Source: Blastococcus sp. TML/M2B
GTDB taxonomy: Bacteria > Actinomycetota > Actinomycetes > Mycobacteriales > Geodermatophilaceae
Length of the DNA: 64,000 nucleotides
Assembly (NCBI RefSeq): GCF_016612865.1
Contig: NZ_JAENZZ010000001.1
Span: 124,001-188,000 of the forward strand
Direction of reading: 5' to 3'
The translations under genes were made by a program, and so were the position numbers. The notes under the pieces are model-generated. The model had not been told where the DNA came from and ran no database searches. It was given only the letters and a program-made list of their open reading frames with translations. Shown piece after piece: positions 1-64,000 of this stretch (the stretch's first letter is position 1; each line of letters starts with the position of its first letter).

Positions 1-1
1 C

Positions 2-271
2 GCGATGGGCATGGTGAACCGCGTCGTCCCCCACGCGGAGCTGGAGGCCACCGCCCTGGAGTGGGGGAAGAAGATCGTGGCGAAGTCCCCGACCGCCCAG
101 CGGATGCTCAAGTACTCGTTCAACCTCATCGACGACGGCCTGGTCGGCCAGCAGCTCTTCGCCGGCGAGACAACCCGGTTGGCCTACATGGCCGAGGAGG
201 CCGTCGAGGGCCGGGACGCCTTCCTGGAGAAGCGCGACCCGGACTTCTCGCAGTTCCCCTGGCACGTCTGA
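2..271 (+). CDS. MenB-type enoyl-CoA hydratase/isomerase, C-terminal part
   Basis: This is the last ~89 codons of a crotonase-superfamily enzyme; the 5' part lies outside the window. The stretch GMVNRVVP, followed by an SPTA segment and the ending EKRDPDFSQFPW, is the C-terminal signature of 1,4-dihydroxy-2-naphthoyl-CoA synthase (MenB) and its close relative 2-ketocyclohexanecarboxyl-CoA hydrolase (BadI). MenB closes the second ring in menaquinone synthesis, and BadI hydrolyses an alicyclic ring in CoA-thioester degradation. The C-terminus alone cannot separate them, and the neighbouring NDMA-type alcohol dehydrogenase and TetR genes would fit a catabolic role as well. The frame is open to the left edge. 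A run of strong palindromes follows the stop and probably ends transcription. Confidence 0.75.
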   Translation, partial: AMGMVNRVVPHAELEATALEWGKKIVAKSPTAQRMLKYSFNLIDDGLVGQQLFAGETTRLAYMAEEAVEGRDAFLEKRDPDFSQFPWHV

Positions 272-272
272 C

Positions 273-358
273 GGACTTTCGGTACAGAAAGTCCCGTCAG
301 TAGGGGGACTTTCGGTACAGAAAGTCCCGGAGAGAAGCGACTTTCGGTACCGAAAGTC
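273..358. repeat. three tandem copies of a near-perfect palindrome
   Basis: Three palindromes sit at 273-294, 305-328 and 339-358. The last is a perfect inverted repeat with core ACTTTCGGTACCGAAAGT; the first two differ by one base in the centre (GGTACAG). They begin one base after the upstream stop codon and end before the ribosome binding site of the next gene, so they may act as tandem hairpin terminators. Being tandem and nearly symmetric they could instead be operator sites. Confidence 0.7.
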
Positions 359-380
359 CCGGAGAGAGGCGGAGGCGCAC

Positions 381-713
381 GTGATCGTCGAGGTGGTGAC
401 GGGCGCGGACGAGCGGCCCGAGGCGCGGGTGGTCGACATCGACGACCTGAGCCGGGTCGTCCTGGCCCTGGGTCAGGTCACGGACGACGAGGCCGCGGAG
501 GTGCTGGAGCGCTCGGGTCTGGGCCGGATGCAGGACGGCGGTGCCGCACTGCTGGACGCCGCGGCGCTGCGGGCGGCCGCCGAACCGCGGGCCACGGCGG
601 CCGACTGGATCACGAGCTGGGACGCCATGGTGACCCGTGCGCGGGCCGAGGGACGGCTCTCCGACGACGGCGCGACCATCCGCGTGGAGGTGGAGTCCGC
701 CGCCGGAGCGTGA
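381..713 (+). CDS. hypothetical acidic protein, 110 aa
   Basis: I do not recognise a family. The GTG start at 381 is preceded by GGAGG at 371-375, a well placed ribosome binding site, and the composition and third-position GC match the surrounding real genes. The protein is rich in Ala, Asp, Glu and Arg, has no membrane segment or signal peptide, and looks like a small soluble helical protein. It follows the palindrome array, so it may have its own promoter there or be read through from the crotonase gene. A TetR regulator gene starts about 130 bases downstream. Confidence 0.6.
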   Translation: MIVEVVTGADERPEARVVDIDDLSRVVLALGQVTDDEAAEVLERSGLGRMQDGGAALLDAAALRAAAEPRATAADWITSWDAMVTRARAEGRLSDDGATIRVEVESAAGA

Positions 714-844
714 CCGCCGCGCCGCCCACCTGCACGGATGAATCCGAACTCGCCGGTAGGAACTGGGCGCTGGGTCATTGTGGTCACTCCACTGTCAGGC
801 CAGTATGTCGCGGTGCACATCACCCGCGAGCGCGGAGACCGGTC

Positions 845-1444
845 GTGACCGGGACCCCGGGCAGACCCCTGAGCGCCGAGCTCTCCGAGCAGCTCCTGGC
901 CGTGGCCGTCGACATCCTGGCCGAGGAGGGCTGGAGCCGGCTCAACAGCGACCGCGTCGCGGCCCGCGCCCGCGCCGGCAAGGCCGGGATCTACCGCCGC
1001 TGGCCCACGATGGCCGCCCTGGCACGCGCCGCCGTGGGGCGCTTCCGGCTGGTCGAGCTGCCCGAGGACACCGGCTCCGTCCGGGGCGACCTGCGCGCGC
1101 TGGCCGACCGGTGGACCGTTCCGCTGGACCGCGAGGAGAAGGCCGCCGCCAGCATCGTCGGCGCCGCCCGCTACGACGAGCAGCTGCGCGCGGGCCTGGA
1201 CGAGGCCCTGGTCCGGCCGCTCACCGAAGCGGTCGCGACGATCGGCGAGCGCGCGCAGGCGCGCGGCGAGACCATCGAGGACGACCGGCTGGCGTTGCTC
1301 TACTCGGTGGTCGAGGCCTTCTGGTGGCAGCGCTTCACCGTGGCCGGCGACGGCGCGGTCCTGGCCGAGCAGGTGGACCGGGTCGTCGACGAGGTGCTGT
1401 GCCCGCTGGTGGAGCAGTCGGAGGACCTGCCGGTCGCCGTCTGA
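845..1444 (+). CDS. TetR-family transcriptional regulator
   Basis: This 199-residue protein has the TetR layout: an N-terminal helix-turn-helix (about residues 8-55, with the recognition segment KAGIYRRWPT typical of TetR_N proteins) followed by a variable ligand-binding and dimerisation domain. I chose the GTG at 845 because homologous sequence begins with TGTPGRP just before the first helix; the open frame runs further upstream without similarity. It is convergent with a second TetR gene, with only 12 bases between their stops. The regulated genes and ligand cannot be told from the sequence. Confidence 0.85.
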   Translation: MTGTPGRPLSAELSEQLLAVAVDILAEEGWSRLNSDRVAARARAGKAGIYRRWPTMAALARAAVGRFRLVELPEDTGSVRGDLRALADRWTVPLDREEKAAASIVGAARYDEQLRAGLDEALVRPLTEAVATIGERAQARGETIEDDRLALLYSVVEAFWWQRFTVAGDGAVLAEQVDRVVDEVLCPLVEQSEDLPVAV

Positions 1445-1456
1445 CCGCGACTCAGC

Positions 1457-2155
1457 TCAGCTGACGCGGACGTGCGCGGCGAAATCGGGCGCGACCAGGT
1501 CGTTGATCGCGTCGGACCCGTCCTGCAGCCGGGCGAACAGCCGCTGGCCGATCTGCTCGACGGCGGCGGCCGCCTCGGCGGCACCGAGCCCCTCCATGAT
1601 CCGCAGCCGGTTCTCGACGACGAGCACCCGGACGACGGAGAGCCAGATGGCGGCCGTCAGCGGCGCGGCGATCGCGGGGTGCAGCGGGCGGGTCGGGTCG
1701 TCGGGGTCGCTGCTCTCCCACGCCTCCAGCAGCGCGTCGGACAGCCGCCGCTCGGCGTCGAGGACGAGCAGCCGGTTGTACGTGCGCAGGGTCTCGGACG
1801 CCTGGATGGTGGCCCGGAAGGAGCGCTCCTCCGCGGAGCCCATGCGGCGGAGCTGGCCGGTCATGAACGTGAGCAGGTGGCTGCGCAGCGCGGTGAGCGG
1901 TGTGGTGCCGGGCTCGCGGTCGATGACCGAGCCCGCGATCGCCTCGACCCACGGCACCCGGCCGTCGAAGAAGAGCTCCTCCTTCGTGGCGAAGTGGTTG
2001 AACACCGTCTGGACGGCGACGTCGGCCTCGCGCGCGACGTCCGCGATGGTGACGCAGTCGAATCCGCGGGCGGCGAAGAGGCGGTGCGCCGTGGTGCGGA
2101 CCAGCTGACGGGTCTGGGCCTTCTTCTGCGCACGACGATCCACAAGATCACTCAC
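1457..2155 (-). CDS. TetR-family transcriptional regulator, divergent from the alcohol dehydrogenase
   Basis: The 232-residue protein has a clear TetR_N helix-turn-helix at about residues 10-60 (VTIADVAREADVAVQTVFNHF) and an all-helical C-terminal domain. The start is a GTG at 2155, giving an N-terminus SDLVDRRAQKKAQ; the frame is open upstream but without family similarity. It is transcribed away from the NDMA-type alcohol dehydrogenase gene at 2334, so it is the best candidate regulator of that gene. The inverted repeat GTAT-GG-ATAC at 2157-2166 overlaps the region just before the start codon and could be an operator. That site assignment is inference. Confidence 0.85.
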   Translation of the reverse strand: MSDLVDRRAQKKAQTRQLVRTTAHRLFAARGFDCVTIADVAREADVAVQTVFNHFATKEELFFDGRVPWVEAIAGSVIDREPGTTPLTALRSHLLTFMTGQLRRMGSAEERSFRATIQASETLRTYNRLLVLDAERRLSDALLEAWESSDPDDPTRPLHPAIAAPLTAAIWLSVVRVLVVENRLRIMEGLGAAEAAAAVEQIGQRLFARLQDGSDAINDLVAPDFAAHVRVS

Positions 2156-2333
2156 TGTATGGATACTAGACACCCAACGTATTCGGCGCTGCCGCCCGGG
2201 CGCCGCTACCGGTGAGACTCGCATCTCGTCACGGAGTGTCGCGGCGCACCCCGCCGGTCGGCTCCTGTGCGATCGTGCCGCAACCACGGTCCCGCGAGTG
2301 CCGGGCGCCGACGTCGAGCGGGGGAGTCGCAGG

Positions 2334-3443
2334 ATGAGGACCAGAGCAGCGGTGATGCGGGCACCGGAGACCGACTGGGACATCGTCGAGCTCGACCTGG
2401 TCGACCCCGGCCCGGGCGAGGTGCTGGTCGAGATGGCCTTCGCCGGCATGTGCCACTCCGACGAGCACCTGCGGCACGGGCCCGGCGTCCGGCCGATCGT
2501 CGGCGGGCACGAGGGCTCCGGGGTGGTGCAGGCCGTCGGTGCCGGCGTCACCTCCGTCGCCCCGGGCGACCACGTCATCACCAGCTTCCTGCCGGCGTGC
2601 GGGCTGTGCCGGTACTGCGCCCGCGGGAAGTCCAACCTCTGCGACAAGGGCGCCACCATCGGCACCGGGCAGCTGCCCTCGGGCACCTTCCCCTTCTCGC
2701 TCGACGGCCAGTCGTTCGGCGGGTTCTGCATGGTCGGGGCGTTCGCCCGCCACTCGGTGCTCAGCGAGTTCTCCTGCATCCGGATCGACCCGTCGGTGGC
2801 GCTGGACACCGCGGCGCTGCTGGCCTGCAGCGTGCCCACCGGCTGGGGCTCGGCGGTCTACTCGGGCGGCGTGCGGCCGGGGGACACGGTCGTGATCGTC
2901 GGCCTGGGCGGGGTCGGCGCCAACGCGGTGCAGGGCGCGGTGCACGCGGGCGCGCTGCACGTCATCGGCGTCGACCCGGTGGCGATGAAGCGGGAGTTCG
3001 CCGAGTCGCTCGGTGCCACGGTGACGGTGGCCGGCGCGGAGGAGGCGGCCGAGCTGGCCCGCAGCCTGTCCCGCGGCACGGGCGCCGACGTCGTCGTCCT
3101 GACCGTGGGCAAGCTGACCGCCGAGGCCTACGCCGGTGCGATGTCCTGCCTGGGCAAGGCCGGGACGATGGTGCTCACCGCGCTCCCCGACGAGCAGAAG
3201 GACGGCCGGCTGTCCCTCAACGGGCCGATGGCGACGGTCTACGAGCAGCGCATCCAGGGCTCGCTGTACGGCTCGTGCAACGCCCGCACCGACATCCCGC
3301 GGCTGCTGCAGATGCACGAGGAGGGCCGGCTGGAGCTCGACCGGCTCATCACCCGCCGCTACTCCCTCGACGAGCTCAACCAGGGGTACCGCGACCAGGC
3401 GGCCGGCGAGATCGTCCGCGGGCTGCTCGTCCACACCGATTGA
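2334..3443 (+). CDS. NDMA-dependent (mycofactocin-associated) zinc alcohol dehydrogenase
   Basis: A 369-residue medium-chain dehydrogenase/reductase that should oxidise an alcohol to an aldehyde. Visible zinc features are the catalytic ligands Cys40 (CHSDEH) and His59 (GGHEG) and four structural cysteines at about 89, 92, 95 and 103 (CGLCRYC and a Cys eight residues on). The nucleotide-binding turn is GLGGVG near residue 195. The overall sequence matches the NDMA-dependent family, which keeps NAD tightly bound and is thought to be re-oxidised through mycofactocin. The ATG at 2334 has GGGGGAG seven bases upstream. A TetR gene is divergent and a HAD phosphatase gene follows 29 bases downstream. 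Confidence 0.85.
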   Translation: MRTRAAVMRAPETDWDIVELDLVDPGPGEVLVEMAFAGMCHSDEHLRHGPGVRPIVGGHEGSGVVQAVGAGVTSVAPGDHVITSFLPACGLCRYCARGKSNLCDKGATIGTGQLPSGTFPFSLDGQSFGGFCMVGAFARHSVLSEFSCIRIDPSVALDTAALLACSVPTGWGSAVYSGGVRPGDTVVIVGLGGVGANAVQGAVHAGALHVIGVDPVAMKREFAESLGATVTVAGAEEAAELARSLSRGTGADVVVLTVGKLTAEAYAGAMSCLGKAGTMVLTALPDEQKDGRLSLNGPMATVYEQRIQGSLYGSCNARTDIPRLLQMHEEGRLELDRLITRRYSLDELNQGYRDQAAGEIVRGLLVHTD

Positions 3444-3472
3444 GGACGGCGGGGCGTGGGCAGCCTCGCGGC

Positions 3473-4138
3473 ATGAGCTCCCCGCGCATCGTCGTCCTCG
3501 ACGTGGACGGCACCCTGGTCGACACCAACTACCAGCACGCGCTCGCCTGGTACCGGGCGCTCCGGTCGCTGGGCGAGACGTTCCCGGTCTGGCGCATCCA
3601 CCGGCTGATCGGCATGGGTGGTGACCAGCTGGTGTCCGCCCTCGGCGGGGACGAGGTGGAGCAGCGGATCGGGGACGCCGCCCGCGAGCGCTGGGTCGAG
3701 GAGGTCGACCCGATGATGGGCGAGACGGCGCTGCTGCCCGGCGCGCGAGAGCTCGTCGTGGCCCTGAAGGAGCGCGGGCACCGGGTCGTGCTGGCCAGCT
3801 CGGGCAAGCCGCACCACGTCGACCGCGCGCTGGACCTGCTCGACGCCCGCGACCTCGCCGACGCCTGGACCACCAGCGAGGACGTCGAGGCGACCAAGCC
3901 CGCGCCGGACCTGCTGCAGGTCGCGCTGAAGAAGCTGGGCGAGCCGGTGGACGCGCCGAGCGTCGTCATCGGCGACTCGGTCTACGACGTCGAGGCGGCG
4001 AAGAACGCGGGGATGCCGGCGATCGTCGTGCGCTCCGGCGGCTTCGGGGACGACGAGCTGCGCGACGCCGGGGCCGTCGGCATCCACGACACCCCCGCCG
4101 ACCTTGTCGCCGCCCTGGACGACCTCGACCTGCTCTGA
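3473..4138 (+). CDS. HAD-superfamily hydrolase (beta-phosphoglucomutase/phosphatase type)
   Basis: A 221-residue haloacid-dehalogenase phosphatase. Motif I is DVDGTLVDT (nucleophile Asp10, acid/base Asp12), motif II is LASSG near residue 103, the motif III Lys lies in TKPAPD, and motif IV is GDSVYD, so all catalytic residues are present. The helical cap between motifs I and II resembles phosphoglycolate phosphatase and beta-phosphoglucomutase proteins. The substrate is unknown, probably a small phosphorylated metabolite in the cytoplasm. It starts 29 bases after the alcohol dehydrogenase stop and is probably cotranscribed with it. Repeated palindromes separate it from the convergent phosphodiesterase gene. 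Confidence 0.8.
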   Translation: MSSPRIVVLDVDGTLVDTNYQHALAWYRALRSLGETFPVWRIHRLIGMGGDQLVSALGGDEVEQRIGDAARERWVEEVDPMMGETALLPGARELVVALKERGHRVVLASSGKPHHVDRALDLLDARDLADAWTTSEDVEATKPAPDLLQVALKKLGEPVDAPSVVIGDSVYDVEAAKNAGMPAIVVRSGGFGDDELRDAGAVGIHDTPADLVAALDDLDLL

Positions 4139-4146
4139 CGGTTCCG

Positions 4147-4247
4147 CCCACATCGGCGATCCGGGGCCCATGGAGCGCGGGAAGGCCCCACATCGCCGAT
4201 GTGGGCGGCACGGGGCGCGGGAACGCCCCACATCGCCGATGTGGGGC
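4147..4247. repeat. tandem ~39-bp repeat built on the palindrome CCCACATCGCCGATGTGGG
   Basis: Between two convergent genes there are three tandem units of about 39-40 bp. Units 2 and 3 contain perfect palindromes at 4187-4205 and 4225-4247; in unit 1 (from 4147) only the left arm is preserved. The units share the linker GGGCGCGGGAA or close variants. Position between two 3' ends suggests a bidirectional terminator, although no T-run follows. Confidence 0.7.
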
Positions 4248-4257
4248 GGCTGGCGGG

Positions 4258-5100
4258 TCAGGAGGCGGCGGAGGTCCCGCGGCCCAGCCGGCGCAGCATC
4301 TCGTCGGGGTGGTCGGTGATGACGGCGTCGACGCCGAGCTCGCGCATCAGGTCCATGTCGGCGGTCTTGTTCACCGTCCAGACGTGCACCTGCTTGCCGG
4401 CGGCGTGGGCGTCGGCGACGAAGCCGGGGTCGGCGCGGATCACCGCGACCGCCGGGCCCAGGGCGGTGGCGTTGCCCTGCAGCAGCTCCCGGCGCACCGG
4501 TCGCAGCCGCTTCCCGATGAGCTGCACGGTGGGGATCCCCGGCGCCAGCTCCGCCATCCGCCGCACCGCGAGCTGCGAGAAGCTCATCATCCGGACGGCG
4601 GGGCGCCCGGCCCACTCGACCGGGCGGCCGCCGGTCAGCAGCCCGTACCGGCGCAGGCTCTCGACCAGCGCCTCCTCGACCTTGCGGGTGTGCCGGGTCG
4701 GGTGCTTGGTCTCGATCGCCAGGCGCAGGCTGCCCGGCGTCGCGGTGATGTACTCGAGCAGCCGGTCGAGGGTGAGCACCAGCCCGTTCTCGAGGTCGGG
4801 CTCGTCGGTGACCGAGAGGATCTCGTCGTCGGCCCAGCGGCTGCGGCCCCGCGGCTTGCGCGCCCCGAACTGGTACTGCTCCAGCTCCTCGAGGTGCAGC
4901 GCGGAGACGACGCCGCGGCCGTTCGACGTCCGCCGGATCTGCCGGTCGTGCACGCACACCAGCACCCCGTCACGGGTCAGGCGCACGTCGCACTCGACGG
5001 CGTCTGCGCCGACGGCCGCGGCCTGGCGGTAGGCGGCGAGCGTGTGCTCCGGCGCCTCGGCGGTGGCGCCGCGGTGGGCGACGACCTCGACGGCGGTCAA
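4258..5100 (-). CDS. glycerophosphodiester phosphodiesterase
   Basis: This 280-residue protein carries the GDPD signature: VVAHRG near the N-terminus (catalytic His), ECDVRLTRDGVLVCVHD with the metal-binding Glu and Asp and the second His, IETKH in the middle and VWTVNK near the C-terminus. It should hydrolyse glycerophosphodiesters to glycerol-3-phosphate and an alcohol. No signal peptide is visible, so it is probably cytoplasmic. I place the start at TTG 5100, just before the domain; a GTG about 60 bases upstream is in frame, and neither has a strong ribosome binding site. It is convergent with the HAD gene. Confidence 0.8.
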   Translation of the reverse strand: MTAVEVVAHRGATAEAPEHTLAAYRQAAAVGADAVECDVRLTRDGVLVCVHDRQIRRTSNGRGVVSALHLEELEQYQFGARKPRGRSRWADDEILSVTDEPDLENGLVLTLDRLLEYITATPGSLRLAIETKHPTRHTRKVEEALVESLRRYGLLTGGRPVEWAGRPAVRMMSFSQLAVRRMAELAPGIPTVQLIGKRLRPVRRELLQGNATALGPAVAVIRADPGFVADAHAAGKQVHVWTVNKTADMDLMRELGVDAVITDHPDEMLRRLGRGTSAAS

Positions 5101-5178
5101 CGGGGGAGGGCGGGATGAACGACGAGCACGGGTCGATCCTCCCCGTCGTCGCCCGGTCACGCGAGAGGGCAGGCCGGA

Positions 5179-5204
5179 GGGGCGGAAATGGCCCTTTCTG
5201 CCCC
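5179..5204. terminator. hairpin downstream of gpgS
   Basis: A stem of ten pairs (GGGGCGGAAA with TTTCTGCCCC, one G-T pair) around a six-base loop lies seven bases past the gpgS stop codon. There is no T-run. The same hairpin type recurs at 9959-9984 in the same position relative to another stop codon, which supports a termination or 3'-end role. Confidence 0.6.
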
Positions 5205-5210
5205 GGGGGG

Positions 5211-6218
5211 TCAGCCGGCGAGGCCGGCCGCGCGGGCGCGGTACTCCGGCACGGTGAGCATCGGCGGCCGCTCGTCGAGGGCCACCGCGGTGCTCCGGGG
5301 CACGAACGCCGCGCCGTCGTGCCGGTACTGGGTGAGCAGCCCGCCGGCGGCCGGCGCCGTCCCCGCGCGGGCCAGCACCGTCGCGACCACCTGCCCGGCC
5401 ATCGCGCCGAGCGCCTCCTGGCTCTGCGAGCTGTGCCGGCGCTCCCCGAGGTCGACCTGGGCAAGCGCCCCCAGCCCGACGAGCTCCAGCAGGTCGACGA
5501 GCAGCCCCACCTCGACGCCGTACGCGCCGGCGAACGGCACCCGCTCCAGCGCCGACCGGCGGCCCGCGTACTCGCCCCCCAGCGGCTGCACGAACCCGGC
5601 CAGCTCCGGCCACAGCGCGTTGAGCAGCGGCCGCGCGGTCAGCTCGGTCACCCGCCCGCCGCCCGACGGCGCGCTCACGCCGTCGATCTCCAGCGGCCGG
5701 GTGTAGCAGCCCTTCACGAACTGGACCGTGGGATCGGTCAGCAGCGGGCCGAGCAGCCCGGGCACGAAGTGGGCGACGTCGCCGCGCAGGTCCGAGTCCA
5801 GGAAGACGACGACGTCGCCGGTGGTCGCGGCGAGCGACTTCCACAGCGCCTCGCCCTTGCCGGGGCGGTTGCCGTGCGCGGGCAGCACGTCCGCGGTGGC
5901 GACGACGTCGGCGCCGGCGGCGCGGGCGACGGCCGCGGTCGCGTCGGTGGAGTCGGAGTCGACGACGAGCAGCTCGTCGACCAGCGGCGTGCGGTGCACC
6001 CACCGCGAGGCGATGTCGGCCACGAGCGGGCCGATCGTCGCCTGCTCGTCGCGGGCGGGCAGGACCACGCTGACGCGGGTGCCGGTGCGCCGTTTCGCGG
6101 TCAGCAGGGCCTCGGCGTCGATGGCGGCGAGGGTGCGGGCGGACGTGGTGCGGCTCCGGAACCAGGCTCGGGCGTCGGGTCGCACGGCCTCACTGTCGAC
6201 CACGATCCCGCTTCGCAC
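5211..6218 (-). CDS. gpgS: glucosyl-3-phosphoglycerate synthase (GT81)
   Basis: A 335-residue GT-A glycosyltransferase that closely follows mycobacterial GpgS: VSVVLPARDEQATI at the nucleotide-binding start, the RPGKGEALWKSL segment, FLDSDL with the DxD-type metal site, GGGRVTELTARPLL, QPLGGEYAGRR and YGVEVGLL. GpgS transfers glucose to 3-phosphoglycerate, the first step of glucosylglycerate and methylglucose lipopolysaccharide synthesis. The start is uncertain: GTG 6218 has AGGGCAG just upstream, and GTG 6203 is also possible. No gpgP phosphatase sits directly beside it, although the HAD protein at 3473 is a nearby phosphatase of unknown substrate. A hairpin follows the stop. Confidence 0.85.
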   Translation of the reverse strand: MRSGIVVDSEAVRPDARAWFRSRTTSARTLAAIDAEALLTAKRRTGTRVSVVLPARDEQATIGPLVADIASRWVHRTPLVDELLVVDSDSTDATAAVARAAGADVVATADVLPAHGNRPGKGEALWKSLAATTGDVVVFLDSDLRGDVAHFVPGLLGPLLTDPTVQFVKGCYTRPLEIDGVSAPSGGGRVTELTARPLLNALWPELAGFVQPLGGEYAGRRSALERVPFAGAYGVEVGLLVDLLELVGLGALAQVDLGERRHSSQSQEALGAMAGQVVATVLARAGTAPAAGGLLTQYRHDGAAFVPRSTAVALDERPPMLTVPEYRARAAGLAG

Positions 6219-6259
6219 CACTGCCCTGTGAGGCTGTTCACCCGCCCGCCGCCCCGCGG

Positions 6260-8409
6260 TCACCTCCGCAGCGCCGCCCCGTCCGCGTCCAGCGCGCGCC
6301 GGCTCTGCTCGCCGACGGCCGCCCCCTCGCCGTCGGGCTCGGGGTGGCCCAGGTCGGTGAGCCAGCCGCGCAGCACCCGGTGCAGCTGCTCGGCGCCGAC
6401 CACCTCGCCGGGCGCGGCCCAGTCGGCGGGGTGGGCGAGGAAGGCGCGCTGCTGCGGCCCGCCCAGCCCGCCGTGCGAGCCGACGTGCGGCTCGAAGGCC
6501 GGCACGCCTCGTCGGTGTCGGGGTCGTAGCGGCTGTTGATGAGCAGGTCGGGGCAGTGCGGGAAGGACGACGTGCGGGCGACCAGCGCCGCCGCGTGCGG
6601 GCCGTAGGGGAGCAGCGGGTCGGTGCCCTCCACCTCGCCGGTGCGCAGCCGGTGCACGCCTTCCCGCCCGAGGACGACGGGGCCGGACTCCGCCGACTGC
6701 ACGAGCACGAACCCGACGCCGTCGTGGTCGACCAGGCCGGGCAGGAGGTCGGGCCAGCGCTGCTCGATCTCCTGCAGCGTCGCGCGGCCGGGGATGCCGG
6801 GGAACGACACCGACGCGCAGTGCCCGGAGACCGCGCACACGACCCCGGGGGCGACCTGCGGCACCTCCGCCGTCCCCGGTCCGGACGGCGGGCTGCCGGG
6901 GGCGGCGTCCTGCACGCGCTGCTGCAGCCGGCGGGCGATCGGCCCACCCTCGCCCATCGCCGCGCCCAGCAACCAGCCCTCCGCCGTCCGCCGGCTGTCC
7001 CGGGGGCCGGAGAGGTGCCGCTTCCGGGGGACCACGGGGGCGCCGCACAGCGAGCCGACGAGCTCCTCGACGGAGTAGCCGAACCGGTCGGCGAACGACC
7101 AGCCCTGGGTCTGCCCGTGGTCGGAGAGCAGCACCAGCGCGTACGGGCGGGGGGCGAGCGCGGCGGCGCGGTGCAGGCGGCCGATCTGCTGGTCGATGCT
7201 GCGCAGCACCTCGAGGGTGTCGGCCCGCTCGACGCCGGAGTGGTGGGCGACCTCGTCGTAGCCCACGAAGTCGGCGTAGACCACCGGGCGCCCGGCCATC
7301 ATGTCCTCCAGCAGGCCTGCGACGACGACGTCGCGCGCCAGCACCGTCGTCCCCGCGCGGGCCAGCGGGTACAGCCCGCCGCGCGGCACCCGCGGGCGGA
7401 CGTCGGCGCGCCGCTGCCGGGAGGCCGCGGTCAGCTCGCGGACGACGTCGGCCAGCGCCACCCCCAGCGTGCGGACGGCGTTCACCGGATTGGCGAAGTA
7501 GGCGTAGTAGCCCGCGCCGACGCGGTCGCGCCCGCGGCGCCGCCGCCGCGCCCCGGCCGGGACGACGTGCGCCAGCGAGCTGAGCGTGAGGCTGACGTGG
7601 CGGGCGTCGCCGGTGAACAGGTTGCCGCGGCCGGCGCCGTCGCCGGCGAGCAGGCCGCGCCCGTCGGAGTGCCGGCGCTCGATCTCGGCGGCGTCCCGCG
7701 GGTTGGAGACCTGGACCAGCCGGTCGCGCTCCTTCTCGTACCAGCGGAAGGCGGGCACGTCGTGGTTGGAGCCGTGCAGGATCCCGCAGACGCTGGCGCC
7801 GGTCTGCGAGCTCCAGTCGGTGTGCCACGAGGTGAGCACGTGGCTGCCGGCGCGCAGCCAGGCGGCCAGCGTGGGCATCGAGCCGTCGCGGACGGCGCGG
7901 CGGGCGGTGTCGTGGCCGAGCCCGTCGATCTGGAGGAACAGCACGCCCGGGGGGAGCGGCCCGGCGGCGGGGGAGCCGGCGGCCCGGCGGCGGGCGCGGC
8001 GGAAGAAGACCTCGTCCTCGTCGACGGCGAGCAGGCTGTTGATCGCCCCCGAGACCCCGGCCATGGCCACCACCACGACGACCGAGGTCCCGAAGCTGGT
8101 CACCTCGACGCCGGGGATGGCGTTGAAGAGGGCCAGCACGCCGGCGCCCAGCAGCAGGAAGCCGCCGAGGCCGAGGGTGAGGAAGGCGACGGGCAGGGCG
8201 ATCCGCAGCACCAGCGGCCAGACGCCGGCGGTGAGCACGCCGAGCAGCAGGGCGGCGACCGGCGGCTGCCACCACGAGCGCATCGCGAACCCGTCGAGCC
8301 AGGTGTCCAGAGCGGCGAGGGCGCCGGTGGCCAGCGCCCAGGTGAGCAGGACGCGGGCGATGCCGCGGCCGGCCCGCAGCAGCCGGCCGCCGGGAGGAGG
8401 CGCGGTCAC
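6260..8409 (-). CDS. membrane-anchored alkaline-phosphatase-superfamily phosphodiesterase (frameshift near 6505)
   Basis: The N-terminal ~150 residues hold about four membrane segments, followed by a type I phosphodiesterase/nucleotide pyrophosphatase domain. Metal and nucleophile motifs are visible: FLQIDGLGHD, the SSQTGAS nucleophile segment, FVGYDEVAHHSG and LLSDHGQTQG. The reading frame breaks at about 6504-6507. Up to INSRYDPDTDE it is in one frame, then PAFEPHVGSHGGLGGPQ continues in another, down to the stop at 6260. One missing base restores a 716-residue protein, so this is a sequencing indel or a recent mutation. The GTG start at 8409 overlaps the stop of the DedA gene (GTGA), so translation is coupled. 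Substrate unknown. Confidence 0.75.
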
Positions 8410-9056
8410 CGGGCGTCGCTCGGCGCCGGCTCGGGCTCCGGATCGAGCTCGGGGTCGGTCTGCGGCTGGGGAGCCGCCCGCCGCCGGCGGCGTGCCCCGA
8501 CGGCGTTGAGCAGGAGGCCGACCAGCAGCACGAGCAGCGTCGCGATGAGGACGGCGACCAGCGGGGAGTCGAAGACGCCGCCGCTGAGCACGCCGAGCAG
8601 CGCGTAGGCCAGCGCCCACAGCAGGGCGGCGCAGAACTGGGCGGGCAGCAGCCGCTTCCACGGGTAGCTGAGCGCGCCGGCGGCCACGAGCACCGGGATC
8701 CGCCCGGCGGGCAGCAGCCGGCCGACGACGAGGATCTGCCAGCCGTGCCGGCGGAACTGGTCGCGCACCTCCGCCAGCCGCTCGGTGTGCTGGCCCCGCA
8801 CCACCCAGCGCACCGCGGCCGGCCCGCCGGACCGGCAGACCGCGAAGGTGATCAGGTCGCCGAGCAGCGCGGCGAGGGTGGCCAGCGCCAGCACGGTGGG
8901 CAGGCCGAGGTCGTTGCTGCTCATGGCGAAGGCCGCGGCCGAGCCGACCACGGCGCCCGTGGGCACCACCGGCACGATCGAGCCCAGCAGCACGCCGAAG
9001 AACAGCAGCGGGTAGCCGACCGTCGAGGCCTGCGTGGCGGCGGCGAGCGTGCTCAC
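8406..9056 (-). CDS. DedA-family membrane protein
   Basis: A 216-residue polytopic protein of the DedA/SNARE-associated family, whose members include undecaprenyl-phosphate or phospholipid translocases. The core GDLITFAVCRSGG and the VVGRLLPAGRIPVLVAAGA segment match the conserved family loops, including the Arg in GRLLPAGR. There are about five hydrophobic segments and a charged C-terminal tail of alternating Pro, Glu and Asp. It starts at GTG 9056, overlapping the upstream metallo-hydrolase stop by four bases, and its own stop overlaps the downstream phosphodiesterase start, so all three form one coupled operon. Confidence 0.8.
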   Translation of the reverse strand: MSTLAAATQASTVGYPLLFFGVLLGSIVPVVPTGAVVGSAAAFAMSSNDLGLPTVLALATLAALLGDLITFAVCRSGGPAAVRWVVRGQHTERLAEVRDQFRRHGWQILVVGRLLPAGRIPVLVAAGALSYPWKRLLPAQFCAALLWALAYALLGVLSGGVFDSPLVAVLIATLLVLLVGLLLNAVGARRRRRAAPQPQTDPELDPEPEPAPSDAR

Positions 9057-9862
9057 GGCGCCACCCCCGGCAGCAGGGGCACCGGGTCGCCGGGCCGGGC
9101 GACGACGACGTCGGTGGCCAGGCCGCGCGCGGCGACCTCGCGGGCGAAGGTGAGCGGCGGCTCGACCAGCAGCCGGCGCATGCGGGCGCGCAGCGGGGTC
9201 GGCAGCCGGGTGGCGCCCATCGGCGCGAGCGTGCCCCAGTGCACCGGGACGGCGATCCGCGGGCGCAGCCGGGCGACGGCCTCCGCGGCGTCGGCCGGGT
9301 CGAGGTGCCCCGGCCCGAGGTCGGCGCCCCAGCCCCACACCGGCAGCACGGCGACGTCGACCCCGCGCTCGCCCAGCAGCTCCATCCCGCCGTGCAGGGC
9401 GGTGTCGCCGCTGAGGTAGACGGTGGAGCCGTCGCCCTCGAGCAGGTGGCCGACGGCGCCGGCGTCGGGGCCGCCGGTGTAGCGCGGGCCCCAGCGGTGG
9501 CCGCTGTGCGCCGCGTGCACGCCGGTGATCCGCAGGTCGCCGTCCGCCAGCGTCTCGCCGGCGCCGAGCTCGTCGACGCGGGCGAAGCCGTGCCGGCGCA
9601 GCCAGCGGCCGGCGCCGCGCGGCACGACGTACCGGGCGCCGGGGTCGAGCAGTCGCAGCGAGCGCAGGTGCAGGTGGTCGGCGTGCAGGTGGCTGAGCAG
9701 GACGACGTCGACGCCCTCGCGCAGCGCCGGGTCGGGCACCGGCACCACGCGGCGCAGCGGGCCGACCGAGGCGGTGAGCAGGGGATCGGTCAGCACGGTG
9801 CGCCCGGCCAGCTCGACGCGCACCGTCGAGTGGCCGAGGAAGTGCAGCCGGGGCGATCCCAC
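9053..9862 (-). CDS. metallo-beta-lactamase-fold metal-dependent hydrolase (UlaG/NAPE-PLD-like)
   Basis: A 269-residue protein with the metallo-beta-lactamase metal motif HLHADHLH near residue 59, further ligands in HSGHRWG and YLSGDTALHGG, and a late His in VPVHWGT. The N-terminus LHFLGHSTVRVEL is typical of the UlaG-like branch, which includes phospholipase D-type and lactonase enzymes. It heads a coupled operon with a DedA protein and a membrane phosphodiesterase, and this context points to lipid or phosphodiester metabolism at the envelope (inference). The GTG start at 9862 has no strong ribosome binding site. Confidence 0.75.
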   Translation of the reverse strand: MGSPRLHFLGHSTVRVELAGRTVLTDPLLTASVGPLRRVVPVPDPALREGVDVVLLSHLHADHLHLRSLRLLDPGARYVVPRGAGRWLRRHGFARVDELGAGETLADGDLRITGVHAAHSGHRWGPRYTGGPDAGAVGHLLEGDGSTVYLSGDTALHGGMELLGERGVDVAVLPVWGWGADLGPGHLDPADAAEAVARLRPRIAVPVHWGTLAPMGATRLPTPLRARMRRLLVEPPLTFAREVAARGLATDVVVARPGDPVPLLPGVAP

Positions 9863-9958
9863 GCGCGCCAGTATTCGCCGGGGCGGGGACGGAACCCAGC
9901 GACCCGGCCCCGAACGGGGGAGTTCCCCCAGGCAGAACCAGGGTGAACCCGCCCCCCC

Positions 9959-9984
9959 AGGGCAGAAATGGCCCTTACTGCCCT
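9959..9984. terminator. hairpin downstream of the GGDEF-EAL gene
   Basis: AGGGCAGAAA pairs with TTACTGCCCT (one mismatch) around a short loop. The hairpin starts seven bases past the stop of the minus-strand GGDEF gene, the same geometry and sequence family as the hairpin at 5179-5204. No T-run is present. Confidence 0.6.
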
Positions 9985-9991
9985 GAAGGGG

Positions 9992-12559
9992 TCAGGCGGT
10001 GGGGACGGCGGTGAGCAGGCGGGCGACGTCGCCGGGGCTCAGGTCGTGCGGCAGCGCGCGCCCGTGCAGCAGCTGGACACCGGCGTCGAGGGCGGCCTCG
10101 CGCAGCGCGGGGCTGGTGATCCCGCCGGCGACGACGTCGACGCCGAACTGCTCGGTCGTCCGCACGATGGCGGCGAGCACCTGGAGCGCGCGGGCGGTGT
10201 CCTCGCCGCCGGCGAGCGCGCCGAGGTCGACCCGGACGAGGTCCAGCGGGGTGCGGGCGAGCAGCGCGTAGAGGCTGTGGCCCATGCCGTACTCGTCCAG
10301 GCAGAGCCGGACGCCGGTGCCGCGGATGGCGCCGAGCTCGGCGACCAGCTCCGCCGACGAGGTCAGCAGGGTCTCCTCGGTGAAGGAGACGACGAGCCGT
10401 CCGGGGGTCAGGCCGGAGGCGGCGAGCGCGGCGGCGACCTCGGCGGCCAGCCCGTCGACGGTGACGTGCCCGGCGTTCAGGCTGATGACCAGCCCGATCC
10501 GCGGGTCGGGCAGCTCGGCGATCGCGGCGCAGGCGGAGGTGAGCAGCCAGGACTGGAGGTCGGCCGACCGGCCCTGCTGCTCGGCGGCGGCCCAGATCTC
10601 CGCGCCGCCGAGGACGCCGAGCTCCGGGTGGACCCACTGCGGCGCGGCGTGCACCAGGTCGATGCCGCCGTCGGGCCGCAGGACCGAGTCCAGGCGCAGG
10701 CCCATCGTGCCCTCGGCGCGGGCGGCGTAGTACTCCGCGAAGGTGGCGGCGCCGCTGCCCGGGCGGGTGCCGGCGCCCACCCGCACGCAGCCCTTGCCGG
10801 CGGCCTTGGCGGCGCGCAGCGCGGCGTCGGCCTCGCGGAAGGCGGCCTGCCCGCCGGCCGGGCCGAGCGCGGCGACGCCGACGCTGGCGCCGACGGCGAA
10901 GGTGTGCGCGTCCACGCGGTGCGGCATGGCCATGACGACGACGATGCGGGCGGCGACCTCCTCGGCCTCGGCCAGGCTGCCGGTGGCCAGGACGGCGAAC
11001 TCGTCGCCGCCGAGCCGGGCGACGAGGTCGCCGTCGCGGACGACGGTGCGCAGCCGGCGGGCGACCTCGACGAGCAGCTGGTCGCCGGCCTCGTGCCCGG
11101 CGACGTCGTTGACCGCCTTGAAGCCGTCCATGTCGAGCACCAGCAGGCAGCGCTCACCGGCGGCGTCGGCGGCCATCTCCTGGAACAGCATGGCGCGGTT
11201 GGCCAGCCGGGTGAGGTGGTCGGTGTAGGCCATCCGCTCGAGCTCGCGCTCGCGACGCCGGCGGGTGGTGACGTCGCGCAGCTGGAGCACGCGGCGGCCG
11301 CTGCCGGGGCGCTCGGAGGTGGTGGCCTCGAGCTCGCGGAGCTCCCCGCCGGGGCCGGGGACGGCGAAGTGCAGCAGCGCGCCGCCGGCGGGCACGCCCT
11401 CGGCGGCGCTGCGGACGGCGGCGCGGTCCTCCGGGCGGACGACGTCGAGCAGCGAGACGTCGTCGTCCTCGATGCCGAGCAGCGTGCGGGCGGCGGGCGA
11501 GGTGAACAGCAGCCGGTACCCGTCGTCCATGATCGCGATGCCGTCGGAGCTGGCCTCGACCAGCCCGCGGAAGTCCTCCTCGCTGCGCACGAGGTCCTCG
11601 CTGACGCGGCCGTCCTCGCGGATCCGCAGCACCAGGCGCAGGGCCATGAGCGCGAAGATCACGCAGCAGCCGAGCTCGGCGGCCGAGGACAGCGCCTGGC
11701 GGTTGGCGACGGCGAGGCCGAGCGCGAGCGGCAGCCCGGCCATGGCGGCGACGACCAGCGACATGCCGGCGGCCGACACGACGGGGGCCGAGGCGCGGGC
11801 GCTGCGGTCGGCGCTGCCCAGAGGGGCCTGCTGGATGGCCAGGGCGCAGGACACGAGCGCGAGGGCGACGGCGGTGTCGGAGGCGGCCGTCCACAGCGGG
11901 GAGGGCGCGACGATGGCCATGGCCTCGCACCCGGCGGCGGTGGCCTGGGCGGTGACCGCGGCGATCATCGTGGTGGCGGCCCGGCGCAGGTCGCGGGTGG
12001 CGACGGTGCACAGCGCGCCGGCGCCGCCGAGCATGACGGCGACGTAGCCGCCGTAGGCGAGCACCAGCGTGCGCAGGTCCTCGGGGGCGTCGGCCGGGTT
12101 GACGAACGGCGTCCGCAGCACCTCGGTCATGACCAGCAGCGCGGTGCTGGTGAGCAGCCCGTCGACGACCAGCGCCGTCCACCGGGTGCGGATGACCCGG
12201 CGCGCGAGGAAGGCGCAGGTGACCAGCGGGGAGGTGGCGCCGGCGAGCAGCACGACGTCGTCGACGCCGAACGCGTCGAACGCGGGGCCGGGGAAGGAGC
12301 CGGCGAGGAACTGGGCGACGGCGAAGCACAGCGTGCCGACCAGCAGCGGCCACCAGGGGCGGGCGGCGAGGCGGTCCATGCGCCGGAGGCGGGACCACAG
12401 CATCGTGGCGCTGCTGAGCGCGACCGAGCCGAGCACCAGCTCGTCCCACTGCATGCCGGTGCCGTCGGGGGCGCTGAACGGCACGGCGAGCAGCAGCCCG
12501 ACCAGGCCCAGGCCCAGCGTCGCGCGCAGCTGGTGCGGGAGGTCCCGCAGCCCGGTCAC
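9992..12559 (-). CDS. membrane PAS-GGDEF-EAL protein: intact diguanylate cyclase, degenerate EAL
   Basis: An 855-residue protein with about eight membrane segments (residues ~15-280), a PAS-like sensor (~300-400, with GLVEASSDGIAIMDDGYRLL), a GGDEF domain (~430-590) and an EAL domain (~610-850). The GGDEF site is intact (LARLGGDEFAVL), with an inhibitory I-site RDGD exactly five residues before it, so it should make c-di-GMP with product feedback. The EAL domain is degenerate: the EAL motif is replaced by VHA, DDFGTG by DEYGMG, and the Lys of LKxD by Arg, so phosphodiesterase activity is unlikely. The start GTG 12559 overlaps the upstream gene's stop, coupling it to a protein with the opposite pattern. 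Confidence 0.88.
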   Translation of the reverse strand: MTGLRDLPHQLRATLGLGLVGLLLAVPFSAPDGTGMQWDELVLGSVALSSATMLWSRLRRMDRLAARPWWPLLVGTLCFAVAQFLAGSFPGPAFDAFGVDDVVLLAGATSPLVTCAFLARRVIRTRWTALVVDGLLTSTALLVMTEVLRTPFVNPADAPEDLRTLVLAYGGYVAVMLGGAGALCTVATRDLRRAATTMIAAVTAQATAAGCEAMAIVAPSPLWTAASDTAVALALVSCALAIQQAPLGSADRSARASAPVVSAAGMSLVVAAMAGLPLALGLAVANRQALSSAAELGCCVIFALMALRLVLRIREDGRVSEDLVRSEEDFRGLVEASSDGIAIMDDGYRLLFTSPAARTLLGIEDDDVSLLDVVRPEDRAAVRSAAEGVPAGGALLHFAVPGPGGELRELEATTSERPGSGRRVLQLRDVTTRRRRERELERMAYTDHLTRLANRAMLFQEMAADAAGERCLLVLDMDGFKAVNDVAGHEAGDQLLVEVARRLRTVVRDGDLVARLGGDEFAVLATGSLAEAEEVAARIVVVMAMPHRVDAHTFAVGASVGVAALGPAGGQAAFREADAALRAAKAAGKGCVRVGAGTRPGSGAATFAEYYAARAEGTMGLRLDSVLRPDGGIDLVHAAPQWVHPELGVLGGAEIWAAAEQQGRSADLQSWLLTSACAAIAELPDPRIGLVISLNAGHVTVDGLAAEVAAALAASGLTPGRLVVSFTEETLLTSSAELVAELGAIRGTGVRLCLDEYGMGHSLYALLARTPLDLVRVDLGALAGGEDTARALQVLAAIVRTTEQFGVDVVAGGITSPALREAALDAGVQLLHGRALPHDLSPGDVARLLTAVPTA

Positions 12560-14322
12560 GGCCGGACCGCCGGGGCGTCGTCGGCGCGGGTGGGATCGGC
12601 GGCGTGGAGCACGCCGTCGACCAGCGCGTCGCGCTCGAGCGGGCGGGAGAGCAGGAAACCCTGCAGGTAGCGGTGCCCCATGTCGCGCAGCAGCGCGAGG
12701 GTGGCGGGGGTGGTGACGCCCTCGACGATGACCGGCAGGCCCAGGCTGGTGCCCAGCTGGAGGACGGCGCGGCACATGGCGCGGCGGGCGGGGTCGTGCT
12801 CGACGTCGGCCAGGAAGTACTGGTCCATCTTGAGCACGTCGACCGGCATCCCGACCAGGTAGGCCAGCGAGGACCAGCCGGTGCCGAAGTCGTCGACGGC
12901 GATGCGGACGCCGAGCGTCCGCAGGGCGCCGAGGTCCTCGATGACGTGCGCGTCGTCGAGCAGCACCGACTCGGTGATCTCGACGAGCAGCCGGGAGGGG
13001 TGCAGGCCGCTGGCCTCGAGGGCGGCGACGACGTCGGGCACGAGCTCGCCGCTGCGCACCTGGCGGGCGGAGACGTTGACCGCGACGGAGAGCTCGGTGT
13101 CGTCCAGGGCGGCGACGGTGCGGCAGGCCTCGAGCAGCACCCAGCGGCCGACGTCGACGATCAGCGGCGACTCCTCGGCCAGCGGCACGAACTCCAGGGG
13201 CGAGACGTCGCCGAACTCGGGGTGCTGCCAGCGCAGGAGCGCCTCGACGGTGACGGTGCGGTGCAGGACGGCGTCGACGACGGGCTGGAAGACCAGCCGC
13301 AGCTCGCCGCGCAGCAGCGCGCCCTCGAGGTCGGCGCGCAGGGCGCTGCGCCGGTCCTGCTCGCTGCGGAGGGCGTCGTCGTAGCGGTGCACGCAGCCGG
13401 CGCCGGCGCGGCGGGCGCTGCGCAGGGCCAGGTCGGCGCGGCGCAGGGCCTCGCCGGGGTCGACGTCGGCCTCCAGCCGGCTGACGCCGGCGGCCGCGGT
13501 GAGCGGGAGGGTGGCGTCGGTGGTCACCAGCGGGCCGACGGTGGCGATCAGCCGGGCGGCCACGACCTCGGCGTCGGCGACGCTGCCCTGGACGACGACG
13601 ACGAACTCGCCGTCGGTGGTGCGGGCCAGCCAGTCCTCGCCGCGCAGGACGCGGGCCAGGCGGGCGGTCAGCGCCCGCAGGACGGTCGCCTCCTCGCCGG
13701 GGGAGAGGGCGTCGGGGCCCCAGCCGCTGATGCCGACGACGGCCATCGCCGAACCGGCGTCGGCCGGCCCGCGCTGCACGGCGCCGAGGCGGCGGACGAG
13801 CGCGGCGCGGTTGGGCAGGCCGGTGACCGGGTCGGTGAGGGAGAGCTCGAGCAGCTCGGAGCCGTCGCCGGGGGCAGGGGCGCTCGGGCTCACGTCGCGG
13901 CAGTGCAGGACCAGCGCGCCGATGCCGTCGACGCCGCGCAGGTCGCGGACGGTGGCCTGGACCAGCTTCCAGCCGTCGTCGGCCTGGCGGACGCGGGCGG
14001 TGCGGACGGCGGACTCGCCGTCGCCGCCGAGGGCGGCGAACAGCGCGGGGCGGTCGTCGGGGTGCACGGTCTCGGCCAGGCGCAGGCCGGTGAGGTCGGC
14101 GTCGCCGAGGCCCAGCAGCGCGCCGGCGGCCTCGGAGGCGAACGTGACACGCAGCGCGTCGTCGACGATGACCACCGGGTCGGCGCTGCTGCGCACCAGC
14201 GCGTGCAGGGCGTCCTGGCTGCGCACCAGCGCGGCGGCCAGCCGCCGCCGGCAGCGCACCAGCCGGACCTGCGCCGTCAGCACGACGGCCAGGCCGCAGG
14301 CGAGGACGACGACGGTGGTCAC
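12556..14322 (-). CDS. PAS-GGDEF-EAL protein: degenerate GGDEF, intact c-di-GMP phosphodiesterase
   Basis: A 588-residue protein with one N-terminal membrane segment, a PAS domain (~35-150), GGDEF (~165-320) and EAL (~330-580). The GGDEF signature is degraded to TDGEF, so cyclase activity is unlikely. The EAL domain has all key residues visible: VEALLRW, NVSARQ, ITESVLL, VDDFGTG, LKMDQ, VEGV and LQGFLLSRP, so it should hydrolyse c-di-GMP. It is the first gene of a two-gene coupled operon with the active cyclase. The start is uncertain; GTG 14322, directly before the membrane segment, is the best fit, but no good ribosome binding site precedes it. Confidence 0.85.
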   Translation of the reverse strand: MTTVVVLACGLAVVLTAQVRLVRCRRRLAAALVRSQDALHALVRSSADPVVIVDDALRVTFASEAAGALLGLGDADLTGLRLAETVHPDDRPALFAALGGDGESAVRTARVRQADDGWKLVQATVRDLRGVDGIGALVLHCRDVSPSAPAPGDGSELLELSLTDPVTGLPNRAALVRRLGAVQRGPADAGSAMAVVGISGWGPDALSPGEEATVLRALTARLARVLRGEDWLARTTDGEFVVVVQGSVADAEVVAARLIATVGPLVTTDATLPLTAAAGVSRLEADVDPGEALRRADLALRSARRAGAGCVHRYDDALRSEQDRRSALRADLEGALLRGELRLVFQPVVDAVLHRTVTVEALLRWQHPEFGDVSPLEFVPLAEESPLIVDVGRWVLLEACRTVAALDDTELSVAVNVSARQVRSGELVPDVVAALEASGLHPSRLLVEITESVLLDDAHVIEDLGALRTLGVRIAVDDFGTGWSSLAYLVGMPVDVLKMDQYFLADVEHDPARRAMCRAVLQLGTSLGLPVIVEGVTTPATLALLRDMGHRYLQGFLLSRPLERDALVDGVLHAADPTRADDAPAVRP

Positions 14323-14452
14323 CCGGGTGTTGTCGGTCCACCGGCCCGGGCCCCGTAGCGCGCGGCCGCCGTCCTCACCCGGCCGGGGGAGAGCGCTTCC
14401 CCGGACGGCGTCCGGTGTGGTGAGCGCCGTCACCGACCTACCGTGCCCAGCC

Positions 14453-14980
14453 GTGGACGCGACGACAGCACCCCGCATCCGGCCGGCGACGGCGGAGGAC
14501 CTCGCGGCGGTCGCCGCCGTGTACGCGCACCACGTCGAGCACGGCGTCGCCACCTTCGACCTCGAGGCGCCGGGCACCGCCTGGTGGGCGGCGAAGCTCG
14601 CCGACCTCGACAGCGCCGGATGGCCGTTCCTGGTCGCCGAGGACGACGGCGAGCTGCTCGGGTTCGCCTACCTGGCGCCGTGGCGGATCAAGCCGGCCTA
14701 CCGGCAGACGGTCGAGGACACGATCTACCTGGCGCCGGGCCGCACGGGGCGGGGCACCGGGCGTGTGCTGCTGGGGGAGCTGCTGGCACGCGGCCGGGTG
14801 GCGGGCGTGCGGCAGGTGATCGCGGTGATCACCGACAGCGGCGACCCCGCGTCGCTGGAGCTGCACGGCCGGTTCGGCTTCGTCGAGGCCGGGCGGCTGC
14901 GCGCCGTGGGGTTCAAGCACGGCCGCTGGCTGGACACCCTGCTGGTGCAGGCCGACCTGACCGGGCCCGCCCCGGCCTGA
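14453..14980 (+). CDS. GNAT acetyltransferase, phosphinothricin acetyltransferase-like
   Basis: A 175-residue single-domain GNAT protein. The N-terminus IRPATAEDLAAVAAVYAHHV, the FAYLAPWRIKPAYRQTVEDT strand-turn and the acetyl-CoA loop GRTGRGTGRVLL match the Pat/Bar and MnaT group. These acetylate small amines such as phosphinothricin-like amino acids or methionine derivatives, and the natural substrate is usually unknown. The GTG at 14453 starts just before the domain; another GTG at 14428 is in frame. The gene is divergent from the c-di-GMP operon, with about 130 bases for both promoters. Confidence 0.8.
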   Translation: MDATTAPRIRPATAEDLAAVAAVYAHHVEHGVATFDLEAPGTAWWAAKLADLDSAGWPFLVAEDDGELLGFAYLAPWRIKPAYRQTVEDTIYLAPGRTGRGTGRVLLGELLARGRVAGVRQVIAVITDSGDPASLELHGRFGFVEAGRLRAVGFKHGRWLDTLLVQADLTGPAPA

Positions 14981-15338
14981 TCCGGCCGCCGGGGTCTTGC
15001 GGATCCCTTGCGGAATCCTCCAGCCCGGCGTGCGGGTGGGCCGTCACGGTGGGAGGCGCAGGACAGCGCAGTTCCGTCGAGGTCGTCTTCGAGGCCACGC
15101 AGCGCGACGGCGCGGCGCGTTGAGCACTGCTCGACCGCCGGCCGGCGAGCCGGGGTTCCGGAGGGGTCCGAGACTTCCGGTACTGGCAGTTCCCATCGGG
15201 GCGACCACGGGGTGCCCCGATGGGAACTGTGACGGCTCGGGTGCGGTGTGCACCGCCCGTCACACCCGTCCCAACCGCGAGGCGCCGATCCCGCGGGAGT
15301 CGTAGCTTCGTCCCCTGCGACGGACGAAGGGGGACGCC
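14981..15338. other. intergenic region, 358 bp
   Basis: No convincing gene on either strand. It contains one perfect long hairpin (15187-15229, listed separately) and the ribosome binding site of the next small gene. Confidence 0.5.
15187..15229. terminator. 16-bp perfect inverted repeat, terminator-like hairpin
   Basis: CAGTTCCCATCGGGGC at 15187-15202 is exactly complementary to 15214-15229, with an 11-base loop. No T-run follows. It lies about 200 bases beyond the acetyltransferase stop and 110 bases before the next start, so it may separate two transcripts. Confidence 0.6.
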
Positions 15339-15461
15339 ATGGAGCACCAGCTACCGCAGGCCGAGGGCGTGCGCCGCTACCTCAGCATCGGCTTCTGGCT
15401 GTTCGCCGCCGGTGCCGCCGCCGCGCTGGGCCTGGACCTGGACGGCGACGTCCTCGTCTGA
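15339..15461 (+). CDS. small single-pass membrane protein, 40 aa
   Basis: An ATG at 15339 preceded by GAAGGGGGAC opens a 40-residue frame with a polar N-terminus, one hydrophobic helix (about residues 16-33, rich in Ala) and an acidic tail ending DGDVLV. Third positions are almost all G or C, as in neighbouring genes. I do not recognise a family. It is the first of three small membrane-protein genes directly upstream of the formate dehydrogenase operon. Confidence 0.5.
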   Translation: MEHQLPQAEGVRRYLSIGFWLFAAGAAAALGLDLDGDVLV

Positions 15462-15532
15462 GCGGGCGAAAGCCTCTTGCCGGGGGCGTGGAACAGGGAG
15501 ATCGTCCGCGCATCGGCACGAGGAGGTGCGCG

Positions 15533-15733
15533 ATGCCGTGGTGGGCGTGGGTCGGGATCGCGCTCGGGTGGGTGCTGCTCGCGATCGTTGCGGCCGTCTT
15601 CCTCGGTGCGTCGGCGACGGTCGTCCGCAAGGAGGAGGAGCGGGTTTTCCGCTTCCACGACAACGAATCCGCCGACTGGGCCGGCGGCACGTCGTCGGAG
15701 GTCCCCGACCGCTGGAGCCGACCGGCAAGATGA
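15533..15733 (+). CDS. small membrane protein, 66 aa
   Basis: AGGAGG at 15521-15526 sits seven bases before the ATG at 15533, an excellent ribosome binding site. The protein has one N-terminal membrane helix (residues ~3-25, beginning MPWWAWVGIALGW) and a charged soluble tail with the KEEE and FRFHDNES segments. No known family recognised. It ends five bases before the next small gene and probably shares its transcript. Confidence 0.6.
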   Translation: MPWWAWVGIALGWVLLAIVAAVFLGASATVVRKEEERVFRFHDNESADWAGGTSSEVPDRWSRPAR

Positions 15734-15737
15734 CCTC

Positions 15738-15950
15738 GTGCTCCGCTGGTTGGTCGCCTTCATCGCCGCCGCGGTGCTCACCGCTTTCGCGTTGCTCCTG
15801 CTCAACGGGCAGTACCGGGTCGAGGGCGAGGTGCTGGTCACGCTCTGGGACGACCACGGCATCCACCGCGGTGACGTGCTGGTCGCCGGCGGCTGGCTGA
15901 TCGGGATGATCGCCGTCGCGGTCCTGGCGCTCGAGCGCCCGCGCGACTGA
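15738..15950 (+). CDS. small membrane protein with two helices, 70 aa
   Basis: A GTG at 15738 opens a 70-residue frame with two membrane helices (about residues 3-22 and 49-66) joined by a polar loop containing the EVLVTLWDDHGIH segment. It follows the previous small gene by four bases and ends 46 bases before fdhA. No family recognised. The two-helix hairpin resembles small accessory or assembly membrane proteins, but any link to the dehydrogenase is inference from position only. Confidence 0.6.
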   Translation: MLRWLVAFIAAAVLTAFALLLLNGQYRVEGEVLVTLWDDHGIHRGDVLVAGGWLIGMIAVAVLALERPRD

Positions 15951-15996
15951 GCCACCGCACGCCGTCGTCGCGCCGGATCGCCGGCCCGGTGGCAGC

Positions 15997-18900
15997 ATGG
16001 CGACGGTGAAGACGTGGCTCGACAGCTGGCCGGTGTACCGGCAGCTCACCGGCGCGGACCCGTTCGGGCGCGGCGCGGCCGCGCGCAGCAAGGCGACCGA
16101 CGCGACGGTGTCGCGGACCGCCACCGCGGACCGGGTGGTGAAGACCGTCTGCCCGTTCTGCGCCGTCGGCTGCGCGCAGAACGTGTACGTCAAGGACGAG
16201 CAGATCGTCCAGATCGAGGGCGACCCGGATTCGCCGATCAACCGCGGCCGGCTCTGCCCCAAGGGCAGCGCCACCAAGCAGCTGGTGACGAGCCCGACCC
16301 GCGTGACCACCGTGAGGTACCGCCGTCCCTACGGGACGGAGTGGGAGGACCTCGACCTCGACACGGCGATGGAGATGATCGCCGACCGCGTGCTGGCCGC
16401 CCGCGAGAAGGGCTGGCAGGTCGAGGACGGCGGCAAGCGCGTCAACCGCACCATGGGGATAGCGAGCCTCGGAGGGGCGACCCTCGACAACGAGGAGAAC
16501 TACCTCATGAAGAAGCTCTACAGCGCCATGGGCGCGATCCAGATCGAGAACCAGGCCCGGATATAGCACTCCTCCACGGTGCCCGGTCTGGGTGCCTCGT
16601 TCGGCCGTGGTGGCGCGACCAACTACCTGGAAGACCTCGCGAACTCCGACTGCATCGTCATCGAGGGTTCGAACATGGCCGAGTGCCACCCGGTGGGCTT
16701 CCAGTGGGTCAGCGAGGCGAAGGCGCGCGGCGCCAAGATCGTGCACATCGACCCGCGGTTCACCCGGACCAGCGCGATCGCCGACCTGCACGTGCCGCTG
16801 CGCATGGGCACCGACATCGCGTTCCTCGGCGGGCTGATCAAGTACGTCCTGGACAACGAGCTGTACTTCAAGGACTACGTGGTCGCCTACACCAACGCCG
16901 CGGCGCTGGTGAGCGAGGACTTCGTCGACACCGAGGACTTCGACGGCCTGTTCTCCGGGTTCGACCCGGAGAAGAGCCAGTACGACGAGACCTCGTGGTC
17001 CTACGACCCGGGTGAGCAGGACTCCGCCACCGAGCACCCGGGCGAGGCGGCCTCGCAGGAGGACGAGGAGGACTCCCCGGAGGTCCAGGCGAGCGACCGC
17101 GGGCAGACCCACGGCAGCGGCGGCCCCACGATCCCGAGCAAGCCGCACCGCGACGAGACGCTGCAGCACCCGCGCACGGTGTTCCAGGTGCTCAAGCGGC
17201 ACTTCGCCCGCTACACCCCGGAGATGGTGTCCGAGGTGTGCGGCATCGAGCCCGAGGTGTTCGAGCAGGTCGCGCAGTGGGTGACGGCGAACAGCAACCG
17301 CGACCGGACGACGGCTTGGGTGTACTCCGTGGGCTGGACGCAGCACAGCGTGGGCGCGCAGTACATCCGCACCTGCTCGATCCTGCAGCTGCTCCTGGGC
17401 AACATCGGCCGCCCCGGTGGCGGGATCATGGCGCTGCGCGGGCACGCCAGCATCCAGGGCTCCACCGACGTCCCCACGTTGTTCAACCTGCTGCCCGGCT
17501 ACCTGCCGATGCCGCACGCCGCCCAGCACAGCTCGCTGGAGGAGTACGTCGCCGACGCCGCCGGCAAGGCCGGGTTCTGGGGCAACAAGCGCGCGTACAT
17601 GACCAGCCTGCTCAAGGCCTGGTGGGGCGACGCGGCGACGGCGGAGAACGACTTCGCGTTCGACTACATCCCGAAGATCAACGGCGACCACAGCTCCTAC
17701 CGGACGATCGCCGACATGATCGAGGGGAAGGTCTCGGGCTACTTCCTGGTCGGGGAGAACCCCAGCGTCGGGCACCCCAACGGCCGGATGAACCGGTTCG
17801 GCCTGGCCAACCTGGACTGGCTCGTCGTCCGGGACCTGCAGATGATCGAGTCGGCCACCTTCTGGCAGCAGGGCCCCGAGCACGAGACCGGCGAGCTGGC
17901 GCCGGAGACGATCGGCACCGAGGTCTTCTTCATGCCGGCGGCCACGCACGTGGAGAAGGAAGGCACCTTCACCCAGACCCAGCGGGTGCTGCAGTGGCGG
18001 CACAAGGCGGTCGAGCCGCCGAACGACGCCCGCAGCGACCTGTGGTTCTACTACCACCTGGGCCGGATCCTGCGGGAGCGGCTGAAGGACTCGACCGACC
18101 CGCGCGACCGGCCGCTGCTCGACCTCACCTGGGACTACCCGGTGCACGGCGAGACCCAGGACCCGGACGCCGCCGCGGTGCTGCGCGAGATCAACGGCGT
18201 CGGCCCCGACGGCCGGGCGCTGTCGTCCTACCTGGAGATGAAGGACGACGGCTCGACCAGCGGCGGCTGCTGGATCTACTGCGGCGTCTACGCCGACGAG
18301 GTCAACCAGGCCGCCCGCCGGAAGCCGGCCAAGGAGATGGGCGTGGCCGGCTCCGAGTGGGGCTGGGCGTGGCCGCTGAACCGCCGGATGCTCTACAACC
18401 GCGCCTCGGCCGACCCCGAGGGCAGGCCGTGGAGCGAGCGCAAGGCCTACGTCTGGTGGGACGAGGAGGCCGGCGAGTGGACCGGCAAGGACGTCCCGGA
18501 CTTCGAGAAGACCAAGCGCCCGGACTACGTGCCCCCGGAGGGGGCCAGGGCGCAGGACGCGCTGGCCGGGACGGACCCGTTCGTCATGCAGGGCGACGGC
18601 AAGGGGTGGCTGTACGCGCCCGCCGGGCTGGTCGACGGCCCGCTGCCGACGCACTACGAGCCGGTGGAGTCCGTCGTCGAGAACGCGCTGTACTCGATCC
18701 AGGCGAACCCGACGGTCGAGCGGATCCCGGGGCCGTGGAACCGGGAGAACCCCTCGCGCAGCGAGGTCTTCCCGTTCCAGGTGACCACCTACCGGCTCAC
18801 CGAGCACCACACGGCCGGCGGGATGAGCCGCACGCTGCCCTACCTGTCCGAGCTCCAGCCGGAGTTCTTCGTCGAGGTCAGCCCGGAGCTGGCGCGGCTG

Positions 18901-19293
18901 CGCGGGCTGAGCAACGGCGAGTACGCGACGCTGGTCAGCTCCCGGACGGCGATCGAGGCGAAGGTGCTGGTCACCGAGCGGATGCGGCCGATCCGGCTGC
19001 GCGGCGGCCAGGTGGTGCACCAGATCGGCATGCCGTACCACTGGTCCTACGCGGGCATCTCCACCGGCGACTCCGCGAACGACCTGCTGGGCATCGCGCT
19101 GGACTCGAACACCCACATCCAGGAGGACAAGGTCAGCACCGCCGACATCGTCCCCGGACGGCGCCCGCGCGGGCCGGAGCTGCTCGAGTTCGTCGAGTCC
19201 TACCGCCGCCGGGCCGGGGTCGAGTCCGGCCGGGTCGGGGTCAACGGCCGCGACCCGGTGGACGCCGACGCGGGCGAGGGGTCCCGGCTCTGA
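15997..19293 (+). CDS. fdhA: formate dehydrogenase catalytic subunit, selenoprotein with Sec encoded by in-frame UAG
   Basis: The large molybdenum or tungsten bis-MGD subunit that oxidises formate to CO2. Read through the TAG at 16564-16566 it is 1098 residues, with Sec at position 190. The N-terminal iron-sulfur motif is CPFCAVGC with LCPKG. Around the TAG the sequence is ENQARI-Sec-HSSTVPGLGASFGRG, aligning with E. coli FdnG NQARV-U-HGPTVA, including the His after Sec. Downstream it continues as an ordinary FDH-N-type enzyme to a C-terminal molybdopterin-binding domain. An acidic low-complexity insertion lies at about residues 343-370. No Tat signal is visible, so it may face the cytoplasm, unlike E. 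coli FdnG. A SECIS-like hairpin follows the TAG; fdhB and an NrfD gene follow. Confidence 0.92.
16564..16610 (+). promoter_or_regulatory. UAG selenocysteine codon with bacterial SECIS-like hairpin
   Basis: The TAG at 16564-16566 is followed by a stem of GGUGCCC (16578-16584) and GGGUGCC (16590-16596) around the loop GGUCU. A GGU in the apical loop and a U in the 5' arm are the features SelB recognises in E. coli fdhF. The loop GGU starts exactly 18 bases after the stop codon, the same spacing as in E. coli fdhF. CCACG at 16574-16578 and CGTGG at 16606-16610 offer an alternative or lower stem. The first base pairs and the loop are seen directly; SelB binding is inferred. Confidence 0.85.
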
Positions 19294-19318
19294 TGACCCA
19301 CGAGACGAAGGGCGCGGC

Positions 19319-20389
19319 ATGACCTCGATCAGCTCCGTGAGCGCGGCCTTCACCGGCCGCGACCGCGGCAACCGGCTCTACGGCCCGGTGCCCGACGTGA
19401 CCGAGCAGTCGGGGTACGCCGAGGAGCACCCCAAGCGGGTCGGCTTCTTCACCGACACCTCGGTGTGCATCGGGTGCAAGGCGTGCGAGGTGGCCTGCAA
19501 GGAGTGGAACACCCTCCCGATGGACGACTCGCACGGCGTGAAGGACGCGCTGGGCCTGTCCGGGATGTCCTACGACAACACCGGGCAGCTGGGCGCCAAC
19601 TCCTGGCGGCACGTGGCGTTCATCGAGCAGAGCCGCGCGGTCGACCTGCCGATGCCGACGTTCGGGCGGCCGGGCGACGACCGGCACGACCACGGCACCT
19701 CGGTGGCGGGCAGCGGCGACCTGAACTCGACGGCGACGGCGCAGGCCAGCGTGCTCAACGCCGAGGCGCTCACCGAGTTCGACCCGCAGACCGGGCAGAC
19801 CGGTGCGGACAAGCAGGTGCGGTGGCTGATGAGCTCCGACGTCTGCAAGCACTGCACGCACGCCGGCTGCCTCGACGTCTGCCCGACCGGAGCGCTGTTC
19901 CGCACCGAGTTCGGCACCGTCGTCGTCCAGGGCGACATCTGCAACGGCTGCGGCTACTGCGTCGCCGCCTGCCCCTACGGCGTCATCGACCAGCGCAAGG
20001 ACGACGGCCGGGTCTTCAAGTGCACGATGTGCTACGACCGGCTGACCGACGGGCTGATGCCCGCGTGCGCCACGGCGTGCCCCACCCAGTCGATCCAGTT
20101 CGGCGACCTCGACGAGCTCCAGGAGCGCGCCGACGCGCGGCTGGCCACGCTGAAGGCGCAGGGCGTGGAGACGGCGCGGCTGTACGGGCGGGACGAGGAC
20201 GACGGCGTCGGTGGTGACGGCGCGTTCTTCCTGCTGCTCGACGAGCCGGAGGTCTACGGCCTGCCGCCGGACCCGATCGTGACCACCCGCGACCTGCCGG
20301 CGATGTGGCGGGCGGCGGGCAAGGCCGCGCTGATGATGGTGGGGGTCGCCGCGACGGCGATCCTGGGCTCGCGGCGGGGCGCCCGGTGA
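19319..20389 (+). CDS. fdhB: formate dehydrogenase iron-sulfur (beta) subunit
   Basis: A 356-residue ferredoxin-like electron-transfer subunit with four cysteine clusters: CIGCKACEVAC, CKHCTHAGCLDVC, CNGCGYCVAACPYG and CTMCYDR with CATACP, enough for four [4Fe-4S] centres as in FdnH. A hydrophobic segment near the C-terminus (about residues 328-350) could anchor it in the membrane. It would carry electrons from FdhA to the NrfD subunit. A nine-codon minicistron (ATG 19293, stop 19320-19322) overlaps both the fdhA stop and this ATG, and GAAGGG inside it is the likely ribosome binding site. Confidence 0.92.
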   Translation: MTSISSVSAAFTGRDRGNRLYGPVPDVTEQSGYAEEHPKRVGFFTDTSVCIGCKACEVACKEWNTLPMDDSHGVKDALGLSGMSYDNTGQLGANSWRHVAFIEQSRAVDLPMPTFGRPGDDRHDHGTSVAGSGDLNSTATAQASVLNAEALTEFDPQTGQTGADKQVRWLMSSDVCKHCTHAGCLDVCPTGALFRTEFGTVVVQGDICNGCGYCVAACPYGVIDQRKDDGRVFKCTMCYDRLTDGLMPACATACPTQSIQFGDLDELQERADARLATLKAQGVETARLYGRDEDDGVGGDGAFFLLLDEPEVYGLPPDPIVTTRDLPAMWRAAGKAALMMVGVAATAILGSRRGAR

Positions 20390-21426
20390 CCGGCGGCATC
20401 ACCAGCCCGGGGGCCGGGTGGCGGCAGGCGGACCGGGGCCCGGCGACGCAGCGGACCGGCAGGAAGCGGCGCAGGCGCGGCGGGGGGCGCGGGCGCGGCG
20501 AGGTCCCGATGGTCGACGACGTCGAGTTCACCTCGTACTACGGCCGGCAGATCGTCAAGACGCCGGTGTGGAAGAGCCCCGACGTGCCGCTGTACCTGTT
20601 CCTGGGCGGGGCGGCCGGCTCGTCGGCAATCCTCGGCGCGCTCGCCGACGTCACCGGCCGGCAGGCGCTGACCCGCACCGCGCGGCTCACCGCCGGTGGC
20701 GGCTCGATCCTGTCGGTGGTCTTCCTCATCCACGACCTGGGGCGGCCGGAGCGGTTCCTCCACATGCTGCGGGTGCTCAAGGTGACCTCGCCGCTGTCGG
20801 TCGGCACCTACATCCTGGCGCCGTTCAGCGCGGCGGCCGGGGCGACGGCGGCGGTGGAGCTGCTGGGCTGGTTCCCGCGGCTCAAGCGCTTCGGTGGGGC
20901 GGTGGCCGGGGTGTTCGGCGGGCCGCTGGCCACGTACACCGGCGTGCTGCTGGCCAACACCGCGGTGCCGTCGTGGCACGAGTTCCACACCAAGCTGCCG
21001 TTCGTGTTCGGCGGCTCGGCGATGGCGGCCGGCGGCGGCATCTGCATGGCCCTGACACCGCTGGGCGAGTCGGAGCCGGCGCGGAAGATGGCGATCCTCG
21101 GCGCCGGCATCGAGCTGGCCGCGCTGCGCGGTATCGAGGGCAGCGACAGCTTCCTGGCCGAGCCGTACCACGAGGGCCGGCCGGGCCAGTTCATGCGCGC
21201 GGCCCGGGCGTGCACCGCCGGTGGCCTCGGGCTGGCCGTGCTCGGCGGGCGCCGACGGTGGGGGGCGGTTGCTTCAGGTGCGCTGTTGGCGGCGGGTTCG
21301 CTGCTCACCCGGTTCGGCGTCTTCGAGGCCGGGATCGCCAGCACCAAGGATCCGAAGTATGTCGTCGTCCCGCAGCGGGAGCGGATGGCGGCCCGGGAGG
21401 CCGAGGCCCGCTCCGTCGCCCGCTGA
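20386..21426 (+). CDS. NrfD/PsrC-type membrane subunit of formate dehydrogenase
   Basis: A 346-residue integral membrane protein of the NrfD/polysulfide-reductase PsrC family, which passes electrons between the iron-sulfur subunit and menaquinone. The start GTG 20386 overlaps the fdhB stop (GTGA). An Arg-rich N-terminal extension of about 40 residues precedes the DVEFTSYYGRQIVKTPVWK segment and about eight membrane helices, with IHDLGRPERFLHMLRV matching the conserved family loop. This replaces the cytochrome b gamma subunit (FdnI) of E. coli. A decayed partial copy of this gene lies at 26922-27341. Confidence 0.88.
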   Translation: MTGGITSPGAGWRQADRGPATQRTGRKRRRRGGGRGRGEVPMVDDVEFTSYYGRQIVKTPVWKSPDVPLYLFLGGAAGSSAILGALADVTGRQALTRTARLTAGGGSILSVVFLIHDLGRPERFLHMLRVLKVTSPLSVGTYILAPFSAAAGATAAVELLGWFPRLKRFGGAVAGVFGGPLATYTGVLLANTAVPSWHEFHTKLPFVFGGSAMAAGGGICMALTPLGESEPARKMAILGAGIELAALRGIEGSDSFLAEPYHEGRPGQFMRAARACTAGGLGLAVLGGRRRWGAVASGALLAAGSLLTRFGVFEAGIASTKDPKYVVVPQRERMAAREAEARSVAR

Positions 21427-22156
21427 TCGACGGCTCATCGGGCCGCTGCGACCGGTGATGTCCATCACCGACGGGCGCCGCGGTGCTGCTCCAGGGCACG
21501 ACAGCGGCCGCTCGCCCGGCCACGCGCCCGGCGTGCGGGCGCCACGTCGGTCGGCGCGAGGAACGACGACGGACACAATGCCCGGCCGTCCACATGGCGG
21601 CACACAACCATATTGCGCTACTGACGGTCGGCGCCGCCGACGAGCGGAACCCGGCGGAATCCCGAGACGCGCACCGGTCTGTGGGCGGCTCCGTCCAGCG
21701 GTCGGGTGCCAGCCCTCGGCCGAGGCGCTGACCAGCGTCTTCGTCGCGCGGGACACCTGCCGCTCGAATAAACGAACCGTGCGGGACGGATTCGATGAAT
21801 GGCTTCACGAATGGTTGCCTGACCATTGCTGGAATGCCGCTCGGGCTGCGACACCCGCACTCGCATGCGCGTACTCAGCGTCACGTCAGTGCGGATGAAT
21901 CATGTCCCCCGCCGCCCGCTCGGACGGAAACAGGCAGGTCAGAGGCGCGGGCTGGTAGTGCTCTCATTGCTGTGAGTAACCGGTTGGCAGCCCTGCGTGG
22001 ACCTCCGGGATTTCCTTCTCCTTCCGTCCGACAGGTCCTACGTTCGCTGTGTCCGCTCATCACTGCGAGGTGATGCGCGGCCGGTGGACGAATGACCATT
22101 CCGTGAGCCCGGCGCGCCTGCGCCCCGGGCGTCACGGTGCACGGGGGGCTGTACAG
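21427..22156 (+). other. intergenic region, 730 bp, no gene recognised
   Basis: Third-position bias and similarity are absent in all frames. The region is more AT-rich than its neighbours in the middle (about 21760-22030). It holds short inverted repeats such as ATGGT..ACCAT near 21815 and CATCAC..GTGATG near 22058. I looked for a tRNA-Sec or a sel gene here, because such genes often sit by fdh operons, and found none. Confidence 0.45.
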
Positions 22157-23398
22157 GTGGGAACGGGGAACGGGGACGCCGAGACGCGCGTCGTGGACGG
22201 CGCGGCCCGTGGCACGGCGGTCGGTGTGGCAGAACCGGAGACCGCGCGGCAGTACCGCTTCGCCGGGAACACTGCGGTGCTCGCTCCCACCGGGGCCGCT
22301 CCCGGCTCCGCGTCGGACCCCCATGCGGCGGGCGGACGACGAGAGCCCCGGGTCACGGCCGTGATCCCGGCGCACAACGAGGAAGTCGGCATCGCGCAGA
22401 CGATCGCGAGCCTCCGCCGGCAGACGCGACCGCCCCAGCGGATCCTCGTCGCGGCCGACAACTGCACCGACGGCACCGTCGAGATCGCCCGCGCCCTCGG
22501 CGTCGACGTCCTCGAGACCCGTGGCAACACCGCCAAGAAGGCCGGTGCGCTGAACCAGGGCCTGGCGCTGGTCCTGGCGGCGATGGAGCCCGACGACGTC
22601 GTCCTGTCGATGGACGCCGACAGCCGGCTGAGCCCCGACTTCATCGAGCGCGGGCTCCGCTACTTCGAGGCGTACGGCAAGCGCGGCGGGATCAGCGGCT
22701 CCTACGTCGCCGACGACCACCCGTCCCGCGTCGGCCTGCTCCAGAAGATCGAGTACAGCCAGGGCCTGCGGACGGTGCACCGCCGTGCGGGCCGGATCCA
22801 CGTGCTCTCCGGGGCTGCCGCCATGTTCACCGTCGCGGCGCTGCGTGCCGTGGCCGACGCGCGCGGCTCGGAGCTTATCCCGGGCGTGCCCGGCCAGGTC
22901 TACGCCGAGACGTCGCTCACCGAGGACTACGAGCTGACCGTCGCCCTGCAGCGCCTGGGCTACGACCCGCGGTGCGCGCGGGACTGCCGGGTCGTCACCG
23001 ACATCATGCCGACCTGGTCGGACTGGCGGACGCAGCGGCTCCGGTGGCAGCGGGGCACGCTCGAGACCCTGATGACGTACGGCTTCGTCGCCCACACCCG
23101 CAAGGCCTGGCTGGTCCAGGCGTGGACGTACTTCCGGAGCCTGGTGCCGCTGCTCATGCTCGCGGCCTGGTCCTACGCGGTGGCCTTCGAGGAGTTGTCG
23201 CTGCAGCTGATCTGGCTGGCGATCCTGCCGGTGTTCGTCCTCGACCAGCTCCTGGCGTCCTGGACATCGGGCCGGCGGGGCCGTCGCTACGCGGCGGTGC
23301 TCCTGCCGATGATGGTCTACGACCTGGCTCAGTCGGTCGTGAACTGGCAGGCGCTGTCGAAGGCGCTGCACGGCGCCGAGACCGAGTGGGTCACCTGA
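22157..23398 (+). CDS. family 2 processive-type membrane glycosyltransferase
   Basis: A 413-residue GT2 enzyme. The GT-A domain begins VTAVIPAHNEEVGI (residues ~68-82), with SMDADSRL carrying the DxD-type aspartates, then TSLTEDYELTVALQRLGY with the catalytic TED, and QRLRWQRG, the (Q/R)XXRW product-binding motif of processive synthases such as cellulose, chitin and poly-GlcNAc synthases. Three membrane helices follow at the C-terminus. GTG 22157 has a GGGGGG run seven bases upstream. The coupled downstream genes (small membrane protein, GT-C-like protein, deacetylase) indicate synthesis of a secreted, deacetylated polysaccharide. Confidence 0.85.
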   Translation: MGTGNGDAETRVVDGAARGTAVGVAEPETARQYRFAGNTAVLAPTGAAPGSASDPHAAGGRREPRVTAVIPAHNEEVGIAQTIASLRRQTRPPQRILVAADNCTDGTVEIARALGVDVLETRGNTAKKAGALNQGLALVLAAMEPDDVVLSMDADSRLSPDFIERGLRYFEAYGKRGGISGSYVADDHPSRVGLLQKIEYSQGLRTVHRRAGRIHVLSGAAAMFTVAALRAVADARGSELIPGVPGQVYAETSLTEDYELTVALQRLGYDPRCARDCRVVTDIMPTWSDWRTQRLRWQRGTLETLMTYGFVAHTRKAWLVQAWTYFRSLVPLLMLAAWSYAVAFEELSLQLIWLAILPVFVLDQLLASWTSGRRGRRYAAVLLPMMVYDLAQSVVNWQALSKALHGAETEWVT

Positions 23399-23571
23399 TG
23401 GACGCCGCCGGCTTCACGGGCCTCCTCGAGGAGGTGACCCACGACGGGTTCATGGGCGTCACCGCCGTGCTGGCGACCGTGACCGTCGTGATGCTCGCGC
23501 TCGCGGTGCGCCGGATCCTCCCGGGCCACGAGCGCGACGACACCCTGCCGCCCCGCGGCGGGAACCCATGA
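23398..23571 (+). CDS. small single-pass membrane protein, 57 aa
   Basis: The ATG at 23398 overlaps the stop of the glycosyltransferase (TGATG) and its own stop overlaps the next start, so it is translationally locked between two polysaccharide genes. It has one membrane helix at about residues 18-37 (MGVTAVLATVTVVMLALAV) and a charged C-terminus. Size and position recall the small partner subunits of membrane polysaccharide synthases such as PgaD, but no sequence similarity is claimed. Confidence 0.65.
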   Translation: MDAAGFTGLLEEVTHDGFMGVTAVLATVTVVMLALAVRRILPGHERDDTLPPRGGNP

Positions 23572-25082
23572 CCGTTCCCACGGTCACGCCGGCAGGGGAG
23601 TACCGCGCACCGCACTGGCACGACGCGCTGCTGCTGAGCCTGCCCGACCGGCTGATCTCCCCGCACACCCGCCGGTGGATCGAACGGGTTCCGCTGGTCG
23701 CCGTGGTCGTCGTCTTCACGGCGCTGGCGCTGCGGCTGCGCAACGGCGCATCCGCCGACGAGGCGCTCGCCATCAACAGCGGCCGCGACCTGATCTCCTC
23801 GTGGGTGACGCAGACCGCCGTGACCGGAAACGGCGAGGCGCTCTCCGGCGCGCGCTACCTGTACCCCTTCCTGGCGGCCACGCTCGACAGCGTCGGCGGC
23901 CTGTTCCTCGTCCGCGCGTTCGGGCTGGCCTGCGCGGTGGCCGCGATCCTCCTGGTGTCGGGCGCCGTCGCCCCGCGGTACTCGCACCGGGCCGGCGTCT
24001 TCGCCGCCACCGCCTTCGCGCTGAGCGCTCCGGTCGTGTTCGTCGCGGCGCTCGGCACGGCCGACGCCGTGGCCCTGGCCTGCCTCGCCGCCGCGCTCTG
24101 GTGTCTGGCGGCGCGGGGCAGCGCCGCCACCGCCCTGGTCGCGGGCGGCCTGCTCACCCTGGCATCCCTCCTCGAGTACTCCACGGCCGTCCTGGTGCCG
24201 GTCGTGCTCGTCGCCGGGGCGGCGCTGTCCGGCGTCGGCGCTCTGCGGCGGGCCGGGTATGCCGCCGGAACCACCGTGCTGCTCACGGCCTTCGCGTACG
24301 TGGTCGGCGCAGGGCCGGGCGCCCGCGCCTGGACCGACTTCCTCGGCGACGAGCCGTTGAGCCCGCAGTCGTGGACGGGGTCGCTCGGCTGGTTGGTGCT
24401 GGACATCGGGGTGCTGTCGGCGCTCGCCGTGCTCGGAGCCGTCCGGCTCGCCGGCGCAGGCGGACGCGACGCGCTGGTGGCTGCGTCCCTGCTCGTGGGG
24501 AGCGCTTCGTTCCCGGCGGCGCAGTTGTGGACCGGGGAGGCGGGCACGTTCGACCGGAACCTGGCGTACTCGGCCCTGTTCCTGGCGCCCCTGGCCGGGA
24601 TCGCGCTGACGCGGATGTCGCGGGGGCCGTGGCGGTTGGGGCCGGTGCTGCTGATCCTGCCGGTCCTGGTGCTGTTCGGCGTCTCCCGGTCCGGCGTCAT
24701 CCACGGCAACTGGCCCGACGTCCGGCCGGTCGCCGCCGCGATCCTCGAGGACCCGGGGCCGGGTCTGTACCTGGCCAGCGGTCCTGCCGCCGAGGCGCTG
24801 GAGTACTCCACGAACGACCTGCCGGCCGTGCAGTGGGAGGACACCTACGGCCTCTACGCCCAGGGCGAGGACGCCGTCCGCGTGGCGGTGGAGGACCTGC
24901 GCTACGAGACGATCGTCCTGCACTCCGCCGAGACGGGTTCGCCGGCCGAGGACGCGATGGAGGACGTCGTCCTCACGGCACTGCACGACAACTACACCGA
25001 CTACGAGCTGGTGGCGTCGATCCCGGCGTCGGGCGTTGCCGACGCCGACGTGTGGCTGGTCTACCGCCAGGTGTCCCGATGA
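23568..25082 (+). CDS. polytopic membrane protein, GT-C-like (PMT/ArnT type)
   Basis: A 504-residue protein with about ten to twelve membrane helices and a soluble C-terminal domain of about 110 residues. The segment after the first helix, ASADEALAINSGRDLI, has an acidic pair where lipid-linked-sugar-dependent GT-C transferases carry their catalytic Asp or Glu. It starts at ATG 23568 inside the stop of the previous gene and its stop overlaps the deacetylase start. The likely role is transfer of a lipid-linked sugar onto the extracytoplasmic polysaccharide or a cell-wall acceptor; this is inference. Confidence 0.65.
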   Translation: MTVPTVTPAGEYRAPHWHDALLLSLPDRLISPHTRRWIERVPLVAVVVVFTALALRLRNGASADEALAINSGRDLISSWVTQTAVTGNGEALSGARYLYPFLAATLDSVGGLFLVRAFGLACAVAAILLVSGAVAPRYSHRAGVFAATAFALSAPVVFVAALGTADAVALACLAAALWCLAARGSAATALVAGGLLTLASLLEYSTAVLVPVVLVAGAALSGVGALRRAGYAAGTTVLLTAFAYVVGAGPGARAWTDFLGDEPLSPQSWTGSLGWLVLDIGVLSALAVLGAVRLAGAGGRDALVAASLLVGSASFPAAQLWTGEAGTFDRNLAYSALFLAPLAGIALTRMSRGPWRLGPVLLILPVLVLFGVSRSGVIHGNWPDVRPVAAAILEDPGPGLYLASGPAAEALEYSTNDLPAVQWEDTYGLYAQGEDAVRVAVEDLRYETIVLHSAETGSPAEDAMEDVVLTALHDNYTDYELVASIPASGVADADVWLVYRQVSR

Positions 25083-25894
25083 GCCGGTGGCGGGCAGCAC
25101 TGGTGCCACTGGCGGTCGTGCTGGCGCTCGCCTTCGCCGGTTCCCGGGTGGTCGACGACGTCTCGGAGGCTGCGTCGTCGGCCGACCAGGTGCAGGCCGG
25201 CGTCCAGCAGGCCGTGCGGCCCGTCGCGAACGACTGCTCGGGCGGCTCCGTCGTCTTCACCTTCGACGACGGGCCGCGGCAGCACACCGGGGAGCTGCTC
25301 GACCGGCTGCGGGACCTCCGGATCCGCGCCGTCTTCTTCTGGAGCGGGCACAACTTGGAGGGCCGGGGAGACGTCGTGCGGCGCGCCGCCGCCGATGGGC
25401 ACGTGCTGGGCAACCACACCCAGTCGCACGCGAACCTGACCAGCGGTGTGCTGCCGTCCGGTGCCACGGTCGCGCCCTGGGGCGCCGAGCAGATCCGTGC
25501 GGAGCTGCAGGGGGCCAGCGACCTGCTGGAGCGCCACGGCGCACCGGCGCCGCAGTACTACCGGCCGCCCTACGGCGCGGTGAACCGGCAGGTCGACGAC
25601 GTCGCCCTGTCGCTCGGGATGCGACTGGTGATGTCCTACGGCCACGAGGCGAGCGACGGCCTGGTCGACTCCCACGACACCGAGGGGATCTCCGCCGGGG
25701 AGGTCTCGGCCAACGTCATCGGTCAGCTCCGGGACGGCGTGATCATCACCATGCACGACGGCCTGGGACAGGCGACGCTCAACTCGATCGAGGCGCTGCA
25801 GCCCATCGTCGACGAGATGAACCAGCGGCGGTTGTGCGCGACCACCGAGGTCCGGCCGGACGCGAGCGGGCGGGTCCTGCAGTTCGGCGAGTGA
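25079..25894 (+). CDS. secreted polysaccharide deacetylase (CE4)
   Basis: A 271-residue protein with an N-terminal signal or anchor helix (residues ~5-22) and a NodB-type deacetylase domain. Motif 1 is TFDDGP (catalytic and metal Asp), motif 2 HTQSH (metal His), motif 3 RPPYG, and MHDG is the late catalytic-His motif. It removes N-acetyl groups from a glycan such as poly-GlcNAc, chitin or peptidoglycan outside the membrane. It is coupled (ATGA) to the GT-C-like gene and is last in the operon, facing a GH18-like gene with only seven bases between stops. Confidence 0.88.
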   Translation: MSRWRAALVPLAVVLALAFAGSRVVDDVSEAASSADQVQAGVQQAVRPVANDCSGGSVVFTFDDGPRQHTGELLDRLRDLRIRAVFFWSGHNLEGRGDVVRRAAADGHVLGNHTQSHANLTSGVLPSGATVAPWGAEQIRAELQGASDLLERHGAPAPQYYRPPYGAVNRQVDDVALSLGMRLVMSYGHEASDGLVDSHDTEGISAGEVSANVIGQLRDGVIITMHDGLGQATLNSIEALQPIVDEMNQRRLCATTEVRPDASGRVLQFGE

Positions 25895-25901
25895 GCGCCG
25901 G

Positions 25902-26864
25902 TCAGGTCCCGAGCTCGGCGCCGAAGGCCTCGGCGAACGGATAGCCCTGGGCCGCCTCGATCGTCATGTCCCAGACGTAGGCGCCACGGACCCGCTGCCC
26001 GGCGTCGGCCAGGGCGCGGTAGGCGGCGAGATACTCGGTGACCGGCATCTGGCCCGGAGCGCCGATGGCCGAGCCGGCGTAGGACGTGCCGATGGCGAAC
26101 CGGGACGGCGGCAGCCCGCGGTCGACCATCCGCCGAGCCGTGGCCTCGATGTCGGCGCGGCGCTCGGCAGGGGGCTGGGCGAAGTCGTAGAACTGCGGGC
26201 CGTAGAGGTCGCAGACAGGGCCGCGCCACGTGCGGCCGTCCACCGTGGCCTCGCCCTCGGCCAGCGCGAAGTCCTCGTAGAGGCGCAGGCCCGGCTCGGC
26301 GGAGGCGGTGACGGCGAAGTCGGATCCTCTGCCGGCCTTCAGCCGGGCGCTGGCGGTCACCAGGGCGTCCAGGTCGGTGCCGGCGCCGCCTCGCTCAAGG
26401 TCCCAGTCGATGCCGTCGCAGCCGTAGTCGTCGCAGATGCGCTCGACGCTCGCGACCAGTTCGTCGAACTGCGCCGCGGTGCGCAGCTCGATCCCGCCGT
26501 CGACCGCACCGCCGATGGAGAGCAGGACGACCGCACCCCGGGCTTGGACCGCGGCGATGTCCTCGCGCAACTGCTCCGAGGCGATCCCGCTGCCCTGGTC
26601 CGGTTCGAAGGCGAGCCGGCCCGTGCCGGGCTGGGCGCTGGTGGCGAAGGCGAGGAAGAAGACGTTCACCCGGTCGCTCGCCGAGGTCAGCCGGGGGGAG
26701 CCATCGGTACGCCAGTACTCGGCGACGACGGCGGTCGGGAGCGGATCCCGGGCGGTGGTCTCGTCGGACGGGCCGGACGAGCGGACGGCGATGACGACTC
26801 CCAGGGTGACGAGAAGTGTCACGGCGGTGATGAGACTTGCGGTATGGCGAGTGCGCAACCGCAC
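25902..26864 (-). CDS. secreted GH18-like (chitinase-type) glycoside hydrolase
   Basis: A 320-residue protein with an N-terminal membrane or signal helix (residues ~10-28) and a GH18 domain. The catalytic signature DxxDxDxE is complete as DGIDWDLE, preceded by VVLLSIGGA, the usual SxGG strand. Late motifs include YGPQFYDF and YVWDMT. The fold should cut or bind beta-1,4-GlcNAc polymers outside the cell. The gene converges on the deacetylase operon, so it may trim or remodel the same polysaccharide. The GTG start at 26864 has AAGGGA about six bases upstream. Confidence 0.8.
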   Translation of the reverse strand: MRLRTRHTASLITAVTLLVTLGVVIAVRSSGPSDETTARDPLPTAVVAEYWRTDGSPRLTSASDRVNVFFLAFATSAQPGTGRLAFEPDQGSGIASEQLREDIAAVQARGAVVLLSIGGAVDGGIELRTAAQFDELVASVERICDDYGCDGIDWDLERGGAGTDLDALVTASARLKAGRGSDFAVTASAEPGLRLYEDFALAEGEATVDGRTWRGPVCDLYGPQFYDFAQPPAERRADIEATARRMVDRGLPPSRFAIGTSYAGSAIGAPGQMPVTEYLAAYRALADAGQRVRGAYVWDMTIEAAQGYPFAEAFGAELGT

Positions 26865-26921
26865 GGCATCCCTTCAGCACTCGTCCGGCGCCGATGGCCG
26901 GAGGTGACCACACTACGGCTC

Positions 26922-27341
26922 GGCGCGCCGGCGTCGGCAGCGGTCGAGCTGCTGACCTGGTTCCCGCGGTTCCCGCGGCTCGAGCGGTTCGGTGGGGCGG
27001 TGGCCGCAGTGTTCGGCGGGCCGCTGGCCACGTACACCGGCGTGCTGCTGGCCAACATCGCGGTGCCGTCGTGGCACGAACTCCACACCAAGCTGCCGTT
27101 CGTGTTCGACGGTTCGGCGATGGCGGCCGGCGGCGGCATCTGCCTGGCCTTCACGCCGGCGGGTGAGTCCGAGCCCGTGCGCATGAGGGCGATCATCAGA
27201 ACGGGCATCGAGCTGGCCGCGCTGCGCACCGTTGAGGACAGCGCCAGCATCCTGGCCGAGCCGTCCCACTAGGGCCGGCCGGGCCAGTTCATGCGTGCGG
27301 CCCGGGCCAGCACGGCGGCCGGCCTCGGGTTGGCCGTGCTA
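26922..27341 (+). pseudogene. decayed internal fragment of the NrfD-type formate dehydrogenase subunit gene
   Basis: About 140 codons match the C-terminal half of the NrfD subunit encoded at 20386-21426, with shared blocks RFGGAVA, VFGGPLATYTGVLLAN, HTKLPFVF, GSAMAAGGGIC, GIELAALR and GRPGQFMRAARA. There is no start or N-terminal half, and a TAG at 27270-27272 stands where the intact gene has Glu (EPYHEGRPG becomes EPSH-stop-GRPG). It is therefore a relic of a duplication or of a second fdh operon. It lies at the left border of the AT-richer exopolysaccharide cluster, so it may mark an old recombination point. Confidence 0.85.
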
Positions 27342-27786
27342 CGAGTACCCAGCCATCAGGCTGGCGTTGACCGAGGCGCTCCGGGACCCGCACCCCAGCC
27401 GGGCGCCGGGGAAGCGCCGCCCATGGCGTGGCAAGACGAGAGCCGCCGGCCTGTGTGTCGGTGGCCGCAGGGTGCCCGGGGTCCGGCGTTCCTCGTCGTC
27501 GGACTTGCGCGTCCCTTTCAGCGAAGGGCCCCACCATCGGCTGACTCGACATCTACTTCACAACGGCCGCAATTGATCACCATTTCGACTATCGACCACC
27601 ATCGCCGTGTGGTACGACCCGAAGAGAGCGGCATGCGCCTGTCCTCATCCTCACGCACGGGAGTCAGAGCGCAGGCGATACCCCCCCTTCGGTGGAAGGA
27701 TCGACATCCTGCTGGCCCGCGTTCTTGCGGTCGGCGATACCCTCCGGGCGCGTTGTTGAGGAATTTTACAGGTTCAGAAGGGCTCG
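27342..27786 (+). other. intergenic region, 445 bp
   Basis: No gene supported. From about 27540 onwards the sequence is clearly more AT-rich than the DNA to the left. The end (27777-27782, GAAGGG) is the ribosome binding site of the acyltransferase gene. Confidence 0.45.
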
Positions 27787-28716
27787 GTGTTCGCTATGGC
27801 AATGGATCTCGGGTGGACGCCGCGGCCGGTGCCATGGGGCGGATGGGGAGCGCGCATCAGGGCCTCGACCGTATGGCGAAGGTTCGTGCCTGCGCCGGTC
27901 ATGCTGAGCCTCATTGCCGCGATCGAGATGTTCGCTTCTTCTCGACGGCCTGAGCGCCTCGATGCGTCTCGAGCGGCCATGGAAGCGGTGGTGGGCGGAA
28001 CGTGTTCCGAGGCTGACATACAACGTCTAGCTCGCCGGCACGCGGTGGCGCAGGCGCAAGGCGAGGAATTGGCCTGGCGCCCGTGGTTGCTACGCCGTCT
28101 TCCCATCAGGGGCGCTGGCCATTTGACGGAGGCTGTGGCGAGCGGTCGAGGAGTGATCGTCAGCTTCGTCCATCTCGGCCCGCTGGTTGGTCGGGCAGTC
28201 CTGGGACGCCTGCTGCCCACCGCCCATCTGCCGGTGGCGGAGTACCTGTTCCAGAACAATCCTCCTGGCTATGACGGTTACCGAGCGGAGCGGATCCGGA
28301 GGATTCTTCGAGCCTCGGACTATCGGATTCTTCCGGCCAAAGGGTCAGGTCGAGCGCTGCGGGAGGTGCTCGGCAGCGCAGGGATCGTCATGGTCGCCAT
28401 GGATGTCCCCGGTCCGACGCCGACAGACTTCTTGGGCAAGTCGGTTGAATTGGCGAACGGAACGTCGAAGCTTGCGTCGGCCACGAACAGTCTGGTCGTC
28501 CCGATCTCAGTTAGGCCGCGCGGGCGATTCGGTTGGGAAGTGACTGTGGAGACAGTCCTGGACCCCCAAGATTTTCCGTCGTGGGCCGAGCTCCACCAGG
28601 CATTAGCGGACGTCCATGACGGAGTGGTCACCCGTCACCCGGAGCATCTCGAGTCCCCGCTGCGTGATGGTGGGTGGGCGAGGGCGGACCGTTTCGGGTG
28701 GTGCGTGAGCCGTTGA
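27787..28716 (+). CDS. lysophospholipid/lipid A-type acyltransferase (HtrB/PatA-like)
   Basis: A 309-residue protein resembling the lauroyl-acyltransferase and phosphatidylinositol-mannoside acyltransferase (PatA) family. The GRGVIVSFVHLGPL segment holds the catalytic His of the HX4(D/E) motif, but the acidic partner is not obvious, and VMVAMDVPGP matches the family's middle block. It would acylate a glycolipid or polysaccharide intermediate at the inner membrane. Codon use has many A/T third positions, unlike genes left of 27 kb. The start is uncertain: GTG 27787, four bases after GAAGGG, or ATG 27796. It opens exopolysaccharide cluster I. Confidence 0.65.
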   Translation: MFAMAMDLGWTPRPVPWGGWGARIRASTVWRRFVPAPVMLSLIAAIEMFASSRRPERLDASRAAMEAVVGGTCSEADIQRLARRHAVAQAQGEELAWRPWLLRRLPIRGAGHLTEAVASGRGVIVSFVHLGPLVGRAVLGRLLPTAHLPVAEYLFQNNPPGYDGYRAERIRRILRASDYRILPAKGSGRALREVLGSAGIVMVAMDVPGPTPTDFLGKSVELANGTSKLASATNSLVVPISVRPRGRFGWEVTVETVLDPQDFPSWAELHQALADVHDGVVTRHPEHLESPLRDGGWARADRFGWCVSR

Positions 28717-28798
28717 CCCGAAACAAGACCCCGGGCGCGCGCGAGATAGCGGCGCAGCATTCTGCCTCGGTGTCCGCGGCTGCAGGACCGAAGGACGC

Positions 28799-29941
28799 AT
28801 GAGGCAGCGACCGTTCAGGGCGATGTTGGTGAACGAGAACATCGGCGGCCACGCCACGGTTCACCACCACCTGAGGACCGTGGCAGCCGAGCGCGACGAT
28901 CTGGACGTACGCATCATCGATGTTCCTCCGCCCACCTTCTTGCGGAAGGTCGCGGCAGTTGCGGTCCCGGGACTGGCCAGGTTGGATGCTGATTTGCGCT
29001 CGGTCCGCTACCAACTCGCACAGTCGGCCAGCGTGGCGCGGCAGCTACCGAGGTGGTTGGCGGAGGCATGGCCGGGGGAGCGTCCTGACGTCGTCCACCT
29101 CTACACTCACAATGTCGGCCTCCTCGCCGGGCGGTTGCTGCGCGAGATCCCGTACGTGGTGACGATCGACTCGACCAATGCGCAGAGCAATCTCATGCAC
29201 CCGGCTCGCGAACCAACGCGCTTCTCCTCTTGGTCGACCAGGGCAGTCAGGCCGTTCGAGCGGCGGGTCTACGCCCAGGCGCATCGAGTGATCGCCAACA
29301 GTGCCTGGTGCGCTCGCTCGGTGCGGGAGGACTACGGGATTGCCGCTGAGAAGATCGAGGTCGTGCCGATGGGAGTAGCGCTCCCTAAACTGTCACGGGT
29401 CGGCCGCGGCGGGCGCCCCCTGCCCCGCATCCTGTTCATCGGGCGAACCATGGAGCGCAAGGGTGGCTACGACCTGCTCGAGGCCCACCAACGCTGGTTG
29501 GCCGATAGGTGTGAACTCGTCCTGGTGACGCAAGATCGAGTAACTCCCGGTCGAAACGTGCGGGTCGTCGACGACATTCGGCCTGGTGATGGGCGCATAG
29601 GCGGGCTCATAGCGGGCAGTGACCTGCTGGTGCTTCCCAGTCGGCTCGATCAGTGGCCCAATGCCGTCATGGAAGCGATGGCTTATGGCGTGACACCGGT
29701 CGTTGCTGCTGTCGGCGGGATGCCAGAGATGGTCGACAACGGCCGGGCGGGCGTGGTTCTCCCCGATCGGAGCCTGGAGTCTATCCGTGACGCGGTCGCG
29801 AGCCTGCTGGACGACCCGGAACGCCGGAGACGCCTCGGTGAGAGTGCCCGCCGGCGCGTCGAAGATTACCTCGACGTCCGACTGACAGCGAACCGACTGT
29901 TCGATCAAATCCGATCTGCGGCCGAGGGTTTGCCGAACTAG
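28799..29941 (+). CDS. GT4-family glycosyltransferase
   Basis: A 380-residue GT-B enzyme. The C-terminal Rossmann half begins LPRILFIGRTMERKGGYDLL and contains VLPSRLDQWPNAVMEAMAYG, the GT4 EX7E-type region where the conserved Glu contacts the nucleotide sugar. The N-terminal acceptor half starts AMLVNENIGGHATV. It likely adds one sugar to a lipid-linked repeat unit on the cytoplasmic face. ATG 28799 has AAGGA six bases upstream. The gene ends in TAG, one of only three intact genes here that do so. Confidence 0.85.
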   Translation: MRQRPFRAMLVNENIGGHATVHHHLRTVAAERDDLDVRIIDVPPPTFLRKVAAVAVPGLARLDADLRSVRYQLAQSASVARQLPRWLAEAWPGERPDVVHLYTHNVGLLAGRLLREIPYVVTIDSTNAQSNLMHPAREPTRFSSWSTRAVRPFERRVYAQAHRVIANSAWCARSVREDYGIAAEKIEVVPMGVALPKLSRVGRGGRPLPRILFIGRTMERKGGYDLLEAHQRWLADRCELVLVTQDRVTPGRNVRVVDDIRPGDGRIGGLIAGSDLLVLPSRLDQWPNAVMEAMAYGVTPVVAAVGGMPEMVDNGRAGVVLPDRSLESIRDAVASLLDDPERRRRLGESARRRVEDYLDVRLTANRLFDQIRSAAEGLPN

Positions 29942-30177
29942 TTGCCGGGGCGGTTCGTCTGACCAGTCCTAGGTGGGGCTGGTGTGACAGGGTGCAAGGA
30001 TGAGCTTTCGGTCCGCGACGATTCGTGCAAAGGTGAGTTCTTGCCTGCCCGCGAGGATCGTCGCATCTGCACCCACTGCGGGGTAGGAATCGGTCACTCG
30101 CTGGCACCGCGTTGTCGTCGTCCATCGGAGTGGTCCGTCGCACACATCTTCGCGACCCCACGTGTCAAGGGGCCATG

Positions 30178-31497
30178 ATGATCTCGTCCACCCACCCACT
30201 ATGGCTAGCCGTCAGCCGGCGGCTGAGGGTCGGGGCTGTCGCAGTTACAGCACTTACCTTGGTGGGCATGTCGGGGTGTGGTGTGGCGCCGGAGACGGCC
30301 TCAAGGGCCATGGACGGGGGACGGTCCACCGCGGCGGCAATCTCGCCGGAGGCTTCTCCGCACGTCGAAGAGTCGTATGCGGGACCGGCTGGGCAGCCCA
30401 CCTCGGCAGGCGCACCGCCCGCATCAACCGGCTCCGGGTCGTCCATGAGCGGCACGCTCTCAGCTGGCGCGGTCGTTCCGGTACCTCCAGTCCCATCTAG
30501 CCGAGTCGGCGTGGATGGCGTGGTGCCGGTGGCTCCTTCGGAGAGCTTGGTTCTGGGAGTGACCATTTTCGCGATGTGGCGGGATTGGCCGATGACCCAA
30601 CAACTGATGGACCACGCGCGGGATTCCGGGTCGTCTTGGATTCGCGTTGACATGGGGTGGTGCACCCTGCAGGAGGAGGGTCCGGACCGCGTCTCTGCTT
30701 GGTATCAGGAGCGGCTGGACTTCGTCGTGGACAGTGCAGCGCAGCGAGGTCTGAAGCTGCTGATCATGGTGGGCTGCACGCCAAAGTGGGCGGGCGGAGG
30801 TGACGACTTGACAGGCTTTCCCAGCGATCCGTCGGACTTCACCCGCGCGATGACCTATCTGGCCTCCCGGTACCAGGGCAGAGTCGCTGCGTGGGAGATC
30901 TGGAATGAGCCGGACTGCCGTGGGGGATGTCCAAACGGCTCGGCGAGCGACTACGTGCCGGTACTCCAAGCCGGCTACCGCGGAGTGCGGGCCGGCGATC
31001 CGTCGGCTGTTGTCGTCAGCGCAGGCACGAGCGGCAACAATGCGCCGTGGATCGAGCAGATGTACGCGGCCGGCGCAAAGGGGTTCTTCGACGTTCTAGC
31101 AGTGCATCCCTACTTGGAACCGGTCACCGCACCCCCGGACGCTCCCTCGGCAAACATGGTCTACCGCCTCACGTCCGTCGAGGCCGTCCACGACGTCATG
31201 GTGCGGTATGGCGACCAAGGGAAACCCATCTGGTTCACCGAGTTCGGCTGGACCACTGCTTCGTCAGGAGAGCGGCCCGGGGTCGACGAGGCCACGCAGG
31301 CGGCGTATCTGCGATCGGCGGTAGAGTTGACGGTTCGTCGGTTCCCCTACGTGACGGCAGCGTTTTGGTTCTGCATGCGTGACAGAGACGATTGGACTCC
31401 CTATGAGAACCACTTCGGCCTGTTGCGTCTGGACGGTTCGGCCAAGCCTTCGTTTGCGGCGCTGCAACAGGCGAACGCCTGGCTTGGAGCAAAGTAA
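30178..31497 (+). CDS. lipoprotein glycoside hydrolase, clan GH-A (GH5/GH39-like)
   Basis: A signal peptide of about 30 residues ends in a lipobox-like GMSGC, so the mature protein is probably lipid-anchored outside the membrane. A Ser/Pro/Ala/Gly-rich linker (~60 residues) leads to a TIM-barrel domain with the acid/base segment EIWNEPDC and the nucleophile segment WFTEFGWT, the two glutamates of clan GH-A retaining enzymes. It likely cuts the exported polysaccharide, as PslG-type hydrolases do in other exopolysaccharide clusters. ATG 30178 is favoured over ATG 30175 because AAGGGG then has a workable spacing. It ends in TAA, rare in this window. Confidence 0.8.
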   Translation: MISSTHPLWLAVSRRLRVGAVAVTALTLVGMSGCGVAPETASRAMDGGRSTAAAISPEASPHVEESYAGPAGQPTSAGAPPASTGSGSSMSGTLSAGAVVPVPPVPSSRVGVDGVVPVAPSESLVLGVTIFAMWRDWPMTQQLMDHARDSGSSWIRVDMGWCTLQEEGPDRVSAWYQERLDFVVDSAAQRGLKLLIMVGCTPKWAGGGDDLTGFPSDPSDFTRAMTYLASRYQGRVAAWEIWNEPDCRGGCPNGSASDYVPVLQAGYRGVRAGDPSAVVVSAGTSGNNAPWIEQMYAAGAKGFFDVLAVHPYLEPVTAPPDAPSANMVYRLTSVEAVHDVMVRYGDQGKPIWFTEFGWTTASSGERPGVDEATQAAYLRSAVELTVRRFPYVTAAFWFCMRDRDDWTPYENHFGLLRLDGSAKPSFAALQQANAWLGAK

Positions 31498-31752
31498 CGG
31501 CCGGACTCCTTTCCCCGGACATGAATAGATATCGGCCGGAGTCCGGATGTGGGTGTCCGGGTCGTGGACCGCGTGACTTCGGGACAAGTCTGCGATGAAT
31601 TGCCGCTGAACATGGTCGTCATCTCGACCGCCGTCGACGTCAGCGAGTCCTCAGCGGACTCGGGCCGGTCAACTGTCAACTCGCTTCCAGCGCTGGGGCC
31701 GCTGGCCCGGCGTGGGCGGTGAAGGCGAGTCCACCAAGCTGCGGCCGCGTCT

Positions 31753-33045
31753 TCACCAAGCCGATGAGTCGGATGGGATCGCTGCGAACTTGTCGGCTCC
31801 TCGCCGCTCCCGTCGGCCCCGCCCGAGAAAATCCCTGATGCCGATGAGTTCTATGACGGCAAGGACGGTGGCGCCCACGGTTGTCCCCACCACAGCGGAC
31901 AAGGCGGTCGGGGAGTGCGCCGTTAGGGCCACGCTGACCAGAATGCCGACCGAGGCTCCGGCCACGGTTGCTGCGAACATCCACCGGAGCCGGCCAGCGG
32001 CAAGCAGAACGGTGAAGCACACGTAGCACAACATGATCGGCAGCGCGGATAGGGCGACGACGCGTACGGAGGGAACGGCAGACTGCCACGTCTCGCCGAA
32101 GGGGATCGTGGTGAGCGGTTCGGCTAAGGTCGCGCCGGTCAGCGCGACGATGCTTCCGACGGCCGCGGCCAGCCCCACGTACTTGCGGGCTGCGCGTTTG
32201 AACGCCGCAGGATCCTGGACGAGGGCTGACAGGCCGGGGACCAGCCCCAGACCCGCCGTGTGTGCCACTGTGACGCCCGCGTCGAAGAACCGCGTCGCGA
32301 CAATGTATACGGCCAATGCGCCGACGTCCCCTAGGGAACCGACGACGATGGTCCCTTGCCGCCATAGCAGGATCACGGCGGTCCCAGCGATGGCGAGCCA
32401 GCCGCTCTGCCGGAGCAGTTGTCGGCTGCGAATTCGGTTGCGCCGAGCAGGCCGAACGACGAATGTCGCTACGGCGAGGACCCCGGTCTCCTTCAGGGCC
32501 ACGACCACCAACAGTTCGGTCGCTCCGCCGCCCATATGCACCACGATGACACCGGCCACGGCAAGTAGCGCCGCCGATGCAACCTGCAGAGCACCTTCCA
32601 GGACGACCCGTCCAGTTGCCCTCAGCACCTCCGACCAGAGGTTGACCATGCTGCCCACAATCACGAAAGCGACGGCTACGGCGATGGCAGGAAGGGAGGC
32701 GGCGTCGGGTCCGAGCGTCACAGTCAGGATCACGGTGGCAAACGCCGCCATTAGGGCGGACGCCAATTGAGGCAGGAAGGCGGCTCGCAATGCATCACCG
32801 GCGGCCAATTTGCCTGCTGCGACCTCCCGGCCAGCGATCGCTGAGACACCCAGATCGGTGAGCATCGTGACGAGGGTTGCGGTTCCCAAGAGGTACCCGT
32901 AGACGGCCACCGTGTCAGCGGAAGCCACGCGCGCCAGCACGATGATCAGAAGGATGCCGATGAGCCGGCCGGCCAGCCGGGAGATGATCGCAGCGGCCAA
33001 CCCCAGGCGGGCAAGTCGGAATCCTGAGTCCGTCACACCGGTCAT
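31753..33045 (-). CDS. polysaccharide flippase (Wzx-like, MATE/MOP superfamily)
   Basis: A 430-residue protein with about twelve membrane helices and the layout of Wzx-type oligosaccharide flippases, beginning GLAAAIISRLAGRLIGILLI and with the DLGVSAIAGREVA loop after helix 2, typical of this family. It would move lipid-linked repeat units across the membrane. ATG 33045 overlaps the stop of the upstream ligase gene (ATGA). It is the last gene of a four-gene minus-strand operon (glycosyltransferase, chain-length protein, ligase-like protein, flippase) starting at 36696. Confidence 0.8.
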   Translation of the reverse strand: MTGVTDSGFRLARLGLAAAIISRLAGRLIGILLIIVLARVASADTVAVYGYLLGTATLVTMLTDLGVSAIAGREVAAGKLAAGDALRAAFLPQLASALMAAFATVILTVTLGPDAASLPAIAVAVAFVIVGSMVNLWSEVLRATGRVVLEGALQVASAALLAVAGVIVVHMGGGATELLVVVALKETGVLAVATFVVRPARRNRIRSRQLLRQSGWLAIAGTAVILLWRQGTIVVGSLGDVGALAVYIVATRFFDAGVTVAHTAGLGLVPGLSALVQDPAAFKRAARKYVGLAAAVGSIVALTGATLAEPLTTIPFGETWQSAVPSVRVVALSALPIMLCYVCFTVLLAAGRLRWMFAATVAGASVGILVSVALTAHSPTALSAVVGTTVGATVLAVIELIGIRDFLGRGRRERRGADKFAAIPSDSSAW

Positions 33046-34514
33046 CGCTGGATCTGCCGTTCCTGATCGGCGGCGAGCAGAAGGCCGAGCACATAGAGCG
33101 TCAGGAAGCCTGTCGCGTAGCTCGCCAACGAGGAACGGCCAATCCAATCGACCATCGATACTGCGAGCACGGCCAGGGCCGCCCAGGAGGTCGCATCCGA
33201 ACGCCCGCTTCGGCACCGTCTAAGCAGGATCACCGCCAGGCCGACGAAGCCGCCGACGAGCGCGATGGTGCCAGCCAAGCCGACGTCCGACTGCACCTGT
33301 GCGTAGGCAGAGTCCAGGAAGGCCGGGTCGCCTGCGAAACTGGCCGTCGGGGCAACGGCGGGGTCATGAGATGCGGGTGGCGTAATCGCGAGTGGCAGTT
33401 CGCGGGTGGACCCGATGCCCAGGGCGCCGACACCGTTGCCGATGAGCATCGATTCCCAGCCCTGCACGGCCTGCCCCCATGCCAGGTTGCGGCCATTCAA
33501 GCCGAACAACAGCGGTGTCTCCGGGGCCCCAGGGCGCACCGATGTGGTGATGGTCGCCAGCAGGAAGATCCCCGCGAGAACAGCGACGGCGGTCAGCGCC
33601 AAGGCCTGGCGCCACCATCCACGCCTGACCGCGTAGAGAAGCAGAAGAATTGCCACCTGGACGAGCGACGTCCGCACCGAGGTCGCGCCCAGAGCAGCGG
33701 CCCCGGCCACCAGAAGGACGACGGCCTGACCCCGCTTGGCTACGAACAGGCCCAGTGCCAAACCGAGGACAGCGAGGGCGGCGAGTTGGAACGGATCGTC
33801 GAAGGTGCCTGATGTCCTCAGTGAGCCGCCGCTGGTCACTCGGACCTGGGCGCCGTACTGGTATCCCCATCCGCGTAGTAGGGCTTCCAGACCGGCCGCG
33901 CGTTGAGCCCATGCAAACGCTGCCTCGAGAGGGAGCACCACGGTCATGGCCCTCACCAGGTGTTGGAGTGTGCGCTGCGGCCGATCGGTAAGTAGTCCGA
34001 CGAGCAGCAAGGCGAGGGCCTCCATCAGCAGTCGGGAGCCGAAGATCCACGAGCTGCCGTGCTGGCCGGCCGGATCGAGCAGGTACAGAGCGGGTACGAC
34101 GGCAATCGCCGCGAGCACGCCGCCGAGAGTCCGCGTCCCCGCCAGCGCACGCGGGCCCCGGCTCAGCAACCTCGAGACGACCACCAGGACGAGGACGAGG
34201 ACGAGGACGTCTTTCAGGAGCCCTATTCCTGGGTGCACCCGAAGACGGAGCTCACTTGATGTCGAAAAGATGATCAAAGCGGCCCAAGGAGCCAGCCACG
34301 GAGCGCGAAGCAGCAGGCGAACTGTCCCGACGACCATCAGCAGGCCGATGGCCACGCCAGCCACGCCGATGGCTGCGCTGTCCGGATAGGTGGCGACATA
34401 ACCCGCGGTCCCCGCGACCACCACCCCCAGCAGCAGGCACCACGACCGCTGAAGTAGCCCTACGTCGAGCGCCGTCGCCCCGGACCGGTCGAGTCGCCCG
34501 ATCGCTGTGATCAT
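33042..34514 (-). CDS. O-antigen ligase/polymerase-like membrane protein (Wzy/WaaL type)
   Basis: A 490-residue protein with about eleven membrane helices and one larger outside loop (about residues 325-385) carrying FGLNGRNLAWGQAVQGW and GNGVGALGIGS, the usual pattern of the Wzy_C region. It should polymerise flipped repeat units outside the membrane or ligate them to an acceptor. The start is ATG 34514, overlapping the stop of the chain-length gene; its own stop overlaps the flippase start. Low similarity is normal for this family, so specificity cannot be told. Confidence 0.78.
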   Translation of the reverse strand: MITAIGRLDRSGATALDVGLLQRSWCLLLGVVVAGTAGYVATYPDSAAIGVAGVAIGLLMVVGTVRLLLRAPWLAPWAALIIFSTSSELRLRVHPGIGLLKDVLVLVLVLVVVSRLLSRGPRALAGTRTLGGVLAAIAVVPALYLLDPAGQHGSSWIFGSRLLMEALALLLVGLLTDRPQRTLQHLVRAMTVVLPLEAAFAWAQRAAGLEALLRGWGYQYGAQVRVTSGGSLRTSGTFDDPFQLAALAVLGLALGLFVAKRGQAVVLLVAGAAALGATSVRTSLVQVAILLLLYAVRRGWWRQALALTAVAVLAGIFLLATITTSVRPGAPETPLLFGLNGRNLAWGQAVQGWESMLIGNGVGALGIGSTRELPLAITPPASHDPAVAPTASFAGDPAFLDSAYAQVQSDVGLAGTIALVGGFVGLAVILLRRCRSGRSDATSWAALAVLAVSMVDWIGRSSLASYATGFLTLYVLGLLLAADQERQIQR

Positions 34515-35563
34515 GTCGGGATGACGACGGCGTCTGCGCTCCGCCATCCCGCCAGCAAGTCGACAGCGTCTGAAAGCGTGGTGCGATACGTCCCCACCGG
34601 CGCCACGAGCACCAGCGCGGCGACACCGTCTGCTGGGCGTCGGCCGACGACCGCAGCGACGGGATCGCTGACCGTGACGACACGAGCGGCCTCATCTTCG
34701 TCACGGCTTTGCGCACGGAACCAATCCGCGACATCTAGAGCGGACTTCTCCGCGTCGCTTTCCACGGGGCAAACAACGACGTCACCGTCGAGCTCGTTGT
34801 CGAACAGCTGACGGGCGAGGCGGGCGCTGTCGGCCCCACCGGTGCGGCGCGCAAAGCCAACGGCAGGGAGCATGGTCAGTCGCTGAGCATCGCGGACCCG
34901 GCTCACGGTCGGTCGAATGGTCGCCAAGCCAATCACCAGCAATACGCCCAGTGCCAAGCCGGCGATGCCCAGCGCTATTGGGAGCTGAGCAGTCGGCGAC
35001 GTCTTGATCGCCTCCGTCGTTCCGATCACCCGAAAGGGTTGAACCGTTCCTTGCAGTAGTTGCGCGCGGATGGACAGTCCGCTGTCCACCCCCTCCGGAT
35101 CGAGGCTCGGCAGCGTGGCCGCCGTTGAGGCGATCTGCTCGCTTGCGGTGTCCGAGAGCGCAACGCCGACGGCCTCGGCGATCCGTCGTGCTTCTGCACC
35201 GCCTCTGGCGGCGGCCTGGATCATGACGACGTGCGAGGTCGACTCGGGGGCGGCATTCACGCGCTCGGCGTAGTACCTCCAAGGCTGGCCGTCACCGAGG
35301 GCGGCCGCGGCGCGGGTCAACACCGGCTCTGAGCCCGCCATAAGCGCCGCCTCGGCAGTGTCCTGCGCGGTCACCGGTGTGACCTGACCGGTCATCAGCA
35401 ACGTTTCACTCGAGCCGATCTGGACCTGGACACTGGTCGACGCCTGCCATTCCGGGCCGCGAGCCTGCCCAACGACGAGACCGGACACGACGCCCGCCGC
35501 TACCAGGGCAACTATCAGGACCGTGATAAACCGACCCGATCGGGCGGCGCGGTGCTTGGTCAT
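34511..35563 (-). CDS. Wzz/YveK-type chain-length or capsular regulator protein
   Basis: A 350-residue protein with an N-terminal membrane helix (residues ~12-33), a periplasmic-type alpha/beta domain (STSVQVQIGSSETLL and following) and a second membrane helix (~200-220), the topology of polysaccharide co-polymerases. A cytoplasmic C-terminal part follows, but I see no Walker A motif, so it is not a full BY-kinase. It would set chain length or couple polymerase to export. ATG 35563 overlaps the upstream glycosyltransferase stop (ATGA). Confidence 0.75.
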   Translation of the reverse strand: MTKHRAARSGRFITVLIVALVAAGVVSGLVVGQARGPEWQASTSVQVQIGSSETLLMTGQVTPVTAQDTAEAALMAGSEPVLTRAAAALGDGQPWRYYAERVNAAPESTSHVVMIQAAARGGAEARRIAEAVGVALSDTASEQIASTAATLPSLDPEGVDSGLSIRAQLLQGTVQPFRVIGTTEAIKTSPTAQLPIALGIAGLALGVLLVIGLATIRPTVSRVRDAQRLTMLPAVGFARRTGGADSARLARQLFDNELDGDVVVCPVESDAEKSALDVADWFRAQSRDEDEAARVVTVSDPVAAVVGRRPADGVAALVLVAPVGTYRTTLSDAVDLLAGWRSADAVVIPT

Positions 35564-36696
35564 TCGGACATCCCTTTCGCCGGCATTTCCACCGGGAGGC
35601 TGGTGCTCGCGACGGTGATGTCGTCGAGGAGGTCGGCGAACTGCTGGGTCCAGCGGTTCATGGAGTGGACCCGCTGAACCCGCTCCCAGCCAGCTCTCCC
35701 CCATCGAGGCCGCTCGCTCAGTCCGTCATCGAGGCCTTCGATGATCGCTCGGCCGAGAGACACAGGATCCCCCGGCGATATGAGGCGCCCAGTCACGCCA
35801 TCGTCGATGAGCTCTGGCAGCCCTCCGACATTCGTGGACACGACGCCTCGTCCAGCAGCCATCGCTTCAAGAGCCGCGTACGGAAAGCACTCGATGTTGT
35901 ACGAAGCCAGCACGAGCAGATGAGCGTCTTGCATGAGGGAGTCGATATCGGACCTGACGCCGAGGAACTCGACGCGCTCGGCCAGTCCGAGCTCACGGAC
36001 CGTTCGCTGGAGGTTCTCTCGGCACGGTCCATCGCCGACCAGGCGGAGCCGCGTTTCAGGATGCTGAGCTAGCACCTGCCGCATGGCGCGAAGGACCAGT
36101 TCATGCCCCTTGTCCGCGCGCATCGCCGCCACCATGAGAACGGTCGGAGCTACGGCAGGGGGCAGCGAACGAGGTGTCGCGGGGGCCGGGACGGCATTAG
36201 GCACGACGCTTATCTTGGGCGCTGGCAACCGCAGGTCGTCCATCAGATAACGCACTTGGCTGTGGCAGACCGCCCCATAGCGGGTGACGGCCTGGCCGGT
36301 CAGTTGCTCGAAGATGCGCTCGCGCAATCCCCGATAGCCGATGTGGCCGTACGTGTGCTTCCACGCAAGATATGGAACGGCGTCCCCGCGGAGGGCCAGG
36401 CGAACCGCGAACTCCGTAAACACTCCGTGGCCGCTGATGGCATGCGACTGATTTCGCGTGAGCGTCTTGCGCACAAGCCTTGCTGCTTCGAGGATGCCTC
36501 TGCCACTGTCGGGGAGAGGGCGTACCTCGTGCGACACCCCGGCGCCTATCAACCGGTCGCGAAGGGGCCCGTCACCGAATGAGAGGACGTGCGGGTTCCA
36601 CCGTCGGCGGTCGAGATGGAGTGCCGCCAAGACAGCGTGGACCTCCGCTCCTCCTGCGTGCAGCGAGGGCGTCACGATGAGCACATTCCGGCTCAT
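35560..36696 (-). CDS. GT4-family glycosyltransferase
   Basis: A 378-residue GT-B enzyme beginning NVLIVTPSLHAGGAEVHA, the typical GGAE acceptor loop of GT4 proteins. The C-terminal half has VLMVAAMRADKGHELVLRA, LRLVGDGPCRENL and the EX7E region around NIECFPYAALEAMAAGRGVV. It probably adds a sugar to the lipid-linked repeat. It is the first gene of the coupled minus-strand operon running to 31753. The ATG at 36696 has only a weak GAAGA upstream. Confidence 0.83.
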   Translation of the reverse strand: MSRNVLIVTPSLHAGGAEVHAVLAALHLDRRRWNPHVLSFGDGPLRDRLIGAGVSHEVRPLPDSGRGILEAARLVRKTLTRNQSHAISGHGVFTEFAVRLALRGDAVPYLAWKHTYGHIGYRGLRERIFEQLTGQAVTRYGAVCHSQVRYLMDDLRLPAPKISVVPNAVPAPATPRSLPPAVAPTVLMVAAMRADKGHELVLRAMRQVLAQHPETRLRLVGDGPCRENLQRTVRELGLAERVEFLGVRSDIDSLMQDAHLLVLASYNIECFPYAALEAMAAGRGVVSTNVGGLPELIDDGVTGRLISPGDPVSLGRAIIEGLDDGLSERPRWGRAGWERVQRVHSMNRWTQQFADLLDDITVASTSLPVEMPAKGMSE

Positions 36697-37258
36697 TCTT
36701 CGTGATCCCGTGGCAGACGCCGCCTCTGTGCAACGGCGGTTGGCGCTCGCGTCAACGGTGCCGCCCGCCCCTCGAACGACGAAGCGCGTGAGTGATGCAG
36801 GCGGGCATCCGCCCTCCTTCCATGCGTTCACAATAATGGAGCCAAGCCCGCTGTGAGCCGGCCCAAGGCAGCATCCCTGTTGAGTCCCGTTGATGGAAGC
36901 TCGTGTTGTCATGTTGGACCAAATCTCCCCTGTCGGGGGCAAGCGCGGCCCTTGAGGTTGCGCCGACCTTGCGGTTCGAGCTCCCGGGAGTGGGTCCGAA
37001 CGTTCATCTGTGTGGCCTTGCTCACCATGTCAGGCTGGGTGCAAATATCTGAGTTGGTCTGGTGTGACGTGGGCCGCCGCTGGCCTGCGCACTGACGAGC
37101 GAGATGAGAGACCGACTCTCGCCCACCATGAGGTCCGGGCCGGAGTGCCCCAAAAGGGCGACTCTGTCGAACTTCGCGGCGCGCGTAGGTAAGGATCTGT
37201 AAGGCTCGATGGTCCACTCGTAGCGCGGTCGATCTCCCGGTTTGAATGAAGGAGCCCC
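36697..37258. other. divergent intergenic region, 562 bp
   Basis: This region separates two divergent exopolysaccharide operons and must hold promoters for both. It is AT-richer than most of the window (around 36830-37070) and I see no coding similarity or clear hairpin. It is the most likely control region of cluster I. Confidence 0.45.
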
Positions 37259-37324
37259 ATGGCTGTCGAAGCATCGCCGGATCGCGCGACGGTAGCGCTT
37301 ACCGGCAAGCTCCAAGCCTCATGA
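37259..37324 (+). CDS. possible 21-aa leader peptide coupled to a glycosyltransferase
   Basis: AAGGAG lies four bases before the ATG at 37259, the best ribosome binding site in this stretch. The 21-codon frame ends with a TGA overlapping the ATG at 37321 of the next gene (ATGA), and that gene has no good site of its own. It could be a leader that delivers ribosomes to the glycosyltransferase. It could also be the real N-terminus of that protein, separated by one more indel. Confidence 0.35.
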   Translation: MAVEASPDRATVALTGKLQAS

Positions 37325-38446
37325 TGGACCCACGCGCAGTTGCGCCCCAGCACGTCGTCGTGCTCACTGCGAAGAACATATTCACGGAGGGTGCCGGCGA
37401 TTCGGCGCTGTCCCGTCTCCTCGTGGAACAGCTCTGCCGCCGCGCTCGGGTGTCGCTCGTCTCGCTCGACAGTGCCGTCACGGAAGTGACTCGCCGGCAC
37501 CGACGGCTCCATCACGCAGACGCTCGTGCCGAAGCCGTCGGCAAGCGTGCTGGCCGTCGCGAGCCGAGCCGTGCGGTACCGACAGAGCCTTATCCACGCT
37601 CGGTTCCGGTCAAGAAGACTCCGTGCGGTCCTCGCAGACCTCAAGCCGGACCTCATCGTCGCCGAGCATGCCTACATGGCCGAAGAGCCGCTGTCCTTGG
37701 GGGGCTCATGGACCGTGGCGGTCAATAACCACGTATCCGAGTCGGTGGCGCTAGCCCGACGCGGTCTGGCGACGGTACTGCTGCGGATGCGGCTCCAGGA
37801 AGATGAGATCCGGGTGAACAGGCGGGCCGATCGCAGCCTCACGTTCGATCGTGAGCAGGCAGCGGCCCTGCGGGACGGCGGCGTGAGCGAAGTCTCTGTT
37901 CTCGATCTTGTCCTTCCTCCGATGAAGCAACCCCAAGCCCTGGGTGATCACGTCTTGTTCGTGGGGGATCAGCGATGGTTTCCCAACCGCCAGGCCGTCG
38001 AGAATCTCTTCGGGCTTGTGCGCCGGATGCAGGCTCGAGGCGTTCGCGTGCCGGTGGACGTCGTCGGTGCGCTGCCATCGACTCCCTACCGCGATGTTCC
38101 CTCGGGCGTGGTCATCCATGGCTACGTCGATGACATCGACGCGCTCTATCGGCAGGCTCGTTGCGTCGTAGCTCCCGTCGCCACCGGTGGCGGGGTGCGT
38201 GTCAAGATTCTCGATGCGGTGGCTAGAGGCGTGCCGGTCGTGACGTCCTTCGCCGGCGGGGGCGACATCCCGGAGTACTTGCCAATCCACCCGGTCGACA
38301 ATGATGACGAGTTCATCGCGAGCGTAATTTCGCTAGTCGAGGATCGCACCTTTGCGCAGAAGCAGGGGCACCAAGTGTGGGCCGCCGGTAGGGCCCGTTG
38401 GAATAATGCTGATGTGGCCAACCTGGTTCTCGGAGTGGACAGATGA
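37321..38446 (+). CDS. GT4-like glycosyltransferase, frameshifted near 37494
   Basis: The N-terminal part (HVVVLTAKNIFTEGAGDSAL) and the rest (SASVLAVASRAVRYRQSL, GDHVLFVGDQRWFPNRQAVE, VVIHGYVDDIDALYRQA, PVATGGGVRVKILDAVARG) are in different frames. The switch lies between about 37490 and 37510, and removing one base restores a 374-residue protein. The C-terminal half is a standard GT-B nucleotide-sugar domain like those in exopolysaccharide sugar transferases of the PslH/TIGR03087 type. Its stop overlaps the next glycosyltransferase start (ATGA). The frameshift is either a sequencing indel or real decay; the sequence otherwise looks under selection. Confidence 0.7.
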
Positions 38447-39526
38447 CCAGCGATGACAAGTGGCTCATCACCCATGATTTTGCTTATCAGTTCGGGGGGG
38501 CGGAGCGCTGCACGGCCGTCATGGCAGATGTCGTCCTGCCAGACGCAGAGTTGCTCTTTATGGGCGGCGATGAACCAACTATTACCAGGATGGGGCTCGA
38601 TCCTCAGCGGGTCCGAACCATTCTTCCGGGGGGCGCTCGATCTGGTCGATTGCACCGCGCGCTCAGCCCGGTCGGGGCTGCTCGGATCCTCTCGCTCCCC
38701 CCATACGAGGGCCATCTTCTTGCCTCCACGTACGCTTTCGCGCACTGGAGGCGAGCTGAGGGCAAGAAGATTATTTACTGCCACTCGCCGCTGCGTCAGA
38801 TTTACAGCGCTATCGACGACTCGCCCCTCCGCCTCGTGCCGGCCGGCCTCCGCTCCAGGGCGCTGTCCTCCATCTGGGCCCTGGATAGGAGGGCGTCAAC
38901 CGAGTCCGACGTCATTGTCGCCACGAGTTCGGTAGTATCCGACAGGATCGCCGAGTACTGGGGGAGGAGACCCGATATAGTCATTCCGCCCCCAGTGGAC
39001 CTTCGCGCACTTCTCCCCCGCAGCGTCGCCGAGTCGCGACTACCTGCTGTTCGTCGGTCGCATCGTCGAACCGTACAAGCGGTTGGGATTGCTCATCGAG
39101 GCGGTCCGATCCAGCGGCGAACGACTGCTCGTCGCGGGTGAGGGGCGCGACCGTGCTCGGTTGGAGGCGACCAGTCCCGAGAATGTAACGTTCGTCGGAG
39201 CTCTTGAAGGGGAGGCGTTGAGATCGCTGTATGCGAATGCCTTCGCAACGATCTTTCCGAGTGTGGATGACTTCGGAATGGTGCCCATCGAGAGCATGGC
39301 CTCGGGAACCCCCGTTGTTGCCTACGGCGCAGGTGGGGCGCTGGACACGGTGATTCCTGAAGTGAACGGACTGCTCTTCCACGATCCCTCCCCGGGCGCC
39401 ATCAACGATGTGGTCAGGGCGGCACGAGCGAGGTCGTGGGCAGCCGATGTGGTCCGTTCGTCTGTCGAGCGGTTCTCGCAAACGTCGTTTGCGAGTGCTT
39501 TGGCGAATGTGGTGGCATCGGGCTGA
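38443..39526 (+). CDS. GT4-family glycosyltransferase, frameshifted near 39004-39020
   Basis: The first frame carries the N-terminal acceptor half (WLITHDFAYQFGGAERCTA, with the GGAE loop) and continues to PPPVDL. The C-terminal half (RDYLLFVGRIVEPYKRLGLL, and GMVPIESMASGTPVVAYGAGG with the EX7E region) lies in another frame. One extra base between 39003 and 39020, where a run of five C occurs, explains the break. The repaired protein has 360 residues. It probably adds a sugar to the repeat unit. ATG 38443 overlaps the stop of the previous glycosyltransferase, also frameshifted. Confidence 0.72.
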
Positions 39527-39731
39527 CGAGCCAGATGTCCGTGGCGTCATCGACGGCCGCAGCCTCCTTGCCCGAGAAGCTGGGGTCACCACTAGCTGGA
39601 GTTGTCGAGCGCCGGCGGAAGAGCCCGGAAAGACGTCACTGAACGTCGTCATGCGCGCACGGTATTGTGTGTGACGCGACTGACTCCACCTTCGTATAGG
39701 CGGTGAACGGGGTCGGTCCGTAACCTCCTCC

Positions 39732-41345
39732 GTGCCGGCTGAACACCAACGTTCGCCGAGCCTCACTTCGCAGGATCAGCCTCGTGCCTCGGTCAGAGTG
39801 CAACGGGCTGCCATTCGCACGGGGGTGCGCTCGCACATGGTTGTCGCGCGGCAAAAAGCCGTTCGCAAGGTCGAGGCCGTCCGCGGTCGGGGGTGGGGCT
39901 TCGTTGCCCCGCGCTTGCGTGGCGAGGGGACATCCGCGCGGCGCGCCTGGCGCAGCGCGTATGTGCGCCGTCTCGTCGCCGTCGACGCACTCGTGGCCGC
40001 GGTTGCGGCCGGCATGGGCTATCTTGTGCGTTTCGGCTCGGCGGACGTGACGCCTTCGCACGTGCCCTTCGCCTTCGCCCTCCTCATGCCCGCGGTGTGG
40101 GTGGTGGCGATGCTTGTCGCGCGGGCGTACGAGCAGCGGTTCTTGTGGGTGGGACCGGAGGAGTTCCACCGGGTCACCGCCGCTGCGGTGTTGATGCTGG
40201 CCGCTGTCGGCACCGTCTCCTGGGCCTTCCAGCTCGACGTGGCCCGCGGGTTCGTCGTTCTGGCGCTCCCGCTGGCCACCGTGTTCACGTTGATCTCCCG
40301 CTACGCCCAGCGTCGAGCCCTGCACCGGGCGAGGCAGCACGGCACGAGGATGCAGACCACCATCCTCGTCGGTCACCGCGGGGGAGTTGCCGCCTTGGAC
40401 GAGCAGCTCGACCGCGAGGCCTTTCACGGCTACCGCGTCATCGGGTGCTGCCTGCCAGCCGGTCAGTCCGGTGCGGGCAAGGACGCGTTCAACGGCATCC
40501 CCGTGCTCGGCGATCTGACGCAGGTCGCCGCGGTCGTCAAAGCGTATGAGGTCGACACCGTCGCCGTCCTCCCATGCCCCGAGCTCGACGGGTCCGAGCT
40601 GCGGCGGCTCGGCTGGGAGCTCGAGGACACCGATGCGGAGCTGCTGCTCGCCCCGGCGGTCACCGAGCTCGTGGGCTCCCGGGTGCGGATCCGCCCGGTC
40701 TGCGGCCTGCCGCTGCTGCACATGGAGCGCCCCGAGCTGCGCGGGATCCGTCGCCTCACCAAGGAGGTGTTCGACCGCACCAGCGCCACGCTGGGGCTGC
40801 TCTTCCTCGCCCCGGTGCTCGTGGCCGTGGCCCTCGCTGTCGGCCTAGGCAGCCGCGGTCCGGTGTTCTTCCGGCAGGAGCGGGTGGGCCGCGACGGACG
40901 CACGTTCTCAATGCTGAAGTTCCGCAGCATGGTCGTCGACGCTGACCGGATGGTCGACGACCTGGCCGACAGTAGCGACGGGAACGGCATTCTGTTCAAG
41001 AAGAAGGTCGATCCCCGCGTCACCCGGGTGGGCCGTATGCTGCGGCGCTACTCCATCGACGAGCTGCCGCAGTTGATCAACGTGGTCAAGGGCGACATGA
41101 GCCTCGTGGGCCCGCGTCCGCCGCTGCAGCGCGAGGTCGACAAGTACGGCTACGACATGCACCGCCGTTTCCTGGTCAAGCCCGGCCTGACCGGCCTGTG
41201 GCAGGTCAGCGGCCGCTCGGACCTCTCCTGGGACGAGTCCGTGCGCATCGACGTCCGGTACGTCGAGAACTGGTCGCTGGCGTTCGACTTCATGATCCTC
41301 TGGAAGACCGCCGGAGCCGTGCTCCGCGGATCAGGCGCGTACTGA
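39732..41345 (+). CDS. undecaprenyl-phosphate sugar phosphotransferase (polyprenyl glycosylphosphotransferase)
   Basis: A protein of up to 537 residues with about four or five N-terminal membrane helices, a Rossmann-like middle domain ([18 protein letters not shown]) and the C-terminal catalytic domain of initiating transferases: a membrane-embedding helix, [47 protein letters not shown] and [16 protein letters not shown]. It transfers sugar-1-phosphate to undecaprenyl phosphate, the first step of repeat-unit synthesis for cluster I. The start is uncertain (GTG 39732, or ATG 39837). A second, shorter enzyme of this type is at 60907. Confidence 0.88.
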
Positions 41346-41572
41346 GCCAGGGCGGCGAGCGGGGAGCCGCTGCAGGCTGGTCAGGGCCACGGCGCCGAGC
41401 AGCAGGCCGTGATCGCTCACCCAAATGCTGAGAGCCAGCCACGTCGTCTCCGCCAGGAACATCACGGGGTCAGCCTGAGAGGGATCGGTCCCACTCAGGG
41501 CAGGCTCGCCGCGCCACGGGTCAAGATCGTGACGGCCGTGATCAGTGGTGCGGAAGTGCCCTGGCCCGCAGG

Positions 41573-42724
41573 TCAGCGGGGGACATCGGGCAGTGCCTGG
41601 GTGGCGAACTCGCCGGCGTTGGGAGCCAGGGAGTCGTTACGGAGGTACGACCACATGCGCTCACCAGTGGTCGCGTCCAGGTAGACGACGCTCGCCGGTC
41701 CTTCCATGCCGGTGCCCAGCACCGGTGCGGTGAAGAACTCGACGTCCGCTGGGCGGACGTTGCGCATCGAATAGGCCAGGCCGAACAGGTCCCGGTTCCC
41801 GAGGGTGTCGTCGACGGCGACGGCCCTGGTGACGGCCAGCAGGGCGTCGTCCAGCCGGCCCGGGTCGGTGAAGGTGTTCGTGCTGAACAGCTTCGTGAAC
41901 AGCGAGCGCAGGTACTCCTGCTGGCGGCGCACCCGGTCGAAGTCGCCACCGGGCAGGCCGTAGCGTTGACCGAGGTACCAGCGAGCTTCGTCGCCGCTCA
42001 GCGTGTTGACACCGGCGGGGAACGTGTACGGGCCGTTGCTCGTCGTCTCGGCTACCAGGACCTCCACCCCGCCCAGGTCGTCGGTCACCTGGATGAGCCC
42101 GTCGAAATCGATGGCCAGGTAATGGTCGATGCGGATCTGGGTGAGCTGCTCGACCGTCTGGATCAGCAGCGACGGTCCACCGAACGCGTAGGCGGCGTTG
42201 ATCTTGTTCATGCCGCGGCCGGGGATGTCGACCCACGAGTCGCGCGGGATCGAGATGAGCTGGGCGTGCTCGCGGTCCCCGCTGAACCGGGCGATCATGA
42301 TCGCGTCGGAGCGCCCTGACGGGTCCTCGCCCTCCTCGGCCGCAACCCTGGTGTCGGAGCCGACCAGCAAGAAGGTCACCGGGCTGTGCGACGCGGCCTG
42401 AGCCGGCGTCGCCCGGGCAGGCCGCGACTGCTGGTCCATGCGCGTGAAGACGTCGGCAACGCGGTCGATGTTGCCGGCGTAGCGCTCGGTCAGGTACCAG
42501 GCGCCGCCTCCGACGAGGAGGCCCAAGACCAGGGCGCTGGCGCCGAGGCCGATCAGCGCACGACGGACCACGCGCCGACGTCGACTGCCGCGAAGGACCT
42601 TGGCAGTGCCGTCCGTGAGTGGCTCTGCGGCCTCTCCGGGCGATGGTGTGGCGGCGACGTCGGGACCGACAGCAGGGACGGCGACGCCACCCGTGCCGGA
42701 TGCATCGTGCTCGTCGGCGCTCAT
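41573..42724 (-). CDS. LytR-CpsA-Psr (LCP) family protein
   Basis: A 383-residue protein with a cytoplasmic N-terminus (~55 residues), one membrane helix (~57-78) and an LCP domain outside: FLLVGSDTR, RSDAIMIARF, LISIPRDSWVDIPG, KINAAYAFGG and YLAIDFDGLI, with the Arg and Asp residues that bind pyrophosphate lipid. LCP proteins attach undecaprenyl-linked polymers such as capsule or wall glycan to peptidoglycan. Its place between the initiating transferase and UDP-glucose dehydrogenase suggests it anchors the cluster I polysaccharide. The 227-bp gap on its 3' side holds only a doubtful 43-codon minus-strand frame (41331-41462). Confidence 0.88.
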   Translation of the reverse strand: MSADEHDASGTGGVAVPAVGPDVAATPSPGEAAEPLTDGTAKVLRGSRRRRVVRRALIGLGASALVLGLLVGGGAWYLTERYAGNIDRVADVFTRMDQQSRPARATPAQAASHSPVTFLLVGSDTRVAAEEGEDPSGRSDAIMIARFSGDREHAQLISIPRDSWVDIPGRGMNKINAAYAFGGPSLLIQTVEQLTQIRIDHYLAIDFDGLIQVTDDLGGVEVLVAETTSNGPYTFPAGVNTLSGDEARWYLGQRYGLPGGDFDRVRRQQEYLRSLFTKLFSTNTFTDPGRLDDALLAVTRAVAVDDTLGNRDLFGLAYSMRNVRPADVEFFTAPVLGTGMEGPASVVYLDATTGERMWSYLRNDSLAPNAGEFATQALPDVPR

Positions 42725-42935
42725 TGCGACCCCCGTCTGCGGACAACCGAAATCGAGCGTACGGCCGCAAAAGACCTGGTGAAGGCGACCTCACTCTGCG
42801 GAGGGGGGCCCTCGCGCACGGTCGGGGGCGGCTCGGTCCGAGGGGGGATGGGCTCCTTCGAAAGGCGCACGCTGCAGGCGCGTGATCCACTCCTGAGGTT
42901 GGTCATTCGGGACCGATCTGCGCCGGAGGGTGGGC

Positions 42936-44250
42936 ATGCGCGTCTCCGTCATCGGCTGCGGCTACCTCGGCGCGGTCCATGCGGCCTCGCTGGTCGAGCT
43001 GAGGCCACGAGGTCGTCGGGATCGACGTGGACGAGCGGAAGGTCCGGTCGCTCTCACAGGCGAAGGCGACCTTCTACGAGCCAGGGTTCGATGAGTTGCT
43101 CCGCTCGTCGCTTGCCACCGGGCGGCTCCGCTTCAGCACCTCGATGGCCGACGCAGCAGGTTCCGAGGTCCACTTCATCTGCGTCGGGACCCCGCAGAAG
43201 CACGGCGAGTACGCCGCGGACCTGCGCTTCGTCCAGGCCGCGGCCGAGTCGCTGCTGCGAGTGCTCGAGCCCGGCGATGTCGTCGTCGGCAAATCCACCG
43301 TGCCGGTGGGCACCGCAGCGGGGCTGGCGACCATGTTCGGGGAGAAGGTCCCCGGGTCTTCGGTCGCCTGGAACCCGGAGTTCCTCCGGGAAGGGTTCGC
43401 CGTGCGCGACACCCTCTACCCGGACCGGCTCGTCTACGGGGTCTCCGAGGGCGATGAGCGGGTGGTCGGCATCCTCGACGAGGTTTACGCCCGCATCGTG
43501 GCGCGAGGAACGCCGAAGGTGGTCACCGATCACGCGACGGCCGAGATGGTCAAGACGGCGGCGAACTCCTTCCTGGCCACCAAGATCTCGTTCATCAACG
43601 CCATGGCCGAGCTGTGCGAGGCGACCGGGGCCGACGTGAAGCAGCTGGCCGACGCGATCGGCTACGACGACCGGATCGGCCGCAAGTTCTTGAACGCCGG
43701 CCTCGGCTTCGGTGGCGGCTGCCTCCCCAAGGACATCCGCGCCTTCATGGCCCGGGCGGGGGAGCTGGGTGCCGACCAGGCGCTGACCTTCCTGCGCGAG
43801 GTCGACAACATCAACATGCGGCGGCGCATCCGGATGGTGGAGCTCGCCCGCGAGGTGTGCGACGGCTCGCTGCTCGGCAAGCGCATCGCCGTCCTTGGGG
43901 CCGCCTTCAAGCCCGACAGCGACGACATCCGCGACTCCCCTGCGCTCAACGTCGCAGCTCAGCTGCAGCTCCAGGGTGCCGTTGTCCGCGTAACCGACCC
44001 AGCGGCCGTAGAAAACGGGCGGCGGTTGTTCCCGCAACTGGACTACGCCGACACCCCGGAGGAGGCGGCCGACCGCGCGGACGCTGTGCTCGTGCTCACG
44101 GAGTGGAAGCAGTACCGGCAGCTCGACCCGGTTGATTTCGGAAGGGTCGTTGCTCAGCGTCGGGTGCTCGACGGGCGTAACGCCCTCGACCGCGATGCGT
44201 GGACCGCTGCGGGTTGGAGCTACCGGGCGCTGGGGCGCCGGGCAGGTTAG
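42936..44250 (+). CDS. UDP-glucose 6-dehydrogenase, frameshifted at 43002
   Basis: ATG 42936 (GGAGG upstream) opens MRVSVIGCGYLGAVHAASLVEL. An extra A at 43002 then shifts the frame, and the protein continues as GHEVVGIDVDERKVRSL. Without that base it is 437 residues. The NAD motif is GCGYLG, the active-site block is GFGGGCLPKDIRAF with the catalytic Cys, and the late AAFKPDSDDIRDSPAL segment is conserved. It makes UDP-glucuronate for the polysaccharide. Neighbours are the divergent LCP gene and a downstream membrane protein. It ends in TAG. Confidence 0.82.
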
Positions 44251-44329
44251 ACGGGCCTGATGGCCTGATCGACGGGCCGAGCCGGACGCTGCGTTCAGGT
44301 TCCTCCCCCGGAGTGCCGATAGACCAAGC

Positions 44330-45220
44330 GTGTGGTGGGTCTGGGTTCTGGCAGCAGTGGCCGTGTGGACGGCGTTGGCCGTCGTCGGCGGCGTCGTCCT
44401 GGGCCGCGGCATGCGCATGGCCGACGAGCGGGAGCTGAAGCCCTCCTCCTGGCTGGTGCCCGCTGACCGGCCGGAGGTCGCGCCCGCGTCGCAGCCCTCC
44501 GGTGCCGGTGCCCGCCGCCGCGCCGTTCCGCTACCGCCGGTCGGGATCGCCCTGGCCGCGGTGGCCGTGACGCTCGAGACCGTCGGCTTCGTCGTCCGCC
44601 TCCGGGGCGACAGCGGGCCGGTCGCCCGCGCTCTCTCCATGGACGCGGCCTACTCGGCGCCGCGCACCTTCGTCGCCGTCCTCTTCGCCGTCGCGGCGAT
44701 CGCTGCCGTGGCCGGCGCCTCGCGCCTGCCCGGCCGCCGGGCCTGGTGGCTCGGCGTCGGGCTCGTCTCGGGCCTGATCGCGGCCGTCAAGTTCGGCAGC
44801 ACCGTCCACGTGAACGCCATGGAGGCGCTCACCGATGCGTTCGGCAGCGCCGGCGCGCTCGTCGTCAGCGTCGCGGCCGCCACCGTGGTCATCGGCGCGC
44901 TCTGGTTCCTGAGCCGCACCGAGCGCCGCGACCGGCGCCGGGTCCTCGGCGTGCTCGCCCTGTACGCCGGGGCATCGGTCGGCCTCTCCGCCGTTTCCGG
45001 CGTCGCGGCCAGCAGCTTCGGCGCGAACGTCGCCGCGGCCGCCACCTACCTCGAGGAGTCCGGCGAGGCCCTGGCCGGCGTCGCCTTCCTCGTCGCCGTG
45101 CTCATCGGTGTCGCGCCGCGCCTCGTGCTGCCCGCCGAATGGGCGGTGCGCCGCGCTGCCGACGCCCAGACGCTCGACGCCCCGGTCTCCGAGGCCCGTC
45201 AGCAGCGCGCGTCGGGCTGA
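44330..45220 (+). CDS. polytopic membrane protein of unknown function
   Basis: A 296-residue protein with about seven hydrophobic helices and the codon bias of the flanking genes. No domain recognised. Its N-terminus, a Trp-rich helix followed by VVLGRGMRMADERE, is strikingly like the 55-residue protein encoded at 47201-47368 (VLLGRGMRLADQRE), so both share a membrane-insertion or signalling module. It lies 79 bases after UDP-glucose dehydrogenase and before the rhamnose genes. The start is GTG 44330. Confidence 0.6.
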   Translation: MWWVWVLAAVAVWTALAVVGGVVLGRGMRMADERELKPSSWLVPADRPEVAPASQPSGAGARRRAVPLPPVGIALAAVAVTLETVGFVVRLRGDSGPVARALSMDAAYSAPRTFVAVLFAVAAIAAVAGASRLPGRRAWWLGVGLVSGLIAAVKFGSTVHVNAMEALTDAFGSAGALVVSVAAATVVIGALWFLSRTERRDRRRVLGVLALYAGASVGLSAVSGVAASSFGANVAAAATYLEESGEALAGVAFLVAVLIGVAPRLVLPAEWAVRRAADAQTLDAPVSEARQQRASG

Positions 45221-45310
45221 GTCACCCGTTCAGGGGAGGTCCGGGTAACGGCCCGTGTGGGGGCGCAAACGCGGGACATGCCCACGGGGCTGCGGCTAGC
45301 GTTGCTTTAG

Positions 45311-47199
<1,889 letters not shown>

Positions 47200-47200
47200 G

Positions 47201-47368
47201 TCAGGCGGTGGGCGCGGAGGCCTGCTCGCGCAGGTAGCGCTCGACGCCGTCGACGCGGAAAGGGTCCTGCTCGCGCTGGTCGGCCAGGCGCATGCCCCGG
47301 CCCAACAGCACTCCGACCGGCAGAGCGGCTCCCACCCAGACGAGGGCTGCGATCAGTGCGACGGTCAT
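47201..47368 (-). CDS. small single-pass membrane protein, 55 aa
   Basis: ATG 47368 opens a 55-residue frame with one membrane helix (residues ~3-22, MTVALIAALVWVGAALPVGV) and the motif LLGRGMRLADQRE, nearly identical to the N-terminus of the membrane protein at 44330. A soluble tail follows. Composition matches real genes here. It converges on rfbD with one base between stops. No known family recognised. Confidence 0.6.
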   Translation of the reverse strand: MTVALIAALVWVGAALPVGVLLGRGMRLADQREQDPFRVDGVERYLREQASAPTA

Positions 47369-47463
47369 AGATGATTTCTACGGCGGGCGTCGTGATTCTC
47401 CGTGATCCCACGCAGGCAGAAAGTGACGAACTGGTCCGCCTGAGCTGGTGGTGGCCCGTGCGC

Positions 47464-50400
47464 TCAGGCCGACGCGGCTCCGGCCAGGCGCTCGACCAGG
47501 TGCTCGACGGAGGCGGTGAGCAGCAACTCGACCGAACCCGGACCGAGCCGGCCGACGTCGAGGGTGAGCCCGCGCTCGCCGAGCGCGGCCGCCAGCTCCT
47601 GCTCCCGCCCGCCGATCCGCAGCGCTCGCGCCAGGACCTCGGACGGCGCGGTCGGCACGGTCGCCACGTGCAGCAGCGTGAGGCCGGTCGGCTCGGAGCC
47701 GGCGACCTCGGGGACCAGCAGCACGAGCCGGCCGTCGGAGGCGCCCCGGATGATCCGCGGCACCCGGGTGCTGAGCACCAGCCCCTTCGACCCCGCAGGC
47801 GTCCGCCGCTCCGAGTAGCGGCTGCGCAGCCCCGCGCTGGTGCCGGTCTGGGCGACCACGTGCAGCGACGGCTCGCCCGCGTGCTCGCGGAACCGGTACC
47901 GGGTCGCACCCAGCGGCGGCGCGAGCACCGGCGCCCAGGCGCGCAGCGCGTCCAGCGAGGCGTAGTTGAGCGCCTGCGGGTCGACCCCGAGCTGCACGAG
48001 GTGCGCCACGAGCGGGTTGTCGAACAGGTCGGCGTCCCCGCGGGAGGTGCCGACGGTGACCGTCTTCGCCTGGTGCTTGACGCTGTCGATCGACCGGGTC
48101 AACTCGTCGACCGCGCGGGTCAGCAGCTCGCGCAGCCGCTGCTCGAGGGAGACGTCGGCGTCGGTGAGCGCGAGCCGCCAGGCGCTCGGCGCGACCAGCT
48201 GCACGAACACCTCGGTGAGCTGCAGCGCCGTTCCGCTCGGCACGTAGACGCTGCCCGCCGCGGTGCCGCCCGCCAGCTCCAGGAACGCCTGCAGCGGCTT
48301 GGTCCCCGGCCAGTCGTCGGTCAGCTCCACCCCGGCGTCGTGGGCGGTCTCCAGCTCGGCCAGGGCCCGGCGGGCGTCGGTCGCGAGGTCGTCGATGGCG
48401 CGGGCGCAGTAGTAGGAGAACAGGTGCGCGGCCGCGGTGGCCAGGATCCAGCCGAGCGAGCGGTGCGCGTCGGGGACGGCGATGACGTCGTCCACCGGCC
48501 AGTCGCCGGCCGCCGACTCGTCGGTGATCAGCACCGGCAGGTTGCCGTGCGCCTGCAGGATCGCGATCTCCTTGCCGAGGTCCGCGCGCTGCAGCGGGGA
48601 GGTGCCGGCCGCGCAGACGAGCACGAGCGCCTCGGCGGAGAGGTCGATGTGCTTCTTGTCCTCGATCGCGTCGACCGAGACGGTCTTGTAGCAGAGCTCG
48701 GAGAGCTTGATCCGCCCCTCCGCGGCCGCGACCTGGTTGAGCCCGGAGCCGATGACCGACCAGGCGCGCCGGGCGAAGGTGCGCTGCGCGACCGCCTCGA
48801 TCCGATCGCGCCGCTGGTACAGCGTGCGCAGCTGGCCGCAGATCGCCCGCAGCCCGCGCAGCATCCCGTCCTCGGCCGAGCCCGGGACGTCACCCAGGGC
48901 GTGCGCGACCTCCCAGGCGATGAGGATCCCGGCGGCGACCTGCGCGTAGAACGCCTTCGTCGAGGCGACCGCCATCTCCACGTCGCGGCCGTCCGAGGTG
49001 TGCACGATGCCGTCGGCGCGCTTGGCCAGGTCGCTGTCCCGCCGGTTGACGACGGCGAGGGTGGCCGCGCCGCGCGCGCGCAGCATGTCGACGGTCCGGT
49101 TGGTGTCGGTGGTCGAGCCGGACTGGCTGACCGCGATGACCAGGGTGTCCGCCAGCGAGGCGGGCAGCGGGGCCGCCGAGATCTCCGTCGCGGTGCTTGA
49201 CGAGACGGCGATCCGGTGCCCGAGCAGGTCCGCGGCCACCCGGGCGATGCCCGCGCAGGCGACGGCCGCCGTCCCCTGGCCGAGCAGGACCACGCGGGTG
49301 ACGGCGCCGTCGGCGAGGGCGGCGCGGATCGCCGCCGGGAACTCCGCCTCCGACAGAGCCGCCCGGAGTCCGTGCTCGCCGTCGACGACGCGGCCGCGCA
49401 GCGTCTTGCGCATCGACTCCGCGGCCTCGGCGATCTCCTTGGCGAGGTAGTGCTCCTCGTCGCCCAGGTCGACGTCCTCGGTGGTGATCTCGGCCCGCTG
49501 CCGCACGCCGTCCGGCAGCGGCCGGCTCGCGGCGGGATCGGCCGGGTCCCACAGGGTGACGTCGTACCCGCCGGCCCGCCGCTCGACGTGCGCGACCACC
49601 GGCGCCGTGGCGTCGGCGCCGACCAGCCGCCCGTCGACGCGCACGTAGTCGGCGCTCACCCCGACCAGGCCGTAGACCTCGCTGGCCACCATCGGCAGGG
49701 AGGGGGAGAGCCCGAGGTAGAGGCCCTGCCCGCTGCCCTTGACCCCGGCGGTGAACCCGTCGGGGGAGTGCTGGTCCTGGACGACGATCGCCATCGAGCC
49801 CTCGAACGAGCGCAGGCAGCCGGCCAGCGCCTGCCCGGAGGTCGCGGCCGCGCCGGCCAGCGCCGTCCCGACGACGAAGGGGATGACGCGGGCGTCGGTG
49901 GTGATGTCGGCGGCCGGGTGGTCGCCGTCGGGCACCGCGAGGATCGCGTCGTGGTTGTCGACGTCGCCGTTGAAGGCGGCGATGACGTACGGGTGCCCCG
50001 GCGCGCGGGTGAGCGCGTTGTTGACCGGGTGGGCGTTCGCCTGGCTGATCCGGCCCACGCTGGCCCAGCGGGTGTGCGCGACGACCGTGATCCGGGCCGA
50101 CGGCAGGTGCAGGGCGGCGCGGAGGTGCTCGTCGCAGGCGATGGCGGCCCGGAGCCGCGCGACGTTGTCGCCCAGCCGCCCGATGAGCACGGCGGTCTTG
50201 TAGACGAAGGACAGCCCGCCCTCGACGACGGCGACGGTGCGGTCGCGGAAGAGCGGGTCGTCCCGGCCGGGCGGGACGTCGAGGCCGGCGGTCTCCGGAA
50301 CGGCGACGAAGACGTGCAGGCCGGCCGAGTCGCGCCCGCGCACCTCGAGCCGGCCGAGGCTGTCGAGGACGACGTCGATCGCCCGGTAGCTGTGGCAGAC

Positions 50401-50835
50401 GGCGGGCTCCGCGGCGTCCTGCACCAGCTCGCGGACCCTGACCGCCGAGCCGAGCAGGTCGTGCCGGAGCCGCCAGCAGGCGTCCCGCGCGTCACGGACC
50501 CGGGCCTGCAGCTCCTCGGCCCCCTCCCCGCCGGCCGCGAGGAGCAGCCCGTCCAGCGCGTCGTCGGCCTTCGTGACCAGCGCCCGCGCGGCGGCCGCGG
50601 ACTCCTCGAGCGCGGCGTGCGCGTCGGGCGAGGCGACCAGCCGGGCGAAGGCGAGGGGCTCGGACCAGGTGCGGGTCGCCGTCGACACCCGGGCGCTCGT
50701 CTCCGCCAGCGCGGCGCCCGCGGAGGCGGAGGTCGGGGGATCCGGCCAGTCGGCCGCCAGGTCGGGGAAGCCCTCCGGCACCCCGCCCCCGGTGCCGTCC
50801 GGGTAGACGGGGAGGCAGGCCACCACACCGCACAC
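47464..50835 (-). CDS. GlmS-like aminotransferase with large insertion and C-terminal extension, 1123 aa
   Basis: It begins with Cys2 (CGVV), the glutaminase nucleophile of glucosamine-6-phosphate synthase, and shares GRDSAG (167-172), HTRWAS (254) and NGDVDN (289) with GlmS. Two sugar isomerase (SIS) domains follow, at about 500-640 (SQSGSTTDT) and 690-830. Ordinary GlmS has about 610 residues. Here about 150 helical residues are inserted right after the N-terminal strand, and about 270 follow the second SIS domain. It could make glucosamine-6-phosphate for the polysaccharides, or use another keto-sugar. GTG 50835 has GGAG about eight bases upstream. No frameshift is seen. Confidence 0.78.
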   Translation of the reverse strand: MCGVVACLPVYPDGTGGGVPEGFPDLAADWPDPPTSASAGAALAETSARVSTATRTWSEPLAFARLVASPDAHAALEESAAAARALVTKADDALDGLLLAAGGEGAEELQARVRDARDACWRLRHDLLGSAVRVRELVQDAAEPAVCHSYRAIDVVLDSLGRLEVRGRDSAGLHVFVAVPETAGLDVPPGRDDPLFRDRTVAVVEGGLSFVYKTAVLIGRLGDNVARLRAAIACDEHLRAALHLPSARITVVAHTRWASVGRISQANAHPVNNALTRAPGHPYVIAAFNGDVDNHDAILAVPDGDHPAADITTDARVIPFVVGTALAGAAATSGQALAGCLRSFEGSMAIVVQDQHSPDGFTAGVKGSGQGLYLGLSPSLPMVASEVYGLVGVSADYVRVDGRLVGADATAPVVAHVERRAGGYDVTLWDPADPAASRPLPDGVRQRAEITTEDVDLGDEEHYLAKEIAEAAESMRKTLRGRVVDGEHGLRAALSEAEFPAAIRAALADGAVTRVVLLGQGTAAVACAGIARVAADLLGHRIAVSSSTATEISAAPLPASLADTLVIAVSQSGSTTDTNRTVDMLRARGAATLAVVNRRDSDLAKRADGIVHTSDGRDVEMAVASTKAFYAQVAAGILIAWEVAHALGDVPGSAEDGMLRGLRAICGQLRTLYQRRDRIEAVAQRTFARRAWSVIGSGLNQVAAAEGRIKLSELCYKTVSVDAIEDKKHIDLSAEALVLVCAAGTSPLQRADLGKEIAILQAHGNLPVLITDESAAGDWPVDDVIAVPDAHRSLGWILATAAAHLFSYYCARAIDDLATDARRALAELETAHDAGVELTDDWPGTKPLQAFLELAGGTAAGSVYVPSGTALQLTEVFVQLVAPSAWRLALTDADVSLEQRLRELLTRAVDELTRSIDSVKHQAKTVTVGTSRGDADLFDNPLVAHLVQLGVDPQALNYASLDALRAWAPVLAPPLGATRYRFREHAGEPSLHVVAQTGTSAGLRSRYSERRTPAGSKGLVLSTRVPRIIRGASDGRLVLLVPEVAGSEPTGLTLLHVATVPTAPSEVLARALRIGGREQELAAALGERGLTLDVGRLGPGSVELLLTASVEHLVERLAGAASA

Positions 50836-50946
50836 GGCTTCTCCGTTCCGCCCCCGGCCGCCGGAGCGGGCAGCCGGGCATGCCCTCGTCGGAGGCGTGA
50901 TGGTGTCACGCCGGAGCGGTGCGCGGTGCCCTGCGCGGCACCCCGA

Positions 50947-51105
50947 TCAGAGGCCGGGGCGGACCTCGCCGCAGCGGCAGGCGTAGACGCCGGCGGGGCC
51001 GAGCGGGTCCTCGCCGACGTGGCGGAACCAGTGCACGTGCCACGGCGGCCGGGGCCGCGCGGGCAGGCTGCGGCCGGCGCGCTGCGACGGCCTCGGGGAG
51101 AGCAT
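50947..51105 (-). CDS. small protein with C-terminal CRCG motif, 52 aa
   Basis: ATG 51105 opens a 52-residue Arg/Pro-rich frame ending HWFRHVGEDPLGPAGVYACRCG followed by EVRPGL. The composition and conserved-looking C-terminus suggest a real small actinobacterial protein, perhaps binding a metal through the CxC pair. Function unknown. It lies between the LGFP-repeat gene and the GlmS-like gene, on the same strand as both. Confidence 0.5.
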   Translation of the reverse strand: MLSPRPSQRAGRSLPARPRPPWHVHWFRHVGEDPLGPAGVYACRCGEVRPGL

Positions 51106-51170
51106 GCGTCCAGCGTGCACCGGGACCGCCCGGCTGTCGACGGCTCGCTCCGGGGCGAGCAGGTGCGCGC

Positions 51171-52128
51171 TCACGAGTCGAGGTAGACGGCAGCGCCGTC
51201 GCCCGGGTAGAGCTCGATCCAGCCGAACTCGAACTCCTGCACCCGGCCGCCGTCGGGCACGGCGTACTCGTCGGTGGTCGGGTAGCCCAGCTCGGAGTTC
51301 TCCCAGCCCAGCGCCGCCCAGGTGTCGCGGATCTCGCCGGCGACCGGGTGCGCGCCGGTCTCCGACGTCCAGTAGATCGAGCCGCGCTCGAAGTGGTTGA
51401 AGCGCCCGATGCCGTCCCCCGTCGGCAGCTCGCTGGTCACCGGGTAGCCGAGCCGGCCGGTCTCGAAGCCCTGGCCGCCGTAGGCCTGGCGGATGGAGCC
51501 CCCACACGGCGTGCGCGCCGGTCCACGGCGTCCAGTAGATGAGCCCGCCCTGGAAGTCGTTGAACCGGCCCCGGCCGTCGGGGGTGCCCAGCTCGTCGGT
51601 GAGCGGGTAGCCCAGCGGGCTGGTCTCCCAGCCCAGCGAGGCGTACCGCTGGTAGATGGCGCCGCGCACGTGCCGCGGCATGCGCTGCGGCAGCTGGTAG
51701 ATGACGCCGTGCTGGAAGGCGGTGAACCGGGCGCGGCCGTCGGGGGTGCTCAGCTCGCTGGTGATCGGGTAGCCCAGCGGGCCGGCCTCCCAGCCGAGCA
51801 GCGCGTACCAGCTCCAGATCTGGCCCGAGATCGCGTGCGCGCCGGTCCACGGCGTCCAGTAGATGCCGCCGCGCTGAAACAGGTTGTACCGGCCGAGCCC
51901 GTCGGGGGTGCCGCGCTCGCCGGTGATCGGGTAGCTGAGCGGCCCGAGGGTGCCGCCCTGCGCCCGGTAGGTGGCGAGGATCGCCCCGTTGACGTGCTGG
52001 GGGCCGGTCGGCGTCTGGAACACGTCGGCCGTGGCGACGGCGGTGCCGCCGAAGGTCACGACCGCCGCGACCGCGGCGGAGAGCAGGGACGCGGCCGTGC
52101 GACGGCGGGCGCGGGAGGAGCGGGACAT
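51171..52128 (-). CDS. secreted LGFP-repeat protein, frameshifted at 51499-51503
   Basis: An Arg-rich N-terminus and signal peptide (cleavage near ATADVF) precede five LGFP-type repeats of about 50 residues, each with LGYP or a variant followed by a TSE or TDE segment, then GRF or GRY and IYWT. LGFP repeats are linked to cell-envelope binding in actinobacteria. The frame breaks in a run of five C at 51499-51503 (GAHAVWG, then SIRQAYGGQGFETG in another frame). Removing one base gives 318 residues. It faces an FAD monooxygenase gene on the same strand 75 bases upstream. Confidence 0.78.
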
Positions 52129-52203
52129 GCCGCGGGACGCTAATGGGCGGCTGACCTGCGCGGAAGGCTTCCGGTACGAGATGGTGCAGGTGGGACGGGA
52201 GGG

Positions 52204-53442
52204 TCAGCCGGCCGGCGCCCGCCGCCGGGTTCCCCTCCTGCGGCGCGCCACCGCCCGCCGCAGCCCGCGGCCGAGCCGCCACTGGGTGGCCCGGTGCAGG
52301 CCGCGCAGCAGCGCCGGCGGTGCGTCGACGGCGTCCCCGCTGCGGCGCAGCCGCAGCGAGAGGCCGAACTCCAGCGGGGGCAGCTGCGCGTGCCGGTCGA
52401 CCGCCTCGAACCAGCCGGCGCTGCGCGCGGCGGCCTCCTGCAGGGCCAGCACCGCCGGGCGGCGCTCGTCCTCGTAGGCCCGCACGGCGGCCGGCAGGCC
52501 GTCGGGGCCGCGTCCCGCGAGCGCCCGGCCCAGCGCCGCGGCGTCCGCGAGGGCCATGGTGGTGCCCGAGCCGATGGAGAAGTGCGCGGTGTGCGCGGCG
52601 TCGCCCAGCAGCACCAGGTTGCCGTCGGACCAGCGCTCGTTGCGGATCGTCGTGAACGACTCCCACGGGCCGCGGCCGGGTTCCCCGGGCCGGCACCGGA
52701 GCGGGTGCCCCTCCAGGTGCGCGGCGAAGATCCGGGACAGCGTCTCCGTCGTCGCCGCGGCGTCGGCCGTGTCGAAGCCCAGCCCGGCCCACGTCTGCGC
52801 CGAGCACTCGACGATCACGGTGCCGGCGTCGGCCGCGTGCCGGTAGCCGTAGCACCAGATCCAGCCCGCGGTGGTGCGCTCGAAGGCGTAGGTGAAGTCG
52901 CGCAGCGGCATCGAGGTGCCCAGCCACACGTGCCGGGTGCCGCCGGGGGACTCCGTCGTCCCGAACCGGTCCGCGCGGGCCCGGCGGAACCGGCTCCCGG
53001 CGCCGTCGGCGAGCACCACCAGGTCGTGCTCGCCGGCCAGGGCGTCGGTGACCTCCGCGTCCGGGACCTCCGCGTCGAAGCGCACCTCGGCGCCCAGGGC
53101 CCGGGCCCGCCCGGCCAGGACGTCGATCAGCCGCTGGCGGCTCGTGCACCAGCCCGACCCGCCCAGGTGCACCCGCCGCCCGCCCGGTGCCACCACCACC
53201 TGGCTCTCCCAGCCCACCGACGTCCGCCGCAGCGCCTCGGCGGTCTCCGGGTCGACCGCGCCCACACCCCGGAGCAGGTCGTCCCGGTCGGAGGCCGCGG
53301 TCGCGACGGCGATGCCCCAGCCGTGCGTCGTGCCGGCCGGCCGCCGCTCCCGCACGGTGACGCGACAGGCCGGGTCCAGCCGCCGCAGGGCGACCGCGAG
53401 GAACAGCCCGCCCGGGCCTCCGCCGACGACCAGCACGTTCAC
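52204..53442 (-). CDS. FAD-dependent monooxygenase/hydroxylase
   Basis: A 412-residue class A flavoprotein. The FAD-binding GxGxxG is VVGGGPGGLFLAVAL at the N-terminus, followed by DLVVLADGAGSRFR in the middle and LLGDAAHTAHFSIGSGTTMA, the GD motif contacting the flavin ribityl chain. Such enzymes hydroxylate aromatic or similar substrates using NAD(P)H. The substrate is unknown; placement in a polysaccharide cluster is unusual for this family. GTG 53442 overlaps the stop of the FemAB-like gene (GTGA), so the two are coupled. Confidence 0.85.
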   Translation of the reverse strand: MNVLVVGGGPGGLFLAVALRRLDPACRVTVRERRPAGTTHGWGIAVATAASDRDDLLRGVGAVDPETAEALRRTSVGWESQVVVAPGGRRVHLGGSGWCTSRQRLIDVLAGRARALGAEVRFDAEVPDAEVTDALAGEHDLVVLADGAGSRFRRARADRFGTTESPGGTRHVWLGTSMPLRDFTYAFERTTAGWIWCYGYRHAADAGTVIVECSAQTWAGLGFDTADAAATTETLSRIFAAHLEGHPLRCRPGEPGRGPWESFTTIRNERWSDGNLVLLGDAAHTAHFSIGSGTTMALADAAALGRALAGRGPDGLPAAVRAYEDERRPAVLALQEAAARSAGWFEAVDRHAQLPPLEFGLSLRLRRSGDAVDAPPALLRGLHRATQWRLGRGLRRAVARRRRGTRRRAPAG

Positions 53443-54598
53443 GCCGGCACCCCTCCCGGCCGGCGGGGGAGCCGGACCGCCGGCCGGCGCGTGCCCGCGC
53501 GCATCCGGACCTTGGCGCGGTGCAGCAGGGCCTGACCGCAGTCGCGGGCGGACACGGCGTCGTAGAGCTGCCGGAGCGCTGCGGGGCGGATCAGCTCCAC
53601 CGCGCCCGGGTAGCGGAAGGCCTCGCCGCCGAAGCGCATCTTGGCCTGGTCGACCCCCGACCACGCCGGGCTCGACCGGATGCCCTCGTCGACGGCGTCG
53701 TGCAGGGTCTGCTCCGCCAGCCCGCCGAAGTCCAGCCACCGGTAGCCCTCGCGGTGCGCCCACCGGCCGATCTCCCAGCGGGCCACGCCGGGCACGCCGA
53801 GCCGTGCGCCGTCGCCGCTGCGGTCGAAGCCGCCCAACCGGCCGCGGACCATCGAGCCGCACATCGTCACCAGGTCGGCCGTGACCGGGACACCGCGGAC
53901 CTCGCCGATGAACAGCGCGGCGTTGCCCGTCCGGGCCAGCTCGCCGTAGAGGCGCCGCAGGTGGTCCTCGTCGGGCGGCCGGTAGCCGCACGCGTCACCG
54001 CTCACCCGCATCAGGGCCGCGAGCACCGGGACGTCGTCCTCGTCGCCGCGGCGGATCCGCACCCCGCGCTCGGCGGCGCGGCGGATGAGCGAGCGCAGCC
54101 TCGGCGGGAGCCCGCGCCGGAGCTCTTCCTCGCACCGGTCGAGGTCCAGCCGCACCGAGCCGGGCGGGGCGATGCCCGCCGTCGACGGGCGGAAGCCCCG
54201 GCGCAGCAGCGCCGCGTGCACGTCGTCGGCGCCCTCCGGTGGCTGGACGAAGAGCATCCGCACGCCGTCGAGGTCGGCCAGCGCGCGCGCCAGGTCGTCG
54301 ACGACGGCGGACCGGTCCGAGGCGGACGGCGCGACGACCGGCCCGTACGGCACGTACCCGATCAGCCGCAGCACGGGGACGCGGCGGAGCAGCACCTGCG
54401 CGCCACCGACCAGCCGGCCGCCGCGGCGGGCGAGGACGTAGGTGTGCGCGAACCCCTCCGCGGCGCGGACCCGCGCCCAGGCCGACAGCTGGGTGACGTC
54501 GCGGTGCCCGGGGTCCCGGCCACGAGCCGGTCCCACTCGCCGAGCACCTCGGCGCACGGGGTGGCGCGCTGCTCGGTGGTCAGCAGGCCGGCGCTCAC
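53439..54598 (-). CDS. FemAB/GNAT-fold peptidyl- or acyl-transferase, frameshifted near 54507-54520
   Basis: The frame starting at GTG 54598 (LLTTEQRATPCAEVLGEWD) runs to about 54520, after which the protein continues in another frame as HRDVTQLSAWARVRAAEGF. Adding one base restores about 386 residues. The protein is a tandem-GNAT FemAB-like transferase, similar throughout to the N-terminal half of the fusion protein at 54600-56441 (GGAQVLLRRVPVLRLIGYVPYGPVV against the corresponding stretch there). FemAB proteins add amino acids to lipid II; family members in exopolysaccharide clusters modify sugars. Coupled to the FAD monooxygenase gene. Confidence 0.72.
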
Positions 54599-54599
54599 C

Positions 54600-56441
54600 T
54601 CAGACCACCTCGTACACGCGGAAGGTGTTGGACCGGGACCACTCCCGCCCCGGACGCCAGCCCCGGAGCGTCCGGACCGGGTGGACCCGCCCGGTGGCGA
54701 GCAGGGCCGCCTCCTCGCGCGGGTTGCCGTAGAGGATGCGGAGACGGCGGGGCGCCCGGTCGACCGACGCCAGGATCCGCTCGACCACCTGCGCGAACGT
54801 GGCGCCGTCGAAGGGGTTGTAGAGGAAGACCACCGAGGTGTCGTCCGGGACGTCGAACTCCAGGGCGTTGCCGTGCACGAGCCGGACGTCCTGGCAGCGC
54901 AGCCGGTCGCGCACGCTCGCGAGGTTGCGCACGGCCACCTCGTGCAGGCGCTCGGACAGCTCCACCCCGTACACGGTGCGGAACGGGTGGCGCAGCGCCG
55001 CCTGGAGGACCACGCGCCCCTTGCCCGAGCCGATGTCGACGAAGACGTCGTCGGGGCCGACGTCGCCCGGCGGCAGCAGGCGCCGCAGCGTGACCAGGCC
55101 GGCGGGGGCGTACCGGGTGTACTCGGGGTTGTCGAAGCCCAGCTCGCCCGGCTGGATGACCCCGTCGGTGTCCAGCCCGTAACGGCGGTCGAACAGCGCC
55201 CGGTTGGCCGACCGCTTGGCCCACGCGTAGGGGCGGCCCACGGTCCGGAGCAGGGATGCGGTCATGGCTGCGCCCTTCCTGGCGACGGGTCGATCGGGGG
55301 AGGTGCCGCGGCGGGGGCCGGTCCGGGCCAGGCGCTTGGCCCGATCGACCAGCACCCGCCCGACCCCGGAGCGGAGGGAGAGGTCGTAGGCGGCGCGGAC
55401 CAGCGGCGAGGCGATCAGCTCGACCGGGTCCGGATAGCGGATCGGGGTCCCGCCGAACCGCAGCTTGTGCCGGTCCGGACCGGAGAGCCGGTCGACGTCC
55501 AGCTCGCCGCCGGACAGCAGCACCTCGGCGGCGGACTCGGACAGGCCGCCGTGGTCGAACCAGCGGAAGCCCTGGGACCGCGCCCAGGTCATCGCCGTCC
55601 AGTCGACCGCCGCCGGGACGTTCAGCCGGGCCGCCTCGCCGTCCCGGTCGAAGCCGAGCAGCCGGGTCTTGAGCACGCCTCCGGTGGCGCTGTAGACCGC
55701 CGTCGCCGCGGGCCGGCCGGCGACCTCCCCGAGGAACACCACCAGGTCGCCGCTCGGGAACAGCTCCCGGTACATGCCGCGCAGGTACTCGACCCCGAAG
55801 GAGGTGTAGCCGTGGTGCTCGCCGGTGTGCGCGAGCAGCGCGGCCACCTGCGGCAGGTCGGTCTCGCCGGCGATGCGCACCTCCACCCCGGCCCGCGGCC
55901 AGCGGTTGACCCACGGGCGCAGCCGGCGGCTGAGGTTCCTGCGCAGCTCGTCCTCGTCGCGGGCGAGGTCCACGCGGACCGACGTGCGGGGGGCGATGCC
56001 CGCGTCCGACGGGCGGAAGCCGCGGTCGGCCAGTGCCCGCGCGGCCCCCGCCCCGCCCGAGGGCGGCTGCACGAAGAGCATCCGGAACCGGGAGCGCGCG
56101 AGCGCCGCCAGCTCGTCGGCCAGCGCGGTCGCGACCGGGCCCGCGCACTCCTCGCCGACGTCGACCAGCGGGCCGTACGCCACGTACCCGATGGCGCCGA
56201 GGACGGGCACCCGCCGCACCAGCACCTGCGCACCGCCGGCCAGCCGCCCGTCCCGGTGCGCCAATACGAGCAGCGAGGTCATGCCGGCCTCCGCGCGCAC
56301 CCGCGCCCAGCCGGAGAGCTGCGCGACGTCGCCGGCCGGATGCGCGCGGACGAAGTCGTCCCAGCCCTCGAGCGAGCCGGTGTCCGCGGGGGTGGCGGTC
56401 GTGACCGTCGTCCCCCTGCCCCTCGTCGCGGGCGCGCTCAC
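54600..56441 (-). CDS. FemAB-like transferase fused in frame to a class I methyltransferase
   Basis: A single 613-residue frame. Residues ~1-390 are a FemAB/GNAT-like transferase (DVAQLSGWARVRAEAGM, FRMLFVQPPSGG, KLRFGGTPIRYPDPVEL). From about residue 393 (MTASLLRTVGRPYAWA) it is a SAM-dependent methyltransferase with motif I VFVDIGSGKGRVVLQ and the substrate motif LYNPFD. No stop separates the halves. At the junction, ATG 55265 has AGGAAGGG about eight bases upstream, so a separate methyltransferase could be made from an internal start, or a stop was lost by mutation. GTG 56441 overlaps the dehydrogenase stop. Confidence 0.75.
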   Translation of the reverse strand: MSAPATRGRGTTVTTATPADTGSLEGWDDFVRAHPAGDVAQLSGWARVRAEAGMTSLLVLAHRDGRLAGGAQVLVRRVPVLGAIGYVAYGPLVDVGEECAGPVATALADELAALARSRFRMLFVQPPSGGAGAARALADRGFRPSDAGIAPRTSVRVDLARDEDELRRNLSRRLRPWVNRWPRAGVEVRIAGETDLPQVAALLAHTGEHHGYTSFGVEYLRGMYRELFPSGDLVVFLGEVAGRPAATAVYSATGGVLKTRLLGFDRDGEAARLNVPAAVDWTAMTWARSQGFRWFDHGGLSESAAEVLLSGGELDVDRLSGPDRHKLRFGGTPIRYPDPVELIASPLVRAAYDLSLRSGVGRVLVDRAKRLARTGPRRGTSPDRPVARKGAAMTASLLRTVGRPYAWAKRSANRALFDRRYGLDTDGVIQPGELGFDNPEYTRYAPAGLVTLRRLLPPGDVGPDDVFVDIGSGKGRVVLQAALRHPFRTVYGVELSERLHEVAVRNLASVRDRLRCQDVRLVHGNALEFDVPDDTSVVFLYNPFDGATFAQVVERILASVDRAPRRLRILYGNPREEAALLATGRVHPVRTLRGWRPGREWSRSNTFRVYEVV

Positions 56442-57709
56442 AGCCGGTCCACCGCCTCGCTGCGCACCCGGTTGCGGGTGTCGAGGACGTGGTCGGCGTG
56501 CCGTTCCAGCAGCTCCCACGGCAGGTCGTCGTGGTCGGTGAGCACGATGACCAGGTCCGCGGCCGCGACCTCCTCCGGGGTGCACGCCACCAGCTCCAGG
56601 CCCGCCGGCAGGTGCGCCCGGTCGACCAGCGGGTCGACCCCGCGCACCCGGGCGCCCAGCCCCAGCAGGCGGCGGGCCACCTCCAGGGCCGGTGACTGCC
56701 GCGCGTCACCGCTGTTGCGCTTGTAGGCGAGCCCCACGAGGAGCACCGAGCTGTCCTTCACCGACCGGGCCCGCAGGTTGAGGTGCTCACCGGCCCGGGC
56801 GACGACGTAGTCCGGCATGTGGTCGTTGATGTCGTTGGCCGTCTCGATGAACCGGAAGTTCTGGTTCAGCGAGCGGCGGACCTGCCACGACAGGTACGAG
56901 GGGTCGATCGGCAGGCAGTGGCCGCCCACCCCGGGGCCGGGGCGGAAGGGCATGAACCCGAACGGCTTGGTGGCGGCCGCATCGATGACCGACCAGACGT
57001 CGATCCCCAGGCCGTGGCAGACCATGGCCAGCTCGTTGACCAGCGCGATGTTGACGTGCCGGAACGTGTTTTCCAGCAGCTTGGTGAGCTCGGCCTCCCG
57101 GATGCCCGCCACGGGGACGACGCGGTCGACCAGCCCGCCGTAGAACTGCGCCACCGCCTTGGTGGAGAGCTCGTCGACGCCCGAGACGATCTTGGGGGTG
57201 TTCCGGAAGTTCCAGACCGGGTTGGACGGGTCGATCCGCTCCGGGCTGTAGCCGACGCGGTAGTCCTGCCCCGCCCGCAGCGGGCTGCCGGCCTCGAGCA
57301 GCGGGATGAGGACGCTCTCCGTCGTCCCCGGGTACGTGGTCGACTCCAGGACGACGCAGCACCCGGTGGTGACGTGCGGCGCCAGCATGGTGGCCGCCGA
57401 CTCCACGAACCGCAGGTCCGGTGCGCCGTCGCGCAGCGGCGTCGGGACCGTGATGACGGCGACGTCGAAGCCGGCGAGGTCGGTCACGGACCGGGTGGGC
57501 CGGAACCGGCCCGTGGCGAGCGCGGCGGCGATCTCCTCGTCGGAGACGTCGTCGATGTAGGTGCGGCCCGTGCGCAGCCGGTCGACGCGGGCCTCGTCCA
57601 CGTCGAAGCCGACCACCTCGAACCCGACCTCGAGCGCGCGCATGGTCAGGGGCAGCCCGACGTAGCCCTGCCCCATCACCACCAGGCGTCGTCCACCGGC
57701 ACTGCTCAT
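56438..57709 (-). CDS. nucleotide-sugar dehydrogenase (UDP-ManNAc/UDP-GlcNAc dehydrogenase type)
   Basis: A 423-residue enzyme: VVMGQGYVGLPL for NAD, the STTYPGTTE block, YSPERIDPSN, ENTFRHVNIALVNELAMVC and the catalytic Cys in GVGGHCLPIDPSYLSW, which is the pattern of WecC/TviB-type dehydrogenases rather than UDP-glucose dehydrogenase. It makes an amino-sugar uronate for the second polysaccharide. ATG 57709 has AGGAG six bases upstream, the strongest ribosome binding site in this cluster. It heads a minus-strand operon of four coupled or nearly touching genes down to 52204 and is divergent from the beta-helix lipoprotein gene. Confidence 0.88.
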   Translation of the reverse strand: MSSAGGRRLVVMGQGYVGLPLTMRALEVGFEVVGFDVDEARVDRLRTGRTYIDDVSDEEIAAALATGRFRPTRSVTDLAGFDVAVITVPTPLRDGAPDLRFVESAATMLAPHVTTGCCVVLESTTYPGTTESVLIPLLEAGSPLRAGQDYRVGYSPERIDPSNPVWNFRNTPKIVSGVDELSTKAVAQFYGGLVDRVVPVAGIREAELTKLLENTFRHVNIALVNELAMVCHGLGIDVWSVIDAAATKPFGFMPFRPGPGVGGHCLPIDPSYLSWQVRRSLNQNFRFIETANDINDHMPDYVVARAGEHLNLRARSVKDSSVLLVGLAYKRNSGDARQSPALEVARRLLGLGARVRGVDPLVDRAHLPAGLELVACTPEEVAAADLVIVLTDHDDLPWELLERHADHVLDTRNRVRSEAVDRL

Positions 57710-57795
57710 CAACTGCTCCTCGGGGTGGCCGGAGTGGAGGGCGGGAGGGCTTCCCGCCCGTACGATGTGGAACCCGCGTCCCACGGGGGAGAGGG

Positions 57796-58851
57796 GTGGT
57801 CGTGCTGCCGCGCCGAGGAGCCCCGCCCCTGGTCCTGGCCGGCGTCGCGGCGCTGCTGCTGACCGCCTGCACCTCCGGGGCCGAGCCCGAGGCGGCCGCC
57901 CCGACCGGCCCGGACGGGTGCACGGTCTCGGCCGGCACGGCGGCCGGAGCCCAGCTGGCGCTCGACGAGGCGCAGGGCGGCTCGACGGTCTGCGTCACGG
58001 CGGACCTGCTCGACGCCGACCTGCGGCTCGAGCGCTCGGGCACCGAGGACGCGCCGATCCGGCTGCTCGGCGACGGCGCGACGGTGCGGTCCCTGACGGT
58101 GGAGGACGAGGAGCACGTCGTCGTCGAGGGCTTCGTCGTCGTCGACGGCGACGGCATCGTGCTGAGCGGCCGTTCCCTGGTGGTCCGCGGCAACGAGGTG
58201 CGCGGAGCCGAGCTGGACGGGATCAGCTGCGAGCGCCCCTGCGCCGACGTGACGGTCGAGGGGAACACCGTGGAGGGCACCGACGGGTCGGGCATCCTCG
58301 TCGAGGGCGAGCGGATCACCGTGGAGGGCAACACGGTGAGCGGGTCGGTGCGGCGGGAGTCCGGGGACGCCGACGGCATCCGCTTCTTCGGCACCGGGAT
58401 CCGGATCCTGGGCAACACCGTGCAGGACATCAAGGACGACGGGTACGCCGATCCGCCGCACACCGACTGCTTCCAGACCTACGACAACAGCCGCCCGCCC
58501 ACCGTGGGGGCGCTGATCGCCGGCAACGTCTGCCGCAACGTCGACCACCAGTGCCTCATCGCCACGGCGGAGGAGGCCGGCACCGCCGGGGAGGTGGGGC
58601 GGTCGCGGGACATCGAGTTCACCGGCAACGTGTGCGACGTCGAGGGCTCCCAGGCGGTGCTCGTCCAGTGGATCCCGGGCGTCGTCGTGCGGGGCAACAC
58701 CCTGACCGGCCCGGCGCTCGACCGCGGCGCGATCTTCCTCGACGGGTCGACCGGCGCGGAGTTCTCCGACAACGAGGTGCCTGCCGGCCTGGTGCCCTAC
58801 CAGCTCGACGAGGAGTCCGAGGACGGGTTCAGCACCGACGAGCCGGGCTGA
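57796..58851 (+). CDS. lipoprotein with right-handed beta-helix fold
   Basis: A signal peptide ending in the lipobox LLLTAC anchors a protein of about 350 residues. The mature part is a series of short beta strands with repeating GN-V or GNTV turns (VVRGNEV, VEGNTVEG, VEGNTVSG, ILGNTVQD, GNVCRN, GNVCDV, GNTLTG), the sequence pattern of parallel beta-helix proteins such as pectate-lyase-like enzymes and carbohydrate epimerases. It likely binds or modifies the exported polysaccharide. The start may be GTG 57796 or GTG 57802, both near GGGGGAGAGGGG. It is the only plus-strand gene in cluster II. Confidence 0.75.
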   Translation: MVVLPRRGAPPLVLAGVAALLLTACTSGAEPEAAAPTGPDGCTVSAGTAAGAQLALDEAQGGSTVCVTADLLDADLRLERSGTEDAPIRLLGDGATVRSLTVEDEEHVVVEGFVVVDGDGIVLSGRSLVVRGNEVRGAELDGISCERPCADVTVEGNTVEGTDGSGILVEGERITVEGNTVSGSVRRESGDADGIRFFGTGIRILGNTVQDIKDDGYADPPHTDCFQTYDNSRPPTVGALIAGNVCRNVDHQCLIATAEEAGTAGEVGRSRDIEFTGNVCDVEGSQAVLVQWIPGVVVRGNTLTGPALDRGAIFLDGSTGAEFSDNEVPAGLVPYQLDEESEDGFSTDEPG

Positions 58852-58901
58852 GCCCGGCGGGGTCCTGGTCATCGGCGCAGTCCTCGGCTCGGTCACGGCG
58901 A

Positions 58902-59939
58902 TCAGCAGAAGAACCGGTAGAGGGACGCCCCGGCACGGGCGGCCAGCGGGTCGGGGACGGCCGGGTCGGTGAGGAGGTCGGTGACCAGGCGCAGGGTGTG
59001 CTCGACCTCGGCCGACCGGCCGACAGGCGGCCCGCCCGCGTTGAGCGTGCGGATCCGGCGCTCCTCGCTGCCCCAGTTGCGCTTGTAGGCGCACAGACCG
59101 GGCTGGTCGAGCTCGGACAACCCCCAGTCCAGGGCCCGCAGACCCCGGTCGTGCGCCCACCGCAGCAGCGCCCAGTGCAGGGCGTCGTTGGGCCGCAGGT
59201 GCAGGCTGTCCGCCTCCGACGCCCCGAACTTGTAGTAGACGGTGTCCTGCCAGACCAGGTACACCGCACCGGCCACGGGCCGGCCGTCCACCAGGGCCAG
59301 CCCGGTGCGGATGCCGTCCGCGGGGGCGAACGCCTGCCAGATCCGGTCGAAGAACTCCAGCGGCTGGGCGAGCAGCCGGTACTTCCGCTTGCGCAGCCCT
59401 ACGTGCAGGCGGTGGTACTCGGCCACGGCCTCCCGCTCGGGGCTGAGCACCACCTCGACGCCGGCGCGCTCCGCGGTGGCGATGTTCCGCCGGGTCTGCG
59501 AGCGGACGGCCCGCCGCAGGTCCTCGAGGGGCCGGTCCAGGCAGGTCCGGTGCCAGGCGGCCTCGCCGGTCGCCGTGAACCGCGGATCGGTGACCGCCGG
59601 CGAGCCGTCGAGGCAGCGCAGCGTGAACGGCAGGTCTCCGGCGAACGCGTCGGCGGCCACCTCCGCCCACGCGGCCGCGTCGGCGACGATCGGGTCGGCC
59701 CGGTCCGAGAACGGCAGCGCCAGCCGGCGCCCGCCGCGCAGGTCCTGCACGTCCACCCAGACCGCGCCGCCCACCGCACGCCCGGACCCGTCGACGGCCA
59801 CGCGGGCCGTCGGCTCGAAGCCGTAGGAGGAGCTGACCGCCCCGATCCAGGGCGGGGAGGTGAACAGGCTGCCGCCGCTGCGTGCGAGCTCGGCCCACAG
59901 CGGGTCGGTGCGGGGGTCCACCTGCCGGACGCCGGTCAC
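58902..59939 (-). CDS. GNAT/FemAB-like acyltransferase (Acetyltransf_6 type)
   Basis: A 345-residue protein with the double-GNAT layout of exopolysaccharide-cluster acyltransferases: SPPWIGAVSSSYGFEPTAR near the N-terminus, RSQTRRNIATAERAGVEV in the middle, then LVDGRPVAGAVYLVWQDTVYYKFGAS and NDALHWALLRWAHDRG, the typical Acetyltransf_6 block. It likely transfers an acyl or aminoacyl group to a sugar. GTG 59939 overlaps the stop of the glycosyltransferase upstream (GTGA). It is the last gene of the coupled operon running from the flippase at the window end. Confidence 0.78.
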   Translation of the reverse strand: MTGVRQVDPRTDPLWAELARSGGSLFTSPPWIGAVSSSYGFEPTARVAVDGSGRAVGGAVWVDVQDLRGGRRLALPFSDRADPIVADAAAWAEVAADAFAGDLPFTLRCLDGSPAVTDPRFTATGEAAWHRTCLDRPLEDLRRAVRSQTRRNIATAERAGVEVVLSPEREAVAEYHRLHVGLRKRKYRLLAQPLEFFDRIWQAFAPADGIRTGLALVDGRPVAGAVYLVWQDTVYYKFGASEADSLHLRPNDALHWALLRWAHDRGLRALDWGLSELDQPGLCAYKRNWGSEERRIRTLNAGGPPVGRSAEVEHTLRLVTDLLTDPAVPDPLAARAGASLYRFFC

Positions 59940-60910
59940 GGCAGCAGCTCGAACGGGAGCGGGGTGTCCGACCGCCGGACCCCCGAGGTCAGGGCCTCCA
60001 GCAGGTCCTCGACCGTGAGGTCCTCGGGGGAGCGGTGGACCGCGAGCCCGCGGCGGGCCAGCGAGGTGGCGAGCTGCGTCTGGTGGTCGTCCCCGGCCTC
60101 GCCGAGCGCGGCCGACCGGGCCACCAGCAGCGGGCGGCGGCCGGCGGCCAGCGCGGTGAGCGCCGAACCGACACCGGCGTGGCTGACCACGAGGTCGGCG
60201 CGGGCGACCTGCTCGGCCAGCTCGTCCCCCGGCAGGAAGGGCCGCGCGGCGACGGGGAGGTGGTCGATGGGGGTGCAGCCGGTCTGCCAGAGGACGTCCA
60301 CCGGCCGGCCGGTCGCCCGTGCGAGCTCCCCGTCCGGCGCCAGGAGGGGGGCCAGCCGGTCGACGAGCCGGCCGAACGGGAACTCCGCCGCCGTCCCGAC
60401 CGTGACGACGACGCGCAGGACGTCGCCCGGCGGCCGGGTGCGGCTGTCCGGCTCGTAGCTGTCGAGGACGCTGCCCCGGTAGGCCCAGCGGCGGCCGGCC
60501 CACCCGGCGTGCTGCGTGTAGCGCCGGATGCCCGGCACGTGGTGCAGCACCCGGCCCGTCCGCGACGGGGCGCTCACCCGCGCCGCGCTCTCGATGTAGT
60601 GGCAGGCCACGCCCCGGGCGGCCAGGAAGGGCAGGTACCCCAGTGCGATGCCGGAGCCCGTGGAGACCGCCCGGGTGAACGACCGGGTCCGGAGCAGCCG
60701 ACGGGCCGTGGGGACGCAGCGGGCGACGTCGCCGACCTCGCCCACGCGGACGTAGGGGACGAAGACGGTGTCGCGGCCGGCCAGCAGGGCGCGGCTCTGC
60801 TCGTTCTCGTGCGTGACCCACACGGCCGGCCCCTCCTCGGGCACGCGGGCGGCCAGCGACACCAGCTGCTCGAGGTGGCCGCCCGTGGTGGCGAGGAACA
60901 GCGTGCTCAT
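59936..60910 (-). CDS. Alg14-Alg13-like fused glycosyltransferase
   Basis: A 324-residue GT-B enzyme. The N-terminal half begins LFLATTGGHLEQLVSLAARV and contains VSTGSGIALGY, the Alg14/PssD membrane-acceptor pattern. The C-terminal half contains VVVTVGTAAEFPFGRLVDRL and ARADLVVSHAGVGSALTALA, the Alg13/PssE nucleotide-sugar pattern. In many bacteria and in eukaryotes these halves are separate proteins; here one polypeptide carries both. It probably adds the second sugar after the initiating transferase encoded next to it. ATG 60910 overlaps that gene's stop (ATGA). Confidence 0.82.
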   Translation of the reverse strand: MSTLFLATTGGHLEQLVSLAARVPEEGPAVWVTHENEQSRALLAGRDTVFVPYVRVGEVGDVARCVPTARRLLRTRSFTRAVSTGSGIALGYLPFLAARGVACHYIESAARVSAPSRTGRVLHHVPGIRRYTQHAGWAGRRWAYRGSVLDSYEPDSRTRPPGDVLRVVVTVGTAAEFPFGRLVDRLAPLLAPDGELARATGRPVDVLWQTGCTPIDHLPVAARPFLPGDELAEQVARADLVVSHAGVGSALTALAAGRRPLLVARSAALGEAGDDHQTQLATSLARRGLAVHRSPEDLTVEDLLEALTSGVRRSDTPLPFELLP

Positions 60911-61554
60911 CGGGCGCCGTCCCCGCGGAGCAGCGACGGGACGGTGCGCAGCAGGATGGCCAGGTCGAGCGCCACCGAGCGGTCGCGGAGGTACTCGGCG
61001 TCCGCGCGGAGCATCTCCAGCGTCCCCACCGTGCTGCGGCCGGTCACCTGCCAGAGCCCGGTCAGCCCGGGCCGCACCCGGAAGCGCCCGGCGAACTCCT
61101 CGGGGAACAGCTCGGCCTCCCAGACCAGGCAGGGCCGCGGTCCGACCAGGGACATCTCGCCGCGGAGCACGTTGATCAGCTGGGGCAGCTCGTCGAGGCT
61201 GGTGCGCCGCAGGAAGCGGCCCGACCGCGTCACCCGCGTGTCCTCGGCGAGCTTGGTGCTGCCCTCCCGCGCGGTGTCCTCGCCGCGGAGCTCGGCCGCG
61301 ATGAGCTCGCGGTGTGCGGCGTCGTCGCCACCGACCCGCATCGAGCGGAACTTGTAGAGGGTGAAGGGCCGGCGGCCCAGCCCCACCCGCTGCTGCCGCA
61401 GCAGCGCCGGGCCGGGGCTGTCCAGCCGCACCCAGAGGCCCAGCGCGGTCATCACCGGTGACAGCACCAGGAGGGCCAGCGCCGACACGACGACGTCCAC
61501 GGCTCGCCGGACGACCCGGTCGACGACCGGGTCCGCGCGGTCATCCACGGTCAT
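60907..61554 (-). CDS. initiating sugar transferase (bacterial sugar transferase domain)
   Basis: A 215-residue protein containing only the catalytic domain of polyprenyl sugar-phosphate transferases: one membrane helix (~17-40), [48 protein letters not shown] and [16 protein letters not shown]. It is the small type (PglC/EpsL-like) and would start repeat-unit synthesis for cluster II. The ATG at 61554 lies 14 bases inside the upstream ligase gene. The enzyme at 39732 is the long type of the same family. Confidence 0.88.
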   Translation of the reverse strand: MTVDDRADPVVDRVVRRAVDVVVSALALLVLSPVMTALGLWVRLDSPGPALLRQQRVGLGRRPFTLYKFRSMRVGGDDAAHRELIAAELRGEDTAREGSTKLAEDTRVTRSGRFLRRTSLDELPQLINVLRGEMSLVGPRPCLVWEAELFPEEFAGRFRVRPGLTGLWQVTGRSTVGTLEMLRADAEYLRDRSVALDLAILLRTVPSLLRGDGAR

Positions 61555-62989
61555 GTGCCCTCCCGCTGACGACGGCGAGGCAGATGAAGATCAGTTCGCC
61601 GGCTCCCCGGAGTACGAGGTGGATGTCGATCACCGACAGCACCAGGACCATCCACCAGACGACCCAGAGCGTGGAGCCGTAGGCGCCGGCGACGTCGGGC
61701 CGGGCGGCGCACTCCCGGGCGGACCGCAGCACCCGCACCGACAGCCAGAGGAAGGCGATCAGCAGCGGCACCCCGCCCACCCACAGGAACTGGAGGTAGC
61801 CGTACTCGAGGTAGATCTCGTCCCGCCAGGTCTCCGGGGCCTGCAGGACCGAGTCGGGCGAGACCCCCAGCACCCAGCGCAGGTCCCCGAGCCCGGGCAG
61901 GTAGAAGGTGACCAGGTTGTCCCAGCGGCCCAGCCAGCTGCGGGGCACGCCGTAGCCGTCACCGAACTCCGCGACCCGCGTGACGAAGGCGGGCAGCCCG
62001 AGCAGGACGCCCACGACGGCGACCGGCAGCAGCCGCACGGCGATCCGCCGCAGCGGTGGGTGCAGGACGAGCAGCCCCGCGCCGACGACGACCGCCGACG
62101 CCCAGGTGGAGAACTGCCCGGCGGCCAGCGCACCGGCCAGCAGGGGCAGCGCGGCGAGGACCGTCTCGCGCCGGCCCACCAGCCCCCGCGCGGCCAGCCC
62201 GACCAGCAGCGCCAGCGCGATGACCACGTAGTCGCCGGTGGCGATCGAGGAGGCGAGCGTCGTCGTCCCGCGTTCGGTCAGCTCCACCGGGTCGAGGTTC
62301 GGGTCCATCCAGTTCGTCTCCAGGACGGCGAGGACGGGCCGGAACTGCAGCGTCTGGAGGACCGCGATCACCCCGATGACGGCCGCCGTCCGGATCACCA
62401 GCCGCGCCAGCCGGAGCAGCTGGTCGCCGGTCCGGATCGTGACCCGCACGAGGACGAGCAGGCCGACCAGCTTGACGACGGGGAGCAGGGCGGCGAGGTC
62501 GCTCCCCGTCGGGACGGTGCCCCGCAGCAGCAGCCAGGCCACCGGCCAGAGCGTCGAGAAGAGCACGAAGACCAGGAGGGGGAGGTCCAGGGGGCCGAAC
62601 CGGAACCGCACCTCGTCGCCCCGGACGAAGCGCAGGTAGGCGCCCAGCACGGCGCCGGCGACCAGGAGCGCGAAGAGCGCCTCGTTCGGCCGCAGAAGCG
62701 GGATCAGGCTGCCGCGCTCGATGCCGGCGACGAACGGCAGGGTGGCGACGTACACGTGGACGGCGGCCACCGGCCGCACGGCCACGCCGACGAGCAGGGC
62801 CAGCGCCGCACCGGCCGCGACGGCCTCGAGCGGGCCGACGACCGCGCCGGCCGCGGTGACGGCCACGACCGCGCCGGCGGCCGGCGCGACCAGGGCGACC
62901 GGGGAGCGACCGGGTGAGCGACCCGGCGACCGACCCGACGGCGGCCGGTGCGCGGTCGCGCCGGGAGGCGGCGTGCCGACGGCGGTCAC
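61541..62989 (-). CDS. O-antigen ligase/polymerase-like membrane protein
   Basis: A 482-residue protein with about eleven or twelve membrane helices and a large outside loop (about residues 330-410) carrying YGVPRSWLGRWDNLV and VLGVSPDSVL, matching the Wzy/WaaL layout. A low-complexity N-terminus repeats GRSP. It would polymerise or ligate the repeat units made by cluster II. GTG 62989 overlaps the flippase stop (GTGA). A homologue with the same role in cluster I is at 33042. Confidence 0.75.
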   Translation of the reverse strand: MTAVGTPPPGATAHRPPSGRSPGRSPGRSPVALVAPAAGAVVAVTAAGAVVGPLEAVAAGAALALLVGVAVRPVAAVHVYVATLPFVAGIERGSLIPLLRPNEALFALLVAGAVLGAYLRFVRGDEVRFRFGPLDLPLLVFVLFSTLWPVAWLLLRGTVPTGSDLAALLPVVKLVGLLVLVRVTIRTGDQLLRLARLVIRTAAVIGVIAVLQTLQFRPVLAVLETNWMDPNLDPVELTERGTTTLASSIATGDYVVIALALLVGLAARGLVGRRETVLAALPLLAGALAAGQFSTWASAVVVGAGLLVLHPPLRRIAVRLLPVAVVGVLLGLPAFVTRVAEFGDGYGVPRSWLGRWDNLVTFYLPGLGDLRWVLGVSPDSVLQAPETWRDEIYLEYGYLQFLWVGGVPLLIAFLWLSVRVLRSARECAARPDVAGAYGSTLWVVWWMVLVLSVIDIHLVLRGAGELIFICLAVVSGRAHDRG

Positions 62990-64000
62990 GACGCCGCCCG
63001 CCGTCGGTTCAGCTCGGCCAGGCACACGGCGAAGACCGCCGTGGCGAGCAGCCCCGAGGCGCCGAGGACGGCCACGTCGCGGAGCGCCTCGCCGTCGTCC
63101 TGGCTGAGCAGCCGGCCGCCGGCGAGCACGGGCAGCATGGGCACCGCGGCGAGCACGACCGCCGCGAGGCCGCGGGCGTCGACCGCCGCCGCCGGACGCA
63201 CGAGGCGCCGCACGCGCGCGATCACCGTGGCGGCGGCCCCGGTGTCGGCGATCAGCACGGTCAGGGCCAGACCGAGCAGCCGGGGCGGCCCGGCGGGGAG
63301 GGTGAGCGCGGCACCGGCGCACACCGCGGTGAGCGCGAACGCCACGCACCCGGCGAGCTGCGGACCCCGGACGTCGAGGGAGGCGTACAGGGCCTGCCGC
63401 CCGATCTCGTGCATCCCGGCGGCCAGCTGGGCGACGGCGAGGACGGCGATGCAGGCCGCCAGCGCGCCGATGAGCGCGTTGTCCCACAGGTCGCCGGCGG
63501 CCAGCGTGCCCGCGACCGGGCGGGCGAACGCGACCAGGACGAGCAGCGCCGGCAGGCCGGCGACCACGCCGTACCGGATCGCCTGCCGCCAGGACGCGGC
63601 GTACCCGGACCGGTCACCGGCCGTGGCGGCGGCGGACATCCCGGGCATCACCGCGGTCGTGACCGCCCGGGCGCCCAGGGCCAGCGGCACCGCGTAGACG
63701 GCGAAGGCCATCTGGAACACCAGCGCGCCGCCCGGCATGCTCGCCGCGCAGACCACCAGGAGGAAGAAGGCCCCGGCCGGCAGCGCCGCGACGAGCACGG
63801 AGCCGCGCAGCCGCACGAGGACGGCCCGGATCTCGGGGTCCTCGCGCCAGCCCCGGGCCGGCCGCAGGGAGAGGCCGACCCGGTGGGCGCCGATCACCTG
63901 GAGGCCGGCGTGGGCGGCCACGGCGAGCGTGGCACCGGTGCCCATCAGCAGCACGACCCCGGAGGGGACGTCCCCGACCTCCGCCCCGCGCTGGTGGAGC
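62986..64000 (-). CDS. polysaccharide flippase (MOP superfamily), 5' end outside the window
   Basis: At least 338 residues are visible and the frame is open to the window end. It has about nine hydrophobic helices, with AVYAVPLALGARAVTTAVMPGMSAA and AGMHEIGRQALYASLDVRGPQ typical of Wzx or MurJ-like flippases. It would flip the lipid-linked repeat unit of cluster II. Its stop overlaps the start of the ligase gene. Without the N-terminus the subfamily cannot be fixed. Confidence 0.75.
   Translation of the reverse strand, partial: LHQRGAEVGDVPSGVVLLMGTGATLAVAAHAGLQVIGAHRVGLSLRPARGWREDPEIRAVLVRLRGSVLVAALPAGAFFLLVVCAASMPGGALVFQMAFAVYAVPLALGARAVTTAVMPGMSAAATAGDRSGYAASWRQAIRYGVVAGLPALLVLVAFARPVAGTLAAGDLWDNALIGALAACIAVLAVAQLAAGMHEIGRQALYASLDVRGPQLAGCVAFALTAVCAGAALTLPAGPPRLLGLALTVLIADTGAAATVIARVRRLVRPAAAVDARGLAAVVLAAVPMLPVLAGGRLLSQDDGEALRDVAVLGASGLLATAVFAVCLAELNRRRAAS

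Follow-up and report, generated by a model that had tools for sequence, protein, structure and literature searches.

The window, a 64,000-nucleotide stretch of the genome of Blastococcus sp. TML/M2B, carries a formate dehydrogenase locus in which the alpha subunit gene is interrupted by an in-frame TAG codon, with a putative hairpin lying directly after this codon and two further genes following on the same strand:

15997..19293, plus strand: fdhA, formate dehydrogenase alpha subunit, 1098 aa when read through the UAG, with NF041513 and Pfam matches
16564..16566, plus strand: UAG codon at the selenocysteine (Sec) position, residue 190, aligned with 1H0H and 1KQF
16578..16596, plus strand: putative bacterial SECIS hairpin, stem 16578-16584/16590-16596, apical loop GGUCU at 16585-16589, supported by covariation
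19319..20389, plus strand: fdhB, 4Fe-4S beta subunit, TIGR01582 at 179 bits (under the cut-off of 334.7), Pfam Fer4_11 and other matches
20305..21426, plus strand: NrfD-type membrane subunit, Pfam NrfD at 36 bits (cut-off 25.8)

The TAG at 16564-16566 is the sole stop of 15997-19293 ahead of the terminator, with 908 codons open downstream of it, in agreement with an earlier note on this DNA, which had described a frame broken by a single TAG and continuing for that distance. NF041513 matches the read-through protein at 1912.3 bits (cut-off 1400) over residues 7-1072, spanning profile positions 2-1067 of 1067, and Pfam finds Molybdop_Fe4S4, Molybdopterin and Molydop_binding; judged by these profiles, FdhA is a full-length actinobacterial formate dehydrogenase of the FdnG-like type. 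Residue 190 aligns to the X of 1H0H (QARI-X-HSATV) and of 1KQF (QARV-X-HGPTV), which we take to be Sec in both, placing the TAG exactly at the Sec position, as had been claimed. The standard reading splits formate dehydrogenases of this kind in two. Both downstream frames are open, bearing out the description of fdhB and NrfD as intact 3′ of fdhA; the NrfD-type subunit at 20305..21426 had no match in a search of NCBIfam profiles, and its translation probably begins some way inside the ORF that opens at 20305.

Counting the U of the UAG as position 1, positions 15-21 pair with 27-33 around a GGUCU loop at 22-26, with the GGTCT loop of E. coli fdhF found at 22-26 after its TGA, at the identical 18-base offset. 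The earlier description of a GGU-loop hairpin 18 bases after the codon, spaced as in E. coli fdhF, holds for the GGU of the loop and for the spacing, but not for the stem, which begins 11 bases after the codon. Fold energy was tried as evidence for the hairpin and dropped, being no better than that of shuffled sequences (z 0.54), and covariation was used in its place. Across 34 of 37 distinct 36-mers, with TAG and TGA copies pooled and shuffles that leave relatedness in, 97.5% of cells are paired (shuffled mean 88.6, 0/500 as high), and the covariation score is 0.283, compared with 0.120 in the shuffles (0/500 as high) and at most 0.055 in slid controls. Three pairs have changed on both sides, compared with 1.4 in shuffles (9/500), and the pair 18-30 is seen as CG, GU, GC, UG, and UA; the count of further pair types, 7 against 5.6 shuffled (69/500 as high), is not unusual, and the outer pair 15-33 is unpaired in 5 of the 34 sequences and omitted by RNAalifold. 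Furthermore, a chance scan of 104 kb (the window and two 20-kb stretches) for stops with the frame open for 60 codons on both sides and a GT at 23-24 returned 16 qualifying stops, with all 7 pairs present at the fdhA TAG alone; the next best, a TGA at 63011 on the minus strand, has 6/7 pairs and lacks a coding GC pattern. The presence of a SECIS hairpin directly after the fdhA UAG, as predicted from these comparisons, is supported by covariation.

The best match to the tRNA-Sec model in the window's genome scores 69.5 bits (gathering score 47), possesses a long variable arm and the anticodon CUA (CTA), and is flanked by selD on one side and selA-selB on the other. The second match, at 48.2 bits, is tRNA-Ser(UGA), with eight of the nine matches read and the seven other than the best being Ser, Arg, Tyr, Leu, or Met tRNAs; no tRNA-Sec with UCA is present among these eight, the ninth match (30.6 bits) lying outside them, and a single match is obtained at E 1e-9. 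Weak matches to this model occur in all 14 control genomes and carry no meaning. selB is matched by TIGR00475 at 283.8 bits (cut-off 242.25) and selD by TIGR00476 at 389.5 bits (cut-off 125), so that selB, selD, and a tRNA-Sec with CUA, which the earlier note had named as genes to look for, are all three present. According to the accessible part of PMC7609411, the enzymes that work on tRNA-Sec all leave its anticodon arm unbound, and SelB may because of this need nothing special to work at UAG. ARAGORN labels the CUA tRNA-Sec as tRNA-Pyl in 22 of 30 loci, including L001 1501-1596, with the other 8 being UCA and labelled tRNA-SeC, a trap for automatic annotation.

selA, listed alongside these genes in the earlier note, is matched at 367.7 bits, over the cut-off, yet its coding is split over two frames in the assembly (profile positions 2-333 and 373-453), with the break at L009 10433-10519 (G000) and no second selA over the cut-off in this genome. 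A comparison of 36 loci (35 CUA, one UCA), among them 6 unreadable ones and 2 that both represent the out-of-frame gene of the window's genome, gave 28 readable loci from relatives (27 genomes), all 28 in frame across the break stretch; an intact selA therefore exists in relatives. The lone shift of frame may stem from faulty assembly; if it is real, the strain could not make Sec.

Additional support comes from the wider family, Geodermatophilaceae, with tRNA-Sec found in 108 of 112 genomes (E 1e-9 or better). The anticodon, read in all 108, is CUA in 101 (75 + 9 + 17 from three successive readings) and UCA in 7, the latter belonging to three genera, g5, g6, and g7. fdhA is present in 100/112 genomes (E 1e-100 or better), with none in the UCA genera, and the combined pattern of TAG and hairpin in 96/112, with 0 for a reversed-pattern control. 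Aligning this codon among relatives, as had been suggested, gave TAG in all family copies read and TGA in outgroups: 97 of 110 fdhA loci have TAG and 13 have TGA, where the 110 comprise the best 80 of 582 and 30 family loci that largely repeat the same genomes, and the outgroups are the nearest only. The TGA copies, from the best 80 of 582, belong to Pseudonocardiaceae, Nocardioidaceae, and a Frankineae MAG; one of the 110 sites, too short, was omitted from the hairpin readings. Further family loci have TAG in 11/11 covering the site (13 fetched) and in 20/20 more, with no UGA at the Sec site of any family fdhA or UGSC copy read. A second recoded fdhA codon, suggested by extra stops (seven rows with a TGA in addition to the TAG, two with another TAG), was rejected; inside their alignments, the 11 loci covering the site have no other stops than three TGA at residues 1092-1093, which we regard as the terminator, and the extra stops of the remaining rows fell outside the alignments.

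One genome contains a UCA tRNA-Sec additional to the usual CUA one (G058:C17:1173-1263; L015, L257), located next to an ORF resembling a transposase, where the GC content is lower at one end of a 69-kb contig, and this is possibly a stray mobile tRNA or a sign of double UAG/UGA Sec decoding. Among the matches listed, the only CUA tRNA-Sec of another family lies in the draft genome G230 (L227, G230:C194), on a 4.8-kb contig with sel genes falling inside the Geodermatophilaceae CUA clade; the contig is probably misbinned, and the candidate occurrence outside the family was rejected. Two fdhA fragments of G079 (L162, L163) show similarity from residue 204-206, just past the Sec site, with TGA counted in one and TAG in the other, neither located in the alignment, and possibly reflect a contig break or a decayed gene. 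The fdhA of L085 (titled Bacillus sp. AZ43, unverified) lies deep inside Blastococcus, the record probably being mislabelled, and L105, titled Frankiales, has a TAG fdhA inside the family clade.

The window's genome also contains another candidate selenoprotein gene with TAG, of the kind the earlier note had proposed looking for:

G000:C2:322235-322660: UGSC-family gene, TAG at the Sec site, 8-bp hairpin with GT at 23-24

Thirty UGSC loci were read, with 22 having TAG and 8 having TGC at this site. The hairpin has 8/8 pairs in 21 of the 22 TAG loci and 6 in one, whereas at most 5 of 8 positions are paired in the TGC loci. The 95 UGSC matches, from 54/112 genomes, contain one TAG in 72, no stop in 23, and TGA in 0. 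A Sec-type AhpC was considered for the window's genome and rejected, with no stop inside the matched stretch of any of its 6 AhpC-TSA matches, and a partial search for UGA selenoprotein genes, covering these six and the 1 UGSC match, found no TGA. The 4 Molydop_binding matches of this genome do not span a Sec site.

The tree built for SelA, SelB, and SelD covers 30 loci: 14 CUA loci representing G230 and 13 genomes of the family, 6 UCA loci drawn from 4 of its genomes, and 10 outgroups. A single branch separates all 14 CUA rows from the rest (100/100; 200/200 bootstrap trees), with the cautions that six rows have data for less than half of their length, that L279 is very long, and that support is weak (82/68) for the fork at which the UCA and CUA loci of the family join. 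As read from this tree, the sampled sel genes fit one anticodon switch. The tRNA of G070 (g6, UCA) has selD on one side and selA-selB on the other, just as in the window's genome, and the anticodon therefore apparently changed without a move of the gene; contigs of g5 do not extend far enough to show the neighbourhood of their tRNA-Sec. The change from TCA to CTA in the anticodon takes two substitutions, as does that from TGA to TAG in the codon.

The history of the codon was followed in a tree of 99 fdhA rows (the window's own copy, 80 named loci, and 18 further family loci, other family copies being left out) and in a tree and tests of 40 rows, hand-chosen from the 99 and including 10 of the 13 TGA rows. 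The larger tree has TAG copies in three places among the TGA copies, with the window copy grouped with that of B. aggregatus DSM 4725 (SH-aLRT 99). The 40-row tree gives 3 TGA/TAG changes across the 5-95% range of 200 bootstrap trees, with one change in 0%, and its starred branches force 2 codon changes. The AU test on these 40 rows rejects one clade for all TAG copies (p 0.000147) but not a union of the main and second TAG clades (p 0.109), a grouping named after the tree was seen. Judged by these AU tests and the forced branches, two fdhA codon switches are firm and three are likely. The side lineages comprise G038, G057, and G104, and G001, G032, G052, G092, G097, and G098, with a CUA tRNA-Sec in 7 of these 9 genomes and no tRNA-Sec found in G097 and G098; L152 falls with the third lineage in the 99-row tree, which carries a long-branch warning, and outside it in the 40-row tree. 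The fdhA tree is compatible with transfer of the gene and a later change of its codon, and also with ancient paralogues that changed in concert, and we infer the direction, TGA to TAG, from the tRNA tree. A single tRNA thus apparently drew genes with separate lines of inheritance towards its own codon, and we somewhat favour the view that an anticodon switch from UCA to CUA, made once where the main Geodermatophilaceae began, carried at least two fdhA lineages (three in the best tree), along with UGSC, to UAG. If true, this would amount to codon capture in nature, repeated and with one tRNA as its driver, a pattern of one tRNA and several codons for which a literature search, with most subscription papers beyond its reach, found no paper.

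The window's genome encodes both release factors, with a PAT motif presumably marking RF1 and an SPF motif presumably marking RF2, and by an approximate tally from GC pattern across 104 kb, which sets the fdhA stop aside, 7 of 41 reading frames terminate in TAG, that of selD being one of them. Because both factors are encoded and TAG seems to end ordinary genes, UAG likely serves as both stop and Sec, gated by the hairpin. The tRNA-Sec with the CUA anticodon is predicted to read the fdhA UAG as selenocysteine, likely being brought there by SelB docked on the hairpin just 3′ of the codon; UAG elsewhere is probably an ordinary stop, with the hairpin deciding where UAG would mean Sec. Within this scheme, the conversion of Ser to Sec, delivery by SelB, competition with RF1, and the actual incorporation of Sec are steps that we infer. 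We give a probability of roughly 0.92 to this reading, with tRNA-Sec(CUA) delivered by SelB at the hairpin and UAG probably a stop elsewhere. The proposal in the earlier note that this organism uses the UAG-Sec variant is supported by the CUA tRNA, selB, selD, the second TAG gene, and TAG across the family copies.

Other explanations of the interrupted frame have to be weighed against this reading. Were the lineage's machinery lost in this strain, the broken selA would leave the fdhA UAG as a stop, or as Ser carried by unconverted tRNA; the division of selA over two frames and the lack of a second copy over the cut-off speak for such a loss, however selB, selD, the tRNA, fdhA, the UGSC gene, RF1, and RF2 are all in place and uninterrupted, and with selA in frame in 28/28 readable relative loci a fault of the assembly may account for the single frame change, leaving the loss unlikely. 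That fdhA is a pseudogene, or the TAG a sequencing error, is far less probable, despite the premature stop that annotation would read here and the frame-broken selA of the same assembly, as the identical pattern of TAG and hairpin recurs in 96/112 family genomes against 0 in the reversed control, and apart from the TAG, fdhA and both genes after it have uninterrupted frames.

The remaining alternatives concern the residue inserted. tRNA-Sec is first charged with Ser, which would suit a CUA tRNA reading UAG as cysteine or serine to give a Cys- or Ser-type formate dehydrogenase. The accessible part of PMC7609411 also describes a tRNA-Sec-like tRNA-Cys in some species. This reading is nevertheless very unlikely, with selA and selD kept beside the tRNA in relatives and hairpin pairing falling away in the UGSC loci that have TGC. 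Pyrrolysine at the UAG, suggested by the tRNA-Pyl label from ARAGORN, has a negligible chance of being correct, given the score and long variable arm of the tRNA as a tRNA-Sec, its place between selD and selA, the UCA form in the like cluster of G070 of the same family, and a residue corresponding to the Sec of formate dehydrogenases. Reading of the fdhA UAG as Sec by tRNA-Sec(CUA) would make this a live code variant, in which a non-UGA stop is gated to selenocysteine by an RNA hairpin.

Compared with E. coli, the window FdhA has the same Sec position as FdnG, and its gene the same GGUCU loop at 22-26 as fdhF, however fdhF and FdnG use TGA, whilst the window fdhA has TAG with a CUA tRNA, where competition would be expected with RF1. 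The tRNA-Sec of E. coli has the anticodon UCA, and UGA is there subject to competition with RF2. Competition of RF2 at Sec-UGA is described in the accessible part of PMC8124441, which, along with that of PMC10778597, mentions UAG-Sec in general terms. The pyrrolysine system likewise reads UAG by a CUA tRNA, but differs in tRNA type, residue, and gene neighbourhood, with the accessible part of PMC10778597 stating that Pyl reassigns UAG throughout and not at selected codons.

The UAG-Sec code variant, though rare, is itself already known for Geodermatophilaceae, and the mechanism is not new. Mukai et al. (Angew. Chem., 2016) reportedly demonstrated UAG-Sec in Geodermatophilus and Blastococcus by 75Se labelling or mass spectrometry. 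The statement of the earlier note that this variant had been reported with a CUA tRNA-Sec is matched in print for the family by the accessible part of PMC5330540, which describes three Geodermatophilaceae genomes with a CUA tRNA-Sec, Sec-UAG in formate dehydrogenase and UGSC-motif proteins, and an AhpC of B. saxobsidens with Sec-TAG. Neither Geodermatophil nor Blastococcus appears as a term in the accessible part of a 2026 review (PMC13188914). As far as that part of PMC5330540 extends, the published cases and the window's genome are alike in family, CUA tRNA-Sec, Sec-UAG formate dehydrogenase, and UGSC, and B. saxobsidens DD2 has the same code variant in the same genus, with its Sec-UAG AhpC contrasting with 0/6 stop-bearing AhpC-TSA matches here. 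Additionally, the present case concerns another Blastococcus-type genome, with selA broken in its assembly. New here are the anticodon survey over 108 family genomes and the traced codon history of fdhA, which narrow the place of the change within the family: tRNA-Sec(UCA) persists in three genera, and at least one of their genomes has it in a similar gene cluster. Through the difference between one tRNA switch and several codon switches, code evolution becomes testable by comparing neighbouring genera.
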